Below, piece after piece: positions 1 to 64,000 of a stretch of 64,000 nt of DNA. The translations under genes and the position numbers were made by a program. Position 1 is the first letter of the stretch; every line of letters starts with the position of its first letter. The stretch lies in assembly GCF_011694815.1 (NCBI RefSeq), contig NZ_CP050177.1:3286001-3350000 (forward strand). Direction: 5' to 3'. This DNA comes from Streptomyces liangshanensis. GTDB taxonomy: Bacteria; Actinomycetota; Actinomycetes; Streptomycetales; Streptomycetaceae. The notes under the pieces were generated by a model that was not told where the DNA came from, ran no database searches, and worked only from the letters and a program-made list of their open reading frames with translations.

Positions 1-202
1 GAAAGGGCACGATTACCGACAGTTTGGGCAACTTAGGTCCAGACGAGGTTGAGGCTACACATGGAAAACCGGCCCTCCGGCTTCCGGTGAGGAAGGAGCG
101 CCACGTACGAGATCAACAAAGGACAAGCATCCTTCGCGAAGGTGAACGGGAGGGGTGCGTCGATCGAACTCTCGTCGTACATAGCCGGGTCCGGCCGCGC
201 CC
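1..202. other. Left-edge segment without a recognised gene
   Basis: No convincing gene is visible here. It lies downstream of the minus-strand acyltransferase. A short GC hairpin at 68-88 (ACCGG ... CCGGT) is followed on the minus strand by TTTTCC and could be the terminator of the operon that ends at 203. The stem is short, so this is tentative. The reading frames across the segment are antisense shadows. Confidence 0.4.
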
Positions 203-1342
203 TCAGCCCAGCCAGCGGCGCAGCCGCAGCCGCTCCCACAGGAGGCTGGCCACGAAGGACAGGCCGACGGTCGCCACCGTCAGCGCGGCGAGCAGGGCCG
301 GGGCGTGCAGCCATCCCGCGCGGGCCGTGACCAGGTGCGGGGCGAGGGCCTGGAGGAAGAACAGGTGGACGAGGTACGCGCCGAAGGCCGCGCCGCCGAG
401 CCGGGTCAGGAGGGGCCGCAGCCGCTCGGGCACGGTGAGCCCGTTGAAGGCCATCAGCAGGGCGCCGACGAGGAGCGCCACGAAGGGGCTCGCGTACGGC
501 GACGGGAAGTGGACGTAGTGCTCCTCGGCGACGACGGCGGCCCAGGCGCAGCCGGCGGCTGCGAGCCAGAGCAGGCGGCGCCGGCGGCCGGTCGTCACGG
601 AGCGCGGCACGGTGAGCAGCAGCGCCCCGGCGACCGCGTACACCACCTGGTAGAGGGTGAAGGTCCAGGTGAAGGAGGGCAGTTGGAGGTCGAGGAGCTT
701 GTTCGCGTCGGTGCGCAGGGTCGGCGCGAGCGCGAGGGCCAGCAGCGCGACGCCAGGGCCCCAGGGCCGCTTGCCCGCCCTGATGAGCACCACGGTCGAC
801 AGGAGCAGGATCACCGGCGCGTACGTGTACAGGTACCAGAGGTGGAAGGCGGGCCGTACCGTCCCGAAGAGCGCGTCGAGCGCCAGCGACCGGGTGGGGT
901 CGGGGTTGGTGTCCCGCACCCAGCCCCACAGCAGGTACGCGGCCGTCCACACGGCCATCGGCACCAGGATGCGCGTCAGGCGGGTGCGGACCTGGGCGCC
1001 GTCGCGGGGCGGCGCCCCCGAGAGGACCACCCAGCCGGCCATCGCGAAGAACAGGGGGACGGCGCAGCGGCTGAGCCCGTCGGCCACCACCGCCGTCCAG
1101 TAGACGGGGGAACCGCCTGCCGGGGACCGGCCCACCGCCGTCATGAGCTCCCCGGCGGCGTGGCACACGATGACGCCGACCGAGGCCAGGACGCGGATCA
1201 GGTCGATGTCGTACCGGTGTTCACGCACCCGCGGAACGGCGGGGGTGGTGACCGGCGCGGGGACGGGAGGGGTGGTCGGCAGCAGCCCTGGGTTGTGCAT
1301 CAGGGCACGATACGGTCGCGCCCGGAAACGGGGAGCCGTCAT
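203..1342 (-). CDS. Acyltransferase family 3 integral membrane protein
   Basis: Likely an inner-membrane O-acyltransferase of the acyltransferase-3 (OafA/WecH-like) family, which transfers acyl groups to cell-surface glycans or secreted compounds; the substrate cannot be read from sequence. About 379 residues and mostly hydrophobic, with roughly ten membrane spans. The first helix carries the family pattern (YDIDLIRVLASVGVIVCHA) with conserved Arg and His. The ATG at 1342 is preferred because GGGGAG lies upstream and because an earlier GTG would overlap the preceding gene. It starts 38 bp after the DUF916 gene on the same strand, so it is probably the third gene of a surface-protein operon beginning with the metallophosphatase at 4511. 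The family call is firm; the operon role is inference. Confidence 0.85.
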   Translation of the reverse strand: MTAPRFRARPYRALMHNPGLLPTTPPVPAPVTTPAVPRVREHRYDIDLIRVLASVGVIVCHAAGELMTAVGRSPAGGSPVYWTAVVADGLSRCAVPLFFAMAGWVVLSGAPPRDGAQVRTRLTRILVPMAVWTAAYLLWGWVRDTNPDPTRSLALDALFGTVRPAFHLWYLYTYAPVILLLSTVVLIRAGKRPWGPGVALLALALAPTLRTDANKLLDLQLPSFTWTFTLYQVVYAVAGALLLTVPRSVTTGRRRRLLWLAAAGCAWAAVVAEEHYVHFPSPYASPFVALLVGALLMAFNGLTVPERLRPLLTRLGGAAFGAYLVHLFFLQALAPHLVTARAGWLHAPALLAALTVATVGLSFVASLLWERLRLRRWLG

Positions 1343-1380
1343 CGGGTGAACATCTCCCCAACCCCGCGCGTCCCGCCGTC

Positions 1381-2460
1381 TCACGCCGTCGGGGTGTGCT
1401 GGTCCCGCAGTGCCTGGTCCACCGCTTCCCGTACGCGCGCGTCCTCGCGGGCCCTGCGGCGGGCGCGGGTGCGGCGGGACTGGCGGAACGCGACCGCGGC
1501 GAGGGCGATCAGGGCCACCGCCAGCAGCAGGAGGGGCCAGGGGACCGCCCAGGCCCGGGTGGTGGCGTGGGTCGGCTTCAGGGTGCTGGTGGAGCCCGAC
1601 TCGTCGGTGAGTACGGGGGTCAGGGTCACCGTCGCGGTCAGGCGGACCGCCGAGGGCACGTCACGCACCGGGACCTCGACCTTCCAGGTCTCGCCCGGGA
1701 GCAGTTGCGGCGGGGCGGCGATCCGTGCGGCGTCCGTACGGAACCAGCCGAACGGGCCCGCGATGGAAACCGCCTGACGGGCCGACAGGATCGCGTTGCC
1801 CGTGTTGTGGATCGTGTACGTGACGGTCGCGTCGCCCCGGGTGAAGGGGTTGGCCGGGGTGGTGTGGTCCAGGTGGAGCTTCTCGACCGCGAGTTGAGGC
1901 TTGAGCGTGCCACCGACCCTGAGCTTGACGCGGATTCCCAGGCGTCGGTCGACGTTGATGCCCTCGGCATCGTCCGGCTGCTTGAGGGAGGTGAGGATGC
2001 CGCCCACGTAGTCGCCGGGCGGGGCGTTCTCGGGAATCGAGGCCGTGAAGGGGAGTTGGGCCGACTTGCCGGGCGGGACGGTGACGGTGGCGCGGGCCGC
2101 GTGCACCCAGGCGCCGACGCCGACCGACTTCTTGTCCCGGGTCAGCAGGTCGAGTTGGCCGGTGTCCGTGGTGAACCCGTCGGCCGCGTAGACCGTGAGC
2201 GTGAGGGGGGACTTTCCGTGGTTGGCCACGACCATGGCGTCCTTGAGCTGTCCGCCCGGGTTGACGGCGTAGCTGAAGCTGGACCGGTCGTCGCCGTAGC
2301 TGTTCGCGGCCGTCCTGACCGTCCAGGTCACGTCGCCGTCGGCCGCCGTCGCGGAGCCCGCGGGCAGGACGGCGAGGACGAGCGCGGTGAGGACGAGGCC
2401 CGTGAGCAGGGCGGCGGAGGTGCGGATACGGGTCGCGGTACGGACAACGGGCGCGTGCAT
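1381..2460 (-). CDS. DUF916-type WxL-interacting membrane-anchored surface protein
   Basis: A 359-residue exported protein. It has a signal peptide (residues about 1-40, ending near GSATAADG), a beta-rich DUF916 domain (about 45-165; the stretch VPPGKSAQLPFTASIPENAPPGDYVGG is spread across its core), a second Ig-like domain with NTGNAILSARQ, one C-terminal membrane helix (WPLLLLAVALIALAAVAF) and a basic cytoplasmic tail. In Firmicutes this architecture belongs to WxL-interacting proteins, which bind peptidoglycan and WxL-domain partners. The ATG at 2460 is chosen because the signal peptide starts there. The upstream neighbour ends in a WxL-like domain, so the two probably form a surface complex. 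The domain assignment is by pattern recognition; the partnership is inference. Confidence 0.8.
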   Translation of the reverse strand: MHAPVVRTATRIRTSAALLTGLVLTALVLAVLPAGSATAADGDVTWTVRTAANSYGDDRSSFSYAVNPGGQLKDAMVVANHGKSPLTLTVYAADGFTTDTGQLDLLTRDKKSVGVGAWVHAARATVTVPPGKSAQLPFTASIPENAPPGDYVGGILTSLKQPDDAEGINVDRRLGIRVKLRVGGTLKPQLAVEKLHLDHTTPANPFTRGDATVTYTIHNTGNAILSARQAVSIAGPFGWFRTDAARIAAPPQLLPGETWKVEVPVRDVPSAVRLTATVTLTPVLTDESGSTSTLKPTHATTRAWAVPWPLLLLAVALIALAAVAFRQSRRTRARRRAREDARVREAVDQALRDQHTPTA

Positions 2461-2486
2461 CGTGAGGTTCTCCAGGAACGGGAGGC

Positions 2487-2514
2487 GGGGCAGGCGCCGG
2501 AGCGCGCCTGCCCC
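2487..2514 (-). other. Intergenic hairpin between the metallophosphatase and DUF916 genes
   Basis: A perfect 11-bp inverted repeat (GGGGCAGGCGC, 6-nt loop, GCGCCTGCCCC) fills most of the 74-bp gap. No T-tract follows, so it may be a partial terminator or an mRNA-stabilising hairpin that sets the ratio of the two products. Confidence 0.5.
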
Positions 2515-2534
2515 ACCCCTTGGAACGGGTCCGG

Positions 2535-4511
2535 TCAGCTGCTCAGCGCGGTGATCGTCAGCGTGGCCCGGTAGCCACCCTTCTCGACGCTGTCCGGGAT
2601 CTTCAGGTCGAGGTCGGCGCCCAGCCTCGCCGTACCCCGCGGGTGGCCCTGCGCCGCCGAGCCGAGGCCGCGCGCGACGGACAGGCCCTTGCCGTGGTCG
2701 TCGTACCCGGAAGCCACCGGGTCGCTGGCCTTGGCGCCGGCACCGCCGTCGAGGACCTGCGGCGTCCAACCGAGGTTCGCGCCGGAGAACGTCTTGTCGG
2801 CGTCCTTGAAGTCACTCACGCTGGCCGACACCGACCAGGGCGCGAGCGAGCGGCGGCTGTCCGAGACGAGCAGCGGGTTGATCTTGCCGGCCGCCTCGAA
2901 GTGGTCGCCGTTGCGCTCCTGCGCGGTGCCGAGGTCCACCAGGCCGTTGTAACCGTCGATCGTCCAGCCGAACTCACCGGGTGCGGCCTTCGGCACGTTG
3001 ACCTGGAGCGACTGGCTGTCGCCGTGGTACGGGTGCACGCTGACCTTGTCGACCAGCGAGCCGACGGGCTGGGCGGCGTCCGTGTTGTTGCACCAGGAGC
3101 CGCGCGTGACCGCCGAGTTCGGCGCCGCGCACGTGCCGCTGCGGACGTTCTCGACGACGAGCTTGTCGTTGCGCACCTGCACCTTGACGTAGGTGCGGAC
3201 GTGCTCCTGGTTCTGGACCGAGTTGTACCAGTAGCTGTCCGGGTTCAGCGGGTCGGCGCCGTTGCCGGCCCCGCTCGTCCCGCTGCTGTCCGGCTGCGTG
3301 ATGTCGTAGTACTTCGAGCCCGAGGCCGAGTTGCCCGTGACGTACAGGACACCGCCGGGACCGGGGTACACGTCGGCGGCGCCGGGCTTCTCGGCCGGGT
3401 CCGCCTTCTCACCGTTCTTGATCAGGTAGCTGCGGGAGTAGCTGTGGTCGTGACCCTGGAGCACCAGGTCCACGCCGAGCTTGGAGAACGTGGTCGGGAA
3501 GTCGACACGCCGCGTCTTGTTGTCGCTGTCCTTGGCGTGGTCGGCCGGCGAGTAGATCGAGTGGTGGTACGTGAGCACCTTCCACTTCGCCTCGGAACCG
3601 TGCTTGTTGATGATGTCGGTGACGTACGCGAGGTGCGCCGCGTCACCGCCGCCGCCCTGCGAGGTGGCGTAGCTGTTGCTGTTGAGGTCGATGAACAGCA
3701 CATCCTTGTAGATGTACCAGTAGTCACCGCCGGACGTGTTGGACGCCGGGTTCCCGTTGGAGTAGTACGGGGCCGAGCGGTCCGTGTTCGGCGTCGAGAA
3801 GTGCTGCTCGTACGCCTTGCCGCCGACGTCGTGGTTGCCGATGGTGGCGGCCCACGGGTAGGAGCGGAGCTTGTCGGGCGCCAGGAAGGAGTTCCACTGG
3901 GACTCGTTGTTCGCGGTCTCGACCTGGTCACCGCCCGACACCAGGAGTTCGGCGTTCGGGTTCGCCGCCGTGGCGACGTCCACGGTGTCCTGCCAGCCTG
4001 CCTGGTCCTGCGCCAGGTCGCCGGAGGAGCCGATCTGCGGGTCGCCGAAGAACAGGAAGTCGTAGTCGCCTTCGAAGTCCTGCGTCTTGAAGGAGTACGC
4101 CGCCGACCAGTTGCCCTCGGTGCCGACACGGTACGTGTACGCCGTGTCCTCCTTCAGGCTGGTGATCGTCGCGTGCCGGTTGAACCCGCCGCTGGTGGCG
4201 ATGTTCGCCGCGCCGGTCGCGTCGAAGGTGGCCGCGCCGGCGGGGAACTCGCCGTTGACGAGCTCCGCGGTCGGGGCGACCTGGAGCTTCTGCGCGGTGT
4301 CGGCGGAGGAGTACCACGTCACGGTGCGCTGGGTCTCGTTCGCGCCCACGCCGAGGATGATGCCGGAGAGCGTGGCCGGCTCGGCGGCGGCGACAGGGGA
4401 CGCCATCCCGCTGCCGAGAGCGACGGTCAAGCCCAGGACCGCCGCGGTGACCCCGGTGGCCACGCGGCGCCGCACAAGCCCGGAGGCCTGTGTCGAGGTG
4501 CTCAATTTCAT
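2535..4511 (-). CDS. Secreted purple-acid-phosphatase-like metallophosphoesterase with C-terminal WxL-like domain
   Basis: A 658-residue exported phosphatase. Order of parts: signal peptide (1-43), an N-terminal beta-sandwich like that of purple acid phosphatases (about 45-145), and a calcineurin-type metallophosphatase core (about 147-410). The core has GDPQIG, GGDQVE, GNHD, YHHSIYS and GHDHSYSR as metal ligands for a dinuclear centre. The last 150 residues are beta-rich, with APWSVSASVSDF, GANLGWTPQVL and a final GGYRATLTITALSS. That pattern resembles the WxL domain of Gram-positive surface proteins rather than a catalytic module. It leads a minus-strand operon with the DUF916 gene. A PHO-box-like repeat lies upstream. 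It probably releases phosphate from organic esters at the cell surface. The enzyme class is confident; the WxL assignment is pattern-based. Confidence 0.85.
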   Translation of the reverse strand: MKLSTSTQASGLVRRRVATGVTAAVLGLTVALGSGMASPVAAAEPATLSGIILGVGANETQRTVTWYSSADTAQKLQVAPTAELVNGEFPAGAATFDATGAANIATSGGFNRHATITSLKEDTAYTYRVGTEGNWSAAYSFKTQDFEGDYDFLFFGDPQIGSSGDLAQDQAGWQDTVDVATAANPNAELLVSGGDQVETANNESQWNSFLAPDKLRSYPWAATIGNHDVGGKAYEQHFSTPNTDRSAPYYSNGNPASNTSGGDYWYIYKDVLFIDLNSNSYATSQGGGGDAAHLAYVTDIINKHGSEAKWKVLTYHHSIYSPADHAKDSDNKTRRVDFPTTFSKLGVDLVLQGHDHSYSRSYLIKNGEKADPAEKPGAADVYPGPGGVLYVTGNSASGSKYYDITQPDSSGTSGAGNGADPLNPDSYWYNSVQNQEHVRTYVKVQVRNDKLVVENVRSGTCAAPNSAVTRGSWCNNTDAAQPVGSLVDKVSVHPYHGDSQSLQVNVPKAAPGEFGWTIDGYNGLVDLGTAQERNGDHFEAAGKINPLLVSDSRRSLAPWSVSASVSDFKDADKTFSGANLGWTPQVLDGGAGAKASDPVASGYDDHGKGLSVARGLGSAAQGHPRGTARLGADLDLKIPDSVEKGGYRATLTITALSS

Positions 4512-4573
4512 CGGTTATGTGTTCCTTTATGTGCACGGGGGGGTGCATGTAATGACGTTGTTAAGGTCGCCGC

Positions 4574-4617
4574 ACCGGATGAACCGGCCGAGAATGGGAT
4601 GGTGGAATTGGCTGAAC
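4574..4617 (-). promoter_or_regulatory. Candidate PHO box upstream of the metallophosphatase
   Basis: Read on the minus strand, GTTCAGCCAAT (4617-4607) and GTTCATCCGGT (4584-4574) start exactly 33 nt apart, that is, three 11-nt units. Streptomyces PhoP binds 11-nt direct repeats of the GTTCACC type. The two middle units are degenerate. Position about 60-105 bp before the start codon and the phosphatase product make PhoP control plausible but unproven. Confidence 0.4.
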
Positions 4618-4727
4618 TTCGCCGCTCGTCCGCACAGTTCCCTGACAGCCCACTGCCAGCCCACTGCCAGCTCCCGGCCGGCTCGCTGCCGGTTCCGGCC
4701 GTACGGGAACCCCGCCCCGCCCAGGCC

Positions 4728-5936
4728 TCAGACCCCCAACACCCGCTCCACGCACCAGATCAGGCCCATCGCGGACACCCCCGCCGAGACCGCCCCGGTC
4801 ACCCACAGCCCCGCCCTCGGCGCCCGGTGGCGCAGCAGGGTCAGCAGGGGGAAGACGGCGGCGATGAGGGTCAGCTGGACGACCTCGATGCCGACGTTGA
4901 ACACCAGCAGCGACCACAGCAGCGTCCACGACCACGCCTCGTCGATGCCCAGCGCGCCCGCGAACCCCAGCCCGTGCACCAGGCCGAAGCAGAACACCAC
5001 CCCCAGGCGGGTCCACCCCGCCCGGTCCAGGCTGAAGTGACCGCGCCCCTCCGTCTCCAGGTCGGCGGCGTGCCCGCCCTGCCGCCAGATCCGCCACAGG
5101 TACCAGCCCGCGACCACGGCGATCGACAGCGCGATGACGGGCTCCACGACCCGCGCGGGCACGTCGACCAGACCGAGCGCGGCGAGCAGGAACGTCACCG
5201 AGTGCGCCAGGGTGAAACTGGTCGCCGCGAGCACGATCTCCCGCAGCCGCCGCGACCCGGCGATGAGCGCCAGCAGGAACAGGATGTGGTCGATGCCGGT
5301 CAGCAGGTGCTCGGCGCCGAGGCGGAAGAACTCCCAGAACCGCTCGTACCAGGCCTGCGCCGTCGAGAAGGACGGGTGCGCGGCGTCGAGCGCGGCGCTG
5401 CCCGAGCGGCCGTCGAGGTCGTACGTGACGATCGTCTTCGTCCCGGTGACGTACGACTCGGAGTCGGGGAACAGCCCGGCACGCACCTCGTGCGCGTCGC
5501 CCCGCTCCTGGCAGGTCCAGTCGAGCAGCAGATCGGTGTACGGCGCGCCCTCGTGCCGGCTCATCGTGAAGGGCCCGACCCGGCTCGGCGTGCACGCGTG
5601 GCCCGCCGAGGTGACGGAGAAGCGCCGGGTGACGTACGCGACCGCCGACTTCGCGTGGGCGTTGAGCGCCGCGGCCTGTGCGGCGGTGTCACCGGCGTCG
5701 AACGCCGCCGTGCCCGTACGGAAGAGGGAGTCGTCGTGCTCGAAGTCGGCGGTGGAGACGACGAAGAGGTCGTACTCGAGCTTGAGCGTCGTGCGTATGT
5801 GACCGTCGTCGCCCGCGGCGACACCGACGTACACGGTCGACGAGAAGCCGTGGGCGGAGGCCGGTTGAGCCGTGCCCAGGAATGCGATCAGCGCCGCGGT
5901 GATCCCGATGATGGTGCGGCGCACCCGTCGTGACAT
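4728..5936 (-). CDS. HupE/UreJ-like membrane protein with exported N-terminal domain
   Basis: A 402-residue protein. A signal peptide ends near AQPASAHGF. An outside domain of roughly 180 residues with a Cys pair follows (HACTPSRVG and LLDWTCQERG). Then comes a multi-helix HupE/UreJ_2-type membrane domain from about residue 205, with the family hallmarks LGAEHLLTGIDHILFLLAL, FTLAHSVTFLLA and LVHGLGFAGALG. The histidines in these motifs are conserved across HupE/UreJ proteins, which are linked to nickel or cobalt handling. Proteins with this two-part layout are common in actinobacteria and have no settled function. The upstream 11-nt repeats suggest phosphate control. A cobalt-import role is an alternative, given the cobalamin genes 6 kb away, but nothing in the sequence decides it. 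Confidence 0.75.
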   Translation of the reverse strand: MSRRVRRTIIGITAALIAFLGTAQPASAHGFSSTVYVGVAAGDDGHIRTTLKLEYDLFVVSTADFEHDDSLFRTGTAAFDAGDTAAQAAALNAHAKSAVAYVTRRFSVTSAGHACTPSRVGPFTMSRHEGAPYTDLLLDWTCQERGDAHEVRAGLFPDSESYVTGTKTIVTYDLDGRSGSAALDAAHPSFSTAQAWYERFWEFFRLGAEHLLTGIDHILFLLALIAGSRRLREIVLAATSFTLAHSVTFLLAALGLVDVPARVVEPVIALSIAVVAGWYLWRIWRQGGHAADLETEGRGHFSLDRAGWTRLGVVFCFGLVHGLGFAGALGIDEAWSWTLLWSLLVFNVGIEVVQLTLIAAVFPLLTLLRHRAPRAGLWVTGAVSAGVSAMGLIWCVERVLGV

Positions 5937-5971
5937 GTGACTCCTTCAGGTTGCGTGTGCACGCTCCATGC

Positions 5972-6004
5972 CGGGGGTGAACACGAACCGGCCCGTCGGC
6001 GAAC
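5972..6004 (-). promoter_or_regulatory. Candidate PHO box upstream of the HupE/UreJ-like gene
   Basis: On the minus strand three contiguous 11-nt units read GTTCGCCGACG, GGCCGGTTCGT and GTTCACCCCCG (6004 down to 5972). The outer two match the GTTCACC-type PhoP direct-repeat unit and are exactly 22 nt apart. The site lies 36-68 bp before the start codon, inside the divergent intergenic region shared with the lipoprotein gene at 6109. Confidence 0.5.
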
Positions 6005-6108
6005 CGTGGAAAAACATGCGTGAGAACGACACCTGGGGAGGAAGGGGACAGCGATTCGGACCGCAGGATGGAGGCGCACCATCCGCCACCACTCGGAGGA
6101 CGATCCCC

Positions 6109-6786
6109 TTGCGCCCCCACCTTCGGGCCCTTGCCGCCGGCCTGGCGGCGACCGCCGCGACCGCCGTACTGGCCACCGGATGCGACTCCGGGGACAGTTG
6201 GTCGCGGCCGCACCCCGCACCCACGGCCCTCGGGACGCTCGGCCGGGACTTCGTCGCCGCGCCGCCCGCCCCGGAGGCGACCGTCACTCCGCGGCCCGGC
6301 TCGTGGAACGGCGTCCACCCCTCGAAGCACTACCGGGTGGTGCTGCTCACCACGGGGGACGACCGGCCGACCAAGGCCCTGGTGAAGGCGGTTCAGGAGT
6401 GGGCCGGGGACGAGGACGCCGACCTCAGGACCGTGGTCGCCGACCACCCGTCCGACTACATACCGAGCATCACCCGGGCCATGGACCTGGCCCCGGACCT
6501 GATCGTCAGCGCGGGCAACGGCCTCGTCGACCCCCTCGCGACGGTCACCGCCAACCACCTGTCACAGAAGTTCCTCGTCGTCGGCGCGGAGCTGGCCGAA
6601 CCGACCGGCAACGTCACGGCCGTCGACTGGTCGGGGGCGTCGTTCCGCGGCGAGGGGCTGGGGGCGTCCTCGACGTACGACCCCGCCTCGTTCACCGCGG
6701 CGCGCTGCGCGGCGGCGATCCGGGCGGGGGTCGCGGCGGTGCTCAACGACCTGACGGGGATCGTGATCTGGCTGGACGAGCACTGA
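6109..6786 (+). CDS. BMP-like substrate-binding lipoprotein
   Basis: A 225-residue putative lipoprotein. The TTG at 6109 is chosen because GGAGG lies 8 bp upstream and it begins a clean lipoprotein signal (LRPHLRALAAGLAATAAT, then VLATGC with the lipid-modified Cys about residue 25). The mature part resembles the periplasmic-binding fold of BMP (Bmp/Med) proteins: HYRVVLLTTGDD, then a repeated beta-alpha pattern with LAPDLIVSAGNGLVDPL and KFLVVGAELAEP. It is shorter than typical BMP proteins (over 300 residues), and no permease or ATPase gene is adjacent. It is transcribed divergently from the HupE-like gene. The ligand is unknown. The fold is a moderate-confidence call. Confidence 0.7.
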   Translation: MRPHLRALAAGLAATAATAVLATGCDSGDSWSRPHPAPTALGTLGRDFVAAPPAPEATVTPRPGSWNGVHPSKHYRVVLLTTGDDRPTKALVKAVQEWAGDEDADLRTVVADHPSDYIPSITRAMDLAPDLIVSAGNGLVDPLATVTANHLSQKFLVVGAELAEPTGNVTAVDWSGASFRGEGLGASSTYDPASFTAARCAAAIRAGVAAVLNDLTGIVIWLDEH

Positions 6787-6846
6787 CGAGCGCGCACGGC
6801 ACTCACGAACGCTGACGAGCACCGAGGCGCGGGCCGCGCGGAGGCG

Positions 6847-7422
6847 TCAGCCCCGCTCTCCCGCGGCCGGGCCCCGCGCCCCGAACACCGGCGGCTCCAG
6901 CAGGTCCAGCGCCTCCTCCCAGCGGAAGGCGTCCTCCGCCCCGCTCGCCCCGGCGGGATGCGGCGCGGGCCCGCCGACCAGCACCCCCATCCCCCGCAGC
7001 CGGTCCAGGCTCCGGGCGTACGCCGGGTGGGCGGCCAGATCCGCGTTCAGGTACGGCAGTACGGCCGTCGGCACGCCCGCCCCGTACGCCTCGCACAACG
7101 TGCCCAGCGCCAGCGTGTCCGCGACGCCCGCTGCCCACTTGTTGACCGTGTTGAACGTGGCCGGCGCCACCGCGATCGCGTCCGGCGGCGGCAGCGGGCG
7201 CGGTTCGCCCGGACGCCGCCACGCCGAGCGCACCGGGAAACCGGTCCGCGCCACGACCGCGTCCGCGTCGAGGAAGCCGAGCCCCTGCGGGCTCGCGATC
7301 ACCCCGACCGCCCAGCCGCGCGCGTGCGCGGCGCCGATCAACGTACCCACCCCGCCCGCGACGCCCGCCGCGCAGACGACGACGTACAGGAACGGCTTGG
7401 GCTTTCCGGACCGAACAGTCAT
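6847..7422 (-). CDS. Flavoprotein (HFCD-type, PPC-decarboxylase-like)
   Basis: About 191 residues with the flavoprotein fold of homo-oligomeric flavin-containing Cys decarboxylases. A glycine-rich N-terminus (LYVVVCAAGVAGGVGTLIGAA) is followed by IAVAPATFNTVNKWAAGVAD, which resembles the APAT/NT(I/V)NK region contacting the flavin phosphate, and by VPTAVLPYLNADLAAHPAY. Members decarboxylate C-terminal cysteines or bind FMN without known activity. No peptide substrate gene is nearby, so the role is open. The ATG at 7422 is preferred over an immediately preceding TTG. It lies 19 bp after the mannosyltransferase gene on the same strand and is probably cotranscribed with it. Confidence 0.8.
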   Translation of the reverse strand: MTVRSGKPKPFLYVVVCAAGVAGGVGTLIGAAHARGWAVGVIASPQGLGFLDADAVVARTGFPVRSAWRRPGEPRPLPPPDAIAVAPATFNTVNKWAAGVADTLALGTLCEAYGAGVPTAVLPYLNADLAAHPAYARSLDRLRGMGVLVGGPAPHPAGASGAEDAFRWEEALDLLEPPVFGARGPAAGERG

Positions 7423-7441
7423 CAACGCTCCGAAGTGTCGG

Positions 7442-8635
7442 TCATGGCGGGCCCGAGCCGTTCAGCCAGAAGGCACCGTACGCCGCCGCGACCACCGTCA
7501 TCAGGGTCAGCGTGAGGTACGTGACCCTCGGGCGCGAGCGCGCCAGGACCACCGCCAACGGCAGGAGCAGCGGGAAGGCGGGCAGCAGGAGGCGGGGCTT
7601 GGAACCGAAGTAGCCCGACGCCCCCACCGCCAGGAGCGTGACCACCGCGCTGTAGACGAGGAGCGCGGGCGGCTGGAGCTGGCGGGCGCCGATCCAGTGT
7701 GGCCAGGCGGCCAGCAGCAGAAGGGCCAGCAGGATCACGGCGGCGAGCGCGGCCGACGGGGTGCCGGTGAGGCCGTCCGCCAGGAAGCGCGCGAACGCCA
7801 GGCCGCCGTCGAACCCGTTCCCCCACCCCGCCTGCACGTCCAGGTAGCCGAAGAGGCCGCCCTGCCGGGTGCCCACCCAGAGGATGTACCCCACCGCCCC
7901 CAGCGGCGCGAGCACGCAGCCCGCGAGGATCCGCCAGGCGGGCGGCGCGGTCGGCCGGTCGGTCCGCCTCGCCTCTCTCGCGCCGAGTGCCGCCGTGACG
8001 ATCAGCGCCGCGCTCACCGCGAGACCCACCGGGCGGGTCAGCCCGGCGAGGCACGCGAGCGAACCCGCCACGATCCAGCGGCCGGTGAGCACCGCGTACA
8101 GCCCCCACGCGGCGAGCGCCACGAACAGCGACTCGCTGTACGCCATGGACTGGACGACGCCGACGGGCAGCGCCGCCCACAGGCCGACCAGGACCACCCC
8201 GGTCCCGCGGTCGTAGCAGTGCGCGGCGACCGCGAAGAGGCCCCAGGCCGCGGCGACCGACGCCAGGGCGCTGATCAGCAGGCCCGCGTCGGCCGGGCTG
8301 ACGAACAGGACCGCGGAGAGGGCCTTCTCCAGCCAGGGGTAGAGGGGGAAGAAGGCCATGCTCGACAGGTCGCGGCCGTCCGGCGCGTGCAGGGTGTAGC
8401 CGTACCCGAGGTCGGCGACCCGTACGTACCAGAGGGAGTCCCAGCGCCGCGAGAGGAGTTCGTGGGCGCTGTGGCCGGCGAGTCGGGACCAGACGACGAG
8501 GGTCACGAGGCAGAGGGCGCGGATCGCCACGAACAGCGCGAGCGCGGGGGCCGCGAGGCGTGCGGCGGAGCGGATCCGCAGGAGCGGGGGGTCGCTGAGG
8601 TCGTCGCTCGGCGGTCGGACGGAGGTCAGCGGCAC
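7442..8635 (-). CDS. PIG-V-like mannosyltransferase family membrane protein
   Basis: A 397-residue polytopic protein with about ten hydrophobic segments. The first extracytoplasmic loop carries SRRWDSLWYVRVADLGY, followed by SSMAFFPLYPWLEKAL. These match the (W)D-x-x-(W/H)Y and FFPLYP signatures of the PIG-V/GPI-mannosyltransferase-like GT-C family of actinobacteria. Such enzymes use polyprenyl-phosphate sugar donors and act on the outer face of the membrane, often on lipoglycans or glycoproteins. The acceptor here is unknown. The GTG start at 8635 has GGGAGA upstream. No sugar-nucleotide gene is adjacent. Confidence 0.82.
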   Translation of the reverse strand: MPLTSVRPPSDDLSDPPLLRIRSAARLAAPALALFVAIRALCLVTLVVWSRLAGHSAHELLSRRWDSLWYVRVADLGYGYTLHAPDGRDLSSMAFFPLYPWLEKALSAVLFVSPADAGLLISALASVAAAWGLFAVAAHCYDRGTGVVLVGLWAALPVGVVQSMAYSESLFVALAAWGLYAVLTGRWIVAGSLACLAGLTRPVGLAVSAALIVTAALGAREARRTDRPTAPPAWRILAGCVLAPLGAVGYILWVGTRQGGLFGYLDVQAGWGNGFDGGLAFARFLADGLTGTPSAALAAVILLALLLLAAWPHWIGARQLQPPALLVYSAVVTLLAVGASGYFGSKPRLLLPAFPLLLPLAVVLARSRPRVTYLTLTLMTVVAAAYGAFWLNGSGPP

Positions 8636-8693
8636 GGCGCCATTCTCCCGGAGCAGGGGAGCGGGGGTCCGGGCGGGGCGTGGGCCGGGGTGG

Positions 8694-9575
8694 TCAGAGC
8701 CGCGGCTCGGCCCGCTCCAGGACGTCCACCAGGTCCCCCAGGGCGAGCTTGCCGGGCCGCAGCACCGCGTACTTGGTGCCGAACGCGACCCCGCCCACCG
8801 TGGCCCGCCGGTACAGCGCGAGCGTCCGCAGCGGCTCGGGCCCGGCGCGTTCGCCGGTCGGCTGGTCGACCAGGGTGACCGCGCACCGGATGGCGAGCTT
8901 GGTGAACCCCAGCTCGGTGTCCCCTATGCCCAGCCGCCGGAACCCGTCCTCGTGGTGCGGGGCGCCGGCGCCGCCCGTGCCGGCCCCGGCTCCCTGCTCG
9001 TCGTCGATGACGATGTTCGGGCGGAAGCGGGACATGGCGAGCGGGGCTCCGCCCGCTTCCGCGACGCGCGCGTTGAGCGCGGCGAGCGACGCGCGGGACA
9101 GCAGGTGTACGGCCCCGCTGTCGGCGAAGCCGCAGGTCCCGGGGGTGAGCCCGTCGGTCGCCCGGGTGTGGTCGGGCGGGACGCGCACGAGGCGGCTGGG
9201 CGCGCCCAGCACGTGGGTGAGCCAGCGGGCGGCCGACTCGCCCTGGTCGACGGCGCGGTAGGGCGTTCCGAACATCTCGACGTCCACGGTCGGGGACGTA
9301 CGGTCCACGTCGACGCACAGGTCGTCCACGGGCGGGATCCCGGCGCCCTCCGCGTCCCGTACCGCGAGCGTCAGTTGATCGCCGTTCGCGCCGATCCCCG
9401 GCCGGATCAGGGCCAGGCGCGGGTCGCGGCGCTGGCTGCGGAACACCCCGTCCCCGTCGACCACCATGAAGCTGCGGTCGTGGGCGAGGCCCGCCTCGGT
9501 CATCAGCGCCTCGGTCAGGTCCACACCGGCGCATCCCTTGACGGGATAGGTCGTCAACTCCACCACTCGGGCCAC
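8694..9575 (-). CDS. MOSC domain-containing protein
   Basis: A 293-residue cytosolic protein with an N-terminal MOSC beta-barrel (VVELTTYPVKGCAGVDLTEA, then HDRSFMVVDGDG) and a C-terminal MOSC domain (FRPNIVIDDEQG, AIRCAVTLVDQPTGERAGPEPLRTLALYR). The conserved Cys expected in the MOSC core is seen in IRCAVTLVD. MOSC proteins bind molybdenum cofactor and include mARC-type reductases and molybdenum-hydroxylase sulfurases. This one has no fused ferredoxin domain. A GTG start at 9575 is used. It lies 58 bp upstream of the mannosyltransferase gene on the same strand. Substrate unknown. Confidence 0.88.
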   Translation of the reverse strand: MARVVELTTYPVKGCAGVDLTEALMTEAGLAHDRSFMVVDGDGVFRSQRRDPRLALIRPGIGANGDQLTLAVRDAEGAGIPPVDDLCVDVDRTSPTVDVEMFGTPYRAVDQGESAARWLTHVLGAPSRLVRVPPDHTRATDGLTPGTCGFADSGAVHLLSRASLAALNARVAEAGGAPLAMSRFRPNIVIDDEQGAGAGTGGAGAPHHEDGFRRLGIGDTELGFTKLAIRCAVTLVDQPTGERAGPEPLRTLALYRRATVGGVAFGTKYAVLRPGKLALGDLVDVLERAEPRL

Positions 9576-9599
9576 CGGAACAGGCTAGGCCATCGACGG

Positions 9600-9635
9600 C
9601 CGCGGGCCCCGGGAATCGTTCCCCGGGGCCCGCGG
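9600..9635 (-). terminator. Hairpin terminator downstream of the alkaline phosphatase
   Basis: A perfect 14-bp stem (CCGCGGGCCCCGGG on the minus strand) with an 8-nt loop lies between the alkaline phosphatase stop and the MOSC gene start. The T-tract is absent, as is common in high-GC actinobacteria. Confidence 0.7.
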
Positions 9636-9685
9636 TCACACTGCCTCGCCCGTACGTGAGCGGTGCGGCGTACGCCAGCTGTACG

Positions 9686-10978
9686 TCAGCGGCGCGGCGC
9701 CAGCACCTCACGCAGCACGTCGTGCACGTACGTGTTCGGGTGCTTGCCCGAGAAGCGGTCCGAGAGCGGGCCGCTCGCCGTCACCGGCACGTCCACGCTG
9801 GTGTGGCCCGACGTCGTCCAGTCGATGGTGAACGTACGGTCGCTGCCGCGGATGCTGAACGGGCCGTCCTCGGCGGAGATCGCGTCGCCGGACTCGTCGG
9901 TGGCGTCGTTCTCCTCGACCGAGAGACCGCCGGTCTCGTGGTCGCCGGTCACGACGAGCAGGGTGTCGGGGTGCGTCGCCACGTAGGCGCGGGCGACCGC
10001 GACGGCCTTCTCCAGCTGCTGCACGGACTGGAGGACGCGGGCGCCGTTGTTGGCGTGCGCGAACTCGTCGGTGCCCTCCTCCTCGACCATGAGGAAGAAG
10101 CCCTTCTTGTTCTTGTCCAGGCTGCCCAGCGCCTTGCTGGTCATGGTGCCGAGGTCCACGACCGGGCTGTAGACGTCGCCCTGGCCCTCGGGGCGCTGCT
10201 GGAACAGCTCCTCGTTGGCGAACAGGCCGAGGATCTTGCCGTTCTTGGCCTTCTCCAGCTCCTTCGCGCTGGTGACGTACGAGTAGCCGGCCTTCTTGGC
10301 CTTCTGGATCAGGTTGCCCTTGGTGCCCTTGCTCGCCTCGGACGTGTCCTCGGCGGGCTTGTCCTGGAAGGCGCCCGGCGTGCCGGCGGGGAGCCACCAG
10401 TCCTCGCCGCCGCCGAGGATGACGTCGGGCTTGCTGACGTCGAGGTACTGGCGGGCGATCTCGTCCTGCTTCGAACGGTCGGCGGAGTTGGCGAAGAACG
10501 CCGCCGGCGACGCGTCGGTGACCTGGGCGGTGGTGACCAGGCCGGTGGCCTTGCCGGCCGCCTTGGCCTGCTGGCCGAGGGTCGCCAGCGGGTTGCCGTC
10601 CACGTCGACGCTGATCGCGCCGTTGTACGTCTTCTCGCCCGTGGCCCACGCGGTGGCCGCCGCGGCGGAGTCCGTCACCACGGCCTTCGGGTCGCGCGGG
10701 GTGGTGGTGAGCTGGCCGGACGCGGTGAGGCGGTCCATGGCCAACTGGCCTTCCAGGCCGGCGAGGTGCAGGCGCCCCGCCTCGCGCATCGAGGCGCCCA
10801 TGCCGTCACCGTTGATGAAGATGACGTTCTTCGCGGTCGGCGTCTTCGCCTTCGCCGCGGACTGCGGAGCGGCGGCCGACGCCCCCAGCGTCGGGTTGAG
10901 CACCATCGTCGCCACGGCGGCGGTCACGGCCGCGGCGACGGGCGCGGCCCATCGCGTACCAAGCACGCGTGTGTTCAC
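9686..10978 (-). CDS. Secreted alkaline phosphatase, PhoA superfamily
   Basis: A 430-residue exported alkaline phosphatase that hydrolyses phosphomonoesters outside the cell. A signal peptide covers about residues 1-37. The mature enzyme starts with NVIFINGDGMG (metal-binding Asp). The nucleophile motif is VTDSAAAATAWATGEK, with the Ser in DSAAAATA. Later come LVTTAQVTDASPAAFFAN, the DEFAHANN metal-ligand region and VTGDHETGG near the zinc site. The GTG at 10978 has GAGGAG upstream. In the genus such enzymes belong to the Pho regulon, but I see no clear GTTCACC repeat in the 202 bp upstream. Together with the metallophosphatase and HupE-like genes it gives the left 11 kb a phosphate-scavenging character. 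Confidence 0.92.
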   Translation of the reverse strand: MNTRVLGTRWAAPVAAAVTAAVATMVLNPTLGASAAAPQSAAKAKTPTAKNVIFINGDGMGASMREAGRLHLAGLEGQLAMDRLTASGQLTTTPRDPKAVVTDSAAAATAWATGEKTYNGAISVDVDGNPLATLGQQAKAAGKATGLVTTAQVTDASPAAFFANSADRSKQDEIARQYLDVSKPDVILGGGEDWWLPAGTPGAFQDKPAEDTSEASKGTKGNLIQKAKKAGYSYVTSAKELEKAKNGKILGLFANEELFQQRPEGQGDVYSPVVDLGTMTSKALGSLDKNKKGFFLMVEEEGTDEFAHANNGARVLQSVQQLEKAVAVARAYVATHPDTLLVVTGDHETGGLSVEENDATDESGDAISAEDGPFSIRGSDRTFTIDWTTSGHTSVDVPVTASGPLSDRFSGKHPNTYVHDVLREVLAPRR

Positions 10979-11180
10979 AACAGCTCCTCAGGAATCGCAC
11001 AGCTTTCGCCGAGGAAGCTAAGCGGACGGACCGTCTCCGCAGTGACGGGTAGGTGGCGGCGGGGGAAACACGGGGCGGACGACGCCTGGTCCGTACAGCT
11101 ACCCGGCCCGCCCGCCCCGCACTTACGTCCCGTACCGGCACACGTCGGCACACAAGGCGCCCGCCGGCGCCCGCCGGCGC

Positions 11181-14100
11181 TCAGTCCTCGGCGCCGTTGT
11201 CCTCCAGGTCGCCCTCGGTCTCCAGGAACACCTGCCGCAGCGCGTCCAGCACCGCCGGGTCGGGCTTCTCCCACATCCCGCGCGACTCGGCCTCCAGCAG
11301 CCGTTCGGCGATCCCGTGCAGCGCCCAGGGGTTGGCCTCCTGGAGGAACCGCCGGTTCTCCGGGTCCAGGACGTACGTCTCCGTCAGCTTGTCGTACATC
11401 CAGTCGGCGACCACGCCGGTCGTCGCGTCGTACCCGAAGAGGTAGTCGACGGTCGCGGCCAGCTCGAACGCGCCCTTGTAGCCGTGGCGCCGCATCGCCT
11501 CGATCCAGCGGGGGTTGACGACCCGGGCGCGGAAGACGCGCGAGGTCTCCTCCAGCAGCGTGCGGGTGCGGACCGTCTCGGGGCGGGTCGAGTCGCCGAT
11601 GTACGCCTCCGGGGCGGTGCCCCGGAGCGCGCGCACGGTGGCCACCATCCCGCCGTGGTACTGGAAGTAGTCGTCGGAGTCCGCGATGTCGTGCTCGCGG
11701 GTGTCGGTGTTCTTCGCGGCCACCGCGATGCGCTTGTACGCGGTCTCCATCTCGCCGCGCGCCGGGCGGCCGTCGAGGTCGCGGCCGTACGCGTACCCGC
11801 CCCAGACCGTGTAGACCTCGGCGAGGTCCGCGTCCGTGCGCCAGTCGCGGCTGTCGATGAGCTGGAGGATGCCCGCCCCGTACGTACCGGGCCGGGAGCC
11901 GAAGATACGGGTGGTGGCGCGCCGTTCGTCGCCGTGCTCGGCCAGGTCGGCCTGGGCGTGGGCGCGGATGAAGTTGACGTCGGCGGGCTCGTCCAGCGAG
12001 GCGGCGAGGCGGACCGCGTCGTCCAGCAGCCCGATGGCGTGCGGGAAGGCGTCGCGGAAGAAGCCGCTGATGCGCAGGGTGACGTCGACGCGGGGGCGGC
12101 CCAGCTCGGCGGCGGGTATCGCCTCGATGCCCGTGACGCGCCGGGACGCGTCGTCCCAGACGGGCCGGACGCCGAGCAGCGCGAGCGCCTCCGCGATGTC
12201 GTCGCCCGAGGTGCGCATCGCGCTCGTACCCCACAGGGAGAGGCCGACGGAGGTGGGCCACTCGCCGTTGTCCGCGCGGTACCGCTCCAGGAGGGAGTCG
12301 GCGAGGGCCTGGCCGGTCTCCCAGGCGAGGCGGGAGGGGACGGCCTTGGGGTCGACGGAGTAGAAGTTGCGGCCGGTCGGCAGGACGTTGACCAGGCCGC
12401 GCAGCGGGGACCCGGAGGGTCCCGCCGGGACGAACCCGCCGCTCAGGGCGTGCAGGACGTGGTCGATCTCGTCGGTGGTGCCGGCCAGGCGCGGGACGAC
12501 CTCGCGGGCGGCGAAGCCGAGGATGTCCGCGACCGCCGGGTCGTGCCCGGCGGCGATACGGGGCGCGGCGGCCGGGTCCCAGTCGGCGTCCTCCATCGCC
12601 TGCACCAGGGCGCGGGCCCGCTCCTCGGCCTCGTCGGCGGTGGTGCGGGTGGCGGCGGACTCGTCCAGGCCGAGGGCCTCGCGCAGGCCGGGGAGCGACG
12701 ACGTGCCGCCCCAGATCTGGCGGGCGCGCAGGATGGCCAGGACCAGGTTGACGCGCGCGGGTCCGGTGGGCGCGCCGCCGAGGACGTGCAGGCCGTCGCG
12801 GATCTGCGCGTCCTTGATCTCGCAGAGCCAGCCGTCGAGATGGAGGATGAACTCGTCGAAGCCCTCGTCCTCGGGGCGGTCCGCCACCCCCAGGTCGTGG
12901 TCGAGCTTGGCCGCCTGGATCAGCGTCCAGATCTGGGCGCGGATCGCGGGCAGCTTGGCCGGGTCCATGGCGGCGATCGACGCGTGCTCGTCCAGGAGCT
13001 GTTCGAGGCGCGCGATGTCCCCGTACGACTCGGCGCGCGCCATCGGCGGCACCAGGTGGTCCACGAGGGTGGCGTGGACGCGGCGCTTGGCCTGCGTGCC
13101 CTCGCCGGGGTCGTTGACGAGGAAGGGGTAGATCAGCGGGAGGTCGCCGAGGGCCGCGTCGGGCGCGCAGGAGGCGGACAGCCCCGCGTTCTTCCCGGGC
13201 AGCCATTCCAGGTTGCCGTGCTTGCCGAGGTGGATCATGGCGTCGGCGCCGAACCCGCCGTCCTCCTGGGACGCCTGGATCCACCGGTAGGCGGCCAGGT
13301 AGTGGTGCGAGGGCGGCAGGTCGGGGTCGTGGTAGATCGCGATGGGATTCTCGCCGAAGCCGCGCGGCGGCTGGATGAGGATGAGCAGGTTCCCGCGCCG
13401 CAGGGCGGCGAGGACGATGTCGCCGTCGGGGTCGCCGCCGTGGCCGACACGGCTCTTGTCGAGGAACATCGCGCCGGGCGCCGGGCCCCAGTGCCGCTCG
13501 ACCGCTTCCCGCAGGTCGGCGGGGAGCTGCCCGAACCAGCGCCGGTAGTCGGCCGCGGGTATCCGGACCGGGTTGCGGGCCAACTGCTCGTCGGTGAGCC
13601 ACTCCTGGTCGTGGCCGCCGGCCTCGATGAGGGCGTAGATCAGCTCGTCGCCGTCGCCGGACTCCAGCCCGGGCACCTCCTCGTCGCCGAAGTCGTACCC
13701 GTCGTCCCGCAGCTCGCGCAGGAGGGCGACGGCGCTGGCGGGGGTGTCGAGCCCGACCGCGTTCCCGATCCGGGAGTGCTTTGTCGGGTAGGCGGAGAGC
13801 ACCAGGGCGAGGCGCTTGTCCTGGTTCAGGATGTAGCGCAGGCGCCCGTGCCGGACGGCGATCCCGGCGACGCGCGCCGACCGCTCGGGGTCCGCGACGT
13901 ACGACGGGAGGCCGTCCTCGTCGATCTCCTTGAACGAGAACGGGACCGTGATGAGCCGGCCGTCGAACTCCGGCACCGCGACCTGCGACGCCGCGTCCAG
14001 CGGCGACAGCCCCTCGTCGTTCTCCTCCCAGGCGGCGCGGCTGCTGGTGAGGCAGAGGGCCTGGAGGATCGGCACGTCGAGCGCGGCGAGCGCGCCCGCG

Positions 14101-14822
14101 TCCCACGACTCGTCGTCCCCGCCCGCCGAGGCCTCGGCGGGCCGGGTGCCGCCGGCGGCCAGCACGGTGGTGATGATGGCGTCCATGCCGCTCAGCGCCT
14201 GGAGCAACTCGGGCTCGGGGGCGCGCAGGGAGGCGACGAAGATCGGCACGGCCCGGCCGCCCGCCTCCTCGACGGCCTCGCTGAGGGTGTCGATGAACGC
14301 GGTGTTGCCGCTGAGGTGGTGGGCGCGGTAGTAGAGCACGCCGATCCGCGGCCGCTGCCCGAGGGCGTCCAGCGTCTCCACCCGGCGGTGGACCCGGCCC
14401 CAGGTCGGCGCGGGCTCGGGCGGCTCGAAGCCGTGCCCGGTCAGCAGGACCGTGTCGGAGAGGAACCGCGCCAGCTGGTCGAGGTTGGCGGGACCACCGT
14501 GGGCCAGATACGCGTGCGCCTCGGCGGCTATCCCGATGGGGACGGTCGACGCCTCCATCAGCTGTGCGTCGGGGGCCTGTTCGCCGGTGAGCACGACGAG
14601 GGGCCGGCCGTGGGCGAGGAGGAGGTCGATCCCCTCCTGCCAGGCGCGCAGCCCGCCGAGGAGCCGAACGACGACGAGGTCGGCGCCGTCGAGGAGCGCG
14701 GGCAGGTCGTCCAGCGCGAGCCGGGCCGGATTCGCGTACCGGTACGGGACCGGGCCGGCGGCCGCGTTGGCGGCGCGGGCGCTGAGCAGGTCGGTGTCGG
14801 AGGTCGACAGGAGCAGGATCAT
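11181..14822 (-). CDS. cobN: Cobaltochelatase subunit CobN
   Basis: A 1213-residue large subunit of the ATP-dependent aerobic cobaltochelatase, which inserts cobalt into hydrogenobyrinic acid a,c-diamide. Full length for the family. Landmarks include FVNDPGEGTQAKRR, the region around LGKHGNLEWLPGKNAGLS and the C-terminal NPRWIEAMRRHGYKGAFE followed by DYLFGYDATTGVV, all typical of the CobN/BchH superfamily. The partner AAA+ subunits (CobST or ChlID-like) are not in this window. The ATG at 14822 has GAGGAAGG upstream. The gene sits directly behind a cobalamin riboswitch, so coenzyme B12 should repress it. It is divergent from cobG. Confidence 0.97.
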   Translation of the reverse strand: MILLLSTSDTDLLSARAANAAAGPVPYRYANPARLALDDLPALLDGADLVVVRLLGGLRAWQEGIDLLLAHGRPLVVLTGEQAPDAQLMEASTVPIGIAAEAHAYLAHGGPANLDQLARFLSDTVLLTGHGFEPPEPAPTWGRVHRRVETLDALGQRPRIGVLYYRAHHLSGNTAFIDTLSEAVEEAGGRAVPIFVASLRAPEPELLQALSGMDAIITTVLAAGGTRPAEASAGGDDESWDAGALAALDVPILQALCLTSSRAAWEENDEGLSPLDAASQVAVPEFDGRLITVPFSFKEIDEDGLPSYVADPERSARVAGIAVRHGRLRYILNQDKRLALVLSAYPTKHSRIGNAVGLDTPASAVALLRELRDDGYDFGDEEVPGLESGDGDELIYALIEAGGHDQEWLTDEQLARNPVRIPAADYRRWFGQLPADLREAVERHWGPAPGAMFLDKSRVGHGGDPDGDIVLAALRRGNLLILIQPPRGFGENPIAIYHDPDLPPSHHYLAAYRWIQASQEDGGFGADAMIHLGKHGNLEWLPGKNAGLSASCAPDAALGDLPLIYPFLVNDPGEGTQAKRRVHATLVDHLVPPMARAESYGDIARLEQLLDEHASIAAMDPAKLPAIRAQIWTLIQAAKLDHDLGVADRPEDEGFDEFILHLDGWLCEIKDAQIRDGLHVLGGAPTGPARVNLVLAILRARQIWGGTSSLPGLREALGLDESAATRTTADEAEERARALVQAMEDADWDPAAAPRIAAGHDPAVADILGFAAREVVPRLAGTTDEIDHVLHALSGGFVPAGPSGSPLRGLVNVLPTGRNFYSVDPKAVPSRLAWETGQALADSLLERYRADNGEWPTSVGLSLWGTSAMRTSGDDIAEALALLGVRPVWDDASRRVTGIEAIPAAELGRPRVDVTLRISGFFRDAFPHAIGLLDDAVRLAASLDEPADVNFIRAHAQADLAEHGDERRATTRIFGSRPGTYGAGILQLIDSRDWRTDADLAEVYTVWGGYAYGRDLDGRPARGEMETAYKRIAVAAKNTDTREHDIADSDDYFQYHGGMVATVRALRGTAPEAYIGDSTRPETVRTRTLLEETSRVFRARVVNPRWIEAMRRHGYKGAFELAATVDYLFGYDATTGVVADWMYDKLTETYVLDPENRRFLQEANPWALHGIAERLLEAESRGMWEKPDPAVLDALRQVFLETEGDLEDNGAED

Positions 14823-14864
14823 GCGGCGTCTGGCCTTCCTCGGGGTCCGCGCCCCGGGCGGTGG

Positions 14865-15025
14865 GAGGACGGCGGGAGTTCCTGACTCACCCGGCTGCTG
14901 CCGGGCTCACAGTGGCGGGACCGCGCCGGATTCGCACCGGGCTTCCTCCCCTGACGCCGTCGCTGACGGTGGCGGACCTGGCGGGCCGCCGTCTGCATAC
15001 GTCTGCATAGTAGGTGGTGCAGGTC
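14865..15025 (-). promoter_or_regulatory. Cobalamin riboswitch controlling cobN
   Basis: On the minus strand the leader contains the conserved cobalamin-riboswitch core: GGGAGGAAGCCCGGTGCGAA, then TCCGGCGCGGTCCCGCCACT, then GTGAGCCCGGCAGCAGCCGGG with GAGTCAGGAACTCCCGCC at the 3' side. These cover the B12-box GC(G)GTCCCGCCACTGT and the flanking helices. It ends about 40 nt before the cobN start, so it probably masks the ribosome site or terminates early when adenosylcobalamin binds. A TACTAT -10-like hexamer lies at 15012-15007, beside a TATGCAGACG direct repeat. Boundaries are approximate. Confidence 0.93.
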
Positions 15026-15124
15026 ACGGGCGGGGAGGGCGCCTGAGCGAGCACCCGGGCGGCCGGGCGCCGACGGACCCCGCGCTCGGGGCCGGCCCCC
15101 GGGCACGTGGGTATGCTCGCCGCC

Positions 15125-16681
15125 ATGCCGCCCACCTCGCCAACACCCGTGAACCGGGACGAAGCTCCCGTGCGGGAGCGCGGTGACGCCTGCCCGGGCG
15201 CGCTCCGGCTGCACGCCGCCGACGACGGCCGGCTGGCCCGTCTGCGCCTGCCCGCAGGGGTGCTGACGCACCACCAGGCGGGGGTCCTGGAGGCCGCGGC
15301 GGAGCGCCTGGGCGACGGGCATCTGGACATCACCTCGCGGGGCAACGTCCAGCTGCGGGGGCTGGGCGAGAGCTGTGGCGGGCAGCTCGCGCGGATGCTG
15401 TACGACGCCGGACTGCTGCCGTCCGAGGCGCACGAGCGGATACGGAACATCGTCGCCTCGCCGCTGGCCGGGCTGGACGGCCGTGACCGTGACCGCGACC
15501 TGGACCGGGCTCGATCGTCTGCGCACTCTGTGCAGTTGTGGTCGAAGGAACTGGACGAGCTGCTGTGCGCGAGCGCGGCCGCGACAGCCCTCTCCGGGCG
15601 CTTTCTCTTCGCGCTGGACGACGGCCGGGGCGATGTGGCCGCCTTGGGTGCGGATGTGACCTTGCTCGCACAACGCTACGACACCGCCACCCTGCTCATC
15701 CAGACAAATCCGTCAGGTTGGCGAGTGCCCGCCACCGACGCGGCCCGCGCCGCGCTGGTGGCGGCGGAGGCGTTCCTCACCGTCGCGGCGGCCGGCGGCT
15801 CGGGCGCCTGGCGCGTACGGGAACTGCCCGCCGGCCACGGCCTGGACGCGGCGGTGACCGCGCGGCTCGCGGAGGCCGGGATTCCGGCGGACCGCGTCCC
15901 GGCGCCCGACCACATCCCGGCGGACCGCGTCCCGGCACCCGACCACATCCCGGCGGCGGACCAGCAGCCCGGGCCGGCGGCCGGCCCCCCGGCCCTGGGA
16001 GCGGTCCGCTCCCCCGACGGGACGGTGGCCCTCTCCGTCCAGGCCCCGCTGGGCCGCCTGAGCGTGGCCCAGTGGCGGCTGCTCCGTACAGCGGCGGCAG
16101 CGGCGGCGGCGACGGCGGCGGCGGGAGGCAGCGAAACCGGAACGGCGTACGGCACCCTCCGCGTCACCCCCTGGCGCGGCGTGGTCGTGCCCGGCCTCGC
16201 CCCGGACACCGCCGGCGACCTGCTCGACCGCCTCCGTACCGCCGGACTGATCACCACCCCCGACTCCCCCTGGCACGGCGTCGGCGCCTGCACCGGCCGC
16301 CCCGGCTGCGCCAAGTCCCTCTCCGACGTACGGACGGACGCGACCCAAGTGGCCCAAGGGGCCCAGGTGGCCCAGGTGGCCCGGGCAACCCACGCCCCGC
16401 CCCCGCCACCCCCCGGACAGCGCGACCCCGGACCGCACCACCCCCACCTGCCCGTCCACTGGTCCGGCTGCGCCCGCCGCTGCGGCCACCCCCAAGGCAC
16501 CTCCTGGGTGGACGCCGTCGCGACGGGCGAGGGCACCTACGACGTCACCGTCCGCACCGCCCACCAAGACCCCCGTACGACCGCGACACCCCAAGCCGTA
16601 CGGGCGGCAGGACCCGCGGCAGGACAAGACCTCGCCGGCGCCGTCGCGGCGGCACGGACGACCCCCACCATGACGAGATGA
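15125..16681 (+). CDS. cobG: Precorrin-3B synthase CobG
   Basis: About 518 residues. CobG is an oxygen-dependent siroheme/4Fe-4S-type monooxygenase that converts precorrin-3A to precorrin-3B in the aerobic cobalamin pathway. The nitrite/sulfite-reductase-like ferredoxin half domain is seen near the start ([16 protein letters not shown]). The cluster-binding cysteines appear late as [15 protein letters not shown] and [12 protein letters not shown]. Two oddities: a [12 protein letters not shown] insertion near residue 120, and a tandem repeat ([11 protein letters not shown] twice, about 258-279) that looks like a recent 30-bp duplication in a linker. The ATG at 15125 is preferred; an in-frame GTG at 15107 is possible. 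Its stop overlaps cobH by ATGA. It is transcribed away from the riboswitch. Confidence 0.93.
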
Positions 16682-17328
16682 GCGAGACCCCAGTGTCCAC
16701 AGCGTTCGACTACGAGAAGGACGGCCCGGCGATATACCGCCAGTCCTTCGCCATGATCCGCGCCGAGGCGGACCTCACCGGGCTGCCCGCCGACGTCTCC
16801 CAGGTCGCGGTCCGGATGATCCACGCCTGCGGGATGGTCGACCTCGTGCGCGACCTCGCCTTCACCCCCGGTGTGGTGGCCCGCGCCCGCGAGGCGCTGC
16901 GCGCGGGCGCGCCGATCCTGTGCGACGTCGCCATGGTCGCCAGCGGCGTCACCCGGAAGCGGCTGCCCGCGGACAACGAGGTCGTCTGCACCCTGTCCGA
17001 CCCGTCCGTGCCCGGCCTTGCGGCCGAGTTGGGGACCACCCGCAGCGCCGCCGCGCTGGAGCTGTGGCGGGACCGCATGGAGGGCGCGGTGGTGGCCGTC
17101 GGCAACGCCCCGACCGCGCTCTTCCGGCTGCTGGAGATGATCGAGGAGGGCGCGCCGCGCCCGGCCGCCGTCATCGGCGTGCCGGTCGGCTTCGTCGGCG
17201 CGGCCGAGTCCAAGGACGCGCTGGCCGCCCATCCCTCCGGGCTGGAACACCTGGTCGTACGGGGCCGGCGCGGCGGCAGTGCGATAGCGGCGGCGGCCGT
17301 CAACGCGATCGCGAGCGAGGAAGAGTAG
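16678..17328 (+). CDS. cobH: Precorrin-8X methylmutase CobH
   Basis: A 216-residue cytosolic enzyme that moves the C11 methyl group to C12, converting precorrin-8X to hydrogenobyrinic acid. The family pattern is clear: [15 protein letters not shown], then [11 protein letters not shown] with the catalytic His, [38 protein letters not shown] and [19 protein letters not shown]. Its ATG at 16678 overlaps the cobG stop (ATGA), and its TAG overlaps the next GTG start (TAGTG), so cobG-cobH-cobIJ are translationally coupled. Confidence 0.97.
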
Positions 17329-18899
17329 TGAGCGAGAACAGCGCCCCCGGCACGCCCGCCACCGGCAGCCCCGCCGGCAGCCCCGCCGGCAGCCCCGCGA
17401 GCGGCATCACCGGCCGCCTCTACGGAGTCGGCCTGGGCCCCGGCGACCCCTCCCTGATGACCGTACGAGCCGTGCGGATCATCGCCGAGGCCGACGTGAT
17501 CGCCTACCACAGCGCCCGCCACGGCCGGTCCATCGCGCGGTCCATCGCGGCCGAGCACCTGCGCCCCGACCACATCGAGGAACCGCTGGTCTACCCGGTC
17601 ACCACCGGCACCACCGACCACCCCGGCGGCTACCAGGGCGCCATGGACGACTTCTACGCGGAGTCCGCCGCCCGCCTGGCCGTCCACCTGGACGCCGGGC
17701 GGACCGTCGCGGTCCTCGCCGAGGGCGACCCGCTCTTCTACGGCTCGTACATGCACATGCACAAGCGGCTGGCCCACCGGTATCCCACGGAGGTCGTCCC
17801 CGGCGTCACCTCGGTCAGCGCCGCCGCGGCCCGCCTCGGCACTCCGCTGGTCGAGGGCGAGGAGGTGCTGACGATCCTGCCGGGCACCCTCCCGGAGGAG
17901 GAGCTGACCGCCCGCCTCGCCTCCGCCGACTCCGCCGTCGTGATGAAGCTCGGGCGGACCTTCCCGACCGTGCGGCGGGCCGTCGAACGCTCGGGCCGGC
18001 TGGCGGACGCCCGGTACGTCGAGCGCGCCACGATGCCCGGCGAACGCACCGGCGCCCTCGCCGACATCGACCCGGAGTCCGTGCCGTACTTCTCGGTGGC
18101 CGTGCTGCCGAGCCGCGTCGACGCGGCCCCCGCGCCCGCCGCCCGCGGCGAGGTCGTGGTGGTCGGGACGGGCCCGGCGGGGCCGCTGTGGCTGACGCCG
18201 GAGGCGCGCGGGGAACTGGCCGCCGCCCAGGATCTCGTGGGCTACACCACGTACCTGGACCGCGTTCCGGTACGGCCGGGGCAGCGCCGCCACCCCTCCG
18301 ACAACAAGGTGGAGTCCGAACGGGCCGAGTTCGCCCTCGACCTGGCGCGGCGCGGCCGCCGCGTGGCGGTGGTGTCGTCGGGCGACCCCGGGGTCTTCGC
18401 GATGGCCACGGCCGTACTGGAAGTGGCGTCCAAGGACCCGTACCGGGAGGTGCCCGTACGGGTGCTGCCGGGCCTGACGGCCGCCAACGCCGCCGCGTCC
18501 CGCGCGGGCGCCCCGCTGGGCCACGACTACGCCGTGATCTCCCTCTCCGACCGGCTCAAGCCGTGGGAGGTGATCGCGGAGCGGCTGCACGCGGCCGCGG
18601 CGGCCGACCTGGTGCTGGCGCTCTACAACCCCGGCTCGCGCAGCCGCACCTGGCAGGTCGGCAAGGCGCGCGAGCTGCTGTTGGAGCACCGCGCCCCGGA
18701 CACGCCGGTCGTCCTGGGACGCGATGTCGGCGGCCCCGAGGAGAGCGTGCGGATCGTACGCCTGGCCGACCTCGACCCGGCGCAGGTCGACATGCGGACG
18801 ATCCTGCTGATCGGCTCGACGCAGACGGTGACGGTACGTCGTGGCGAGGGCGACGGCGAACAGATCGTATGGACGCCACGAAGGTACCCGGAGGCCTGA
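17328..18899 (+). CDS. cobIJ: Fused precorrin-2 C20-methyltransferase / precorrin-3B C17-methyltransferase CobIJ
   Basis: A 523-residue fusion of two SAM-dependent tetrapyrrole methylases. The CobI half (about residues 25-260) begins GRLYGVGLGPGDPSLMTVRA and carries LAEGDPLFYGSYMHM. The CobJ half (about 270-523) begins EVVVVGTGPAGPLWLT, then SSGDPGVFAMA and LYNPGSRSRTWQVGKA. CobI makes precorrin-3A before CobG acts, and CobJ contracts the ring after it, so the fusion brackets the CobG step. The GTG start at 17328 overlaps the cobH stop. The N-terminus has a short GSPAGSPAGSPASG repeat unlikely to be part of the fold. The gene converges on cobK across a 101-bp gap with no clear terminator. Confidence 0.95.
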   Translation: MSENSAPGTPATGSPAGSPAGSPASGITGRLYGVGLGPGDPSLMTVRAVRIIAEADVIAYHSARHGRSIARSIAAEHLRPDHIEEPLVYPVTTGTTDHPGGYQGAMDDFYAESAARLAVHLDAGRTVAVLAEGDPLFYGSYMHMHKRLAHRYPTEVVPGVTSVSAAAARLGTPLVEGEEVLTILPGTLPEEELTARLASADSAVVMKLGRTFPTVRRAVERSGRLADARYVERATMPGERTGALADIDPESVPYFSVAVLPSRVDAAPAPAARGEVVVVGTGPAGPLWLTPEARGELAAAQDLVGYTTYLDRVPVRPGQRRHPSDNKVESERAEFALDLARRGRRVAVVSSGDPGVFAMATAVLEVASKDPYREVPVRVLPGLTAANAAASRAGAPLGHDYAVISLSDRLKPWEVIAERLHAAAAADLVLALYNPGSRSRTWQVGKARELLLEHRAPDTPVVLGRDVGGPEESVRIVRLADLDPAQVDMRTILLIGSTQTVTVRRGEGDGEQIVWTPRRYPEA

Positions 18900-19000
18900 G
18901 AGGCCGGGCCCGGCAGGCACGTCAGAGAGCCCGAGCGCCGGCTTGACCCGTAGTCACGCCGGAAAGCCCGCCAGGCGACCTGAGCGCGCCAGCCGGGCCG

Positions 19001-19816
19001 TCACGTGTGGACGTCCAGCCACGCCAGCGCCTCCGCGGGCGTGGCCGCCTCGGCCACCCCCTCCGGGACCGCCGGTCGGCGGACCACCACCACCGGGAGG
19101 CCGGCCTCGCGGGCGGCGGTGAGTTTGGGCGCGGTGGCCTCGCCGCCGCTGTCCTTCGTGACGACGGCGTCGATCGCGTACCGCCGGAGCACCTCGCGCT
19201 CGCCGTCGAGGGTGAACGGGCCGCGGTCCAGCAGGGTTTCCATGCGGGCGGGGTACGGCGGTTCCGGCGCGTCCACGGACCTGACCAGGAACCACGTCCC
19301 GTCGCCCCGCCCCGCGAACGCCGACAGGTCCGTCCGCCCCGTGGTGAGGAAGACGCGGCGCGCGCCCAGCGTGGTGAGCGCGTCCGCCGCCTCCTCCAGC
19401 GAGCCGACGCCGTGCCAGTCGTCCCCGTCCACGGAGGTCCAGGGGGGCCGCCGCAGGGCCAGCAGCGGTACGTGCGCGGAGGCGGCGGCGCGGGCCGCGT
19501 TGAAGCTGATCGTGCCGGCGAACGGATGCGTGGCGTCGACCAGCGCGGTCACCCGGTGCGCGCGCAACCAGTCGGCCAGCCCCTCGGGGCCACCGAACCC
19601 GCCGATCCGCACCTCGCCCGGCGGCAGCACCGGCCGCGCGACCCGGCCGGCTAGGGACGTGGTGACCCGCGTGCCGCCGCCGGGCCGGGCGGCGAGGGCC
19701 TCGGCGAGGCGGCGGGCTTCGGTGGTCCCGCCGAGGATCAGGAGGTGCGGCGGAGACGGTACGGGGCGTCCCGCGCCCGGCCCCGGTCCCGGGGGCGGTC
19801 CGGTGGGTGGCCTCAT
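19001..19816 (-). CDS. cobK: Precorrin-6A reductase CobK
   Basis: About 271 residues. CobK is an NADPH-dependent reductase that converts precorrin-6A to precorrin-6B. The family begins with HLLILGGTTEARRLAEALA; later come VDATHPFAGTISFNAARAA, ARRVFLTTGRTDLSAF and AIDAVVTKDSGGEATAPKL, all standard for CobK/CbiJ. The ATG at 19816 overlaps the stop of the upstream monooxygenase gene by ATGA, which fixes the start even though the first 20 residues are proline-rich and not conserved. It is the last gene of the minus-strand group cobL-cobM-monooxygenase-cobK. Confidence 0.94.
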   Translation of the reverse strand: MRPPTGPPPGPGPGAGRPVPSPPHLLILGGTTEARRLAEALAARPGGGTRVTTSLAGRVARPVLPPGEVRIGGFGGPEGLADWLRAHRVTALVDATHPFAGTISFNAARAAASAHVPLLALRRPPWTSVDGDDWHGVGSLEEAADALTTLGARRVFLTTGRTDLSAFAGRGDGTWFLVRSVDAPEPPYPARMETLLDRGPFTLDGEREVLRRYAIDAVVTKDSGGEATAPKLTAAREAGLPVVVVRRPAVPEGVAEAATPAEALAWLDVHT

Positions 19817-20952
19817 GCCTCGGCGTGCAGCGGGGCGTGGTTGGCCTTGAAGAGGCGCTCGCCGGCGACCCGGAGGGTGAGGTTCCGGAGCGGGGTGGGC
19901 AGGTTGCGGGCCTTGTCGCGGCGCTGGTTCTGGCTGAGCACCCAGCGCACGCGCTCGGCCCGCCGCGCCTGGTAGGCGGCCAGGACGGCCGCGAAGTCCG
20001 TACCGTCCGCCCCCTCCCCCGTACCCGCCCGCGCCGCCGCCTCGCCCAGCAGCTCCGCCAGGACGAGCACGTCCTCCAGCGCCATCGCCCCGCCCTGCGC
20101 CATGCTCGGCGAGCACGCGTGGGCCGCGTCGCCGACGAGCACCGCGTGGGGCCGCACCCAGTCCGTGTCGTCGATCTCCGACAGGGCCGCGAAGTACGCG
20201 TCGGCGCCCTGCTCCAGCAGGTACGGGACGGGCCCGGCGAAGTCGGCGAACAGCGCGCGCCAGTCACCCTCGGGGGCGACCGGCTCCGCGCTGTTGACGT
20301 CGGCGTAGCAGTAAAGGAGGCCGCCGCCCAGCGGGACGGTCAGGAACGTACGGCCCCCGCTTCCCAGCCGCGCCGTCCAGTCGGTGATCGGCGGGGCGGC
20401 CGGGTCCTCGCGCGCGACGAACCGCCAGCAGATCTGCCCCAGGAAGCGCGGCTCTGCCCCCTGGAACGCGGTGGCGCGCACCGCGGAACCGACCCCGTCC
20501 GCGCCCACGACCACGTCGTACGTCTCCGACGAACCGTCGGCGAAGGTGACCGTACCGCCGTCGTCCACGGACGCCACCCCCTTCCCCAGCCGCACCGAGG
20601 AGCCGCCGACCGCGGCGCGCAGGAGGTCGTGCAGGTCGGCGCGGCTGATGGCCAGGCAGCCGCCGACGTCGCCCCAGATGGCGCTGACGGGGAAGTCGGC
20701 CAGGGCGCGGCCCCGGTGGTCGAGCATCCGCTGCCGGGTGATCGGGTGGGCGCGGCGGGCCAGTTCCGTACCGAGTCCCAGGCGCTCCAGGGCGCGTACG
20801 GCGTTGGCCGGGAGGTACAGGCCGGCGCCGGTCGTCCGCCAGTCGGGGTCGCGTTCGACCACGTCGGCGTCGAGGCCTTGGTCGCGCAGGGCGCGGGCGA
20901 GGGCGAGGCCGGCGATCCCGGCGCCGACGACAAGTGTGCGGGGCTGCTTCAT
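19813..20952 (-). CDS. FAD-dependent monooxygenase inside the cobalamin gene group
   Basis: About 379 residues, with the p-hydroxybenzoate-hydroxylase-type FAD fold: RTLVVGAGIAGLALARAL (dinucleotide binding), VVVGADGVGSAVR (DG motif) and VLVGDAAHACSPSMAQGGAMALED (GD motif). These enzymes hydroxylate or epoxidise small substrates with NAD(P)H and O2. It overlaps cobK by 4 bp and lies about 60 bp after cobM, so it is likely cotranscribed with cobalamin genes, yet no pathway step is assigned to such an enzyme. The ATG at 20952 has AAGGA 8 bp upstream. It could be an unrelated hitchhiker or an accessory oxidase. The fold is certain, the substrate unknown. Confidence 0.88.
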   Translation of the reverse strand: MKQPRTLVVGAGIAGLALARALRDQGLDADVVERDPDWRTTGAGLYLPANAVRALERLGLGTELARRAHPITRQRMLDHRGRALADFPVSAIWGDVGGCLAISRADLHDLLRAAVGGSSVRLGKGVASVDDGGTVTFADGSSETYDVVVGADGVGSAVRATAFQGAEPRFLGQICWRFVAREDPAAPPITDWTARLGSGGRTFLTVPLGGGLLYCYADVNSAEPVAPEGDWRALFADFAGPVPYLLEQGADAYFAALSEIDDTDWVRPHAVLVGDAAHACSPSMAQGGAMALEDVLVLAELLGEAAARAGTGEGADGTDFAAVLAAYQARRAERVRWVLSQNQRRDKARNLPTPLRNLTLRVAGERLFKANHAPLHAEA

Positions 20953-21013
20953 GACCACATCCTTAGGAGGAGCTCTTCCTCACCAGGCACACGGGGTGCG
21001 CGGGCGACCGGGT

Positions 21014-21823
21014 TCACCCACGACGCCCGGAGTCGTCGCCGTGCCCGTCCCCATCCCGGTGCCCGTCCCCGTGCCCGTCGTCGTCCCGGTCCCGTGCCGC
21101 CGAGTACAGGTGGCTGTCGCGGAACGTCTCCGCCGCCAGCGTCCGGCCCACCAGGATCACGGCGGTCCTGACGACCCCCGCCGCCTTCACCTGGCCGGCG
21201 ATGTCGGCGAGGGTGCCGCGCAGGACCAGTTCGTCCGGCCGGCTGGCCATCGCGACCACGGCCGCCGGGCAGTCCGCCCCGTAGTGGGGCAGCAGTTCGT
21301 CCACGACGCGGTCGACGTACCGGGCGGCCAGGTGCAGCACCAGGAGCGCCCCGCTGCGTCCCAGGGTGGCCAGGTCCTCGCCCTCGGGCATCGGGGTGGC
21401 CCGCTGGGCGACGCGCGTGAGGATCACCGTCTGGCCGACCGTCGGCACGGTCAGCTCGCGCTTGAGCGCGGCGGCGGCCGCCGCGAACGCCGGGACGCCG
21501 GGCACCACCTCGTACGGCACGCCCGCCGCGTCCAGGCGCCGCATCTGTTCGGCGACCGCGCTGAAGACCGACGGGTCCCCGGAGTGCAGCCGGGCGACGT
21601 CGTGGCCCTCCGCGTGCGCGCGCACGAGTTCGGCCGTGATGCCGTCGAGGTCCATGCGGGCCGTGTCGACGAGGCGCGCGTCCGGCGGGCACGAGGCGAG
21701 CAGTTCGCGCGGGACGAGACTGCCCGCGTACAGGCACACCCGGCACTCCGCGAGGCGGCGGGCGCCGCGCACCGTGATCAGGTCGGCGGCGCCGGGCCCG
21801 GCGCCGATGAAGTACACGGTCAA
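21014..21823 (-). CDS. cobM: Precorrin-4 C11-methyltransferase CobM
   Basis: About 269 residues, a SAM-dependent tetrapyrrole methylase that methylates precorrin-4 at C11. Landmarks: VYFIGAGPGAADLITVRGARR, ARLHSGDPSVFSAVAEQMRRL, VPAFAAAAAALKRELTVP and TVILTRVAQRATPMPEGEDL. The TTG at 21823 is chosen because GGAGAA lies about 6 bp upstream and it overlaps the cobL stop as TTGA; a GTG two codons later is the alternative. The C-terminus has an unusual tail of about 25 residues rich in Asp, His and Gly (DRDDDGHGDGHRDGDGHGDD), encoded by a GTGCCCGTCCCC-type repeat. This lies outside the methylase fold. Confidence 0.95.
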   Translation of the reverse strand: MTVYFIGAGPGAADLITVRGARRLAECRVCLYAGSLVPRELLASCPPDARLVDTARMDLDGITAELVRAHAEGHDVARLHSGDPSVFSAVAEQMRRLDAAGVPYEVVPGVPAFAAAAAALKRELTVPTVGQTVILTRVAQRATPMPEGEDLATLGRSGALLVLHLAARYVDRVVDELLPHYGADCPAAVVAMASRPDELVLRGTLADIAGQVKAAGVVRTAVILVGRTLAAETFRDSHLYSAARDRDDDGHGDGHRDGDGHGDDSGRRG

Positions 21824-23145
21824 CGTTCTTCTCCCCACACGACGGATTCGGCGGACGCCGGTGATGCGGCGGACGCGGCGGGCGGCTCCCCGCGCCCGTC
21901 CTTGGTGACGGCCCACTGCGTGACCGGCATCGCCTGCCGCCAGCCCGTGAACCCTCCCACCGGCACGGCGTGCGCCACCGCCAGCCGGACCAGCTCGCCG
22001 CCGAAGCGCCCGTACCACCGCGCGAGCAGCGCCTCGGACTCCAGCGTCACGGTGTTCGCGACCAGCCGCCCGCCCACCGGGAGCGCGGCCCAGCAGGCGT
22101 CGAGCAGCCCCGGCGCGGTGAGGCCGCCGCCGACGAACACCGCGTCGGGCACCGGCAGTCCCGCGAGCGCGGCGGGCGCGGCGCCGGTCACGACGTCCAG
22201 GTCCGGCACGCCGAGCGCGCGCGCGTTGCGGCCGATGCGCTCGGCCCGTACCGGGTCACGTTCCACGGACACCGCCCGGCAGGAACGGTTCGTCCGCATC
22301 CACTCGACGGCGATCGACCCCGACCCGCCGCCGACATCCCACAGAAGCTCGCCGGGCGCGGGCGCCAGCGCGCCGAGGGTGGCGGCGCGGACATGCCGTT
22401 TGGTGAGCTGGCCGTCGTGTTCGTACACATGATCAGGAAGGCCTGGTACGGCTCCGACACGCGGCGTGCCCGCGTCCCTCAGGCACTCCACCGCGACGAC
22501 GTTGAGCGGGTCGCCGGCCGGCCGCGCCCAGTCGTGCGCGGTGCCGGCGGTGTGGCGTTCCCGGTCGCCGCCGAGTTGTTCGAGGACGTGCATCCGGCTG
22601 GACCCGTACCCGCGGTCGCGGAGCAGCGCGGCGATCTCGGCGGGGGTGGCGGCGCCCGCGCTGAGGACCAGGATCCGGCGGCCGTCGTGGAGCGCGGCCG
22701 CCAGGCGCGCGGCGGGGCGGCCGACGAGGGTGACGACCTCGGTGTCCTCCACGGGCCAGCCGAGGCGGGCGCACGCGTACGACACCGACGAGGGGTGGGG
22801 CAGGATCCGCAGGGCCGCCGCCCCGGCCTCCTGGGAGAGGGCGCGGCCGATGCCGTAGAACATCGGGTCGCCGCTGGCCAGCACGGAGATCCGGCGTCCC
22901 GCGTGTGCGGCGAGCAGCCGGGGGACGGCGGGCCGCAGGGGCGAGGGCCAGGCCACCCGCTCGCCGGCGCACTCCTCGGGGAGGAGGTCCAACTGCCGGG
23001 GCCCGCCGATGAGTACGTCGGCGTCGCGCAGCGCGTCCTTGGACACGGCGGACAGCCCGTGCCAGCCGTCGGCGCCGATCCCGACCACGCACACGGGCGG
23101 CGCGGAGGGCTCCTGCGGCGTGGACGCGGGGGCTGCGGGGCTCAC
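21820..23145 (-). CDS. cobL: Precorrin-6Y C5,15-methyltransferase (decarboxylating) CobL
   Basis: A 441-residue two-domain enzyme that methylates C5 and C15 and decarboxylates the C12 acetate. The N-terminal CbiE-like domain runs from VCVVGIGADGWHGL through LASGDPMFYGIGRAL. The C-terminal CbiT-like Rossmann methyltransferase starts near LLWDVGGGSGSIAVEWMR and includes VFVGGGLTAPGLLD. The GTG at 23145 is preferred (AGAGGTG upstream, and the sequence before it is not conserved-looking). It overlaps cobM by TTGA. It is the first gene of the minus-strand cob group. Its upstream region contains the 32-C tract. Confidence 0.95.
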   Translation of the reverse strand: MSPAAPASTPQEPSAPPVCVVGIGADGWHGLSAVSKDALRDADVLIGGPRQLDLLPEECAGERVAWPSPLRPAVPRLLAAHAGRRISVLASGDPMFYGIGRALSQEAGAAALRILPHPSSVSYACARLGWPVEDTEVVTLVGRPAARLAAALHDGRRILVLSAGAATPAEIAALLRDRGYGSSRMHVLEQLGGDRERHTAGTAHDWARPAGDPLNVVAVECLRDAGTPRVGAVPGLPDHVYEHDGQLTKRHVRAATLGALAPAPGELLWDVGGGSGSIAVEWMRTNRSCRAVSVERDPVRAERIGRNARALGVPDLDVVTGAAPAALAGLPVPDAVFVGGGLTAPGLLDACWAALPVGGRLVANTVTLESEALLARWYGRFGGELVRLAVAHAVPVGGFTGWRQAMPVTQWAVTKDGRGEPPAASAASPASAESVVWGEER

Positions 23146-23257
23146 TACGGCACCTCTGAGCTGGGGGAAAGACCGAACTGGCACTCTAGCGAAGCGCCCC
23201 TCGGGGGCCACGGGCACCCTGCGCGGAGCACGGCGGGGGCACTGCGGGGGCACGGCG

Positions 23258-23292
<35 letters not shown>

Positions 23293-23360
23293 CCGCCGGT
23301 GCGGGCGTCACGCGCGGGCCGTGCTGAACTGGGGCGACCCCAGGAAGAAGGCAGAGCCGT

Positions 23361-24032
23361 ATGACCACCACCCGGGTACTGCTGATCGCACCGGCCCTGA
23401 GCACGGCACTGCGCGAGGCCCGCTTCGGCGAGGCCGAGGAAGCACCGCACGACCAGGACCCCACGGCCACCGGCACCGGCACCGGCACCGGCACCGGCGG
23501 GCTGGACCCGGTCGGCCTTCGTCAGGCCGAAGCGGTCCGCGAACCCTTCCCCCGCCCGTCGCGACTCCACATCTCCCCCACCCGCCGCTGCCACGCCACC
23601 GCCCGCGCCCTCGGTCTCACCACAGCCCCCGCCCCGGCCCCCGCCCCCTGCGCGATGGGCCGCTGGCAGGGCCGCACCCTGGACGACGTGGCCGCGGCGG
23701 AGCCGGAGTCGGTGGCGGCCTGGCTCTCGGACCCGGCCGCGGCCCCGCACGGCGGGGAGTCCCTGCTGACCCTGCTGACCCGCGTGGGCGACTGGCTGGA
23801 CGCCCTCCCGGACGCGCCGTCGGGAAGCCCAACGCAGGACCCACACCGCAGCGGTCGCGTCCTCGCCGTGGCCGAACCGGACGTCGTCCGCGCCGCCGTC
23901 ACCCACGCCCTCGGCGCACCCCCCGAGGCGTTCTGGCGGATCGACGTACGCCCCCTGTCCCTCGTCGAACTGAGCGGACGCGGCAGCCGCTGGAACCTGC
24001 TCGGCGGCCGCCCCCTGCACACCGAGACCTGA
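23361..24032 (+). CDS. Histidine-phosphatase-like protein lacking the RHG motif
   Basis: A 223-residue protein that follows the phosphoglycerate-mutase/CobC (histidine phosphatase) layout: PVGLRQAEAVREPFPRPSRLHISPTRRCHATARALGL, GRWQGRTLDDVAAAEP, GGESLLTLLTRVGDWL and a closing RVLAVAEPDVVRAAVTHALG. The catalytic RHG near the N-terminus is replaced by IAPALSTALRE, and the second catalytic His position (usually SHG) reads AEPD. It is therefore probably catalytically dead or altered. CobC dephosphorylates alpha-ribazole phosphate in cobalamin assembly, and the location beside cob genes fits that family. An N-terminal insertion encodes GTGTGTGTGG from a GGCACC microsatellite. The start has AAGAAGG upstream. 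Confidence 0.72.
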   Translation: MTTTRVLLIAPALSTALREARFGEAEEAPHDQDPTATGTGTGTGTGGLDPVGLRQAEAVREPFPRPSRLHISPTRRCHATARALGLTTAPAPAPAPCAMGRWQGRTLDDVAAAEPESVAAWLSDPAAAPHGGESLLTLLTRVGDWLDALPDAPSGSPTQDPHRSGRVLAVAEPDVVRAAVTHALGAPPEAFWRIDVRPLSLVELSGRGSRWNLLGGRPLHTET

Positions 24033-24110
24033 TGGAACCGGCCCCTGACAGAAATGGCCCTGACCTGCACCGGAACCCCGTTGTCAGACCCGGGTCCTAC
24101 AGTGCGGAAC

Positions 24111-24653
24111 ATGGACATCGAAGCATCGCCGGTACGGATCGCGCCCTGGTCGGAGGACGACCTCACGCTCCTCCACGCCGCGAACGCGCCGGAGTTGATG
24201 CGCCATCTCGGCGGCCCGGAGACCGACGAGGCGGTCGCCAAGCGGCACGCGCGCTACGTGGCGCTGAGCGCGGAGTCCATGGACAAGGGCCGGATGTTCC
24301 GCGTCGAGCTGATCCCGACGGGGGAGGCGGTCGGCACGATCGGCTTCTGGGAGCGGACCTGGCAGGGCGAGCAGGTGTACGAGACGGGCTGGGCGATCCT
24401 GCCCCCGTTCCAGGGCCGCGGCCTGGCGTCCGCCGCGACCAGGGCGGTGGTGGAGGCGGCGCGGGCCCGGAAGAGCCACCGCCACCTGCACGCGTTCCCG
24501 TCCGTGGACAACCCGGCGTCGAACGGCGTCTGCCGCAAGGCGGGCTTCCTCCTCCGGGGCGAGTGCGCCCTGGAGTACCCGGTGGGCCACGCCCCCATGC
24601 GCTGCAACGACTGGCGCCTGGACCTGGAGGCGCCCGGCATACCGTCGTCGTAG
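24111..24653 (+). CDS. GNAT family N-acetyltransferase
   Basis: A 180-residue acetyltransferase of the RimJ/RimL-like GNAT group: LPPFQGRGLASAATRAVVEAA carries the acetyl-CoA pyrophosphate loop (Q/R-x-x-G-x-A), preceded by GTIGFWERTWQGEQVYETGWAI and followed by NPASNGVCRKAGFLLRGEC. The ATG at 24111 matches the natural N-terminus (MDIEASPVRIAPWSEDDL); a longer in-frame extension upstream lacks conservation. The substrate (small molecule, or protein N-terminus) cannot be read. It is a stand-alone gene between the histidine-phosphatase-like gene and the Mut7-C gene, both on the same strand but with gaps of 78 and 130 bp. Confidence 0.87.
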   Translation: MDIEASPVRIAPWSEDDLTLLHAANAPELMRHLGGPETDEAVAKRHARYVALSAESMDKGRMFRVELIPTGEAVGTIGFWERTWQGEQVYETGWAILPPFQGRGLASAATRAVVEAARARKSHRHLHAFPSVDNPASNGVCRKAGFLLRGECALEYPVGHAPMRCNDWRLDLEAPGIPSS

Positions 24654-24783
24654 GAAGCGGAATCGAGGCGTCCGGGTGGCCGTGGCCGCTTTCCGGGGCC
24701 GTCCGCGTGGGGGCACCCGTACCCCTTACCCGTACGACCGCAATTGCCTGGCCCGATCACCGGCCCGATGACATCCTGACGGC

Positions 24784-25521
24784 GTGAACGGACCCGAGAT
24801 CCAGCTCAGCGTCGCCCCTGAACTGCACGTGTTTGTCGCGTCCGCCCGGCGCGAGGGCGCCGTGGGCCTCGTCACCGACGGGGCGTCCACGCTGGGACAC
24901 GTCGTCGAATCGCTCGGCATCCCGCTCACCGAGGCGGGCCCCGCGCTGGTCGACGGCCGGCCGGTGCCCTTCTCCCACATCCCCGCCGAGGGCGAGAGCG
25001 TGGAGGTACGGGGCGTGGCCCGGCCGCAGCGGGTGCCGGGCGCGCCCCTGCGGTTCCTGCTGGACGTCCACCTCGGCACCCTCGCCCGCCGGCTCCGGCT
25101 GCTCGGGATCGACGCGGCGTACGAGAGCGAGGACATCGGGGACCCGGCCCTGGCCACGCGCTCCGCCACCGAGCGGCGGGTGATGCTCTCGCGGGACCGC
25201 GGGCTGCTGCGGCGGCGCGAGATCTGGGCCGGGGCGTACATCTACAGCGACCGGCCCGACGACCAACTCCGCGACGTCCTGGAGCGCTTCGCGCCCACGC
25301 TCACGCCGTGGACGCGCTGCACCGCCTGCAACGGCGTGCTCGGCCCGGCCGACAAGGACGCCGTGCGGGAAGTGCTGGAGCGCGGCACGGAGCGTACGTA
25401 CGACGTGTTCGCCCAGTGCGCGTCGTGCGAGCGCGTGTACTGGCGGGGCGCGCACCACACCCGGCTGGCGGCGATCGTCGAGGAGGCGGTCCGCGAGTTC
25501 GGTCACCACGCGGCGGCCTGA
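24784..25521 (+). CDS. MoaD/ubiquitin-like plus Mut7-C PIN-type protein
   Basis: A 245-residue two-domain protein. Residues 1-85 form a MoaD/ThiS-like beta-grasp domain (SVAPELHVFVASARREG ... VDGRPVPFSHIPAEGE). Residues about 92-240 form the Mut7-C domain: RFLLDVHLGTLARRLRLLGID with a metal-binding Asp, VMLSRDRGLLRR, and a zinc ribbon with CTAC and CASC. Mut7-C is a PIN-like putative RNase named after C. elegans Mut-7; the fusion with a ubiquitin-like domain is known in bacteria, but its biological role is not established. The GTG at 24784 is the start. No obvious operon partner. Confidence 0.88.
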   Translation: MNGPEIQLSVAPELHVFVASARREGAVGLVTDGASTLGHVVESLGIPLTEAGPALVDGRPVPFSHIPAEGESVEVRGVARPQRVPGAPLRFLLDVHLGTLARRLRLLGIDAAYESEDIGDPALATRSATERRVMLSRDRGLLRRREIWAGAYIYSDRPDDQLRDVLERFAPTLTPWTRCTACNGVLGPADKDAVREVLERGTERTYDVFAQCASCERVYWRGAHHTRLAAIVEEAVREFGHHAAA

Positions 25522-25536
25522 CCGGGGGCGCCGCAC

Positions 25537-25582
25537 GGCGAACGGCCGGCGTAGGGCGAACAACGGTCCGCGTACGGCGAAC
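25537..25582. repeat. Three GGCGAAC direct repeats in a convergent intergenic gap
   Basis: GGCGAAC occurs at 25537, 25555 and 25576 (minus strand GTTCGCC), each next to a similar CCGCGTACG-like sequence. The gap lies between the convergent ends of the Mut7-C gene and the secreted protein gene, so a promoter role is unlikely. It may be a decayed tandem duplication. Confidence 0.45.
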
Positions 25583-25596
25583 AGTCCGCGTACGCG

Positions 25597-26178
25597 TCAG
25601 AAGACGTACGGATCCCCGGTCGCCGGTGCCAGCACGCGGTGGCGGTTGTTCTCCGGGTTACGGTCGCTCGCGCCGCCGTTCCACGCCGTGTCGACGTCCA
25701 CGACCACCTCGGCCGGCGTACCGAGCGTCCTGAGGTCGAGCGCGACGCCCCGCGCCCGTCCGCCCGCGCGCAGTTCGCCCGTACGGCACAGCACGGTCCT
25801 GTCCCCGCCCCACAGACAGGCGGGCGGCACCTCCTGGCCGGGCGCCAGCGGCACCGAGAAGTCCAGCCGCACCGTCGCGTCCGGCAGCCCCGACGGGCCG
25901 TGGTTCTCGGACCCGACCCAGACGTGCAACTGCCCGTCCCTCAACACCACCTGCCCGTGATGGGCCAGGTCGGCCTCGGGCGCGATCGGCGCGGGCGCGG
26001 CGGCCCCCGCCGTACCCGGCGCACCGGTCCCCGCCGTACGCGTACCCGTACCGGCACCCGTGTCCGTACCCGTACCCATATCAGGAGCCGGCGCGACCGC
26101 CGTACCGGAACCCGCACCCATCACCACCGCCGTGACGGCGGACACGACCACCAGGAGCGACCTACGCATGACACTCAT
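25597..26178 (-). CDS. Secreted protein of unknown function with threonine-glycine repeats
   Basis: A 193-residue exported protein without a recognised family. It has a signal peptide (RRSLLVVVSAVTAVVMGAG), a low-complexity linker (MGTGTDTGAGTGTRTAGTG) encoded by alternating GTACCC-type repeats, and a beta-rich C-terminal domain of about 120 residues (HVWVGSENHGPSGLPDATVRLDFSVPLAP). The last part holds a Cys pair (ACLWGG ... LCRTGEL) and NPENNRHRV. The SENHGPSGLPDATV stretch resembles DUF11/CARDB-like extracellular Ig folds, suggesting a small adhesin-like or cell-surface role. It converges with the Mut7-C gene and is divergent from the SDR gene. Confidence 0.65.
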   Translation of the reverse strand: MSVMRRSLLVVVSAVTAVVMGAGSGTAVAPAPDMGTGTDTGAGTGTRTAGTGAPGTAGAAAPAPIAPEADLAHHGQVVLRDGQLHVWVGSENHGPSGLPDATVRLDFSVPLAPGQEVPPACLWGGDRTVLCRTGELRAGGRARGVALDLRTLGTPAEVVVDVDTAWNGGASDRNPENNRHRVLAPATGDPYVF

Positions 26179-26369
26179 GGCGCGAACATAATCATCATCA
26201 CACCGCGATCCTGACCAACCGTCAGCCCGGCGCGCCCCCGGTCACCCGCGTGGCAGGCCGCCCCGCCCCACCGCGACCGCGGTCCCGCCCTGCCCCACCG
26301 CCCCCGGGAGGGCGCCCGGGGCCCGCCTATCCTGGGGTCCTGTCGCTCACACGCACGAAGGGTTACGCC

Positions 26370-27146
26370 ATGACCGCCCCGGAGACCACCCGCACCGCCG
26401 TCATCACCGGAGCGAGCAGCGGCATCGGCGCCGCCACCGCGCGGCAGCTCGCCGCCGCCGGGTACCACGTGGTCGTCACGGCCCGCCGCAAGGACCGGAT
26501 CGAGGCCCTCGCCGAGGAGCTCACCGCCGCCGGGCACCGCGCCACGGCCCACGCCCTGGACGTCACCGACCGCGCCGCCGTCGACGCCTTCGCCGCGGAC
26601 CTCACCGCCCGGGGCCCGGTCGACGTACTCGTCAACAACGCCGGGGGCGCCCTCGGCGCCGACCCCGTGGCCACCGGCGACCCGGCGGAGTGGCGCCAGA
26701 TGTTCGAGACGAACGTCCTCGGCACCCTCCACGTGACCCAGGCCCTCCTGCCCGCCCTCACCGCGACCGGCGACGGCACGGTGGTCGTCCTCTCCTCCAC
26801 CGCCGGCCTCGCCACGTACGAGGGCGGCGCGGGCTACGTCGCCGCCAAGCACGGCGCGCACGTCCTCGCCGAGACACTCCGCCTGGAGATCGTCGGCACC
26901 CCGGTCCGGGTCATCGAGATCGCGCCGGGCATGGTCAGGACCGAGGGCTTCGCCACGACCCGCTTCCACGGCGACGAGGAAAGGGCGGCCAAGGTGTACG
27001 AGGGGGTCGCGGAACCCCTCACGGCGGACGACGTGGCCGACACGATCACCTGGGCCGTCACCCGCCCCAGCCACGTCAACATCGACCTCCTGGTGGTCCG
27101 CCCCCGCGCCCAGGCATCGAACCAGAAGGTCCACCGCGAACTGTGA
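26370..27146 (+). CDS. SDR family NAD(P)-dependent oxidoreductase
   Basis: A 258-residue classical short-chain dehydrogenase: TAVITGASSGIGAATARQLA (TGxxxGIG cofactor loop), DVLVNNAGGALG (NNAG), VVLSSTAGLATYEGGAGYVAAKHG (Ser, Tyr and Lys catalytic residues) and EIAPGMVRTEGFA. The Arg-Arg-Lys after the second strand (VVVTARRKDR) suggests NADPH preference. It resembles serine/3-hydroxy-acid dehydrogenases of the YdfG type, including the C-terminal NIDLLVVRPRAQ. The ATG at 26370 gives the usual N-terminus. It stands alone, convergent with rtcB. Confidence 0.92.
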   Translation: MTAPETTRTAVITGASSGIGAATARQLAAAGYHVVVTARRKDRIEALAEELTAAGHRATAHALDVTDRAAVDAFAADLTARGPVDVLVNNAGGALGADPVATGDPAEWRQMFETNVLGTLHVTQALLPALTATGDGTVVVLSSTAGLATYEGGAGYVAAKHGAHVLAETLRLEIVGTPVRVIEIAPGMVRTEGFATTRFHGDEERAAKVYEGVAEPLTADDVADTITWAVTRPSHVNIDLLVVRPRAQASNQKVHREL

Positions 27147-27229
27147 CGCAGGCGGGAAGCGACGGGAGCGGCGGCGGGGCACGTCCAGGACCGCCCGCGC
27201 GAACGGGTCGCGGCCCCGGCCGCACCCGC

Positions 27230-28423
27230 TCACCCCTTGACGCAGATGACCTGCTTCAACTTCGCGACGACCTCGACCAGGTCGCGCTGCTGCTCGATGA
27301 CCTGCTCGATCGGCTTGTACGCCGAAGGGATCTCGTCCACCACACCGGAATCCTTGCGGCATTCCACGCCCCGCGTCTGGTCCTCCAGATCCCGGGTCGT
27401 GAATCGGCGCTTCGCCGCGTTCCGGCTCATCCGCCGGCCCGCGCCGTGCGACGCCGAATTGAACGCCTTCTCGTTCCCCAGCCCCTTCACGATGTACGAG
27501 CCGGTCCCCATCGACCCCGGAATGATGCCGAAGTCGCCGCTTCCCGCCCGGATCGCGCCCTTCCGCGTCACCAGAAGGTCCATTCCGTCGTAGCGCTCCT
27601 CGGACACGTAGTTGTGGTGGCAGGAAATGACCTCGCCGAAGGTCACGTTCGCCTTCCTGAATTCACGGCGTATCACGTCCTGCGAGAGCGACATCATGAT
27701 CGCCCGGTTGTACTTCGCGTACTCCTGGGCCCAGAACAGATCGTTCCGGTACGCCGCCATCTGCGGCGTGTCGGCGATGAAGACCGCCAGGTCGCGGTCG
27801 ACCAGGCCCTGGTTGTGCGGGAGCTGGTGGGCCTGTCCGATGTGATGGTCCGCCAGCTCCTTGCCGATGTTGCGGGAGCCCGAGTGCAACATGATCCAGA
27901 CCGAATCGGACGTATCGATGCAAAGTTCCCAGAAGTGATTCCCCGCGCCCAGCGTCCCCATCTGCCTCACCGCCCGTTCCTGACGGAACTTGACCGCTTC
28001 CGCGATCCCCTCGAACCGGTCCCAGAACGCGTCGAACCGCGCCGCCGGGAATCCGTCCAGCCCGCCCGGGTCCACCGCGTCGTCGTGCATCCCGCGGCCC
28101 ACCGGGATCGCCTGCTCGATCTTGCCGCGCAGCCGCGAGAGGTCGCCCGGCAGGTCGTTCGCCGTGAGGGACGTCTTCACCGCCGACATGCCGCAGCCGA
28201 TGTCCACGCCCACCGCCGCCGGGCACACCGCGCCCTGCATCGCGATCACCGAACCGACCGTCGCGCCCTTGCCGTAGTGCACGTCCGGCATCACGGCCAG
28301 GCCCCTGATCCAGGGCAGCGTCGCGACGTTCCGCAACTGCTGCATCGCGACGTCCTCGACGCTCGTCGGGTCCGCCCACATGCGGATCGGGACGTTCTCG
28401 CCCGGTACCTCTACGTACGACAT
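27230..28423 (-). CDS. rtcB: RtcB RNA ligase
   Basis: A 397-residue RNA-splicing ligase that joins 2',3'-cyclic phosphate (or 3'-phosphate) and 5'-OH RNA ends using GTP and Mn2+. Landmarks: MPDVHYGKGATVGSVIAM, VGVDIGCGMSAVKTSL (metal Cys and Asp), TLGAGNHFWEL, LHSGSRNIGKELADHH, ISCHHNYV, and the guanylylation region NSASHGAGRRMSRNAAKRRF with the nucleophilic His near the Cys-containing C-terminus. The ATG at 28423 has GAGGAATT directly upstream. No archease or RtcA gene is adjacent. It would act in RNA repair. It is divergent from the lipoprotein at 28739. Confidence 0.96.
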   Translation of the reverse strand: MSYVEVPGENVPIRMWADPTSVEDVAMQQLRNVATLPWIRGLAVMPDVHYGKGATVGSVIAMQGAVCPAAVGVDIGCGMSAVKTSLTANDLPGDLSRLRGKIEQAIPVGRGMHDDAVDPGGLDGFPAARFDAFWDRFEGIAEAVKFRQERAVRQMGTLGAGNHFWELCIDTSDSVWIMLHSGSRNIGKELADHHIGQAHQLPHNQGLVDRDLAVFIADTPQMAAYRNDLFWAQEYAKYNRAIMMSLSQDVIRREFRKANVTFGEVISCHHNYVSEERYDGMDLLVTRKGAIRAGSGDFGIIPGSMGTGSYIVKGLGNEKAFNSASHGAGRRMSRNAAKRRFTTRDLEDQTRGVECRKDSGVVDEIPSAYKPIEQVIEQQRDLVEVVAKLKQVICVKG

Positions 28424-28738
28424 AATTCCTCGATCCCCCGAAAAGTCAGAAAGCGCAAAAACCGGAACCGCGGCAGTCAAAAGACCCACCCGACCAGCAT
28501 CGACGGCGGCGCGTGCGATACACATTGTGTCCATCGACCGTCAGGCGGCGGCAAACTGTTTTCGTACGGCTCCCGCGCGCGACCACGTGCGGGAACCCGC
28601 GCGGGACGCCCGGGCAGAACAGCAGACCAGCAGACCAGCGGGACACCCGCCCAGCACCCGCCCCACAGCAAGCACCCCCTTCACAGCACCTCGTGCGGCA
28701 GCTCGTGCAGCACCTCGTACAGAACGGAGCCCGGGACC
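28424..28738. other. Divergent intergenic region between rtcB and a lipoprotein gene
   Basis: No gene is supported in these 315 bp. On the minus strand TTGACT (28480-28475) is a possible -35 for rtcB, but the hexamer 17 nt downstream (TGCGCT) is a poor -10. Small direct repeats (CAGCAGACCAGCAGACCAG and GCAGCTCGTGCAGCACCTCGT-like) occur near 28616 and 28690. GGAG at 28725-28728 serves the lipoprotein. Confidence 0.5.
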
Positions 28739-29608
28739 GTGCAGCGAAACGCGCGAAAGGCGTACGTACCCGGCCTGGTGGCGCTCCTCGTGGCGGTGGC
28801 CGCCGGCTGTACCGGCGCCGGGGACGGCGGCGGTTCCCCGACCGACCCCAAGCCGGGCGGCTCCACCCCAATCGCCTCGCCGGGCAAGTACCGCACGCTC
28901 CGCGAGCCCTGCGGGTCCGTGTCGCGCGCCACGCTCCAGGACCTGCTGCCCACCACGCCGGGCCTCGCCGAGGAGCAGTTGGAGAAGATCTACCGCGGCA
29001 CGTCCGCCGTGACGTACGACACGGACCGCCGCGTCGGGTGCAGTTGGAAGGCCGACTCCCCGGACGCCTCCCACCAGCTGGTCATCGACGTCGAGCGGGT
29101 GGTGTCGTACGACCCCGCCGTGAGCGACGACGACCGCGCGCAGGAGGTCTACTCGCGCAAGGAGGAGGCGGCGGAGCTGCCCGCTCCCGGCGGCACGGGC
29201 TCCCCGTCCCCGGAGGGGTCCTCCTCGGGCGGCGCCTCGCCGTCCGCGGGGTCGACCGCCTCCGGCGCGACCACCCAGACGGTCTCCCCGTCGGCCACCA
29301 CCACGCCCACCGCCGGCTCCACCGGCCCGTCCGGGACCCCGGGCGCGCCCGACGCGACCACCGAGGGACTGGAACCGCGGGTCCTGGACGGTCTCGGCGA
29401 CGCGGCGTTCCTCGACGACGTCGTCGCCCGCTCCGGGGCGGCCGCGCGGAACCGTACCGTCAGCGTGGTGTTCCGCACATCGAACGTCATCGTGACCGTC
29501 CAGTACACCGAGCAGCCGGCCCGCCCCACCGACGTCCCCGACAGCGCGCAACTCCAGGAAAAGGCACGTGGCCTGGCCCGGAGGCTGGCCGACCAGATGA
29601 ACGAGTAG
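28739..29608 (+). CDS. DUF3558-like lipoprotein (first of a tandem pair)
   Basis: A 289-residue putative lipoprotein. The GTG at 28739 has GGAG about 10 bp upstream and starts a lipoprotein signal with lipobox VAVAAGC. The mature part has KYRTLREPCGSVSRATLQDLLPTT, GCSWKADSPDASHQLVIDVERVVSYD, a long Ser/Thr/Gly/Pro linker (about 150-210) and a C-terminal beta-rich end with VVFRTSNVIVTVQYTEQP. This follows the DUF3558-type pattern of secreted actinobacterial lipoproteins, whose function is unknown. The protein encoded next at 29824 is a clear paralogue (YSTLPDSCDTISRATVDSLVP), so the pair arose by tandem duplication; this copy has gained the linker insertion. Confidence 0.75.
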   Translation: MQRNARKAYVPGLVALLVAVAAGCTGAGDGGGSPTDPKPGGSTPIASPGKYRTLREPCGSVSRATLQDLLPTTPGLAEEQLEKIYRGTSAVTYDTDRRVGCSWKADSPDASHQLVIDVERVVSYDPAVSDDDRAQEVYSRKEEAAELPAPGGTGSPSPEGSSSGGASPSAGSTASGATTQTVSPSATTTPTAGSTGPSGTPGAPDATTEGLEPRVLDGLGDAAFLDDVVARSGAAARNRTVSVVFRTSNVIVTVQYTEQPARPTDVPDSAQLQEKARGLARRLADQMNE

Positions 29609-29701
29609 CGGGTCCCGGGGCCGCCGGCCGGGCCGCGCGGGTGACGGATGTCCTCCCGGTGCGGGGGCCACGGACACGGCGCGGCGGTTAACGTGGCCGA
29701 T

Positions 29702-29794
29702 CGGACCGTACGACCGGCGGACCGTACGACCGACCGACGGTCCGTACGGACCGTACGGAACGCACGACCGACCGACGGACCACCCGACCGACCC
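29702..29794. repeat. Imperfect CGTACGACCGACCGACGG repeat tract between paralogous lipoprotein genes
   Basis: About 90 bp built from CCGTACGG/CCGTACGAC and CGACCGAC units, including GGTCCGTACGGACC, an inverted repeat. It fills the gap between the tandem DUF3558-like genes and ends just before the second gene's ribosome site (AAGGA). It may be slippage-prone sequence left by the gene duplication, or it may carry an operator. Confidence 0.75.
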
Positions 29795-29823
29795 TGGCCG
29801 CCCCAAGGAACACTGAAGGAACC

Positions 29824-30624
29824 ATGCGCCGATCAGCCTCGCGACTCACCCGCATACTCGCCTGCGCCGCCGTCCCGGTGATGCTCGTCGTCGCCGGCTG
29901 CTCGTCCGGCTCCGACGACAAGAGCGACGCGGACACCTCCAGCGCCCCCGCGCCGAAGGCGTCCGCCACGGTCGCGCCGGCGAAGTACAGCACCCTGCCG
30001 GACTCGTGCGACACGATCAGCCGCGCCACGGTCGACTCGCTGGTGCCGAAGGCGAAGGTCAAGAGCGGTACGGCGGGCAAGTCGAGCGACATCGCGGCGC
30101 GGAGCAGCTGCTCCTGGAACGGCCTGGAGGACAAGGGCGTCAAGGGGTCGCAGTACCGCTGGCTGGACGTCTCCCTGATGCGGTACGACTCCGACGTCAC
30201 GCTCGGCACGGGTGACAAGCGCGCCGCCGCGCAGTTCACCAAGGAGGTCGCGGCGTCGTCGTCCACGGACGGTGCCGAGTCGGTCAAGGCGGCCCCGTCG
30301 ACCGATGTCGGCGACCAGGCGACGGTGATCACGTACACGCTGAAGAAGACGGGCGTGAACTTCGGGTACGTCACGGTCGTGGCGCGCACGGAGAACGTCG
30401 TCATCACGCTCACGTACAACGGCGCGGGCTACGCGGGCGCGAAGTCCCCGGGCAGCGCGGACCTGACGAAGGACGCGGTGTCGGCGGCCCAGGGTGTGGT
30501 GACGGAGGTCGCCACGGCGGGTACGGGGCAGTCGTCGGACTCCGGTTCCGCGGATGGCGGTTCGCCGTCGGAGAAGTCCTCCCCCTCGGGCAAGTCCTCC
30601 CCGTCGGCGAGCGCGAAGTCCTGA
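29824..30624 (+). CDS. DUF3558-like lipoprotein (second of a tandem pair)
   Basis: A 266-residue lipoprotein with a typical signal (RLTRILACAAVPVMLVVAGC, lipid-modified Cys about residue 25). The core has KYSTLPDSCDTISRATVDSLVP, SSCSWNGLEDKGVKGSQYRWLDVSL and GVNFGYVTVVARTENVVITLTY, matching its upstream paralogue position by position, including the two cysteines that could pair. The C-terminus is a flexible Ser/Gly/Lys tail (SEKSSPSGKSSPSASAKS). AAGGAACACTGAAGGAACC precedes the ATG. No function is known for the family; it could be a ligand-binding surface protein. A perfect palindrome (AGGCGGCGCGCCGCCT) follows the stop and may terminate transcription. Confidence 0.8.
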   Translation: MRRSASRLTRILACAAVPVMLVVAGCSSGSDDKSDADTSSAPAPKASATVAPAKYSTLPDSCDTISRATVDSLVPKAKVKSGTAGKSSDIAARSSCSWNGLEDKGVKGSQYRWLDVSLMRYDSDVTLGTGDKRAAAQFTKEVAASSSTDGAESVKAAPSTDVGDQATVITYTLKKTGVNFGYVTVVARTENVVITLTYNGAGYAGAKSPGSADLTKDAVSAAQGVVTEVATAGTGQSSDSGSADGGSPSEKSSPSGKSSPSASAKS

Positions 30625-30858
30625 GGCGGCGCGCCGCCTAAAACGGTTTGACATCGTTTCGCGGTCGCTCCGCGCCGTTATCTCCCCATTTCCGTGGAGC
30701 CCGGCCCTTACCGGACGGCCAGGCTCCACGCCACGCGCCACGCCGTCCGCACACATGTGCCAGGCTGTGCCCCGCCAGACGTCGAAGTCCCCGCGCGGTC
30801 CGTGTGACCGCCGCCGGGGGCGGCAAGCCACGGGGCCGAGTTCGGGAGGGGATCGCGG

Positions 30859-32454
30859 GTGGCCGCGATGCAGCTGACACGCACGCACCGGATACTCATC
30901 GGGGTGGTCGTCGCCGGAGCGGTCGTCATCGCCGCGATCGGTTTCGCGGGGTCGTACGCCGCCGTGCGCGAACTCGCCGAGGAGAAGGGCTTCGGGAAGT
31001 TCTCGCTGGTCTTCCCGATCGGCATCGACGCGGGCATCTGCGTCCTGCTCTCGCTCGACCTGCTCCTCACGTGGATCCGCATCCCCTTCCCGCTGCTGCG
31101 CCAGGCGGCCTGGATCCTGACCGCGGCCACCATCGCCTTCAACGGCGCCGCGGCCTGGCCCGACCCGCTGGGTGTCGGGATGCACGCGGTGATCCCGCTG
31201 CTGTTCATCGTCGCCGTCGAGGCGGCGCGGCACGCGGTCGGCCGGATCGCCGACATCACGGCCGACAAGCACATGGAGGGCGTGCGGCTGACCCGCTGGC
31301 TGCTTTCCCCCATACCGACGTTCATGCTGTGGCGCCGGATGAAGCTGTGGGAGCTGCGTTCGTACGAGCAGGTCATCAAGCTCGAACAGGACCGGCTCAT
31401 CTACCAGTCGCGTCTCCAGGCGCGGTTCGGCCGCGGGTGGAAGCGCAAGGCGCCGATCGAGTCGCTGATGCCGCTGCGGCTGGCGAAGTACGGTGTGCCG
31501 CTCGCGGACACCGCGCCGGCGGGCCTGGCGGCGGCCGGGATCGAGCCGATGCTGCTGCCGCCCGCGCCCCGGCCGGCGGAACTCCCGCAGGGGCAGGGCG
31601 AGCCGGCCGCGGACGTGGTGCAGGCCGGACCGCCGCAGGCGCAACTCCCGCCCCAGGCACAGCTGCCCGGCCAGGCGCAGCTTCCGGGTCAGGTCCAGGC
31701 CCAACCCCAGCCCCAGCCCCAACCCCAGACGCAGCAGCAGACCCAGCCTCAGGCCCCGCTCCAGCCGCAGGCCCAACTCCCGAACCAGGCGCAGGGCCAG
31801 ACCCCGCCGCAGGTCCAGGCCCAGGCCCAGCAGCAGCCCCACCCGCAACACCCCCAGCAGCCCCAGCAGCAGCCGCAGCACCCCCAGCAAGCCAACCCCC
31901 AGGAGCCGCAAGGCCCGCAGGAGCACCCCGAGGCCATCGCCGCCCAGGCGGAGCAGGCCGAGCAGGCGGCCGCCCCGGTCAGCCCGTGGTTCGCGGCGCC
32001 GCTGGTCCCGGACGGCCCGTACGAGGGGTCGTACAACCCGGCGTACGCGGACGAGCCCGAGTCCCCCCAGGTGATGATCCCGTCGGGTCCCGGCCGCAGC
32101 CGCCCGCTCGGCGGCGTACCGGGCCAACCGCTCGGCTCCGGCGCCCCGTTCGTACCGGACCCGGCCACGGACGACCTGCCCGACGCGATGGTCCAGGAGC
32201 AGCACGAGGAGCAGCCCGCTCCCACCCTGCCCGAGGGCATGTCCCGCGAGGAGGCGTACTTCGCGGCCTTCCGGCGGTACGTCAGGGAGAACGAGCACAT
32301 GCCCAACCCCAGGCAGTTCTCGCTCTACTTGATGGACCTGTACGGGGTCCAGGGGCGCAACGGCGGCCCGCTCAACGAGGGTTCGCTGAAGAAGTACCTG
32401 AACGAGTTCCCGCACCGCTACGAGGAAGAGTTCGACGCGGAGCACATCGCCTGA
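30859..32454 (+). CDS. DUF2637 membrane protein with Pro/Gln-rich linker
   Basis: A 531-residue protein. Residues about 10-125 form a DUF2637-type membrane domain with four helices (ILIGVVVAGAVVIAAIGFAGS, LVFPIGIDAGICVLLSLDLLL, AAWILTAATIAFNGAAAW, AVIPLLFIVAVEAARHAV). A basic cytoplasmic region follows (WRRMKLWELRSYEQVIKLEQDR). Residues about 235-375 are a Pro/Gln repeat region, and a conserved C-terminal segment has RRYVRENEHMPNPRQFSLYLMDLYG. DUF2637 proteins resemble SpdB-type spread proteins of Streptomyces conjugative plasmids, but chromosomal copies are common and uncharacterised. The GTG at 30859 has GGGAGG upstream; an ATG three codons later is possible. Confidence 0.8.
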   Translation: MAAMQLTRTHRILIGVVVAGAVVIAAIGFAGSYAAVRELAEEKGFGKFSLVFPIGIDAGICVLLSLDLLLTWIRIPFPLLRQAAWILTAATIAFNGAAAWPDPLGVGMHAVIPLLFIVAVEAARHAVGRIADITADKHMEGVRLTRWLLSPIPTFMLWRRMKLWELRSYEQVIKLEQDRLIYQSRLQARFGRGWKRKAPIESLMPLRLAKYGVPLADTAPAGLAAAGIEPMLLPPAPRPAELPQGQGEPAADVVQAGPPQAQLPPQAQLPGQAQLPGQVQAQPQPQPQPQTQQQTQPQAPLQPQAQLPNQAQGQTPPQVQAQAQQQPHPQHPQQPQQQPQHPQQANPQEPQGPQEHPEAIAAQAEQAEQAAAPVSPWFAAPLVPDGPYEGSYNPAYADEPESPQVMIPSGPGRSRPLGGVPGQPLGSGAPFVPDPATDDLPDAMVQEQHEEQPAPTLPEGMSREEAYFAAFRRYVRENEHMPNPRQFSLYLMDLYGVQGRNGGPLNEGSLKKYLNEFPHRYEEEFDAEHIA

Positions 32455-32490
32455 CCCGCCGTCGTGCGGCAGCCCGATGAGCGAAAAGAA

Positions 32491-32533
32491 GGGGGCCCTG
32501 CCCGGCGGATCGCATCCGCCGGGCAGGGCCCCC
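32491..32533. terminator. Strong bidirectional hairpin terminator between DUF2637 gene and lysS
   Basis: A perfect 20-bp stem (GGGGGCCCTGCCCGGCGGAT) with a 3-nt loop sits between the convergent ends of the two genes. On the minus strand it is followed by TTCTTTTC, so it should terminate lysS efficiently, and it can also act on the plus strand. Confidence 0.9.
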
Positions 32534-32545
32534 TCCCCACGCGCC

Positions 32546-34303
32546 TCAGGCGCCGAGCAGCCTCCGCACCCGGTCCGCCCCCACCGCGAGCAGCAGCGTG
32601 GGCAGCCGCGGCCCGGTGTCGCGCCCGACCAGCAGCCGGTACAGCAGCGCGAAGAACGTGCGCTGCGCGACCTTCAGCTCCGGCGTCGGCTTCGCGTCGG
32701 CCTCCAGGCCCGCGAGGACCTTCGGCACGCCGTACACGAGGGTTGTCAGCCCGTCCAGCGACCAGTGGCTGTCCAGCCCGGCCAGCAGCAGCCGCAGCGA
32801 CTCGGCGGACTGCTCGTCCAGCGAGCCCAGCAGCTCCTTGTCCGGCTCGTCGCGCACGACGGTCCGCGCCTCGGCCGGCACCTGGGTGGTGATCCAGTTC
32901 TCCGCGCGGTCCAGCCGGGGCCGTACCTCGTCCAGCGAGGCCAGCGGCCGGTCCGGGTCCAGCTCGCTGAGGATCCGGACGGTCTGCTCCTCGGCGCCCG
33001 CCGTGATGTCCACGACGGAGGCGAGGGTGCGGTACGGCAGCGGCCTCGCCGTCCTCGGCAGCTCCCCGGCCGCCGTGCCCGTGGCGCGCCCGTACGCGGC
33101 GGCGTCGGCGGGCAGCACGGAACCGTCGGCGACCTTGCGCTCCAGGGCGTCCCACTCGTCGTACAGCCGCTGGATCTCCTGGTCGAAGGCGATCTTGAAG
33201 GACTGGTTGGGGCGGCGGCGCGCGTACAGCCAGCGCAGCAGCGGGGCCTCCATGATCTTCAGGGCGTCGGCCGGGGTCGGCACCCCGCCCTTGCTGGACG
33301 ACATCTTCGCCATCCCCGAGATGCCCACGAAGGCGTACATCGGGCCGATCGGCTGGACGCCGTCGAAGATCTCGCGCACGATCTGGCCGCCGACGACGAA
33401 GGACGAGCCGGGCGAGGAGTGGTCGACGCCCGAGGGTTCGAAGATCACGCCCTCGTACGCCCAGCGCATCGGCCAGTCGACCTTCCAGACGAGCTTGCCG
33501 CGGTTGAACTCGCTGAGCAGGACCGTCTCGGAGAAGCCGCACGCGGTGCAGGTGTACGTCAGCTCGGTCGTGTCGTCGTCGTAGGCGGTGACGGTGGTCA
33601 GGTCCTTGCCGCAGCCGCCGCAGTACGGCTTGTACGGGAAGTAGCCGGCGGACCCGCCGCTGCCGTCGTCCTCCTCCGCCGCGCCGGAGCCCTCGGCGGC
33701 CTCCAGCTCGCCGTCCTCGGGCTTCTTCTGCTGCTGCTTGGCGGAAGTCTTCGCGGTCCCGTCCCCGGCCGCCTTGTCCTTCGTCCGGTACCGGCCGAGG
33801 ATCGCGTCGATGTCGGCGCGGTGCCGCATCGCGTGCAGGATCTGGTCGCGGTACGTCCCGGCCGTGTACTGCTCGGTCTGGCTGATCCCGTCGTACTCGA
33901 TGCCCAGCTCGGCGAGCGAGCCGATCAGGGCGGCCTTGAAGTGCTCGGCCCAGTTCGGGTACTCGGAACCGGCGGGGGCGGGCACCGAGGTCAGCGGCCT
34001 GCCGATGTGCTCGGCCCAGGACGCGTCGATGCCCGGGACGCCGTTCGGCACCTTGCGGTAGCGGTCGTAGTCGTCCCAGGAGATCAGGTGCCTGACCTCG
34101 TACCCCCGGCGGCGGATCTCGTCCGCGACCAGGTGCGGGGTCATGACCTCGCGGAGATTGCCCAGGTGGACGGGGCCCGAGGGGGAGATTCCGGACGCGA
34201 CGACGACGGGTTTCCCAGGCGCACGCCGCTCCGACTCGGCGATGACGTCGTCCGCGAAACGGGAGACCCAGTCGGCCTCGGTGCTCTGAGCCACGATCGG
34301 CAC
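32546..34303 (-). CDS. lysS: Class I lysyl-tRNA synthetase
   Basis: A 585-residue class I aminoacyl-tRNA synthetase that charges tRNA-Lys. The HIGH-like motif is [11 protein letters not shown] and the KMSKS motif is KMSSSKG; a zinc ribbon is visible (YCGGCGKDL ... [10 protein letters not shown]). The class I form is typical of archaea and found in some bacteria including Streptomyces. An acidic and Gln/Ser-rich insertion ([20 protein letters not shown] and following, about 30 residues) precedes the zinc ribbon. The GTG at 34303 gives the usual N-terminus ([19 protein letters not shown]); an ATG at 34327 would add eight unlikely residues. It is divergent from argS, across 136 bp. Confidence 0.96.
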
Positions 34304-34439
34304 GTCCTTCTTTCGGCTACGCCCCATAAAAACCGGCGACGGCCATTGTCCCAGGTCCCCGCGACAGAGCGAAAACCGATTGATCGCCCATGGGATACTT
34401 GGGACGACTCCCCGTACCCGACAGGAACGGCTCCCCGCC

Positions 34440-36197
34440 ATGGCCCCGGTCACTTCCCTCGCCTCGACCGTCGATCAGCGCATCGCGGACGCTCTCTCGG
34501 CAGCTCTGCCGGAGGCCGGCTCCGCCGATCCGCTGCTGCGTCGAAGCGACCGGGCGGACTTCCAGGCCAACGGCATCCTGGCGCTCGCGAAGAAGCTCAA
34601 GGGCAACCCGCGGGAGCTGGCGGGCCAGGTCGTCGCCGCGCTCGCGGACAACGACGTGATCAAGGAGATCGAGGTCTCCGGCCCCGGCTTCCTCAACATC
34701 ACGCTCACCGACCGGGCGATCGTCGGGACGCTGGCCGCGCGGGCCGCCGACGACCGGCTCGGCGTGCCCTTCGCGGCCCACCCGGGCACGACGGTGATCG
34801 ACTACGCGCAGCCGAACGTGGCCAAGGAGATGCACGTCGGCCACCTCAGGTCGGCCGTGATCGGCGCCGCGATGGTGGAGATCCTGGAGTTCACCGGCGA
34901 GAAGGTGGTCCGGCGCCATCACATCGGCGACTGGGGCACCCAGTTCGGCATGCTCATCCAGTACTTGACCGAGCACCCGCACGAACTGGACCACCAGGGC
35001 GGTGACATCGACGGCGAGACGGCGATGTCGAACCTGAACCGGCTCTACAAGGCGTCCCGGGCGCTCTTCGACTCCGACGAGGAGTTCAAGGCCCGGTCCC
35101 GGGACCGGGTGGTGGCGCTCCAGGCCGGTGACAAGGAGACGCTCGCCCTCTGGCAGAAGTTCGTGGACGAGTCGAAGATCTACTTCTACTCGGTCTTCGA
35201 CAAGCTCGACATGGAGATCCACGACCCCGACGTCGTGGGCGAGTCGGGCTACAACGACATGCTGGAGGAGACCTGCCGGATCCTGGAGGAGACCGGGGTC
35301 GCGGTCCGCTCCGAGGGCGCGCTGTGCGTGTTCTTCGACGACGTGCTGGGCCCGGACGGCAACCAGGTCCCGCTGATCGTCAAGAAGTCGAACGGCGGGT
35401 ACGGGTACGCCGCCACGGACCTCTCGGCGATCCGGGACCGGGTGGGCCGGCTGGACGCGACGACCCTGCTGTACGTGGTCGACGCCCGGCAGGCGCTGCA
35501 CTTCAGGATGGTCTTCGAGACCGCGCGGCGGGCCGGCTGGCTGGGCGAGGGCACGAAGGCCGTCCAGCTCGCGTTCGGCACGGTGCTCGGCAAGGACGGC
35601 AAGCCGTTCAAGACGCGTGAGGGCGAGACCGTACGGCTGGAGGACCTGCTCGACGAGGCCGTCGAGCGGGCGACCGCGGTGGTACGGGAGAAGGCGCGCG
35701 ACCTGACGGAGCAGGAGATCGCCGAGCGGGGCGGGCAGGTGGGCATCGGCGCGGTGAAGTACGCGGACCTGTCCACGTCGGCCGTCCGGGACTACAAGTT
35801 CGACCTCGACCAGATGGTCTCGCTCAACGGCGACACCTCCGTGTACATCCAGTACGCGTACGCTCGGATCCAGTCGATCGTCCGCAAGGCCGGGGATGTC
35901 CGCCCCGCCCCGCACGCGGAGGTCGAACTGGCCCCGGCGGAGCGGGCGTTGGGACTGCACCTGGACCGGTTCGGCGAGGCACTCGCCGAGGTGGCGGCCG
36001 CCTACGAGCCGCACAAGCTCGCCGCGTACCTCTACCAACTGGCCTCGCTGTTCACGACGTTCTACGACCAGTGCCCGGTCCTCAAGGCGGAGTCGCCGGC
36101 CCTGGTGGAGAACCGCCTGTTCCTCTGCGACCTCACGGCCCGGACCCTGAAGCAGGGCCTGGCCCTGCTCGGCATCCGGTCGCCCGAGCGTCTTTGA
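34440..36197 (+). CDS. argS: Arginyl-tRNA synthetase
   Basis: A 585-residue class I synthetase that charges tRNA-Arg. Features: an N-terminal Add-1 domain (about 1-110), the signature [21 protein letters not shown] containing the HVGH form of [20 protein letters not shown], and the DALR anticodon-binding C-terminal domain ([16 protein letters not shown] onward, ending near [10 protein letters not shown]). There is no canonical KMSKS, which is normal for many ArgRS. Its stop lies within an 18-bp tandem duplication. A strong hairpin terminator follows. Its pairing with a divergent lysS is conserved, as I recall, in Streptomyces genomes. Confidence 0.97.
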
Positions 36198-36218
36198 GAA
36201 CCCGAGCGTCTTTGAGAA
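36183..36218 (+). repeat. 18-bp perfect tandem duplication across the argS stop codon
   Basis: CCCGAGCGTCTTTGAGAA occurs twice back to back (36183-36200 and 36201-36218). The first copy encodes the terminal Pro-Glu-Arg-Leu and stop; the second repeats it outside the gene. A recent slippage event is the simplest reading, with no effect on the protein. Confidence 0.97.
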
Positions 36219-36228
36219 GTCACCCGGA

Positions 36229-36254
36229 CGGGGTGCCCGGGACCGGGCACCCCG
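36229..36254 (+). terminator. Hairpin terminator after argS
   Basis: A perfect 12-bp stem (CGGGGTGCCCGG, loop GA, CCGGGCACCCCG) 32 bp after the argS stop. No T-tract. Likely separates argS from the FHA-kinase genes. Confidence 0.8.
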
Positions 36255-36342
36255 GACAGCCGGCCGCAATATCCTGGTCGGTACGCGCGTTGGCGAACAG
36301 GGGACGCACCACGACGGTGTGACGCCGAGGCTGGGGGCCGAA

Positions 36343-37101
36343 GTGACCACGGTGACCGTGCAGTTGCCCGACCCGGGAGCGCCGCGCCCGGACGATCCCC
36401 CGCCGCGCCCGAGGCTGCTGCACCTGGGCCCGGGCCAGAGCGCGGACTTCGGCCGCGGAGCGCCGCGCGACCCGGTGGCCGTACCGCTGCGGGACCCCGG
36501 GGTGTCGCGCAGGGCCGGGCTGATCACGGCGGCGGAGGACTACTGGCGGCTGTCCAACTTCAGCCGTACGAGCACGTATGTCGTGGAGAACCTGGAAGGC
36601 GCCGGGGAGTACGTGAAGGTCCCGCCGGGGCGGCTCGGCGCCCCCGTACCGTTCGAGTTCTCCCGGGTGGTCCTGCCGTCGGCGGCGGGCTCCGCGCACT
36701 TCAAGGTCTTCGCGCCGCAGCACACGTATCTGACCGGTGAACCGGGGCCCGACCAGGGCGAGCCCACGACCAGCCCGTTCTCCCTCGACCCGACGTCCAA
36801 GTACTTCCTGGTGCTGCTGGCGCTGTGCGAGCCCCGGCTGCGTTCGCCGTCGAGCGCGGCCGTGCCCGGGGTCGGGGACGTGGTCGAACGGCTGCGCCCG
36901 CTGGAGTCGTGCCGGGACCTCACGCGGTCGGCGGCCAACTACCACATCGACTATCTCGCGTCGGCGAAACTGCGCCTGCGCGACGGCGGCGGGGACGCGG
37001 AGCCGGGCGGGAAGCGGGAGGCCCTGGTGGCGTTCGCGGTCCGCTTCGACCTCGTCCGCGAGGAGCACCTCGGCCTGCTTCCCCCACGGAGCAGGCACTG
37101 A
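36343..37101 (+). CDS. FHA-like domain protein paired with a Ser/Thr kinase
   Basis: About 252 residues. Residues 30-130 look like a divergent forkhead-associated fold: LHLGPGQSADFGRG (the G-R turn), VSRRAGLITAAEDYWRLSNFSRTSTYVVEN (S-x-x and N-x-S positions). The expected His of the S-x-x-H motif is not seen, so phosphothreonine binding may be altered. The second half (about 140-250) is helical (SKYFLVLLALCEPRLR, DVVERLRPLESCRDLTRSAANYHIDYLASAKLRL) and resembles a winged-helix or regulatory domain. The start is ambiguous: GTG 36343 (GGGGG upstream) is preferred over GTG 36319. It precedes the kinase gene by 40 bp, so a kinase-adaptor pair is likely. Confidence 0.7.
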   Translation: MTTVTVQLPDPGAPRPDDPPPRPRLLHLGPGQSADFGRGAPRDPVAVPLRDPGVSRRAGLITAAEDYWRLSNFSRTSTYVVENLEGAGEYVKVPPGRLGAPVPFEFSRVVLPSAAGSAHFKVFAPQHTYLTGEPGPDQGEPTTSPFSLDPTSKYFLVLLALCEPRLRSPSSAAVPGVGDVVERLRPLESCRDLTRSAANYHIDYLASAKLRLRDGGGDAEPGGKREALVAFAVRFDLVREEHLGLLPPRSRH

Positions 37102-37141
37102 CCGGGACGAAGCAGGCACTGACCCGAAAGGCCCCACGCGA

Positions 37142-38761
37142 ATGGATCAGCGCACAAGACCGCCGCTCGACCTGCCCGCGGGATACCGCGTCGGCGACTG
37201 GACCCTGACCGGGCTGATCGGGTCCGGCGGGTGGGGCAGCGTGTACGGCGCGCGGCGCACGGACGACAGCCCGTCGGACGGTCCGGCGGACCACCCGGCC
37301 GGCGACCGTCCCGCAGCCGTGAAGTTCCTCCGTACCGACGTGCTGACCCCCGGCCAGCGGACCTCGATGGACGAGCTGATCCACCGGGAGATCCGGTTCA
37401 GCCAGGAGGCCGACCACCCGCATCTGGTACGGACCCACGCGGCGATCACGGTCAGCGACCCGGACGGCGCGGGCGGCCCCGGTCTCGACGGGGCGATCGC
37501 CCTGGTGATGGACCGGGCCGACCGCAGCCTCCAGGACGTGTTCACGGCCGCGGAGCCCGGCACCCCGCTGCCGGACGCCCCGGCCGTCCTGCGCGGCGTC
37601 GCGTCCGGGCTCGCCCACATGCACGGCGGCGGCTGGGTGCACGGCGACCTCAAGCCGGCCAACATCCTGCTGACGGACCGCGGGAACGTATGGCTCGCCG
37701 ACTTCGGCCTCACGGCCGAACTGGACGGCACCCACGCCTACATGCCGCCGCTGGGCTCGCTCGACCACGTACCGCCGGAGTGGTGGACGGAGCGGACCGG
37801 CGAGCGCGGCACGCTCGTCCGGCCGACGGCGGACCTCTGGGCGTTCGGCGTCCTCGCCCACCAGGTCTTCACCAGCGGACTGCACCCGTTCGTCGGCGGT
37901 ACGGCCAGGGCCCGCGCGCTGGCCGCCCAGGCGTACGCGTCGGGGGCGGCGCCGCTGCGGCTGGACGAGCGGGTGCCCGAGCGGTGGCGGGAGCTGATCA
38001 CCGAGTGCCTGGCGCCCGACCACGCGGCGCGGGCCGCGCTGACGGCGGAGGGGCTCGCCGCGCGGGTGGAGGCGCTGTGCGCGGTCCCGCGGCCGGGGCG
38101 GCTGCGGCGCCCGGCGGTGCTGCTGGCGGCGGCCGTGGCGCTGGTGACGGCGGTGGCGGCCGGGGTGGTCATGGCCGGGGACGACACGGACGAGTCGGGC
38201 GGTCCCGGCGCCTCGGTGAGCGGGGCGGGAGCGGGGGCGACGGCGTCCGAGGCGGCGTCGACCGGGGACGCGGCGCCGGGCGGCCCCGCCGACGCGCTGC
38301 CCGGCGCCATCCCGGCGGACTCCGACGTCCCGGCCGGGCTGCGGGGCATCATCACGCAGGCCGCGCAGCGGTGCACGCAGGAGAACATCACGCCCGCGCT
38401 GATCGCCGCGATGATCAAGGCGGAGAGCGGCTTCGACCCGGCGGCGGAACACCCCTCCTCCGACGAGTACGGCATCGCCATGTGGACCCCGACGGTCTTC
38501 AACGCGTGGGCGGTGGACGGGGACCGGGACGGCGACAAGGACTACATGTCACCGCCGGACGCGATCCCCAGCATGGCCGTGTACGTGTGCTGGCTGGGCC
38601 AGCGCTTCACGGCGGAGGGGCTGACGAAGAACATGCCGGCCCTCGTGGCGGCCGGGTACCGGACGAGCGACAAGGCGGTCGTCGACGCCCGGGGCGTACC
38701 TCCGCGCGTACAACCGCATGTGGACGAGGTCCTGCGGTACTTGGCGGAGTACACGAGGTGA
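37142..38761 (+). CDS. Transmembrane Ser/Thr protein kinase with extracellular lytic-transglycosylase-like domain
   Basis: A 539-residue single-pass protein. The kinase domain (about 17-300) has the glycine loop GSGGWGSVYGA, AAVKFLR (catalytic Lys), HGDLKPANILL (catalytic Asp) and DFG. A membrane helix (about 322-346, VLLAAAVALVTAVAAGVVMAG) and a low-complexity spacer follow. Residues about 410-510 resemble a soluble lytic transglycosylase: ITPALIAAMIKAESGFDPAA with the catalytic Glu about 427, then EYGIAMWTPTVFNAW and an aligned Cys pair. Known Streptomyces kinases usually carry PASTA repeats outside, so a muralytic ectodomain is unusual. It may sense or cut peptidoglycan and signal inward. 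The kinase is certain; transglycosylase activity is predicted from motif only. Confidence 0.87.
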   Translation: MDQRTRPPLDLPAGYRVGDWTLTGLIGSGGWGSVYGARRTDDSPSDGPADHPAGDRPAAVKFLRTDVLTPGQRTSMDELIHREIRFSQEADHPHLVRTHAAITVSDPDGAGGPGLDGAIALVMDRADRSLQDVFTAAEPGTPLPDAPAVLRGVASGLAHMHGGGWVHGDLKPANILLTDRGNVWLADFGLTAELDGTHAYMPPLGSLDHVPPEWWTERTGERGTLVRPTADLWAFGVLAHQVFTSGLHPFVGGTARARALAAQAYASGAAPLRLDERVPERWRELITECLAPDHAARAALTAEGLAARVEALCAVPRPGRLRRPAVLLAAAVALVTAVAAGVVMAGDDTDESGGPGASVSGAGAGATASEAASTGDAAPGGPADALPGAIPADSDVPAGLRGIITQAAQRCTQENITPALIAAMIKAESGFDPAAEHPSSDEYGIAMWTPTVFNAWAVDGDRDGDKDYMSPPDAIPSMAVYVCWLGQRFTAEGLTKNMPALVAAGYRTSDKAVVDARGVPPRVQPHVDEVLRYLAEYTR

Positions 38762-38776
38762 CCACCGCCCGCCGCC

Positions 38777-38798
38777 GGTCCTGACATCTGTCAGGACC
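38777..38798. promoter_or_regulatory. Perfect inverted repeat (candidate operator) before the secreted serine hydrolase
   Basis: GGTCCTGACA-TC-TGTCAGGACC has two perfect 10-bp arms around a 2-bp centre. It begins 16 bp after the kinase stop and lies 140 bp before the GTG of the serine hydrolase. The TGACA-N2-TGTCA core looks like a dimeric repressor or response-regulator site. No T-tract follows, and its symmetry with a 2-nt centre is poor for a hairpin terminator. Confidence 0.6.
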
Positions 38799-38937
38799 CC
38801 CGCCGGGCCGGTCCCCCTACCGTTCGGGGCAGCACCACGGGCAGCCGCGCCGCCCGTCGGGCCGTGCCGTGGACGGGGGTCTCGGCACGGCCCGCCGCCC
38901 GCTCGGCCCCGCACGCGCCATCCGAGGGGGAGATCAC

Positions 38938-40107
38938 GTGCCCGTACGACGACACGGCAGACTCGCTTCTGTCCTGACGTGCCTGGCGGCGGCCGCCGCC
39001 CTGCTGACCCTGACGGGAACCCCGTCCGCCACCGCCGCCCCACCCGTACCCCAGGCACCGCCGACGGCCGCCGCCGCCGCCGTCGCCGTACCGCCCGGCG
39101 TCACCGCGGGGATCGCGGTCTTCGACCGGCAGACCAACACCTTCACCGAACAGCAGGGCGCCACGGCCCGGTTCCGCTCGGCGTCCGTCGTCAAGATCCT
39201 GCTGGCCCTGGACCACGTCTGGGACCTCGGCCCCGCGTACCAGCTCCCGGCGGCCGACCGGGCACGGCTGGACACCATGCTGCGCAGCAGTGACGACGAC
39301 GCGGCCAACTACTACTGGGAGCGCAACGGTTCCGGGGCGATCATCGACCGGATGGTCTCCCGGCTGGGCCTGGCCGACACGGCGCGCCCGCCGGCGGCCT
39401 ACCCCGGCTTCTGGGGGTACACCGCCCTGTCGGCCAACGACACGGTGCGGATCTACCGGTACGTGCTCGACGCGCCCGCGCCCCTCCGGGAGCTGATCAT
39501 GGGCAACCTGCGGCAGTCGACCCGGTGCGCCTCGGACGACTTCGACCAGCACTTCGGGATCCCGGGCTCGTTCGCGCGTCCTTGGGCGGTGAAGCAGGGC
39601 TGGTCGGGCTTCGCGTCGGGCGGCTGCGGTACGGCTCCGGCGCCCGCGGCGGCCCGGGGCGTCGCGGCGCCCGCGGGCGCGGCGGCCGTCGACCTGGCCC
39701 GGCCCGCCCTCCACACCACCGGCACGGTCGGTACGAACGACCGCACCGTCGTCGCCGTGTACACGCTGCACCCGGAGGGCACCCCGTACGGCAAGGCGTA
39801 CACCGACGTGAACCGGCTGACGCGCTCCCTGGACGTCCCGGGCGCCGTCCGCCCGTCGGGCACCTGGTTCACCACGTGGGGGACGGGCGTCAGCGTCCGC
39901 CCGGGCGCGGCGGCCGGGGGCACCAAGGTGACCTCGCTGCCGCCGGGGGTGGAGGTGCTGGTGGACTGCCAGAAGGAGGGCCAGGTGGTGAACGTGCCGC
40001 CGTACACGAACCAGTGGTGGGCCCATCTCCCGCAGTACGGCGGCTACATGACGAACATCTACCTCAACTCACCCGGCAACGAACTGCCGGGCGTGCCCGT
40101 CTGCTGA
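38938..40107 (+). CDS. Secreted class A beta-lactamase-fold serine hydrolase with SH3-like C-terminus
   Basis: A 389-residue exported protein. A signal peptide ends near TPSATAAPP. The hydrolase domain (about 55-290) has the active-site SVVK (Ser-x-x-Lys, about residue 83), SSDDDAANYYW in the SDN position and VKQGW in the KTG position. These are degenerate relative to true class A beta-lactamases, so hydrolysis of beta-lactams is doubtful and a peptidoglycan-related or lipoprotein-associated role is more likely. The C-terminal 85 residues (GTGVSVRPGAAAGGTKVTSL, VEVLVDCQKEGQVV, TNQWWAHL) are an SH3-like module typical of wall-binding proteins. The GTG at 38938 has GAGGGGGAG upstream. It overlaps the DUF4328 gene by 49 bp tail to tail. 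Confidence 0.85.
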   Translation: MPVRRHGRLASVLTCLAAAAALLTLTGTPSATAAPPVPQAPPTAAAAAVAVPPGVTAGIAVFDRQTNTFTEQQGATARFRSASVVKILLALDHVWDLGPAYQLPAADRARLDTMLRSSDDDAANYYWERNGSGAIIDRMVSRLGLADTARPPAAYPGFWGYTALSANDTVRIYRYVLDAPAPLRELIMGNLRQSTRCASDDFDQHFGIPGSFARPWAVKQGWSGFASGGCGTAPAPAAARGVAAPAGAAAVDLARPALHTTGTVGTNDRTVVAVYTLHPEGTPYGKAYTDVNRLTRSLDVPGAVRPSGTWFTTWGTGVSVRPGAAAGGTKVTSLPPGVEVLVDCQKEGQVVNVPPYTNQWWAHLPQYGGYMTNIYLNSPGNELPGVPVC

Positions 40108-40802
40108 CCACCGGCGGGCAGCGCGGGGCCGTTCACCTTCTCGTTCTGGCGCGCGGTGATCCTGCGGACCACCAGGATCGCCGCGACCGCCGCGACGATG
40201 TCGAGGACGTCGGACGACATCAGGACGACGAGCGCCTGCTGGATGGCGGCGCCGTCCTCCGCGTCCTCGTACAGCCGGGACGCGAGGTTCCCGTAGGCCC
40301 GGCTGACGAGCCAGAGCGCCCACCAGAGGTTGATCAGGCCGCTGGAGGCGCGCCTGGCGAGCGCGAGGTGGGGTTCCGGCGCGCTGGCGGTCCAGATGTC
40401 GAGGGCGACGCGGCGCGGGTACCAGAGGCTCAGGATGGGCACGATCCAGCCCCACACGGCCCAGCTGGGCCCCTTGCTGTGCGCGTCGGGGGCGAAGGTC
40501 TGCGCGTTGCCGCGCACCCGGTGGAACCAGATGACGAACACGACGGCGCAGGCCACGAGCGTCAGGATCTGCATCACACCGGTCACGCCGTAGAGGCTCT
40601 CGGCACGCTCGTACGAGTCGTCCGGCGCCTCGTCGTAGCTGCCCGACAGCAGGGACCCCCACGCGGAGTGCAGGTCGAATCCGACGACCAGCGAGAACAG
40701 GTCGGCCGCGATGACCACTCCGAGCATCACGACGACGGCTTGCGAGAGGCCGTTGGGCGAGCGCAGCGGGCCCGTTCCCGGCAGCACGGGATTGATGGAC
40801 AT
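40059..40802 (-). CDS. DUF4328 membrane protein
   Basis: A 247-residue integral membrane protein with about five helices: AVVVMLGVVIAADLFSLVVGF, VMQILTLVACAVVFVIWFHRV, then AVWGWIVPILSLWYPRRVALDIW, INLWWALWLVSRAY and a last helix VLDIVAAVAAILVVRRI. The segment WGWIVPILSLWYPRRVALDIW is the DUF4328 hallmark. Function is unknown. The ATG at 40802 has GGGGGG upstream. Its 3' end runs 49 bp into the coding end of the serine hydrolase on the opposite strand; such convergent overlap allows RNA-RNA pairing but is not evidence of regulation by itself. Confidence 0.85.
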   Translation of the reverse strand: MSINPVLPGTGPLRSPNGLSQAVVVMLGVVIAADLFSLVVGFDLHSAWGSLLSGSYDEAPDDSYERAESLYGVTGVMQILTLVACAVVFVIWFHRVRGNAQTFAPDAHSKGPSWAVWGWIVPILSLWYPRRVALDIWTASAPEPHLALARRASSGLINLWWALWLVSRAYGNLASRLYEDAEDGAAIQQALVVLMSSDVLDIVAAVAAILVVRRITARQNEKVNGPALPAGGQQTGTPGSSLPGELR

Positions 40803-41133
40803 GAAAGTGGACCCCCCACAGGAAAAAGCCACCGACCGGCGGCCACCGCCGGAACATACGTGGGGTGACCACCAGCTGTCCACGGAGATCATCGAGCCGG
40901 GCGGCCGCGTGACGCACCCTCCCGGACGGGTCGCCGAGCAGCCGCACCGCCGACGCGGGTCTCAGCCGGGGTCGCCCGCGGCCCGGTACCGCACTTCGTC
41001 GTGAGAGTCCCGGCCGAAGCGCTCGACCAGCTCGTCCGTCGACTCCGGGTCGTCCCCCTACCCCGCCGCGACCCCCACGGGCCATGTCCCCATCCTGGCG
41101 GACATGGCCCGTCCACGAGGTTGGCATCACCCC
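40803..41133. other. Gene-free region upstream of the operator array
   Basis: No supported gene. It holds the promoter side of the DUF4328 gene and a GC-rich stretch with a CGGGCGGCC-like hairpin near 40898. Short reading frames here are shadows. The phased operator array begins at its right end. Confidence 0.5.
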
Positions 41134-41318
41134 GACACCACTCGGCGCCACCTGGTGCCACCCGGCGCCATTCCAGGTCCCCCAGCCCCCGCCGAACACG
41201 CTTGGCGCCACTCCCGCCAGGGCGGCGCCATCACGTTTCCGCAGGTCAGAGCCGCCCCAGCGACCCCCTCCGGGCAAGTGCCGCCAGACTGGTTGCGCGT
41301 GGCGCCACTTTGATGCCA
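41134..41318 (+). promoter_or_regulatory. Phased array of GGCGCCA heptamers (candidate repressor operators)
   Basis: GACACCA at 41134, GGCGCCA at 41144, GGTGCCA at 41154 and GGCGCCA at 41164 follow at exactly 10-bp intervals. More copies occur at 41204 and 41224 (20 bp apart), 41301 and 41312 (GATGCCA). Many contain the palindrome TGGCGCCA. The last two flank the start of the ribbon-helix-helix gene at 41329. A 10-bp phase places all copies on one face of the helix, which suits cooperative binding by ribbon-helix-helix dimers, most simply the protein encoded immediately downstream. Confidence 0.75.
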
Positions 41319-41328
41319 TGATGACGTC

Positions 41329-41847
41329 ATGGACCTCACCCCGTATGTCGACTCCCTCCGCCGCGAACTCGCGGTGGCCGCCGAAGCCGGTGGCGACGAC
41401 GCTCGTGCGTTGGCCGATCGGCTCACCGCTCCGCTGGAGTCGGCGGCCCGGCTGACCATGCTCAACGTGCTCTCCGCCGCGACGGACGAGATCACCCGCG
41501 ACCTCGCGCCCGGTTCGGTCGACGTACGGCTGCGCGGGGTCGACCCCGACTTCGTGGTGACACGGCCGCCCGCCGAGACCGCCGCCCCGGCCGAGCCGGC
41601 CGCACCCGTGGAGCCGCTCAAGGCGCACGCGCCCGCCGACGGCGACGAGGGGGGCACCGCCCGCGTCAACCTGCGCCTGCCCGCGCCCCTCAAGGCCCGC
41701 GCCGAGGAGGCCGCGAACCGCGAGGGCCTGTCGGTCAACGCGTGGCTGGTACGGGCGGTGTCGGCCGCGGTCGACGGCGGCGCCCGGCCCCGTACCCCGC
41801 AGAAGCCCCAGACCGTCGGACAGAGCATCACGGGCTGGGTCCGCTGA
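41329..41847 (+). CDS. HicB-like ribbon-helix-helix regulator
   Basis: A 172-residue protein whose C-terminal 50 residues form a ribbon-helix-helix DNA-binding domain: TARVNLRLPAPLKARAEEAANREGLSVNAWLVRAVSAAVDG, like HicB/Arc-type antitoxins and repressors. The N-terminal 80 residues are helical (MDLTPYVDSLRRELAVAAEAG, LADRLTAPLESAARLTMLNVLSAATDEI). The two parts are joined by an Ala/Pro linker. No HicA toxin is beside it, so a repressor role is more likely than an antitoxin role. The promoter carries a phased GGCGCCA array that ends close to the start, fitting autoregulation. The next gene, 117 bp on, encodes a DUF4097 protein, followed by an ABC exporter; the group probably forms one regulatory unit. 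Confidence 0.83.
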   Translation: MDLTPYVDSLRRELAVAAEAGGDDARALADRLTAPLESAARLTMLNVLSAATDEITRDLAPGSVDVRLRGVDPDFVVTRPPAETAAPAEPAAPVEPLKAHAPADGDEGGTARVNLRLPAPLKARAEEAANREGLSVNAWLVRAVSAAVDGGARPRTPQKPQTVGQSITGWVR

Positions 41848-41964
41848 CGGTCCGCCAACGGCCGCCGACGACACCCGCACCCCACGCCCCGTACCACTCC
41901 CTCACCCACCCATCACGTCCCCACCAGCGGGGACGCACCCCAGCCCCAAGAGGACGGGACCACC

Positions 41965-42810
41965 ATGCCTTCTTTCAGCACCCCCCTGCCGATCTCCGTG
42001 ACCGCCCGCGTGGACGCCGGATCCATCCAGTTCACCGCCACCGACCGCACCGACACCGTGGTGACCGTGGCCCCCCGCGACCCGAAGAAGGACCAGGACG
42101 TACGGACCGCCGAGCAGACCGAGGTCACGTACACGAGCGGAGTCCTGACCATCAGGACGCCCAAGCAGCGCTACCTCCTCGGCCGCACCGGCACCGTCGA
42201 CGTGAGCGTCGACCTCCCCGCGGAGTCCGCCGTCGACATGACCGGCTCCTGGGCGCAGGTGCTCGGCGAGGGCCGGCTCGGCGAGGTGCGGGTGAAGACG
42301 TCGTCCGGCGACGTCCGCCTCGACACCACCGGCCCGCTCCACCTCACCGCCTCCCACGGCTCGATCACCGTCGAGCGGGTCGAGGGCCCGGCGGAGATCA
42401 CCACCAGCTCCGGCAGCATGCGCGTCGGTACGGTCGCGGGCGCCGCCGTCCTGAAGAACTCGCACGGCACCACCACCGTCGGCACCGCCACCGGCGACCT
42501 GCGCGTCAGCGGCTCCAACGGCGACATCATGATCGAGCACGCCGAGGACTCCGTCACCGCCACCACGGCCCACGGCACCCTGCGCGTGGCCGAAGTGGTG
42601 CGCGGCACGGTCCAGTTGGAGACCGCCTACGGGGCCATCGAGGTCGGCATCCGCGAGGGTACGGCCGCCTGGCTCGACGTCAGCGCGGCCTCGGGCCAGG
42701 TACGCAACACGCTCACCCCGTCCGACGCCCCCGAGCAGAGCGAGGACAAGGTCGAGGTCCGCGCCCGTACCCGCTACGGCAACATCGACATCCGCCGCGC
42801 CAGGGCCTGA
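41965..42810 (+). CDS. DUF4097 family beta-helix protein
   Basis: A 281-residue protein of repeated beta strands with the DUF4097/DUF4098 pattern: VKTSSGDVRLDTTGPLHLTASHGSITVERVEG, then TTSSGSMRVGTVAG, LKNSHGTTTVGTATGDL, SNGDIMIEHAEDSVTATTAHGTL and AYGAIEVGIREGTA. The regular S-x-G-x-I/V turns suggest a right-handed beta-solenoid. There is no signal peptide, so it appears cytosolic. Function is unknown; in Streptomyces it commonly travels with a HicB-like regulator and DrrAB-type ABC genes, as here (66 bp before the ATPase). It may bind the regulator or a ligand that induces the exporter. Confidence 0.85.
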   Translation: MPSFSTPLPISVTARVDAGSIQFTATDRTDTVVTVAPRDPKKDQDVRTAEQTEVTYTSGVLTIRTPKQRYLLGRTGTVDVSVDLPAESAVDMTGSWAQVLGEGRLGEVRVKTSSGDVRLDTTGPLHLTASHGSITVERVEGPAEITTSSGSMRVGTVAGAAVLKNSHGTTTVGTATGDLRVSGSNGDIMIEHAEDSVTATTAHGTLRVAEVVRGTVQLETAYGAIEVGIREGTAAWLDVSAASGQVRNTLTPSDAPEQSEDKVEVRARTRYGNIDIRRARA

Positions 42811-42876
42811 CCGTCCCGCACTCCACTCCGCATTCCCGCCCCCTCCATCCACTGAGCCTTCGATCGGGAGGACCCC

Positions 42877-43926
42877 ATGCCTGAATCTGTCATGCCCATG
42901 CCCACCCCTGCCGCCGCAGGGACCGACCGCGCCGGCCACCCGTCCCCCGCCGCCATCTCCACCCTCGGCCTGCGCAAGTCGTACGGCGACAAGACCGTCC
43001 TCGACGGCATCGATCTCCGTATCCCCGCCGGGTCCGTCTTCGCCTTGCTCGGGCCGAACGGCGCCGGCAAGACGACCGTCGTGAAGATCCTGTCCACCCT
43101 CATCGGCGCCGACGGCGGACAGGCCCAGGTCGCGGGCCACGACATCGCCACCGCACCGGACAAGGTCCGTGCCGCGATCGGCGTCACCGGCCAGTTCTCC
43201 GCCATCGACGGCCTGATCACCGGCGAGGAGAACATGCTCCTCATGGCGGACCTGCACCACCTCCCCCGGCACGAGGGGCGGCGGGTCGCCGCCGGACTCC
43301 TCGACCGGTTCGACCTCACCGAGGCGGCGAAGAAGCCCGCCTCGACCTACTCCGGCGGCATGAAGCGCCGCCTCGACATCGCCATGACCCTCGTCGGCGG
43401 CCCGCGCATCATCTTCCTCGACGAGCCCACCACCGGCCTCGACCCCCGCAGCCGTCACACCATGTGGGGCATCATCCGCGAGCTGGTCTCCGACGGCGTC
43501 ACCGTCTTCCTCACCACCCAGTACCTGGACGAGGCCGACGAACTCGCGGACCGGATCGCGGTGTTGAACGACGGCAGGATCGCCGCCGAGGGCAGCGCCG
43601 ACGAGTTGAAGCGGCTCGTCCCCGGAGGACACGTACAACTCCGCTTCTCCGACCCGTCCGCCCACCGCGCCGCCGCCACCGCCCTGGACGGCGTCACCCG
43701 GGACGACGAGGCGCTCACGCTCCAGATCCCCCACGACGGCAGCCAGCGGGCCCTGCGCTCGGTCCTCGACCGGCTGGACGCGGCCGGCGTCGAGGCGGAC
43801 CAACTCACCGTCCACACCCCCGACCTCGACGACGTCTTCTTCGCCCTGACCACCCCGACCACCCCCGCCGCCCCCCACGCCGCCACCGGCTCCCCCGCCG
43901 CCACCACCCAGGAGACATCCCGATGA
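42877..43926 (+). CDS. DrrA-type ABC transporter ATP-binding protein
   Basis: A 349-residue ATPase of the daunorubicin-resistance DrrA class. Walker A is GPNGAGKTT, the Q-loop VTGQFSAIDGLITGEEN, the signature is YSGGMKRRLDIAM, and Walker B is RIIFLDEPTTGLDPRSR. The H-loop is seen as TTQYLDEADELADR. A C-terminal extension of about 100 residues (after IAAEGSADELKRLVPGG) is typical of DrrA proteins. It ends in a Thr/Pro-rich tail. The stop overlaps the permease start (ATGA), so the two subunits are translationally coupled. Probable substrates are hydrophobic drugs or lipids; none can be named. Confidence 0.94.
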   Translation: MPESVMPMPTPAAAGTDRAGHPSPAAISTLGLRKSYGDKTVLDGIDLRIPAGSVFALLGPNGAGKTTVVKILSTLIGADGGQAQVAGHDIATAPDKVRAAIGVTGQFSAIDGLITGEENMLLMADLHHLPRHEGRRVAAGLLDRFDLTEAAKKPASTYSGGMKRRLDIAMTLVGGPRIIFLDEPTTGLDPRSRHTMWGIIRELVSDGVTVFLTTQYLDEADELADRIAVLNDGRIAAEGSADELKRLVPGGHVQLRFSDPSAHRAAATALDGVTRDDEALTLQIPHDGSQRALRSVLDRLDAAGVEADQLTVHTPDLDDVFFALTTPTTPAAPHAATGSPAATTQETSR

Positions 43927-44714
43927 GCGCCCTCGCCCTCGCCGTACGCGACTCGACCACGATGCTGCGCCGCAACCTCCTGCACGTGCGCCGCTACCCG
44001 TCCCTGACCCTGAACCTGCTGCTCACCCCGGTCGTTCTGCTGCTGCTCTTCGTCTACGTCTTCGGCGACGTGATGAGCGCCGGCATCGGGGGCGGCGGCG
44101 CCGACCGCTCCGCGTACCTCGCCTACCTCTTCCCCGGCATCCTGATGCTGACGATCGGCGGCACCACGATCGGCAGCGCGGTGTCCGTCTCGATGGACAT
44201 GACCGAGGGCATCATCGCCCGCTTCCGCACGATGGCGATCCACCGCGGCTCGGTGCTCATCGGGCACGTCGTGGGAAGTGTGATCCAGTGTGTGATGAGC
44301 GTGGTCCTCGTAGGGGCCGTCGCGGTGGCGATCGGCTTCCGGTCCACGGACGCCACCGCCGTCGAATGGCTCCTGGCGATCGGCCTGTTGACGCTCGTCT
44401 CGCTGGCGCTGACCTGGATTGCGGTCGGGATGGGCCTGTCCAGCCCCACCGTGGAGGCGGCCAGCAACAACGCCATGCCGCTGATGATCCTGCCGCTGCT
44501 CTCCAGCGCGTTCGTCCCGCTCGACTCGATGCCGGGCTGGTTCCGCCCGATCGCCGAGTACCAGCCCTTCACCCCGGCCATCGAGACCCTGCGCGGCCTC
44601 CTGCTCGGCACGGAGATCGGCCACAACGGCTGGCTGGCCGTGGCCTGGTGCCTGGCCCTCGCCGCCCTCGGCTACATCTGGTCGACGTCGCTCTTCAACC
44701 GCGACCCGAAGTAA
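43923..44714 (+). CDS. DrrB-type ABC transporter permease
   Basis: A 263-residue ABC-2 permease with six membrane spans: TLNLLLTPVVLLLLFVYVFG, AYLFPGILMLTIGGTTIGSA, GHVVGSVIQCVMSVVLVGAVAVAIG, WLLAIGLLTLVSLALTWIAV, NAMPLMILPLLSSAFVPL and WLAVAWCLALAALGYIW. The EGIIARFRTMAI and PLDSMPGWFRPIAEYQPFTP motifs are characteristic of DrrB/NodJ permeases; the loop is thought to contact the ATPase. It partners with the DrrA-type protein encoded upstream. Its stop codon lies inside the first unit of a 16-bp tandem repeat (44703-44780). Confidence 0.94.
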   Translation: MSALALAVRDSTTMLRRNLLHVRRYPSLTLNLLLTPVVLLLLFVYVFGDVMSAGIGGGGADRSAYLAYLFPGILMLTIGGTTIGSAVSVSMDMTEGIIARFRTMAIHRGSVLIGHVVGSVIQCVMSVVLVGAVAVAIGFRSTDATAVEWLLAIGLLTLVSLALTWIAVGMGLSSPTVEAASNNAMPLMILPLLSSAFVPLDSMPGWFRPIAEYQPFTPAIETLRGLLLGTEIGHNGWLAVAWCLALAALGYIWSTSLFNRDPK

Positions 44715-44780
44715 CCGCGGCCCGAAGTAGCCCCGGCCCGAACAACCTCCACACGAATAGCCCCGGCCCGAAGCGATCCC
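44703..44780 (+). repeat. 16-bp tandem repeat across the permease stop codon
   Basis: Units of the form GGCCCGAAGTAGCCCC run 44703-44718, 44719-44734, 44735-44750, 44751-44764 (14 bp, degenerate) and 44765-44780. The first includes the stop codon of the ABC permease. The array has decayed toward the right. It probably arose by slippage and lies in the convergent gap with hemB. Confidence 0.85.
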
Positions 44781-44871
44781 GCCCCCCGGCGATCGCCCCC
44801 CGCACCGCCCGACGGGCGGCGTACCCCGACCCCGTGTCGGCGTACGCCGCCCGCCGCCCGTTCCGCGCGAC

Positions 44872-45873
44872 TCAGCGCGCGGCCCGCAGCTTCTGCGCGA
44901 CCTCCGTCGCCCAGTACGTCAGGATCGTCGACGCCCCCGCGCGCTTGATGCCCGTCAGGGTCTCCATGATCGCCGCGTCCCGGTCGATCCAGCCCCGCTC
45001 GGCCGCCGCCTCGACCATCGCGTACTCACCGGAGATCTGGTACGCCGAGACCGGCACGGCCACCTCGGCCGCGATCGCCGCCAGGATGTCCAGGTAGGGC
45101 CCGGCCGGCTTGACCATGACGATGTCGGCGCCCTCCTCCAGGTCCAACGCCAACTCCCGCAGCGCCTCACGGGCGTTGGCCGGGTCCTGCTGGTACGTCT
45201 TGCGGTCGCCCTTGAGCGACGACCCGACGGCCTCCCGGAACGGGCCGTAGAACGCCGACGAATACTTCGCGGTGTACGCGAGGATCGACACGTCCTCCCT
45301 GCCGATCGTGTCCAGCGCGTCCCGTACGACACCGACCTGACCGTCCATCATGCCGCTGGCCCCCACCATGTGGGCGCCGGCGTCCGCCTGGACCTGGGCC
45401 ATCTCCGCGTACCGCTCCAGCGTCGCGTCGTTGTCGACCCGGCCCTCCGCGTCCAGCACCCCGCAGTGGCCGTGGTCCGTGTACTCGTCGAGGCACAGGT
45501 CCGACATGACGACCAACTCGTCCCCGACCTCGTCCCGCACCGCGCGCAGCGCGATCTGGAGGATCCCGGCCGGGTCGGTGCCCGCCGTCCCCACCGCGTC
45601 CTTCTTCGCGTCGTCGGGCACGCCGAACAGCATGATCCCGGAGACCCCGGCCTCCACCGCCTCCACCGCCGCCTTCCGCAGGGTGTCCAGCGAGTGCTGC
45701 ACGACCCCCGGCATGGCGGCCAGCGGCACCGGCTCACTGGCCCCCTCCCGTACGAACGCGGGAAGGATCAGGTCCGCCGGGTGCAGCCGCGTCTCGGCGA
45801 CCATCCGCCGCACCGCCGGGCTGACCCGCAGCCGCCGAGGGCGCGCGCCGGGGAAGGATCCGTACACAGTCAT
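44872..45873 (-). CDS. hemB: Delta-aminolevulinic acid dehydratase (porphobilinogen synthase)
   Basis: A 333-residue enzyme that condenses two 5-aminolevulinate molecules to porphobilinogen. Active-site features: [17 protein letters not shown] with the first Lys, and [11 protein letters not shown] carrying the Schiff-base Lys. The zinc/magnesium region reads [17 protein letters not shown], with Cys residues of the zinc type partly preserved. The GAGG before the ATG at 45873 supports the start. A hairpin lies between hemD and this gene, so hemB probably has its own promoter although it follows hemD on the same strand. Confidence 0.97.
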
Positions 45874-45932
45874 CGTCCATCGCCTCTTGCTTGTTCAGTT
45901 CTGATGTCGTCCGGGATGTCGTCCGGTACGAC

Positions 45933-45976
45933 CACGGTCCCGGCCGCCCCCGGACAGCGGGACAGCCGGGACCGTG
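45933..45976 (-). terminator. Hairpin terminator between hemD and hemB
   Basis: CACGGTCCCGGC (45933-45944) and GCCGGGACCGTG (45965-45976) form a perfect 12-bp stem 8 bp after the hemD stop. No T-tract. It suggests that rex-hemA-hemC-hemD transcription mostly ends before hemB. A GATGTCGTCCGG direct repeat lies just downstream. Confidence 0.7.
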
Positions 45977-45983
45977 ACCCCAC

Positions 45984-47642
45984 CTACGTCGTACGCCGCC
46001 TGCGGCTGCCCGGGCGCCGTTCGCTCGGCCGGGTGACCGGGTCGCCGGCCTCCTTCGCCGCCTCACGGCGCTGCGTGCCGAACGCGGCGAGCGCCTCGGC
46101 CAGCTTGTGCACCGACGGCTCGGGCGAGAGGACGTCGACCCGCAGGCCGTGCTCCTCGGCGGTCTTCGCCGTGGCGGGGCCGATACACGCGATCACCGTC
46201 ACGTTGTGCGGCTTGCCCGCGATCCCGACCAGGTTCCGCACCGTGGACGACGACGTGAACAGCACGGCGTCGAAGCCGCCGCCCTTGATCGCCTCCCGGG
46301 TGTCGGCAGGCGGCGGCGAGGCGCGCACGGTGCGGTACGCCGTGACGTCGTCCACCTCCCAGCCCAGCTCGATCAGCCCGGCCACCAGGGTCTCGGTGGC
46401 GATGTCGGCACGCGGCAGGAAGACGCGGTCGATCGGGTCGAACACCGGGTCGTAGGGCGGCCAGTCCTCCAGCAGGCCGGCGGCGGACTGCTCGCCGGAC
46501 GGCACGAGGTCGGGCTTCACCCCGAACTCGACGAGGGAGGCGGCCGTCTGGTCGCCCACCGCGGCGACCTTGATCCCGGCGAAGGCGCGGGCGTCGAGCC
46601 CGTACTCCTCGAACTTCTCCCGCACCGCCTTCACCGCGTTGACCGACGTGAAGGCGATCCACTCGTAGCGCCCGGTGACCAGGCCCTTGACCGCGCGCTC
46701 CATCTGCTGGGGCGTACGCGGCGGTTCGACCGCGATGGTCGGGACCTCGTGCGGGACCGCGCCGTACGACCTGAGCTGGTCGGACAGCGAGGCGGACTGC
46801 TCCTTGGTCCGCGGGACGAGGACCTTCCAGCCGAACAGGGCCTTGGACTCGAACCAGGCGAGCTGGTCGCGCTGGGCGGCCGAACTGCGCTCGCCGACGA
46901 CGGCTATGACGGACTGGTGCCCGTCCGGGGACGGCAGCACCTTCGCCTGCTTGAGGGTCTGCGCGATGGTGCCGAGCGTGGCGGTCCAGGTGCGCTGCCG
47001 GGTGGTCGTACCGGCGACGGTGACGGTCATCGGGGTGTCCGGCTTGCGGCCGGCCGCGACCATCTCGCCGGCGGCGGCGCCCACCGACTCCAGGGTGGTG
47101 GACACGACGACCGTGGCGTCGCTGGCGCCGATCTCCGTCCAGCACCGCTCGCTGGCGGTCCTGGCGTCGACCATGCGGACGTCCGTGCCCTGCGCGTCCC
47201 GCAACGGCACCCCGGCATAGGCCGGGACGCCGACCGCGGCCGCGACACCGGGCACGACCTCGAAGGCGATGCCCGCGGCGGCGCACGCGAGCATCTCGGC
47301 GCCCGCGCCACCGTCCAGGCCCGGGTCACCGGTCACCGCACGGACCACCCGCTTGCCGCCGCGCGCGGCCTCCATGACAAGATTGGCCGCATCCCGGATC
47401 GCGGGGATCCCGGCGGCTGTTGACGCCTCGTCGACGACCGTCAGTGCCGGTGTGCTCACCCCCGCCCTGGCATGGGCGCGTACTACTTCGAGCACATCAG
47501 GCTCGGCGATCAGTACATCCGCCCCCGCGAGCGCCTCGACGGCGCGAAGTGTCAGCAGACCCGGATCTCCGGGTCCGGCACCGAGGAAGGTGACGTGCCC
47601 CGATGCGGAGTAGGCCGTTAGGTCATAGGTGGTGGGGCTCAA
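45984..47642 (-). CDS. hemD: Fused uroporphyrinogen-III C-methyltransferase / uroporphyrinogen-III synthase
   Basis: A 552-residue two-domain enzyme. The N-terminal CobA/SUMT-like domain (about 10-245) begins GHVTFLGAGPGDPGLLTLRA and contains AVTGDPGLDGGAGAEML and VPGVAAAVGVPAYAGVPLRD. The C-terminal HemD domain (about 265-530) closes hydroxymethylbilane into uroporphyrinogen III (GWKVLVPRTKEQSASL, IAFTSVNAVKAV, VFLPRADIATETLVAGL). It therefore stands at the branch between heme and precorrin-2, the starting point for the cob genes in this window. The TTG at 47642 has GGGGGAG upstream and overlaps the hemC stop as TTGA. The basic C-terminus (ERRPGSRRRRTT) is outside the fold. Confidence 0.95.
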   Translation of the reverse strand: MSPTTYDLTAYSASGHVTFLGAGPGDPGLLTLRAVEALAGADVLIAEPDVLEVVRAHARAGVSTPALTVVDEASTAAGIPAIRDAANLVMEAARGGKRVVRAVTGDPGLDGGAGAEMLACAAAGIAFEVVPGVAAAVGVPAYAGVPLRDAQGTDVRMVDARTASERCWTEIGASDATVVVSTTLESVGAAAGEMVAAGRKPDTPMTVTVAGTTTRQRTWTATLGTIAQTLKQAKVLPSPDGHQSVIAVVGERSSAAQRDQLAWFESKALFGWKVLVPRTKEQSASLSDQLRSYGAVPHEVPTIAVEPPRTPQQMERAVKGLVTGRYEWIAFTSVNAVKAVREKFEEYGLDARAFAGIKVAAVGDQTAASLVEFGVKPDLVPSGEQSAAGLLEDWPPYDPVFDPIDRVFLPRADIATETLVAGLIELGWEVDDVTAYRTVRASPPPADTREAIKGGGFDAVLFTSSSTVRNLVGIAGKPHNVTVIACIGPATAKTAEEHGLRVDVLSPEPSVHKLAEALAAFGTQRREAAKEAGDPVTRPSERRPGSRRRRTT

Positions 47643-48649
47643 GGTCGCTCCCCCATAAGACCGGCCGCACCCTTGGCAAGCATGTCGGACGCGAGTTCGC
47701 GACCGAGCGCGATGGCATCCCCGTGCGATGTGGGTACGGGACCGGTGGTGGACAGCTGCACCAACGTCGAGCCGTCGGTCGTGCCGACGACGCCGCGCAG
47801 GCGCATTTCGTTGACAACCTGCTCCTCGGCCAGCAGGTCGGCCAGGGCACCCACAGGTGCGCTGCAACCGGCCTCCAGGGCGGCGAGCAGGGATCGCTCG
47901 GCGGTCACGGCGACCCGCGACCGCGGATCGTCGAGCCCGGCGAGCACAGCGGCGAGGTCCACGTTGACCGCGGCGCACTCCACTGCCAGGGCCCCCTGAC
48001 CGGGGGCGGGCAGCACGGTGTCGACCGACAGGAACTCGGTCACCTCACCGATCCTGCCGATCCGGTGGAGCCCCGCGGCGGCGAGCACGACGGCGTCGAA
48101 CTCCCCGCTGCGGACGTGTTCGAGGCGGGTGTCGATGTTCCCGCGGATCGGCGCCGTCCTTATGGACAGGCCGTGGTTGCGCGCGTACGCGTTGAGCTGC
48201 GCCGCCCGCCGCGGCGACCCCGTACCGACCCGGGCGTCCGGGGGCAGTTGGTCGAGCCGCAGTCCGTCCCGCGCGACCAGGACGTCCCTCGGATCCTCCC
48301 GGACCGGCACGGCGGCCAGCGTGAGGTCGTCGGGCTGCCCGGTCGGCAGGTCCTTGAGGGAGTGCACGGCGAAGTCGACCTCGCCGCGCAGCAGCGCGTC
48401 CCGCAGCGCGGTGACGAAGACGCCCGTGCCGCCGATCTGCGCGAGGTTCTCCCGCGAGGTGTCGCCGTACGTGGTGATCTCCACCAGCTCGACCGGTCGC
48501 CCGGTCAACTCCGTCACGGCCCGGGCGACTTGCCCGGACTGCGCCAGGGCGAGCTTGCTGCGTCGGGTACCCAGCCTCAGCGGCCGTCCGGGCCCGGGGG
48601 CCTTGTCGGGCCGCAGAGGCCTCTCGGGCCTCAGTGCCTTCTCGGTCAT
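47639..48649 (-). CDS. hemC: Hydroxymethylbilane synthase (porphobilinogen deaminase)
   Basis: A 336-residue enzyme that links four porphobilinogen units into hydroxymethylbilane. Landmarks: LRLGTRRSKLALAQSGQVAR at the N-terminus, FVTALRDALLRGEVDFAVHSLKDLP with the catalytic Asp region, and ALEAGCSAPVGALA containing the Cys that carries the dipyrromethane cofactor. It overlaps hemA (ATGA) and hemD (TTGA), so its translation is coupled on both sides. A Leu/Pro/Gly-rich extension of about 25 residues precedes the conserved start. Confidence 0.97.
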   Translation of the reverse strand: MTEKALRPERPLRPDKAPGPGRPLRLGTRRSKLALAQSGQVARAVTELTGRPVELVEITTYGDTSRENLAQIGGTGVFVTALRDALLRGEVDFAVHSLKDLPTGQPDDLTLAAVPVREDPRDVLVARDGLRLDQLPPDARVGTGSPRRAAQLNAYARNHGLSIRTAPIRGNIDTRLEHVRSGEFDAVVLAAAGLHRIGRIGEVTEFLSVDTVLPAPGQGALAVECAAVNVDLAAVLAGLDDPRSRVAVTAERSLLAALEAGCSAPVGALADLLAEEQVVNEMRLRGVVGTTDGSTLVQLSTTGPVPTSHGDAIALGRELASDMLAKGAAGLMGERP

Positions 48650-50001
48650 ACTCGCCCTCTGCCTACACCGTCGGTGTCATTCAGGTCGGCCCGGCTGACG
48701 GCGGCGACCGTCTGCGGGTCGAGGTCGAAGAGTTCACGCAGCGCGTCCGCGTATCCGGCGCCGCCGGGCTCGCTCGCCAGCTGCTTGACCCGCACGGTGG
48801 GCGCGTGCAGGAGTTTGTCGACGACACGGCGCACCGTACGCGTGATCTCGGCGCGCTGCTTCTCGTCCAGGTCGGGGAGCCTGCCTTCGAGGCGGGCCAC
48901 TTCGGTGCTGACCACGTCCGCGGCCATGGCGCGCAGGGCGACCACGGTCGGAGTGATGTGCGCGGCGCGCTGAGCGGCGCCGAAGGCGGCCACCTCGTCG
49001 GAGACGATCGTGCGCACCAGTTCGACGTCGGCGGCCATGGGGGCGTCGGCGGAGGCCTCGGCGAGCGACTCGATGTCCACGAACCGGATGCCGCCGAGGC
49101 GGTGCGCGCCGGCGTCGATGTCACGGGGCATGGCGAGGTCGAGCAGGGCCAGGGGTGCGGTACGGCCGGTCAGGGCGGCCTCGACGGTGTCGGCGGCGAG
49201 GACCAGGCCCGTCGCGCCCGTACAGGACACGGCGATGTCGGCACGTGTCAGTTCGCCGGGGACGGCGCCCATGGTCACGGCCCTGGCGCGGACGCCGGTG
49301 CCGCCGGGCTCGGTGAGGATCTGGGCGAGCCGCTCGGCGCGGGGCGCGGTGCGGTTGGCGATGACGATCTCCTCGACGCCGGCCCGCGCGAGGGTGGCGG
49401 CGGCGAGCGAGGACATCGAGCCGGCGCCGATCACCAGGGCCCGCTTGTCCTTGGCCCAGGCCTCGACGGCCGCGCCGGCGGCGAGCTGTTCGAGCCCGAA
49501 GGTGACCAGGGACTGTCCGGCCCGGTCGATGCCGGTCTCGCTGTGGGCGCGCTTGCCGACCCGCAGGGCCTGCTGGAACAGGTCGTTGAGCAGCCGGCCC
49601 GCGGTGTGCAGCTCCTGCCCGAGGGCCAGCGCGTCCTTGATCTGCCCGAGGATCTGTCCCTCGCCGACGACCATGGAGTCCAGGCCGCAGGCCACCGAGA
49701 AGAGGTGGTGGACGGCCCGGTCCTCGTAGTGCACGTAGAGGTAGGGGGTGAGCTCGTCGAGCCCGACACCGCTGTGCTGCGCGAGCAAGGTGGACAGCTC
49801 GGCGACCCCGGCGTGGAACTTGTCGACGTCGGCGTACAGCTCGATGCGGTTGCAGGTGGCGAGGACGGCCGCCTCGGTGGCGGGCTCCGCGGCGAGCGAG
49901 TCCTGCAACAGCTTGATCTGCGAGTCGGTGGAGAGCGACGCGCGCTCCAGCACGCTCACCGGCGCGCTGCGGTGGCTCAGTCCGACGACGAGGAGACTCA
50001 T
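48646..50001 (-). CDS. hemA: Glutamyl-tRNA reductase
   Basis: A 451-residue NADPH-dependent enzyme that reduces glutamyl-tRNA to glutamate-1-semialdehyde, the committed step of C5-pathway tetrapyrrole synthesis. The catalytic Cys is in AVLATCNRIELYAD; LVVGLSHRSAPVSVLE opens the protein. The regions VGEGQILGQIKDALALG and ALVIGAGSMSSLAAATLARAG (NADPH) follow, and a C-terminal dimerisation helix ends the fold. Its start overlaps the rex stop by ATGA and its stop overlaps the hemC start by ATGA. Regulation is expected through Rex binding upstream of rex. Confidence 0.97.
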   Translation of the reverse strand: MSLLVVGLSHRSAPVSVLERASLSTDSQIKLLQDSLAAEPATEAAVLATCNRIELYADVDKFHAGVAELSTLLAQHSGVGLDELTPYLYVHYEDRAVHHLFSVACGLDSMVVGEGQILGQIKDALALGQELHTAGRLLNDLFQQALRVGKRAHSETGIDRAGQSLVTFGLEQLAAGAAVEAWAKDKRALVIGAGSMSSLAAATLARAGVEEIVIANRTAPRAERLAQILTEPGGTGVRARAVTMGAVPGELTRADIAVSCTGATGLVLAADTVEAALTGRTAPLALLDLAMPRDIDAGAHRLGGIRFVDIESLAEASADAPMAADVELVRTIVSDEVAAFGAAQRAAHITPTVVALRAMAADVVSTEVARLEGRLPDLDEKQRAEITRTVRRVVDKLLHAPTVRVKQLASEPGGAGYADALRELFDLDPQTVAAVSRADLNDTDGVGRGRV

Positions 50002-50795
50002 GCGGGCATCACCGCCGGTACGTCCCCCTCGGGTCCCTTCCTGCCGGCGGCGCCCGGCGGGGCGGTGTCCCGGGGGGCGTCGGCGGGCAGCGCGCGCTCG
50101 CCGGCCGGCAGGGCGGCCTCGGCCGCGGCTTCCTCGCCGGCCTTGCGCTGCTCGTGGAAGGCGAGGATCTGGAGCTCGATGGAGAGGTCGACCTTGCGGA
50201 CGTCCACGCCGTCCGGCACGGACAGCACCGTCGGCGCGAAGTTGAGGATCGAGGTCACCCCGGCGGCGACGAGCCGCTCGCAGACCTGCTGGGCGGCGCC
50301 CGCGGGGGTCGCGATGACCCCGATCGAGACACCGTTGTCGCTGATGATCTTCTCCAGCTCGTCCGTGTGCTGGACGGGGATCCCGGCGACCGGCTTCCCG
50401 GCCATCTCAGGGTCCGCGTCTATCAGCGCGGCGACCCGGAACCCGCGGGACGCGAACCCGCCGTAGTTGGCGAGCGCGGCGCCGAGGTTACCGATTCCGA
50501 CGATCACGACCGGCCAGTCCTGCGTCAGGCCCAGCTCGCGGGAGATCTGGTAGACGAGGTACTCGACGTCGTAGCCCACCCCCCGCGTCCCGTACGAACC
50601 GAGGTAGGAGAAGTCCTTGCGCAGCTTCGCGGAGTTGACCCCGGCCGCGGTCGCCAGTTCCTCGGAGGAGACAGTGGGTACGGACCGCTCGGACAGAGCG
50701 GTCAGAGCCCGCAGATACAGGGGAAGCCGGGCGACGGTGGCCTCGGGGATTCCTCGGCTACGGGTCGCCGGTCGGTGAGTTCGGCCAGTTGCCAC
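49998..50795 (-). CDS. rex: Redox-sensing transcriptional repressor Rex
   Basis: About 265 residues. An N-terminal winged helix (RLPLYLRALTALSERSVPTV ... AAGVNSAKLRKDFSYLGSYG) binds the operator. A Rossmann domain (VVIVGIGNLGAALANYGGFA, AALIDADPEMAGKPVAG) senses the NADH/NAD+ ratio. A C-terminal helix swaps between subunits. NADH releases Rex from DNA, so its targets are induced when respiration is limited. The GTG at 50795 has AGGAG upstream and gives the family N-terminus. It is the first gene of rex-hemA-hemC-hemD, with a perfect-looking operator 75 bp upstream. The C-terminal Ala/Pro/Glu tail (about 40 residues) is variable. Confidence 0.97.
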   Translation of the reverse strand: MATGRTHRPATRSRGIPEATVARLPLYLRALTALSERSVPTVSSEELATAAGVNSAKLRKDFSYLGSYGTRGVGYDVEYLVYQISRELGLTQDWPVVIVGIGNLGAALANYGGFASRGFRVAALIDADPEMAGKPVAGIPVQHTDELEKIISDNGVSIGVIATPAGAAQQVCERLVAAGVTSILNFAPTVLSVPDGVDVRKVDLSIELQILAFHEQRKAGEEAAAEAALPAGERALPADAPRDTAPPGAAGRKGPEGDVPAVMPA

Positions 50796-50870
50796 GGTGC
50801 TCCTGCGGGATGAGCGAGGCTGTAGGCGGCCGTATGTCCCAGGACCGCCCCGTCGAATGCAGGCTATGTC

Positions 50871-50890
50871 TTTGTGAACGCGTGCACAAA
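50871..50890 (-). promoter_or_regulatory. Rex operator (ROP) before rex-hemACD
   Basis: TTTGTGAACGCGTGCACAAA is a near-perfect palindrome matching the Streptomyces Rex site TGTGAACNNNTTCACA. On the minus strand TTGTGC, a 17-nt spacer and TAGCCT can be read as a promoter that overlaps the site, so bound Rex would block transcription. A weaker inverted repeat CTTTGtccgagCAAAG lies at 50902-50917, and GTGACCGGGGTCAC at 50917-50930. Confidence 0.92.
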
Positions 50891-51089
50891 GATGGTGTCC
50901 GCTTTGTCCGAGCAAAGTGACCGGGGTCACGCACCCCGATCCCGTCACCCCGGGACCGCCGGCCACGTCAGCCTGATGCACACACGAAGGGGGCAAAACC
51001 GCACACACTCCTCACGACATACGCCCCCGAGACCGCTTCGGCCGATGAAATGCCCGGCAAAGCGCCCATGATGTTAACCGCCTTTCCGT

Positions 51090-51365
51090 TCAGTTCCCCA
51101 GTTCACGACGGAGCCGGCCCTCGTCCACCCGCCAGAACGTGTGCTGCTCGCCGTCGACCAGGACCACCGGGATCTGCTCCCAGTACGCGCGGTGCAGCGC
51201 CTCGTCCTGAGTGATGTCCTTCTCCTCCCACGCCGCCCCCGTCTCGGCACACACCGACGCGATCACCGCCCGGGCGTCGTCGCACAGATGACACCCCGGC
51301 TTCGACACGAGCGTGACCACCCGCTCCGCCGCCTTCTTCTTCGTACGCCGCAGCAAAGGACTCAT
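51090..51365 (-). CDS. Glutaredoxin family protein
   Basis: A 91-residue thioredoxin-fold protein. The redox motif is KPGCHLCDDA (CxxC). The fold continues through TGAAWEEKDITQDEALHRAYWEQIPVVLVDGE with the cis-Pro in IPVV, then the final helix DEGRLRRELGN. It would reduce disulfides or act as an electron carrier, with mycothiol likely replacing glutathione in this genus. Its ATG at 51365 starts with MSPLLRRTKKKAAERV. It lies upstream of rex on the same strand, separated by 294 bp that hold the Rex operator, and is divergent from the HAD-IB gene. Confidence 0.9.
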   Translation of the reverse strand: MSPLLRRTKKKAAERVVTLVSKPGCHLCDDARAVIASVCAETGAAWEEKDITQDEALHRAYWEQIPVVLVDGEQHTFWRVDEGRLRRELGN

Positions 51366-51515
51366 GAGGCCATTCTCCGCCCGCGCCGCGCCTCCCGGTG
51401 CCGGACGTCCACAGGCCGCCCCTGGTTGCCCGATTAACAGACCGGTCGTGGAGAGTTCACCCCACGGCATCCCGGCCCGTCGGGAAGCACCGAACAGAAT
51501 CGCTATGCTCACGGC

Positions 51516-52466
51516 ATGGCCGCACTGGGATGGCTCACCCCCCGTAGGCGCTCCGCGACAGCCCGGAGCGTCCTGGCGGGCGAGGCCGCAGCCGAGGCAG
51601 GACTGAAGTCCACGCAGGAATCTCAGGACGCGCTCGCCGCCGGCACCACCACCGCCGACGACGCCGACCGCGCCCCCGACTTCCCCGTCTTCGGCGACGC
51701 CCGCGCCGCCGCCTTCTTCGACCTCGACAACACCGTCATGCAGGGCGCCGCGATCTTCCACTTCGGCCGCGGCCTCTACAAGCGCAAGTTCTTCCAGCGC
51801 CGCGAACTCGCCCGGTTCGCCTGGCAGCAGGCGTGGTTCCGGCTGGCCGGCGTCGAGGACCCCGAGCACATGCAGGACGCCCGCGACAGCGCGCTGTCCA
51901 TCGTCAAGGGCCACCGCGTCGCCGAGCTGATGTCCATCGGCGAGGAGATCTACGACGAATACATGGCCGACCGCATCTGGCCCGGCACCCGCGCCCTCGC
52001 CCAGGCCCACCTCGACGCGGGACAGCAGGTCTGGCTGGTGACGGCCGCGCCCGTCGAGACCGCCACGATCATCGCCCGCAGGCTCGGCCTCACCGGCGCC
52101 CTCGGCACCGTCGCCGAGTCCGTGGGCGGCGTCTACACCGGCAAGCTCGTCGGGGAACCCCTCCACGGCCCCGCGAAGGCCGAGGCCGTCCGCGCCCTCG
52201 CCGCCGCCGAGGGCTTCGAGCTGGACCGCTGCGCCGCGTACAGCGACTCGCACAACGACATCCCGATGCTCTCGCTCGTGGGGCACCCGTACGCGATCAA
52301 CCCCGACGCCAAGCTGCGCAAGCACGCCCGCCGGCTCGACTGGCGGCTGCGCGACTACCGGACCGGCCGCAAGGCGGCCAAGGTCGGCATCCCGGCGGCC
52401 GCCGGCGTGGGCGCCCTGGCGGGCGGCACGGCCGCCGCCGTCGCCCTGCACCGCCGCCGCCGCTGA
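51516..52466 (+). CDS. HAD-IB family phosphatase (SerB-like)
   Basis: A 316-residue haloacid-dehalogenase phosphatase. Motif I is AAFFDLDNTVMQG (nucleophilic Asp), motif II VWLVTAAPVET, and motif III/IV CAAYSDSHNDIPML. The cap insertion (FGRGLYKRKFFQRRELARFAWQQAWFRL) places it in the HAD-IB group. It may dephosphorylate phosphoserine-like or lipid phosphates. An N-terminal extension of about 60 residues and a C-terminal segment with a predicted membrane helix (VGIPAAAGVGALAGGTAAAVAL, then HRRRR) suggest membrane association. The gene is followed by a strong terminator and precedes bldN on the same strand. Confidence 0.9.
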   Translation: MAALGWLTPRRRSATARSVLAGEAAAEAGLKSTQESQDALAAGTTTADDADRAPDFPVFGDARAAAFFDLDNTVMQGAAIFHFGRGLYKRKFFQRRELARFAWQQAWFRLAGVEDPEHMQDARDSALSIVKGHRVAELMSIGEEIYDEYMADRIWPGTRALAQAHLDAGQQVWLVTAAPVETATIIARRLGLTGALGTVAESVGGVYTGKLVGEPLHGPAKAEAVRALAAAEGFELDRCAAYSDSHNDIPMLSLVGHPYAINPDAKLRKHARRLDWRLRDYRTGRKAAKVGIPAAAGVGALAGGTAAAVALHRRRR

Positions 52467-52492
52467 CCTCTCCCGCGACGACGACCTCCACC

Positions 52493-52519
52493 ACACCCCG
52501 GGCGGCCCGCCCGGGGTGT
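52493..52519 (+). terminator. Hairpin terminator after the HAD-IB phosphatase
   Basis: ACACCCCGGGCGG pairs with the following CCGCCCGGGGTGT over up to 13 bp and is followed by TTTCGCG. It lies 27 bp after the stop and isolates bldN from upstream transcription. Confidence 0.8.
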
Positions 52520-52823
52520 TTCGCGATCCCGGCGTTCTACCCGGGCGCTCCTCCCCGTAGTCACCGTGACGACATCCCGCCACAACCCATCACCGCATCA
52601 CGCAGATCTTGACCAAATCCGATCAGCAAATGGTCACGATGTGCTACTTGATCCGCCGCTTAGCCGCTACAGAAGCGACGTAATCGATGATTTGAGCAAC
52701 TGGGTGTAGCGCTGCCTGTACGAAGCGTTATTCTCCTCAGACGCATACCGGACCCCACCCGTCACCACGGCGAGTGAACGGTCCCGCACTGCACGTGATG
52801 GAAGCTCTGCCTCTGGGAGTCCC
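52520..52823 (+). promoter_or_regulatory. bldN upstream region
   Basis: These 304 bp hold no supported gene and must contain the bldN promoter. GTCAC/GTGAC-type inverted repeats occur at 52560-52570 (GTCACCGTGAC) and about 52769-52784 (GTCAC ... GTGAA). BldD is known to repress bldN through sites of this general kind in Streptomyces, but neither copy is a full match to the BldD consensus I can recall. The local composition is less GC-rich (near 52610-52735) than the surrounding genes, as expected for a regulatory region. Confidence 0.35.
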
Positions 52824-53618
52824 GTGTACCCACACGTCGGGGTTGACGCCTCGGGCCTGGCTACGCTGCGCGCAACGGTCCTCGACCATTTGCGCGGCTT
52901 CGTCCCCACCGCGTACGCCGTCCCCGCCTTCGCCGCAGCGGCCCCTGCCGTGAGCGGCCCTATCGGACCTTGTTATGCCCTGGCGAGCGGCGGTGCGGCG
53001 GTCGGCAGACGGGGAAGCAGAAGCAGCACCCCCGCCTCGACCACCGCCCGCCGGCCCACCGCCGACAGCGACAGCGCCCGCATGATGGAACTCGTCGAGC
53101 GCGCCCAGGCCGGTGAGGCCGAGGCCTTCGGCCGGCTGTACGACCAGTACAGCGACACCGTCTACCGCTACATCTACTACCGCGTGGGCGGAAAGGCGAC
53201 CGCGGAGGACCTCACCAGCGAGACGTTCCTGCGCGCCCTGCGCCGGATCTCCACCTTCACCTGGCAGGGCCGTGACTTCGGCGCCTGGCTGGTCACGATC
53301 GCCCGCAACCTGGTCGCCGACCACTTCAAATCGAGCCGGTTCCGGCTCGAAGTGACCACAGGCGAAATGCTCGACGCCAACGAGGTCGAGCGCAGTCCCG
53401 AGGACTCCGTCCTGGAGTCCCTCTCCAACGCGGCGCTGCTGGAAGCCGTACGGAAACTCAACCCCCAGCAGCAGGAGTGCGTCACCCTGCGCTTCCTGCA
53501 AGGCCTCTCCGTCGCCGAGACGGCCCGGGTCATGGGCAAGAACGAAGGAGCGATCAAGACCTTGCAATACCGAGCCGTACGCACCCTGGCCCGGCTCCTC
53601 CCGGAAGACGCCCGCTGA
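52824..53618 (+). CDS. bldN: Developmental ECF sigma factor BldN (proprotein)
   Basis: A 264-residue ECF sigma factor needed for aerial hyphae formation through chaplin and rodlin genes and bldM. The sigma part begins near residue 87 (ARMMELVERAQAGEAEAFGR); region 2 has YRYIYYRVGGKATAEDLTSETFLRALRRI and GAWLVTIARNLVADHF, region 4 has NPQQQECVTLRFLQGLSVAETARVMGKNEGAIKTLQYRAVRTL. The preceding 86 residues (MYPHVGVDASGLATLRATVL ...) match the pro-sequence of S. coelicolor BldN, which is removed by proteolysis. The GTG at 52824 has GGGAG upstream. The cognate anti-sigma gene rsbN follows. Confidence 0.97.
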   Translation: MYPHVGVDASGLATLRATVLDHLRGFVPTAYAVPAFAAAAPAVSGPIGPCYALASGGAAVGRRGSRSSTPASTTARRPTADSDSARMMELVERAQAGEAEAFGRLYDQYSDTVYRYIYYRVGGKATAEDLTSETFLRALRRISTFTWQGRDFGAWLVTIARNLVADHFKSSRFRLEVTTGEMLDANEVERSPEDSVLESLSNAALLEAVRKLNPQQQECVTLRFLQGLSVAETARVMGKNEGAIKTLQYRAVRTLARLLPEDAR

Positions 53619-53683
53619 CAGCCGACGACTCAACTCACTTTCGGTGACGCCCCGATGACGCACTGGTCCGATCATCCTCCGCG

Positions 53684-53712
53684 CGTAACCCAAGTGCCGA
53701 GCCGCTCGTTGT
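53684..53712 (+). promoter_or_regulatory. Candidate sigma-BldN promoter for rsbN
   Basis: CGTAAC (53684-53689), a 17-bp spacer and CGTTGT (53707-53712) fit the -35/-10 elements recalled for sigma-BldN promoters (CGTAAC and CGTTG-like). It lies 131 bp before the rsbN GTG and 66 bp after the bldN stop. It would place the anti-sigma gene under its own target's control, a negative feedback loop known in S. venezuelae. Confidence 0.6.
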
Positions 53713-53842
53713 CCGGGATGCAGGCTCCCTGCGGTCACGTCACGCTCGCGGCCATTCACCCGATGGTGTGGATGCGCTCAAGGTGTGCAACCTTCCGGAC
53801 CCCCAGGGGAGTCGATCGTCATGACGAGAGGAGGTGCCGCCA

Positions 53843-55069
53843 GTGATCGCGAACGTTTCGGCACACCGGCGGGCGAACGCCTTCGCCCAGGCCCTGGACG
53901 ACCGGACGGTTCAGGGCGAGGCGGCCGAACAGCCCGCCGAGTCGGCCGAACCGGCCGAACAGGGGCGGCTGTTGGCCCTGGCAAGCGGTCTCGGTGACCT
54001 ACCGAGGCCCACGCTGGACCCCGAGGTCAAAGTGGTGCAGCGAGCACAGCTCGTGGCCGCCATGGAGGCCATGCTGATGGAAGGCACAGTCGGCGGAGGT
54101 ATGTCCTCGGGCACCACGGTGCCCGAGCAGCGGACGTCCGGCCGGGGTGCCCACCGGGCCTCCCCGCTCCGGAAACTGCGGCCCAGGTCCCGGTGGTCGA
54201 AAGGCCTCGCGGCCGGCGGCCTCACGGTCGGGGTGGCGGCCGGCGCGTTCGGCGGAGTGGCCGCGGCCAGCTCCGACGCCCTGCCCGGCGACTCGCTCTA
54301 CGGGCTCAAGCGCGGCATGGAGGACCTCAAGCTCAACCTGGCGGACGACGACTCCAGCCGGGGCGAGCTGTACCTCGACCACGCCTCGACCCGGCTGAAC
54401 GAGGCACGCAGGCTGATGGAGCGCGACCGCTCCGGACACCTCGACCACGAGTCCCTGAGCGAGATCAGGCGCGCCCTGAGCGGGATGAAGCACGACGCGA
54501 CCGAAGGTCACCGGCTGCTCCACCAGGCGTACGAACGGGACGGCTCCCTCGGCCCGATCGCCACCCTCTCCTCGTTCTCCGCCTCGCACCGCCAGGCCTG
54601 GGACGGACTCCGCGAACGCCTGCCCGTCCAGCTGACGGACGTGGGCGACGAGGTCAGTTCGGTGTTCGACGCGATGGACGAAGAGGTCGCCCCGCTCCAG
54701 GCGATGCTGCCACGAGCCCCGGAGAGACGCAGGACCGAGACCCGGCCCAGCACCCCACAGGACTCCACGGGGACCGCCCGCACCTCCCCCACCAGCGCCC
54801 CCGCCACACCCGGCACCGGCGAAAGCGGTTCGCACACCAGCGGCACACCGCGCCCCTCGGGCTCCGGTTCGGACCACGCCTCGGAGGAGGGCCTGCTCGG
54901 CGGCAGGACCGGCGGCCTGCTCGACCCCCCGCCGAACAGCGTCTTCCCGTCGCCGTCCGCACCCAAGGACAGCACCGACCGCCCAGGCCCCGACGTCACG
55001 ATCCCGCCGCTGCTGCCCGACCTGCTCCCCGGGCTCGGCATCAACGCGGAGGACACGGACAAGCCCTAG
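53843..55069 (+). CDS. rsbN: Anti-sigma factor RsbN
   Basis: A 408-residue single-pass membrane protein that holds sigma-BldN inactive. The cytoplasmic N-terminal part (about 1-115) begins VIANVSAHRRANAFAQALDD. A membrane helix (about 118-142) reads KGLAAGGLTVGVAAGAFGGVAAASS. A DUF5667-like helical domain follows outside (DALPGDSLYGLKRGMEDLKL, then LYLDHASTRLNEARRLMERD). The tail is a Ser/Pro/Gly-rich region. AGGAGG ends 8 bp before the GTG at 53843, preferred over the GTG at 53834. Gene order bldN-rsbN matches that described for S. venezuelae. A perfect terminator follows. Confidence 0.93.
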   Translation: MIANVSAHRRANAFAQALDDRTVQGEAAEQPAESAEPAEQGRLLALASGLGDLPRPTLDPEVKVVQRAQLVAAMEAMLMEGTVGGGMSSGTTVPEQRTSGRGAHRASPLRKLRPRSRWSKGLAAGGLTVGVAAGAFGGVAAASSDALPGDSLYGLKRGMEDLKLNLADDDSSRGELYLDHASTRLNEARRLMERDRSGHLDHESLSEIRRALSGMKHDATEGHRLLHQAYERDGSLGPIATLSSFSASHRQAWDGLRERLPVQLTDVGDEVSSVFDAMDEEVAPLQAMLPRAPERRRTETRPSTPQDSTGTARTSPTSAPATPGTGESGSHTSGTPRPSGSGSDHASEEGLLGGRTGGLLDPPPNSVFPSPSAPKDSTDRPGPDVTIPPLLPDLLPGLGINAEDTDKP

Positions 55070-55080
55070 CACGGACACAA

Positions 55081-55115
55081 CTGAGGCGGGGCTCCCACCA
55101 GGAGCCCCGCCTCAG
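55081..55115. terminator. Bidirectional terminator between rsbN and the PlsC-like gene
   Basis: CTGAGGCGGGGCTCC, a 5-nt loop CACCA, then GGAGCCCCGCCTCAG: a perfect 15-bp stem between two convergent genes. Twelve bases after the rsbN stop and 28 bases from the other stop. Confidence 0.92.
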
Positions 55116-55142
55116 CCATGAGCCACTCATCAGGGCAACGCC

Positions 55143-56378
55143 TCAGAAGAACACCGACCGCCGCTGCACCAACAGCTTGTACAGCGTGTGCTGGATCTGC
55201 TCCCGCACCTGATCCGTCAGGTTGAACATCAGCATCGGGTCCTCCGCCGCCTCCGGCGGATACCCGTCCGTCGGGATCGGCTCCCCGAACTGGATCGTCC
55301 ACTTCGTCGGCAGCGGCAGCGCCCCCAACGGCCCCAGCCACGGAAACGTCGGCGTCAGCGGGAAGTACGGGATGCCCAGCAGCCGCGCCAGCGTCTTCGA
55401 GTTCCCGACCATCGGGTAGATCTCCTCCGCCCCGACGATCGAGCACGGCACGATCGGCACCCCCGCCCGCAGCGCCGTCGACACGAACCCGCCCCGGCCG
55501 AACCGCTGGAGCTTGTACCGGTCGCCGAACGGCTTCCCGATGCCCTTGAAGCCCTCCGGCATCACCCCGACGACCTCGCCCCGCTCCAACAGCCGCTCCG
55601 CGTCCTCCGCGCACGCCAGCGTGTGCCCGGCCTTCCGCGCCAGCTCGTTGACCACCGGCAGCATGAACACCAGATCCGCCGCCAGGAGCCGCAGATGCCG
55701 GTCCCCGGGATGGTTGTCGTGGACGGCGACCTGCATCATCAGCCCGTCCAGCGGCAGGGTCCCCGAGTGGTTGGCCACCACGAGCGCCCCGCCCTCCGAC
55801 GGGATGTTCTCGATGCCCTTCACGTCGACCCGGAAGTAGTTCTCGTAGATCGGCCGGATCAACGACATCAGGACCTGATCGGTCAGCTCCTTGTCGTACC
55901 CGAACTCGTCGATCTCGTAGTCCCCGGTGACCCGGCGGCGCAGGAACGCGAGACCGCCCGCGATCCGCCGCTCCCAGCCGCTCCGCCCACCGTCCGCGCC
56001 GTCCCCGGCCTCCGCGCCCGCCGCGCCGCCGCCCGCGCCCGTACCGCCGCCGGCCGCCCCCTCGGGGCCACCGCCCGCCGCCCGCACCGCGTCGTCCGCC
56101 TCGGCCCCCGCCGCCGCGGCCGCCGTCCCCGACAGCCCGCCCAGCGGATCGTCGTCGTCCGGCAGGCCACCCGGCACGGAAGCCTCCGGCTCCGGTACGG
56201 GCGTCAGCGGACCCGGCTTGCGCCCCTGCCCCGCTCCCGTACCCGCACCCGCACCCGGCCCGGAACCGGCGGCGCCGTGCCCGCGCTTCCCCGCCCCGTC
56301 CTTACCCTGCTTGGGACGGCCGCCCGGCCCCCGCCTCCTCGGCTCGTCGCCGAAAGGAATCACCTTGGCATCGGCCAT
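55143..56378 (-). CDS. PlsC-type lysophospholipid acyltransferase with long disordered N-terminus
   Basis: A 411-residue acyltransferase of the PlsC/AGPAT class. The catalytic H-x4-D is in VVANHSGTLPLDGLMMQ; the substrate-binding PEG is in VGVMPEGFKGIGKPFG; the later PIVPCSIVGAEEIYP completes the fold. Residues 1-150 are a Gly/Ala/Pro/Asp-rich segment without structure (FGDEPRRRGPGGRPKQGKDG ...), unusual for this family. It probably acylates lysophospholipids or a related lipid at the inner membrane face. The ATG at 56378 sits one base after the stop of the epimerase gene on the same strand, so the two are cotranscribed. Confidence 0.9.
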   Translation of the reverse strand: MADAKVIPFGDEPRRRGPGGRPKQGKDGAGKRGHGAAGSGPGAGAGTGAGQGRKPGPLTPVPEPEASVPGGLPDDDDPLGGLSGTAAAAAGAEADDAVRAAGGGPEGAAGGGTGAGGGAAGAEAGDGADGGRSGWERRIAGGLAFLRRRVTGDYEIDEFGYDKELTDQVLMSLIRPIYENYFRVDVKGIENIPSEGGALVVANHSGTLPLDGLMMQVAVHDNHPGDRHLRLLAADLVFMLPVVNELARKAGHTLACAEDAERLLERGEVVGVMPEGFKGIGKPFGDRYKLQRFGRGGFVSTALRAGVPIVPCSIVGAEEIYPMVGNSKTLARLLGIPYFPLTPTFPWLGPLGALPLPTKWTIQFGEPIPTDGYPPEAAEDPMLMFNLTDQVREQIQHTLYKLLVQRRSVFF

Positions 56379-56379
56379 G

Positions 56380-57429
56380 TCAGCTGCGCTCCTTGCTCGC
56401 GAGGGTGCGGACGGCGGTGGAGAGCCGGTCGACCGCGTGGGCCGCCACCTCGGGCGGCAGCAGCCCCGCACCCCGGCTGCGGGCGAAGTCCGCGAAGGCC
56501 TGCGCCGTGGTGTACGTCGGTTCGAATCCCAGTGTCCCGCGCATCTGGTCCGTGCTGACGACCCGGCCGTGGGTCAGCAGCCTGATCTGCTCGGGCGAGA
56601 AGTCCGTCATGCCGACGGTACGGAGCGCGGAGCCGACCCAGGTAACGGCGGGCAGCGGCACGGGCACGGTGGGCCGCCCCAGCCGTCGCGAGCACTGCGA
56701 GAGCAGCAGCACGCCCTCGCCCGCCACGTTGAAGGTGCCGCTGTTGAGCGTCCCGCGCCGCGGCTCGTCGGCCGCGATCAGCAGGACGTCGATGACGTCG
56801 TCCTCGTGGACGAACTGCAACCGCGGGTCGTAGCCGAAGACCGTCGGCAGGACGGGCAGCGCGAGGTACTCGGCGAGCGGCGAATCCGCCGCGGGCCCCA
56901 GGATGTTCGCGAACCGCAGCACACACACCGCCACGTCGGGCCGGCGCCGCGCGAAGCCCCGGACGTACCCCTCGACCTCCACGGCGTCCTTCGCGAAACC
57001 GCCGCTCGGCAGGGACTTGGGTGGGGTGGTCTCGGTGAAGACCGCCGGGTCGCGGGGCGCCGAACCGTACACACTCGTACTGGACTTCACGACGAGCCGT
57101 CTGACGGTCGGTGACTTCTGGCAGGCGCCGAGCAGCTGCATCGTGCCGATGACGTTGGTCTCCTTGACCGACGTACGGCCACCGGTGCCCAGCGGCGTAC
57201 CCGTCACGTCCAGGTGCACCACCGTGTCCACGCGGTGCTCGGCCAGCACCCGCGCTATGGCGGGCTGCCGGATGTCGGCGCGGACGAACTCGGCGCCACC
57301 CAGACGGTGCTCGGGAGGGACCGCGTCGACGGCGATCACCCGGTCGACGCCGGGATCGCGTTGAACGCGCCGTACGAAACGGCCTCCCAGCTGCCTGGCC
57401 GCTCCCGTCACGAGCACGACCTTGCCCAA
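56380..57429 (-). CDS. NAD-dependent epimerase/dehydratase (extended SDR)
   Basis: About 349 residues. The cofactor loop is VVLVTGAARQLGGRFVRR, followed by DTVVHLDVTGTPLGTG and SSTSVYGSAPRD (Ser and Tyr of the catalytic set), RFANILGPAADSPLAEYL and FVHEDDVIDVLLIAAD. It belongs to the extended short-chain dehydrogenases that act on nucleotide-sugars or sterol-like substrates. The start is uncertain: a TTG at 57429 (GGGAAGG upstream, normal N-terminus GKVVLVTG) is preferred over a GTG at 57471. It forms a two-gene unit with the PlsC-like gene. Confidence 0.87.
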   Translation of the reverse strand: MGKVVLVTGAARQLGGRFVRRVQRDPGVDRVIAVDAVPPEHRLGGAEFVRADIRQPAIARVLAEHRVDTVVHLDVTGTPLGTGGRTSVKETNVIGTMQLLGACQKSPTVRRLVVKSSTSVYGSAPRDPAVFTETTPPKSLPSGGFAKDAVEVEGYVRGFARRRPDVAVCVLRFANILGPAADSPLAEYLALPVLPTVFGYDPRLQFVHEDDVIDVLLIAADEPRRGTLNSGTFNVAGEGVLLLSQCSRRLGRPTVPVPLPAVTWVGSALRTVGMTDFSPEQIRLLTHGRVVSTDQMRGTLGFEPTYTTAQAFADFARSRGAGLLPPEVAAHAVDRLSTAVRTLASKERS

Positions 57430-57601
57430 GATCAGCGCCTTCCCTAGCCCCAGGTGGTCTTCCGACGTCACCGTAGCGGGTCGGTATTGCCCGGGCGTGA
57501 CCGCACGACATGCCGGACGGCTCTTTTGGCCGAAGAAACACCAACGGGCCCGGGAAACGGTGAACGGCCCGGGAAACGCCGTCGGGCTCCGGAAAGCACC
57601 A
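57430..57601. repeat. Intergenic segment with repeated CGGCCCGGGAAACG units
   Basis: Between the epimerase start and the bS22 terminator lie three related units near 57546-57595 (CGGGCCCGGGAAACGG, CGGCCCGGGAAACGCC, CGGGCTCCGGAAAGC). They look like a decayed tandem repeat. The promoter of the epimerase operon must also be here. No gene is supported. Confidence 0.5.
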
Positions 57602-57636
57602 ACGGCCCTCCCGCCATGTTCTGGCGGAAGAGCCGT
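57602..57636 (-). terminator. Imperfect hairpin terminator after bS22
   Basis: On the minus strand ACGGCTCTTCCGCC, a 7-nt loop, then GGCGGGAGGGCCGT forms a 14-bp stem with two mismatches, about 50 bp after the bS22 stop. Only a weak T-tract follows. Confidence 0.6.
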
Positions 57637-57685
57637 GAATGCACGAACAGCTGTCGCGGAACGCCCCCGCCGGAGCGGGAACGAA

Positions 57686-57784
57686 CTACTTCTTGTTACG
57701 ACGCTGAACGCGGGTGCGCTTGAGCAGCTTGCGGTGCTTCTTCTTGGCCATCCGCTTACGCCGCTTTTTGATAACAGAGCCCAC
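57686..57784 (-). CDS. 30S ribosomal protein bS22 (AURKAIP1/COX24-like)
   Basis: A 32-residue highly basic protein reading [18 protein letters not shown] then [13 protein letters not shown] after the start. This is the AURKAIP1/COX24-domain ribosomal protein bS22 found in actinobacteria and bound to the small subunit. The GTG at 57784 has GCGAGGG upstream. Codon use is AAG/CGC-rich and less GC-biased than neighbours, fitting high expression. It is short enough to be missed by length cut-offs. A hairpin follows it. Confidence 0.95.
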
Positions 57785-57895
57785 GACTACCCTCGCTCAC
57801 TTCTCTTCACTCGGTGCGGGGCGTCTGGGCCCACACGACCTACGTCGGCCTAGCCTACCCGTCACCGAGTGAGAGACGTAATCCGAGTGCAAGCC

Positions 57896-58108
57896 CTAGG
57901 CGGGCTGGACCCCCACAAATGACTCGCGGAGGTACTCGTGAACCGCTTGCTCCGGAACCCGGAAGGACCTGCCCACCCGGATCGCCGGCAGATGACCGCT
58001 GTGCACCAGCCGGTACACCGTCATCTTCGACACTCGCATCACCGAGGCGACCTCCGCCACGGTAAGGAACTTGACCTCGTTGAGAGGCCTCTCGCTGCCA
58101 GCAGCCAT
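57896..58108 (-). CDS. Excisionase-type helix-turn-helix DNA-binding protein
   Basis: A 70-residue protein consisting of one MerR-like/excisionase winged helix: FLTVAEVASVMRVSKMTVYRLVHSGHLPAIRVGRSFRVPEQAVHEYL. This is the AlpA/HTH_17 pattern. The ATG at 58108 has AGGTGGG upstream. A recognition helix is predicted in SKMTVYRLVHSG. Streptomyces has developmental regulators of this size (BldC), but the sequence is not BldC. It stands directly upstream of bS22 on the same strand, 111 bp away. Likely a transcription regulator; targets unknown. Confidence 0.88.
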   Translation of the reverse strand: MAAGSERPLNEVKFLTVAEVASVMRVSKMTVYRLVHSGHLPAIRVGRSFRVPEQAVHEYLRESFVGVQPA

Positions 58109-58236
58109 GACCCACCTGTACCTTCCGCACGCGGCGGCCACCGGCTTCCCCTCCGGTGACTCTTCGTCGCTGTGCGCTCACGCCCCAGACTAGGGGCGGG
58201 TGGTGCGAGTGGGGAAGAGGAGCAGCCTTCGGCGGC

Positions 58237-59052
58237 CTACTGTGACAGACACGCCCGATTGAGTACATAGCGAGTAAGCGGCAGGTAGTAAGCGGACCGG
58301 ACGCCGTCATCGAGCGGTACGGCCACCGACACCCGCCCCTCCGCCTCGCCGACGAACAGCGCGGGATCGTCCGTGTCGGCCAGCCCGATGGCCTCGAAAC
58401 CCAGCTGACCTGCCCCGCAGACCCATCCGTGGTCCCCCACCACCAGCCCCGGCAGGGGCCCGCCGGCCTCCACCAGACCGTCCAGCGCCACCCGTACCGG
58501 CAGCGGCGAATGGGTGTGTGCGCCGGTCTCACTCCCGGCGTACGACACGGGCTGTTCGCACATCAACGCAACACCCCGTACGTAGTCCAGGCGGTACGTG
58601 CGTAGCCCGAACCGGGTCGTTATGTCGATACATCTCCCCTGCGCCGGGGTGAGGACGAGACATCCCGCCGACGACAAAGCGTCTGCCAGAGCCGCGTAGA
58701 AACCGAGCAACCGCCCCGGGTGACCCGTCCCGAACAGCACCGGAACCCGGTCCGCCGCCGCCTCCCGCAACCGCTCCGCGAAGACGTCCAGCGCGGCCAA
58801 CGTCCGCTCGGGATCGATGACATCGGCGCCCGACACCTCACCGGGATCGGACGATACGCCGCAGCGCTCCGCCATCAGCCCCAGCACGTCCCGCTCGCTC
58901 CAGGCCCGTTCGGGATCGAGTCCGAGCAACACCCGCGGATCCCGGGCCGCGAAGAGCCGGTAACTGCGCAGGCTCCTCTCCCGTGACGTGGCCACGGGAC
59001 CGGCCAGCCTGGCCGCCAGCAGATGCGCCCGCAGGGCTCCGACGCTCAACAC
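58237..59052 (-). CDS. Phosphatase-like conserved actinobacterial protein
   Basis: A 271-residue cytosolic protein. Part of it reads SVGALRAHLLAARLAGPVAT, RERSLRSYRLFAARDPRVLLGLDPE, VPVLFGTGHPGRLLGFYAALADAL and LPGLVVGDHGWVCGAGQLGFEAIGLAD. Homologues in Streptomyces are annotated as phosphatase, but I cannot identify a classical catalytic motif; TGHPG and GDHGW are the best candidates for a metal or phosphate site. The GTG at 59052 (starting LSVGALRA) is preferred; the longer frame upstream is a poor fit. It lies 142 bp before acuC's end on the same strand. Confidence 0.7.
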   Translation of the reverse strand: MLSVGALRAHLLAARLAGPVATSRERSLRSYRLFAARDPRVLLGLDPERAWSERDVLGLMAERCGVSSDPGEVSGADVIDPERTLAALDVFAERLREAAADRVPVLFGTGHPGRLLGFYAALADALSSAGCLVLTPAQGRCIDITTRFGLRTYRLDYVRGVALMCEQPVSYAGSETGAHTHSPLPVRVALDGLVEAGGPLPGLVVGDHGWVCGAGQLGFEAIGLADTDDPALFVGEAEGRVSVAVPLDDGVRSAYYLPLTRYVLNRACLSQ

Positions 59053-59194
59053 CCCGCCGATGCTGCCCGTTCCGGCGCCGCGAGGGGCCGGAACGGGGAC
59101 ACCACCCCACGGTTGGCGTAACGCCCCCGAGCCCCGCACGCACCGGAGCTCCCGCTCCCGCTCCCGATGCCGCCAGGCCCCAGGGCCGGCCGCC

Positions 59195-60367
59195 CTAGGG
59201 CAGCAACCCCCGCAGGGGGAACACCGCCTTGCGCGTCGCCAGGATCAACTGGTCCAGCCGGTCGGCCGGATCGTACCCGGCGTCCCACGCCCGCCACTGC
59301 GGCGTCCGCCCGTCCGTCATCCGCCCAGGACCCAACTGCCGCGTCAGCGCGTACACCTCGTCCCGCCACGCGACCGGCACCACCGACTCCGGATCGATCG
59401 GCGCGTGCGCCGCGATCGCCACCAGATGGGTCCAGGACCGCGGGACGACGTCCACCACCGCGTACCCGCCCCCGCCCAGCGCCACCCAGCGCCCGTCCTC
59501 GACGTACTCGTGCGCCAGGTCGTGGCAGGCGGCCTGCACGGCTCGCTGCGCGTCCACGGACACCGCGATGTGCGCCAACGGGTCCTCGAAGTGCGTGTCG
59601 GCGCCGTGCTGCGTCACCAGCGCCTGCGGCCGGAACTCCGCGAGCAGTTCGGGTACGACGGCGTGGAACGCCCGCAGCCACCCCTCGTCACCGGTCCCGG
59701 CCGGCAGGGCGATGTTCACCGCGCTGCCCTCGGCGCCCTCGCCCCCGGTCTCCTCCGCCCAGCCGGTGCCGGGGAACAGCGTGTGCGGGTGCTCGTGCAT
59801 CGAGATCGTCAGCACCCGCGGATCGTCCCAGAACGTCTCCTGGACCCCGTCCCCGTGATGCACGTCCACGTCGATGTACGCCACCCGCTCCGCGCCCAGC
59901 TCCAGCATCCGCGCGACCGCCAGCGAGGCGTCGTTGTAGATGCAGAACCCGGACGCCGACCCGGGCATCGCGTGGTGCAACCCGCCCGCGAAGTTCACCG
60001 CGTGCGCCGCGTCCCCGCGCCACACCGCCTCGGCGGCCCCCACGGACTGCCCGGCGATCAGCGCCGACGCCTCGTGCATCCCGGCGAACGCCGGATCGTC
60101 GGGCGTCCCGATGCCGTACGACCCGTCGGCGTCCCCGGGATGCGCCGAGAACCGCCGTACGGCGTCCACATAGGCCTGTTGGTGGACGAGCCGAAGGGTC
60201 GAGTCCCCCGCGGCCGGCGCGGACACCACCTCCGCCACCTCGTCCAAGCCGTACGCCCGCACCAACCCCATGGTCAGCGCGAGCCGTACGGGATCCATGG
60301 GGTGGCTGGGTCCAAAGTTGTAACCCGTTACCCCGTCATCCCACATCAGCAGTGCGCGAGCGCTCAT
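59195..60367 (-). CDS. acuC: Acetoin utilization protein AcuC (class I histone deacetylase family)
   Basis: A 390-residue zinc-dependent deacetylase: PSHPMDPVRLALTMGLV, GGLHHAMPGSASGFCIYND (His-His and zinc-proximal residues), YIDVDVHHGDGVQETFWDD (Asp/His zinc ligands) and GGGGYAVVDVVPRSW. AcuC deacetylates proteins such as acetyl-CoA synthetase. The ATG at 60367 (SARALLMWDDGV) is the start. It begins 32 bp before the stop of the MFS gene, so the MFS transporter and AcuC are translationally coupled. No acuA or acs gene is nearby. Confidence 0.93.
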   Translation of the reverse strand: MSARALLMWDDGVTGYNFGPSHPMDPVRLALTMGLVRAYGLDEVAEVVSAPAAGDSTLRLVHQQAYVDAVRRFSAHPGDADGSYGIGTPDDPAFAGMHEASALIAGQSVGAAEAVWRGDAAHAVNFAGGLHHAMPGSASGFCIYNDASLAVARMLELGAERVAYIDVDVHHGDGVQETFWDDPRVLTISMHEHPHTLFPGTGWAEETGGEGAEGSAVNIALPAGTGDEGWLRAFHAVVPELLAEFRPQALVTQHGADTHFEDPLAHIAVSVDAQRAVQAACHDLAHEYVEDGRWVALGGGGYAVVDVVPRSWTHLVAIAAHAPIDPESVVPVAWRDEVYALTRQLGPGRMTDGRTPQWRAWDAGYDPADRLDQLILATRKAVFPLRGLLP

Positions 60368-61553
60368 GCCCGCCACCGTATCGGGCCGGGTCGGCCTCGA
60401 ACGAGCGGGTGTATACAAAAGTCACCAGGACCATGACCATCGGCACGAGCATCGCGCCCCGGTAGCTCCAGGCGTCGCCGAGCGCCCCCACCAGCGGCGA
60501 TCCGACCAGGAATCCCACGTAGTTGAAGATGTTGAGCCGCGCCACCGCGGCGTCACTCGCGCCCGGGAACAGCCGCCCGGCCGCCGCGAACGTCTGCGGC
60601 ACGATCACACAGAGCCCCAGACCCAGCAGCGTGAACCCGGCGATCCCCGCCCAGGCGCCCGGCGCCACCGCGACCACCCCGAACCCGAGGCCCGCGAGGA
60701 ACGTCCCGCACCGCACGACGGCCACGGCCCCGAACCGCCGCACCCCGAAGTCACCGACGGACCGCCCGAGGAGCGTGGTCACCATGTACGCGTTGTACGG
60801 GACGGTCGCGAGCTCCTCCGAGCCGCCGAGGACGTCGTGGAGGTACTTGGCGCTCCAGTTCGACACCGTCGAGTCACCGATGTACGCGAACGCCATGACC
60901 AGGCAGAGCGGCAACAGCAGCTTGAAGACAAGGGGCTGGGCGACCACACCCCCGGCCTTGTCCTCGCCGGCCTCCCTCCCCTTCGACACGGCCTCGGCGG
61001 CCCCGAACCACCGCCCGCCGATCAGCGCGGCCGGCACGAGCACGGCCACCACCGGCAGGTAGGAGACCAGCAGCGACAGGTCCAGGTGCACACCCAGCCA
61101 GGCGAGCGAGGCACCGGCGATCCCGCCGAGGCTGTACGCGGCGTGGAAACCGATCATGATGCTGCGGCCGTACGCCCGTTGGAGGCGGACACCGAGCATG
61201 TTCATCGAGGCGTCCAACGCCCCCATCGCCAGCCCGAACGCGGCCAGGGCGAGCACGAGCTGCCACAGCTCGCGCCCGGCGCCGACGCCGAGGAGCGCGA
61301 GGAGAAGCACGGGCTGGGTCCCCCGCAGCAGCGCTCCGGGCCGCACGCGGAGGACCAGCTTCTCGGTGACCACGCTGCCGACCCCGGCGAGGATCGGCAC
61401 GGCGGCGAGGAAGACCGGCAGCACGGCGTCGGATATCCCGTACCGGTCCTGGATGCCGGGGATACGGGTGACGAGCAGGGCGAAGGCCACCCCCTGGACG
61501 AAGAAGCCCAACGCCAGCGAGGCCCGCCCGTGCCGCAACCGCACATCTGTCAT
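60336..61553 (-). CDS. MFS transporter
   Basis: A 405-residue polytopic protein with about twelve membrane helices. The first helix (LGFFVQGVAFALLVTRIPGI) is followed by the MFS motif region near GSVVTEKLVLRVRPGALLRG; later GLAMGALDASMNMLGVRLQ and SIMIGFHAAYSLGGIAGASL, and a second half with YIGDSTVSNWSAKYLHD. It resembles the FucP/BacE-like drug or sugar exporters of actinobacteria. The substrate is unknown. Its 3' end overlaps acuC by 32 bp. The ATG at 61553 gives the expected N-terminus (TDVRLRHGRASLALGFF). Confidence 0.9.
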   Translation of the reverse strand: MTDVRLRHGRASLALGFFVQGVAFALLVTRIPGIQDRYGISDAVLPVFLAAVPILAGVGSVVTEKLVLRVRPGALLRGTQPVLLLALLGVGAGRELWQLVLALAAFGLAMGALDASMNMLGVRLQRAYGRSIMIGFHAAYSLGGIAGASLAWLGVHLDLSLLVSYLPVVAVLVPAALIGGRWFGAAEAVSKGREAGEDKAGGVVAQPLVFKLLLPLCLVMAFAYIGDSTVSNWSAKYLHDVLGGSEELATVPYNAYMVTTLLGRSVGDFGVRRFGAVAVVRCGTFLAGLGFGVVAVAPGAWAGIAGFTLLGLGLCVIVPQTFAAAGRLFPGASDAAVARLNIFNYVGFLVGSPLVGALGDAWSYRGAMLVPMVMVLVTFVYTRSFEADPARYGGGHERSRTADVG

Positions 61554-61613
61554 GGCCGGACAGCGTAGGACGCTCCCCTACCCATGGGTAGATAGATCAC
61601 ATGGATATATGAA

Positions 61614-62258
61614 TCAGGCGAGCAATCCCGGCAGTTCGTCCATGGCGGAGAAGAAGCCGTCGGCGCCGGCGAGCCGCGAAGCGGGCGTCATCGCCGTGAA
61701 CGCGTACACCGGCATGCCCGCGGCCCGCGCGGCCGCGACGCCCAGCGGGCTGTCCTCGACCACCACGCACCGGTCAGGGGTCACGCCCATGCGGGCGGCG
61801 GCGTGGAGGAAGAGGTCCGGCGCGGGCTTCCCGCGGCCGACGTCCTGGGCGCTGAAGACGACGGCGTCGTCGAACCACCGGTCCAGCCCGGTCTTCCGGT
61901 GCCCGACCCGGATGCGCTCGTGGCTCCCGGAGGAGGCGACGCAGTACGGCACGCCCTCGGCGGTCAGCTTCTCCAGCAGCTCCTGGACCCCGTCGACCGG
62001 CTTCAACTCCCGCTCGAAGGCGGCGAAGACACGGGCGTGCAGGACATCATCGAAGTCCGCGGGCAGCAGTTGCCCGGTGCGCTCCTTCACCAGGTCGTGG
62101 ACGCGGTGCACGGCGGCCCCCATGTAGTCGCGCAGGGAGTCCTCGTAGGAGGTGGGGTGCCCCAACTCGGTGAGGTAGCCGGCCAGGATGGTGTTGGAAA
62201 GGGGCTCGCTGTCGACGAGCACACCGTCGTTGTCGAAGATGACCAGTTCGTAGCGCAT
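61614..62258 (-). CDS. HAD family hydrolase (beta-phosphoglucomutase/GPH-like)
   Basis: A 214-residue haloacid-dehalogenase with a helical cap. Motif I is LVIFDNDGVLVDSEP (two Asp), motif II CVASSGSHERI, motif III Lys in GKPAPDLFLHAA and motif IV VVVEDSPLGVAAARAAGM. The subgroup includes phosphoglycolate phosphatase and beta-phosphoglucomutase; a sugar phosphate is the likely substrate. The ATG at 62258 (RYELVIFDNDG) is chosen; an in-frame extension upstream would run into the rRNA terminator. It is downstream of the rRNA operon terminator, on the same strand. Confidence 0.92.
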   Translation of the reverse strand: MRYELVIFDNDGVLVDSEPLSNTILAGYLTELGHPTSYEDSLRDYMGAAVHRVHDLVKERTGQLLPADFDDVLHARVFAAFERELKPVDGVQELLEKLTAEGVPYCVASSGSHERIRVGHRKTGLDRWFDDAVVFSAQDVGRGKPAPDLFLHAAARMGVTPDRCVVVEDSPLGVAAARAAGMPVYAFTAMTPASRLAGADGFFSAMDELPGLLA

Positions 62259-62303
62259 GCCCCTGAGCCTAAACCGGTCCGGACAGGCCCTGAACGCGGA
62301 AAA

Positions 62304-62329
62304 GCCCCGCACCATAAATGGTGCGGGGC
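62304..62329 (-). terminator. rRNA operon terminator
   Basis: GCCCCGCACC, loop ATTTAT, GGTGCGGGGC, followed on the minus strand by TTTTCC: a perfect 10-bp stem with a U-tract, 16 bp after the 5S 3' end. Confidence 0.95.
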
Positions 62330-62344
62330 GATCCCACAAAGATT

Positions 62345-62463
62345 GTTCGGCGGCGTCCTACTCTCCCACAGGGTCCCCCCTGCAGTACCATCGGCGCTAC
62401 GAGGCTTAGCTTCCGGGTTCGGAATGTAACCGGGCGTTTCCCTCGCGCAATGACCACCGAAAC
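62345..62463 (-). rRNA. rrf: 5S ribosomal RNA
   Basis: About 119 nt on the minus strand. It starts GTTTCGGTGGTCATTGCG, contains the conserved CCCGGTTACATTCCGAACC and GGAAGCTAAGCC segments, and ends AGTAGGACGCCGCCGAAC. The two termini pair (GTTTCGG/CCGAAC). It is processed from the rrn transcript and followed by a hairpin terminator. Confidence 0.97.
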
Positions 62464-62540
62464 ACTATGAAGATATCGAAAAGCTGGATGACAACACGGC
62501 TCTTCGTTACTTCAGAACTAACACAGTGGACGCGAGCAAC

Positions 62541-64000
<1,460 letters not shown>

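Follow-up and report, generated by a model that had tools for sequence, protein, structure and literature searches.

We asked whether a secreted phosphatase of Streptomyces liangshanensis is held at the cell surface by the DUF916 protein encoded next to it. More than 91 percent of WxL sequences come from Firmicutes (PMC9772566), and WxL systems have been linked to host binding and virulence (PMC10599100). The locus lies in a window of 64,000 nucleotides, the whole stretch of DNA that was analysed. All of the genes and domains described at the locus are on the minus strand. The homology, conserved adjacency, sequence anatomy and cargo diversity that we observed make it probable that this is an actinobacterial WxL/WxLIP-type two-protein module, which would display the phosphatase at the membrane, with a co-inherited permease and putative Pho control. 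The phosphatase gene and its parts are as follows.

2535..4511, minus strand: secreted purple-acid-phosphatase-like metallophosphatase, 658 amino acids, with a WxL-like C-terminal domain (Pfam and ORF reading)
4083..4364, minus strand: Pur_ac_phosph_N, PF16656, phosphatase residues 50-143 (Pfam, 59.4 bits, cut-off 30)
3438..4058, minus strand: Metallophos, PF00149, calcineurin-like phosphoesterase domain, phosphatase residues 152-358 (Pfam)
2538..3044, minus strand: WxL-like C-terminal domain, phosphatase residues 490-658 (Pfam, profile comparison and AlphaFold2 model m503873dbc41f)

The Metallophos domain carries the ligand-type motifs GDPQI, SGGDQVE, GNHD, YHHS and GHDHSY. We compared it with relatives from 80 named loci, which are the best 80 of 183 and therefore biased to close relatives. 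GDPQI was present in all of the intact phosphatase relatives (77/77). Purple acid phosphatases have an Fe(III)-binding Tyr within a GDxxY motif. We rejected strict 'purple' acid phosphatase identity because this Tyr is replaced by Glu in the window protein; among the intact relatives Glu was found in 75/77, Asp and Pro in the remaining two, and Tyr never. Since the Tyr is not kept, we named the enzyme PAP-like. It resembles purple acid phosphatases such as that of kidney bean (PDB 1kbp) in the combination of Pur_ac_phosph_N with Metallophos and in the ligand-type motifs, and differs from them in the Glu and in the WxL-like tail. One locus, L160, holds a phosphatase fragment of 237 amino acids without neighbours.

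The earlier note had read the end of the phosphatase as WxL-like on the basis of three strings, APWSVSASVSDF, LGWTPQVL and a final YRATLTITAL. We found all of them in the protein, with SS coming after YRATLTITAL. The domain has a proximal W559-S-V and its distal YRATLTITAL lacks a second W. Pfam WxL (PF13731) matched residues 543-629 below the cut-off of 25 (E 0.023, 15.1 bits). Despite this, comparison of profiles supported the relationship. Profile A3 was made of 18 actinobacterial C-terminal domains and profile A4 of 7 small WxL-type proteins from phylum-level relatives. Aligned with hhalign, they gave a probability of 98.6 (P 6e-16, 143 columns), while the controls remained flat (0.0-0.3 for ten column-shuffled versions of A4, 0.2 for one reversed version, 4.8 for one DUF916 alignment). 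A3 also aligned to a WxL protein of Paenisporosarcina, a member of Firmicutes (P 8.6e-7). In a Pfam scan of five members of A4, three exceeded the WxL cut-off of 25 (L035, 45.5 bits; L036, 36.6; L044, 28.7), L041 stayed under it with 14.3 bits and L042 had no match. A Streptomyces GH43-lectin protein with the same tail, L103, was above the cut-off as well (32.5 bits). The profile-profile evidence is clear that the C-terminal domain of the phosphatase is homologous to Firmicutes WxL domains, a kind of docking domain familiar in lactic acid bacteria. That beta-rich tails resemble WxL by chance would fit the sub-threshold Pfam score and the missing distal W; we regard it as extremely improbable and already disfavoured, given the profile-profile P value with its flat shuffled controls, the linking proteins that score higher than the Pfam cut-off, and the adjacency to DUF916 described below.

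The same pattern was observed more widely. The C-terminal domain matched 463 of 2222 candidate proteins at E<=1e-3, and 120 of these matches were listed. In 70 module proteins, Pfam WxL at E<0.01 found 20 and gave no match in 50. The proximal motif, relaxed to W-x-[VLI], had W in 67/70, with V (32), L (24), I (4) or other residues (10) in third place. At the distal YxxxLTWxL, Y was kept in 68/70 and T in 67/70, but alignment column counts placed W in none of the 70 proteins examined; L (43), F (15), I (7), V (2), H (2) or T (1) stood there. The resemblance to the dual WxL motif holds in part, for the proximal W and the distal Y and T, and fails at the distal W. Since that W is missing, we use the label 'WxL-like' and not canonical dual-WxL domain.

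We then looked at the neighbouring gene.

1381..2460, minus strand: DUF916/WxLIP-type protein, 359 amino acids, with a signal-like N-terminus (Pfam, ORF reading and hydropathy)
1996..2304, minus strand: WxLIP_PGBD, PF06030, residues 53-155 of the 359-residue form (Pfam, 39.2 bits, cut-off 27.3)
1492..1548, minus strand: C-terminal transmembrane segment, residues 305-323, with a conserved basic tail after it (hydropathy)

The mechanical ORF begins at 2769, and the likely ATG is at 2460. As had been claimed, this is a DUF916 protein with an anchor: the PGBD match exceeds its cut-off, and by hydropathy alone there are hydrophobic segments at residues 16-34 (signal-like) and 305-323 (anchor) with a basic tail after them. 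About 150 residues separate the PGBD match from the transmembrane segment. In the region of the PGBD match the solved EfmWxLIP1 gave a weak, non-significant profile match (E 0.26). The motif NQIDKxxxYFDLK reported for WxLIP (PMC10599100) is absent from the protein, which by eye has NSYGDDRSSFSYAV at about that place. The C-terminal transmembrane segment was detected in 87/89 complete DUF916 ORFs of a class sample of 246 genomes and in 44/44 members of alignment A7; at least three K/R immediately past it were counted in 78 of the class-sample ORFs, and the basic tail is conserved across the 44 relatives of A7. The DUF916 protein is probably a partner of the phosphatase that is anchored in the membrane.

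Next, we examined the gene order in the 80 named loci, again the best 80 of 183, taking in the two outer genes.

4728..5936, minus strand: HupE/UreJ_2 permease of the Ang-2 type ('anglerase'), with a signal-like N-terminus and a His (AHGFSS) (PF13795, 126.7 bits)
203..1384, minus strand: Acyl_transf_3 gene (Pfam), overlapping the DUF916 stop by GTGA; considered to lie outside the conserved system

A DUF916 gene followed the phosphatase in 77/80 loci, which bears out the proposed conservation of this pair; the three misses were two contig ends and one gene fragment. The acyltransferase gene, proposed as the third member of the system, is present in the window, but it adjoins 0/80 loci, and we rejected it as a member. 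At L140, the closest named relative, other genes take its place, one of which is by eye an aminotransferase. The conserved third gene is the upstream Ang-2-type HupE permease, found in 74/80 loci. At L190 the order is HupE, phosphatase, DUF916. An AHGF-type motif was matched 74 times over the 74 loci with HupE, the cleavage site being judged by eye. This upstream HupE/UreJ-type gene, part of the conserved unit, was absent from the earlier note. By Pfam the genome holds no further copies beyond one DUF916 and one WxL-like match, and profile A3 gave one match at E<=1e-5 in it (14 of 97 first-look candidates scored).

These gene neighbours have already been reported, in a 2025 paper on the Ang-2-HupE/UreJ-2 'anglerase' operons of Actinomycetota (PMC12537917). 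Those operons share with ours the metallophosphatase and DUF916 neighbours, the N-terminal His past the signal peptide and the HupE/UreJ_2 membrane part. The portion of the paper available to us counts the neighbours, cites WxLIP, keeps metal binding in focus, and does not mention the WxL-like domain of the phosphatase.

To see how far the pair extends, we used the class sample. There were 92 DUF916 matches in 54/246 genomes, among them Streptomyces and Micromonospora as bearers of the module. Seventy of the 92 genes directly follow a protein with a WxL-like end, so that the adjacency holds beyond one genome, although these counts are not fully independent because DUF916 neighbourhoods supplied part of the sequences behind the local HMM and A3. 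Among the 22 without such an upstream ORF, 6 had less than 500 bp of contig upstream. An unbiased start from the window protein alone gave 8 tail-only matches, of which 6 were directly upstream of DUF916, one was 2.9 kb off DUF916 in the same cluster and one was not near. Counted by genome (n = 246, ignoring phylogeny), both parts occurred in 45, the WxL-like domain without Pfam-detected DUF916 in 8, DUF916 only in 9 and neither in 184. Among 22 sampled Streptomyces genomes the phosphatase version was found in 2, and WxL-like domain plus DUF916 in 13. The modules joined to the domain were phosphatase, HtaA, GH18, GH43-lectin, GDPD or Ig, and actinobacteria also have small WxL-type proteins that stand alone, as open frames of 182-255 amino acids.

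None of the 70 cargo proteins has its own C-terminal membrane segment or LPxTG (0/70), and together with the transmembrane segment of the DUF916 proteins this complementary anatomy supports the anchor logic. We considered that the WxL-like domain itself might bind peptidoglycan or a wall polymer, with DUF916 as a folding or export helper. Peptidoglycan binding is reported for WxL domains (PMC5817068), WxLIP was suggested to stabilise WxL (PMC10599100), and Pfam detected no DUF916 at a distance of 5 kb or less from 51/138 WxL-like matches. Such a soluble helper would not need the transmembrane segment (87/89) and the conserved tail, and the adjacency (70/92) is strong; we think this explanation unlikely. 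The C-terminal domain could also be a module of the phosphatase that binds carbohydrate or metal, with DUF916 as a separate, unbound envelope protein co-regulated in a metal/phosphate regulon. The metal permease in the same operon would agree with this, as would three phosphatases (G211, G271 and G322) that have a DUF916 neighbour, a short tail ending in SDWLQ and no WxL-like domain, and which speak against a strict domain-DUF916 rule. Yet the domain tracks DUF916 and not the phosphatase or permease, lying upstream of it on HtaA, GH18, GH43, GDPD and Ig-type cargo, and its WxL homology is strong, which makes this reading quite improbable. At G327 we observed phosphatase and HupE with neither WxL-like domain nor DUF916.

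Returning to the two-protein module, we infer docking, localisation and topology as follows. The phosphatase would be exported, and its WxL-like beta domain would fold at the C-terminus and dock onto the DUF916 domain that the next-gene protein exposes outside the cell. The latter, exported by its signal peptide, would cross the membrane once with its C-terminal transmembrane helix, leaving an extracellular part on one side and the basic tail in the cytoplasm. Docking would keep the enzyme at the membrane/wall interface and prevent its loss to the medium, and the co-inherited Ang-2/HupE permease would probably handle a metal for the system. At other loci the same module bears other cargo.

For the isolated WxL-like domain we detected no PDB relative by sequence at E<=0.05. 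Structure comparison with VIA-align gave FimA or CfaE-type pilin domains as the ten best matches, and no chain named WxL among the 50 matches listed. The FimA entries among these ten shared 8-12 percent identity with the domain, and the actinobacterial system, unlike that of chaperone-usher pilins, has no usher or pilus; the similarity may just reflect a shared Ig-type arrangement. Tentatively, WxL/WxLIP could be the Gram-positive equivalent, fixed to the membrane, of donor-strand complementation between chaperone and pilin, for which PapD is the chaperone to compare with the DUF916 partner. The WxL-like domain would be an incomplete pilin-like Ig sandwich, and a PapD-like DUF916 protein would stay on the membrane and lend a strand as a permanent anchor, a general plug that actinobacteria might use for enzymes and heme-binding-type domains. 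We raise this possibility because of the pilin-type matches and because, in published AlphaFold2 complexes of Firmicutes pairs, a WxLIP strand completes the WxL sandwich (PMC10599100).

Compared with the Firmicutes WxL/WxLIP systems as described in PMC10599100 and PMC9772566, ours is alike in the C-terminal beta domain with proximal W and with Y and LT near the end, and in the adjoining DUF916 protein, which begins with a signal-like segment and has a C-terminal transmembrane helix. It differs in that the distal W is absent, the DUF916 protein has no DUF3324 match (Pfam, E<=1), and the cargo is an enzyme (elsewhere HtaA, glycosidases, GDPD or Ig modules), not a host-binding protein. A WxL-homologous module on such proteins would shift the view from adhesion towards enzyme display and would offer a hypothesis on the function of DUF916 genes in actinobacteria. 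The WxLIP helix has been proposed to enter the host membrane (PMC10599100); the conserved basic tail resembles a cytoplasmic stop-transfer signal, which bears on this proposal. Surface enzymes anchored by LPxTG/sortase are likewise secreted and fixed to the envelope, and a distant phosphatase in a genome without a DUF916 match (G402) ends in LPRTG and a membrane segment, which counts in favour of the anchor logic. The anchor here would instead be a second, non-covalent membrane protein, and the pair is a candidate modular tag for Streptomyces surface display.

Finally, we searched for regulatory sequences upstream of the genes.

5972..6015, minus strand: putative PHO-box-like operator GTTTTTCCACG GTTCGCCGACG GGCCGGTTCGT GTTCACCCCCG in an 11-nt register, upstream of the HupE gene
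4574..4595, minus strand: putative PHO-box-like pair ATTCTCGGCCG GTTCATCCGGT, the second such site, in the region that separates HupE from the phosphatase gene

The PHO-box core is GTTCACC (PMC4415409), and the third unit of the first array is a poor one. The GTTCACC-like repeats suggest phosphate control of the operon, which PhoP would induce under phosphate starvation; therefore the enzyme would probably serve at the cell surface to free phosphate from organic esters. We also noticed in relatives that a GTGCAC motif separates the PHO-like box from the ribosome site of HupE. By statistics that ignore phylogeny, GTGCAC occurred at most 42 bp from the phosphatase start in 12/76 cases, against 77/3800 random windows.

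The earlier note had described a phosphatase with a WxL-like end that may be held near the membrane by an adjoining DUF916 (PF06030, WxLIP_PGBD) protein. We found this observation to be real: the phosphatase tail (residues 490-658) is homologous to WxL, the DUF916 gene lies directly downstream and the pair is conserved. On the sequence data, the best-supported reading is that the phosphatase would be tethered via DUF916, within a probably general module which includes the upstream permease and leaves out the acyltransferase. The genes are as follows.

5936..4728, minus strand: HupE/UreJ_2 protein, first in transcription order
4511..2535, minus strand: phosphatase (Pur_ac_phosph_N, Metallophos, C-terminal stretch), second
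2460..1381, minus strand: DUF916 protein (likely ATG; mechanical ORF start 2769), third
1384..203, minus strand: acyltransferase, fourth

The window DUF916 protein scored 39.2 bits with WxLIP_PGBD (cut-off 27.3) and has a signal-like N-terminus and a hydrophobic segment at residues 305-323. Pfam gave one match each for WxL and DUF916 in the whole host genome.

The tail was matched by 463 of 2222 candidate database proteins, and a Metallophos domain was present in all 120 proteins among the matches listed. With phmmer, we detected it also in ORFs without a phosphatase match, immediately 5' of DUF916 (L030-L034). Against Pfam WxL the window tail was sub-threshold (E 0.023, 15.1 bits, cut-off 25), whereas a profile of 18 aligned actinobacterial tails (A3) matched seven small WxL-type proteins of phylum-level relatives (A4) in profile-profile comparison (probability 98.6, P 6e-16). 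The shuffled controls were flat (ten column-shuffled A4 alignments, probability 0.0-0.3); one reversed alignment gave 0.2 and one DUF916 alignment 4.8. When ten actinobacterial proteins were scanned with Pfam, L035, L036 and L044 passed the WxL cut-off, four were below it and three were unmatched. The A4 search gave 295 matches (8000 candidates scored); some of the 120 matches listed were named WxL by their source, and A3 aligned to one of these, from Paenisporosarcina (P 8.6e-7). WxL was the commonest of 23 Pfam families (E<0.01) among the 70 DUF916-linked, tail-bearing cargo proteins (20 matched, 50 unmatched). The proximal W was retained in 67/70, but the distal W in 0/70, being substituted mainly by L, F or I; the residues before this position were Y in 68/70 and T in 67/70. 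With homology clear and the distal W absent, the tail is, judging from its sequence, a WxL homologue rather than a canonical dual-WxL domain.

PF06030 had 92 matches in 54 of the 246 genomes of the class sample. Neighbourhoods of all 92 genes, some ending at a contig edge, were scanned by script, and a WxL-like ORF was directly 5' of the DUF916 gene in 70. Among the other 22, six have less than 500 bp of contig upstream, and in six a same-strand WxL-like ORF lies close by but not directly upstream. In these neighbourhoods, an HMM whose seed was 120 phosphatase tails alone picked up 77 ORFs in its first pass, 72 of them sharing the strand of DUF916; after five passes the total was 94, with 87 on that strand. 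A3 gave 138 matches in 53 of the 246 whole genomes (87 within 5 kb of DUF916, 65 directly upstream, and 51 with no DUF916 match in that range). Both profiles were drawn partly from DUF916 neighbourhoods, so their counts are only partly independent. Both partners were present in 45 genomes, WxL-like only in 8, DUF916 only in 9 and neither in 184. The window protein alone, an unbiased query, gave eight tail-only matches: six immediately 5' of DUF916, one in the same cluster at a distance of 2.9 kb, and one not near. In the phylum sample (198 genomes), WxL (E<=0.1) was found in 16 genomes, with three above cut-off, DUF916 (E<=1e-3) in 16, and both within approximately 1 kb of each other in 9. Thirteen of 22 sampled Streptomyces genomes had WxL-like plus DUF916 and nine had neither; only 2/22 had the phosphatase version. 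Three genomes of family f85 (G420, G385, G298) had 6-7 DUF916 and 7-13 WxL-like matches each, which suggests module expansion.

We also inspected named loci, the best 80 of 183, from Streptomyces, Micromonospora, Planotetraspora, Herbidospora, Dactylosporangium, Cellulomonas and others. Seventy-eight carry an intact, tail-bearing phosphatase, and HupE was upstream of the phosphatase in 74. DUF916 was next in 77 (76 by script, L190 read by hand); of the rest, L155 and L183 stop at a contig end and L160 is a fragment. The acyltransferase, previously counted as the third gene, had no relative in any of these 80 loci, yet its start shares GTGA with the DUF916 stop (window 1381-1384). In L219 the cargo preceding DUF916 is not a phosphatase.

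Ten class-sample phosphatases matched at least residues 45-498; DUF916 adjoins nine, HupE adjoins nine (in G342, HupE is 93 kb away) and six carry the WxL-like tail. Those of G211, G271 and G322 (L083, L086, L105) have a short SDWLQ-ending tail and no WxL-like domain, with DUF916 adjoining; this end is possibly a minimal docking tip. The G327 phosphatase has HupE and neither tail nor DUF916. These exceptions are the main finding against a strict rule. G378 and G402 have weaker phosphatase relatives and no DUF916 match. The distant relative in G402 (L121) has LPRTG and then a membrane segment at its C-terminus, a putative sortase-type alternative anchor; that of G378 has no visible anchor.

At E<0.01, Pfam identified Big_3_5 in 7, phosphatase in 6, HtaA in 4 and I-set in 2 of the 70 upstream proteins, and GH18, GDPD and GH43 with ricin-B lectin in one each. 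Scanning 25/70 additionally one by one, we found no match at E<0.01 for 6/10 proteins of one set. Proteins of L047, L050, L082 and L094 that match HtaA (heme-binding type) have the WxL-like tail and lie 5' of DUF916; L047 alone exceeded the HtaA cut-off. L103:3420-5366 (Streptomyces) combines GH43, ricin-B lectin and WxL above the Pfam cut-off and adjoins DUF916. A C-terminal membrane segment or LPxTG was found in 0/70 cargo proteins, and 59/70 have a hydrophobic segment within the first 90 residues. A C-terminal membrane segment was present in 87/89 complete DUF916 ORFs, with at least three K/R right behind it in 78/89; R, E, V, A and L positions were conserved in the DUF916 tail of 44 close relatives. 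Since the cargo has no anchor of its own and DUF916 has a membrane segment, these data support DUF916 as the probable anchor of the cargo.

Among the open-access papers listed, titles and abstract starts gave no description of WxL-like domains on actinobacterial enzymes. In the part consulted, one paper reports metallophosphatase and DUF916 simply as HupE neighbours (PMC12537917). Its Ang-2 type resembles the window HupE in the N-terminal His after the signal peptide, in belonging to Actinomycetota and in the adjoining metallophosphatase and DUF916; a Microbacterium Ang-2 domain bound copper in vitro (PMC12537917).

The GDPQI, GNHD and GHDH ligand-type motifs were present in 77/77 intact phosphatase relatives examined. 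The tyrosine position of the purple acid phosphatase motif is Glu in 75/77; the window phosphatase should therefore not be purple.

PHO-box-like 11-nt repeats precede two of the genes, and have counterparts across many genera.

5972-6015, minus strand: repeats GTTTTTCCACG GTTCGCCGACG GGCCGGTTCGT GTTCACCCCCG, 5' of HupE
4574-4595, minus strand: repeats before the phosphatase gene

The PHO-box core of S. coelicolor is given as GTTCACC (PMC4415409). We compared 74 HupE upstream regions (the window and 73 loci). For GTTCACC-like pairs, spacings 22 and 33 were top of 38 tried, 11 was fifth and 44 low; the mean best two-unit score at spacing 11 was 10.27, versus 8.72 in random windows. GTTCAYC occurred in 36/72 intergenic stretches between HupE and phosphatase, versus 156/2880 random windows. 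Because the sequences share descent, these statistics suggest, but do not prove, that the repeats are PHO boxes of this operon. We also observed GTGCAC at window 5957-5962, between the PHO-like box and the HupE ribosome site; it is at the equivalent place in other loci and doubled in several relatives (e.g. GTGCACCGTGCACTGGCAAC).
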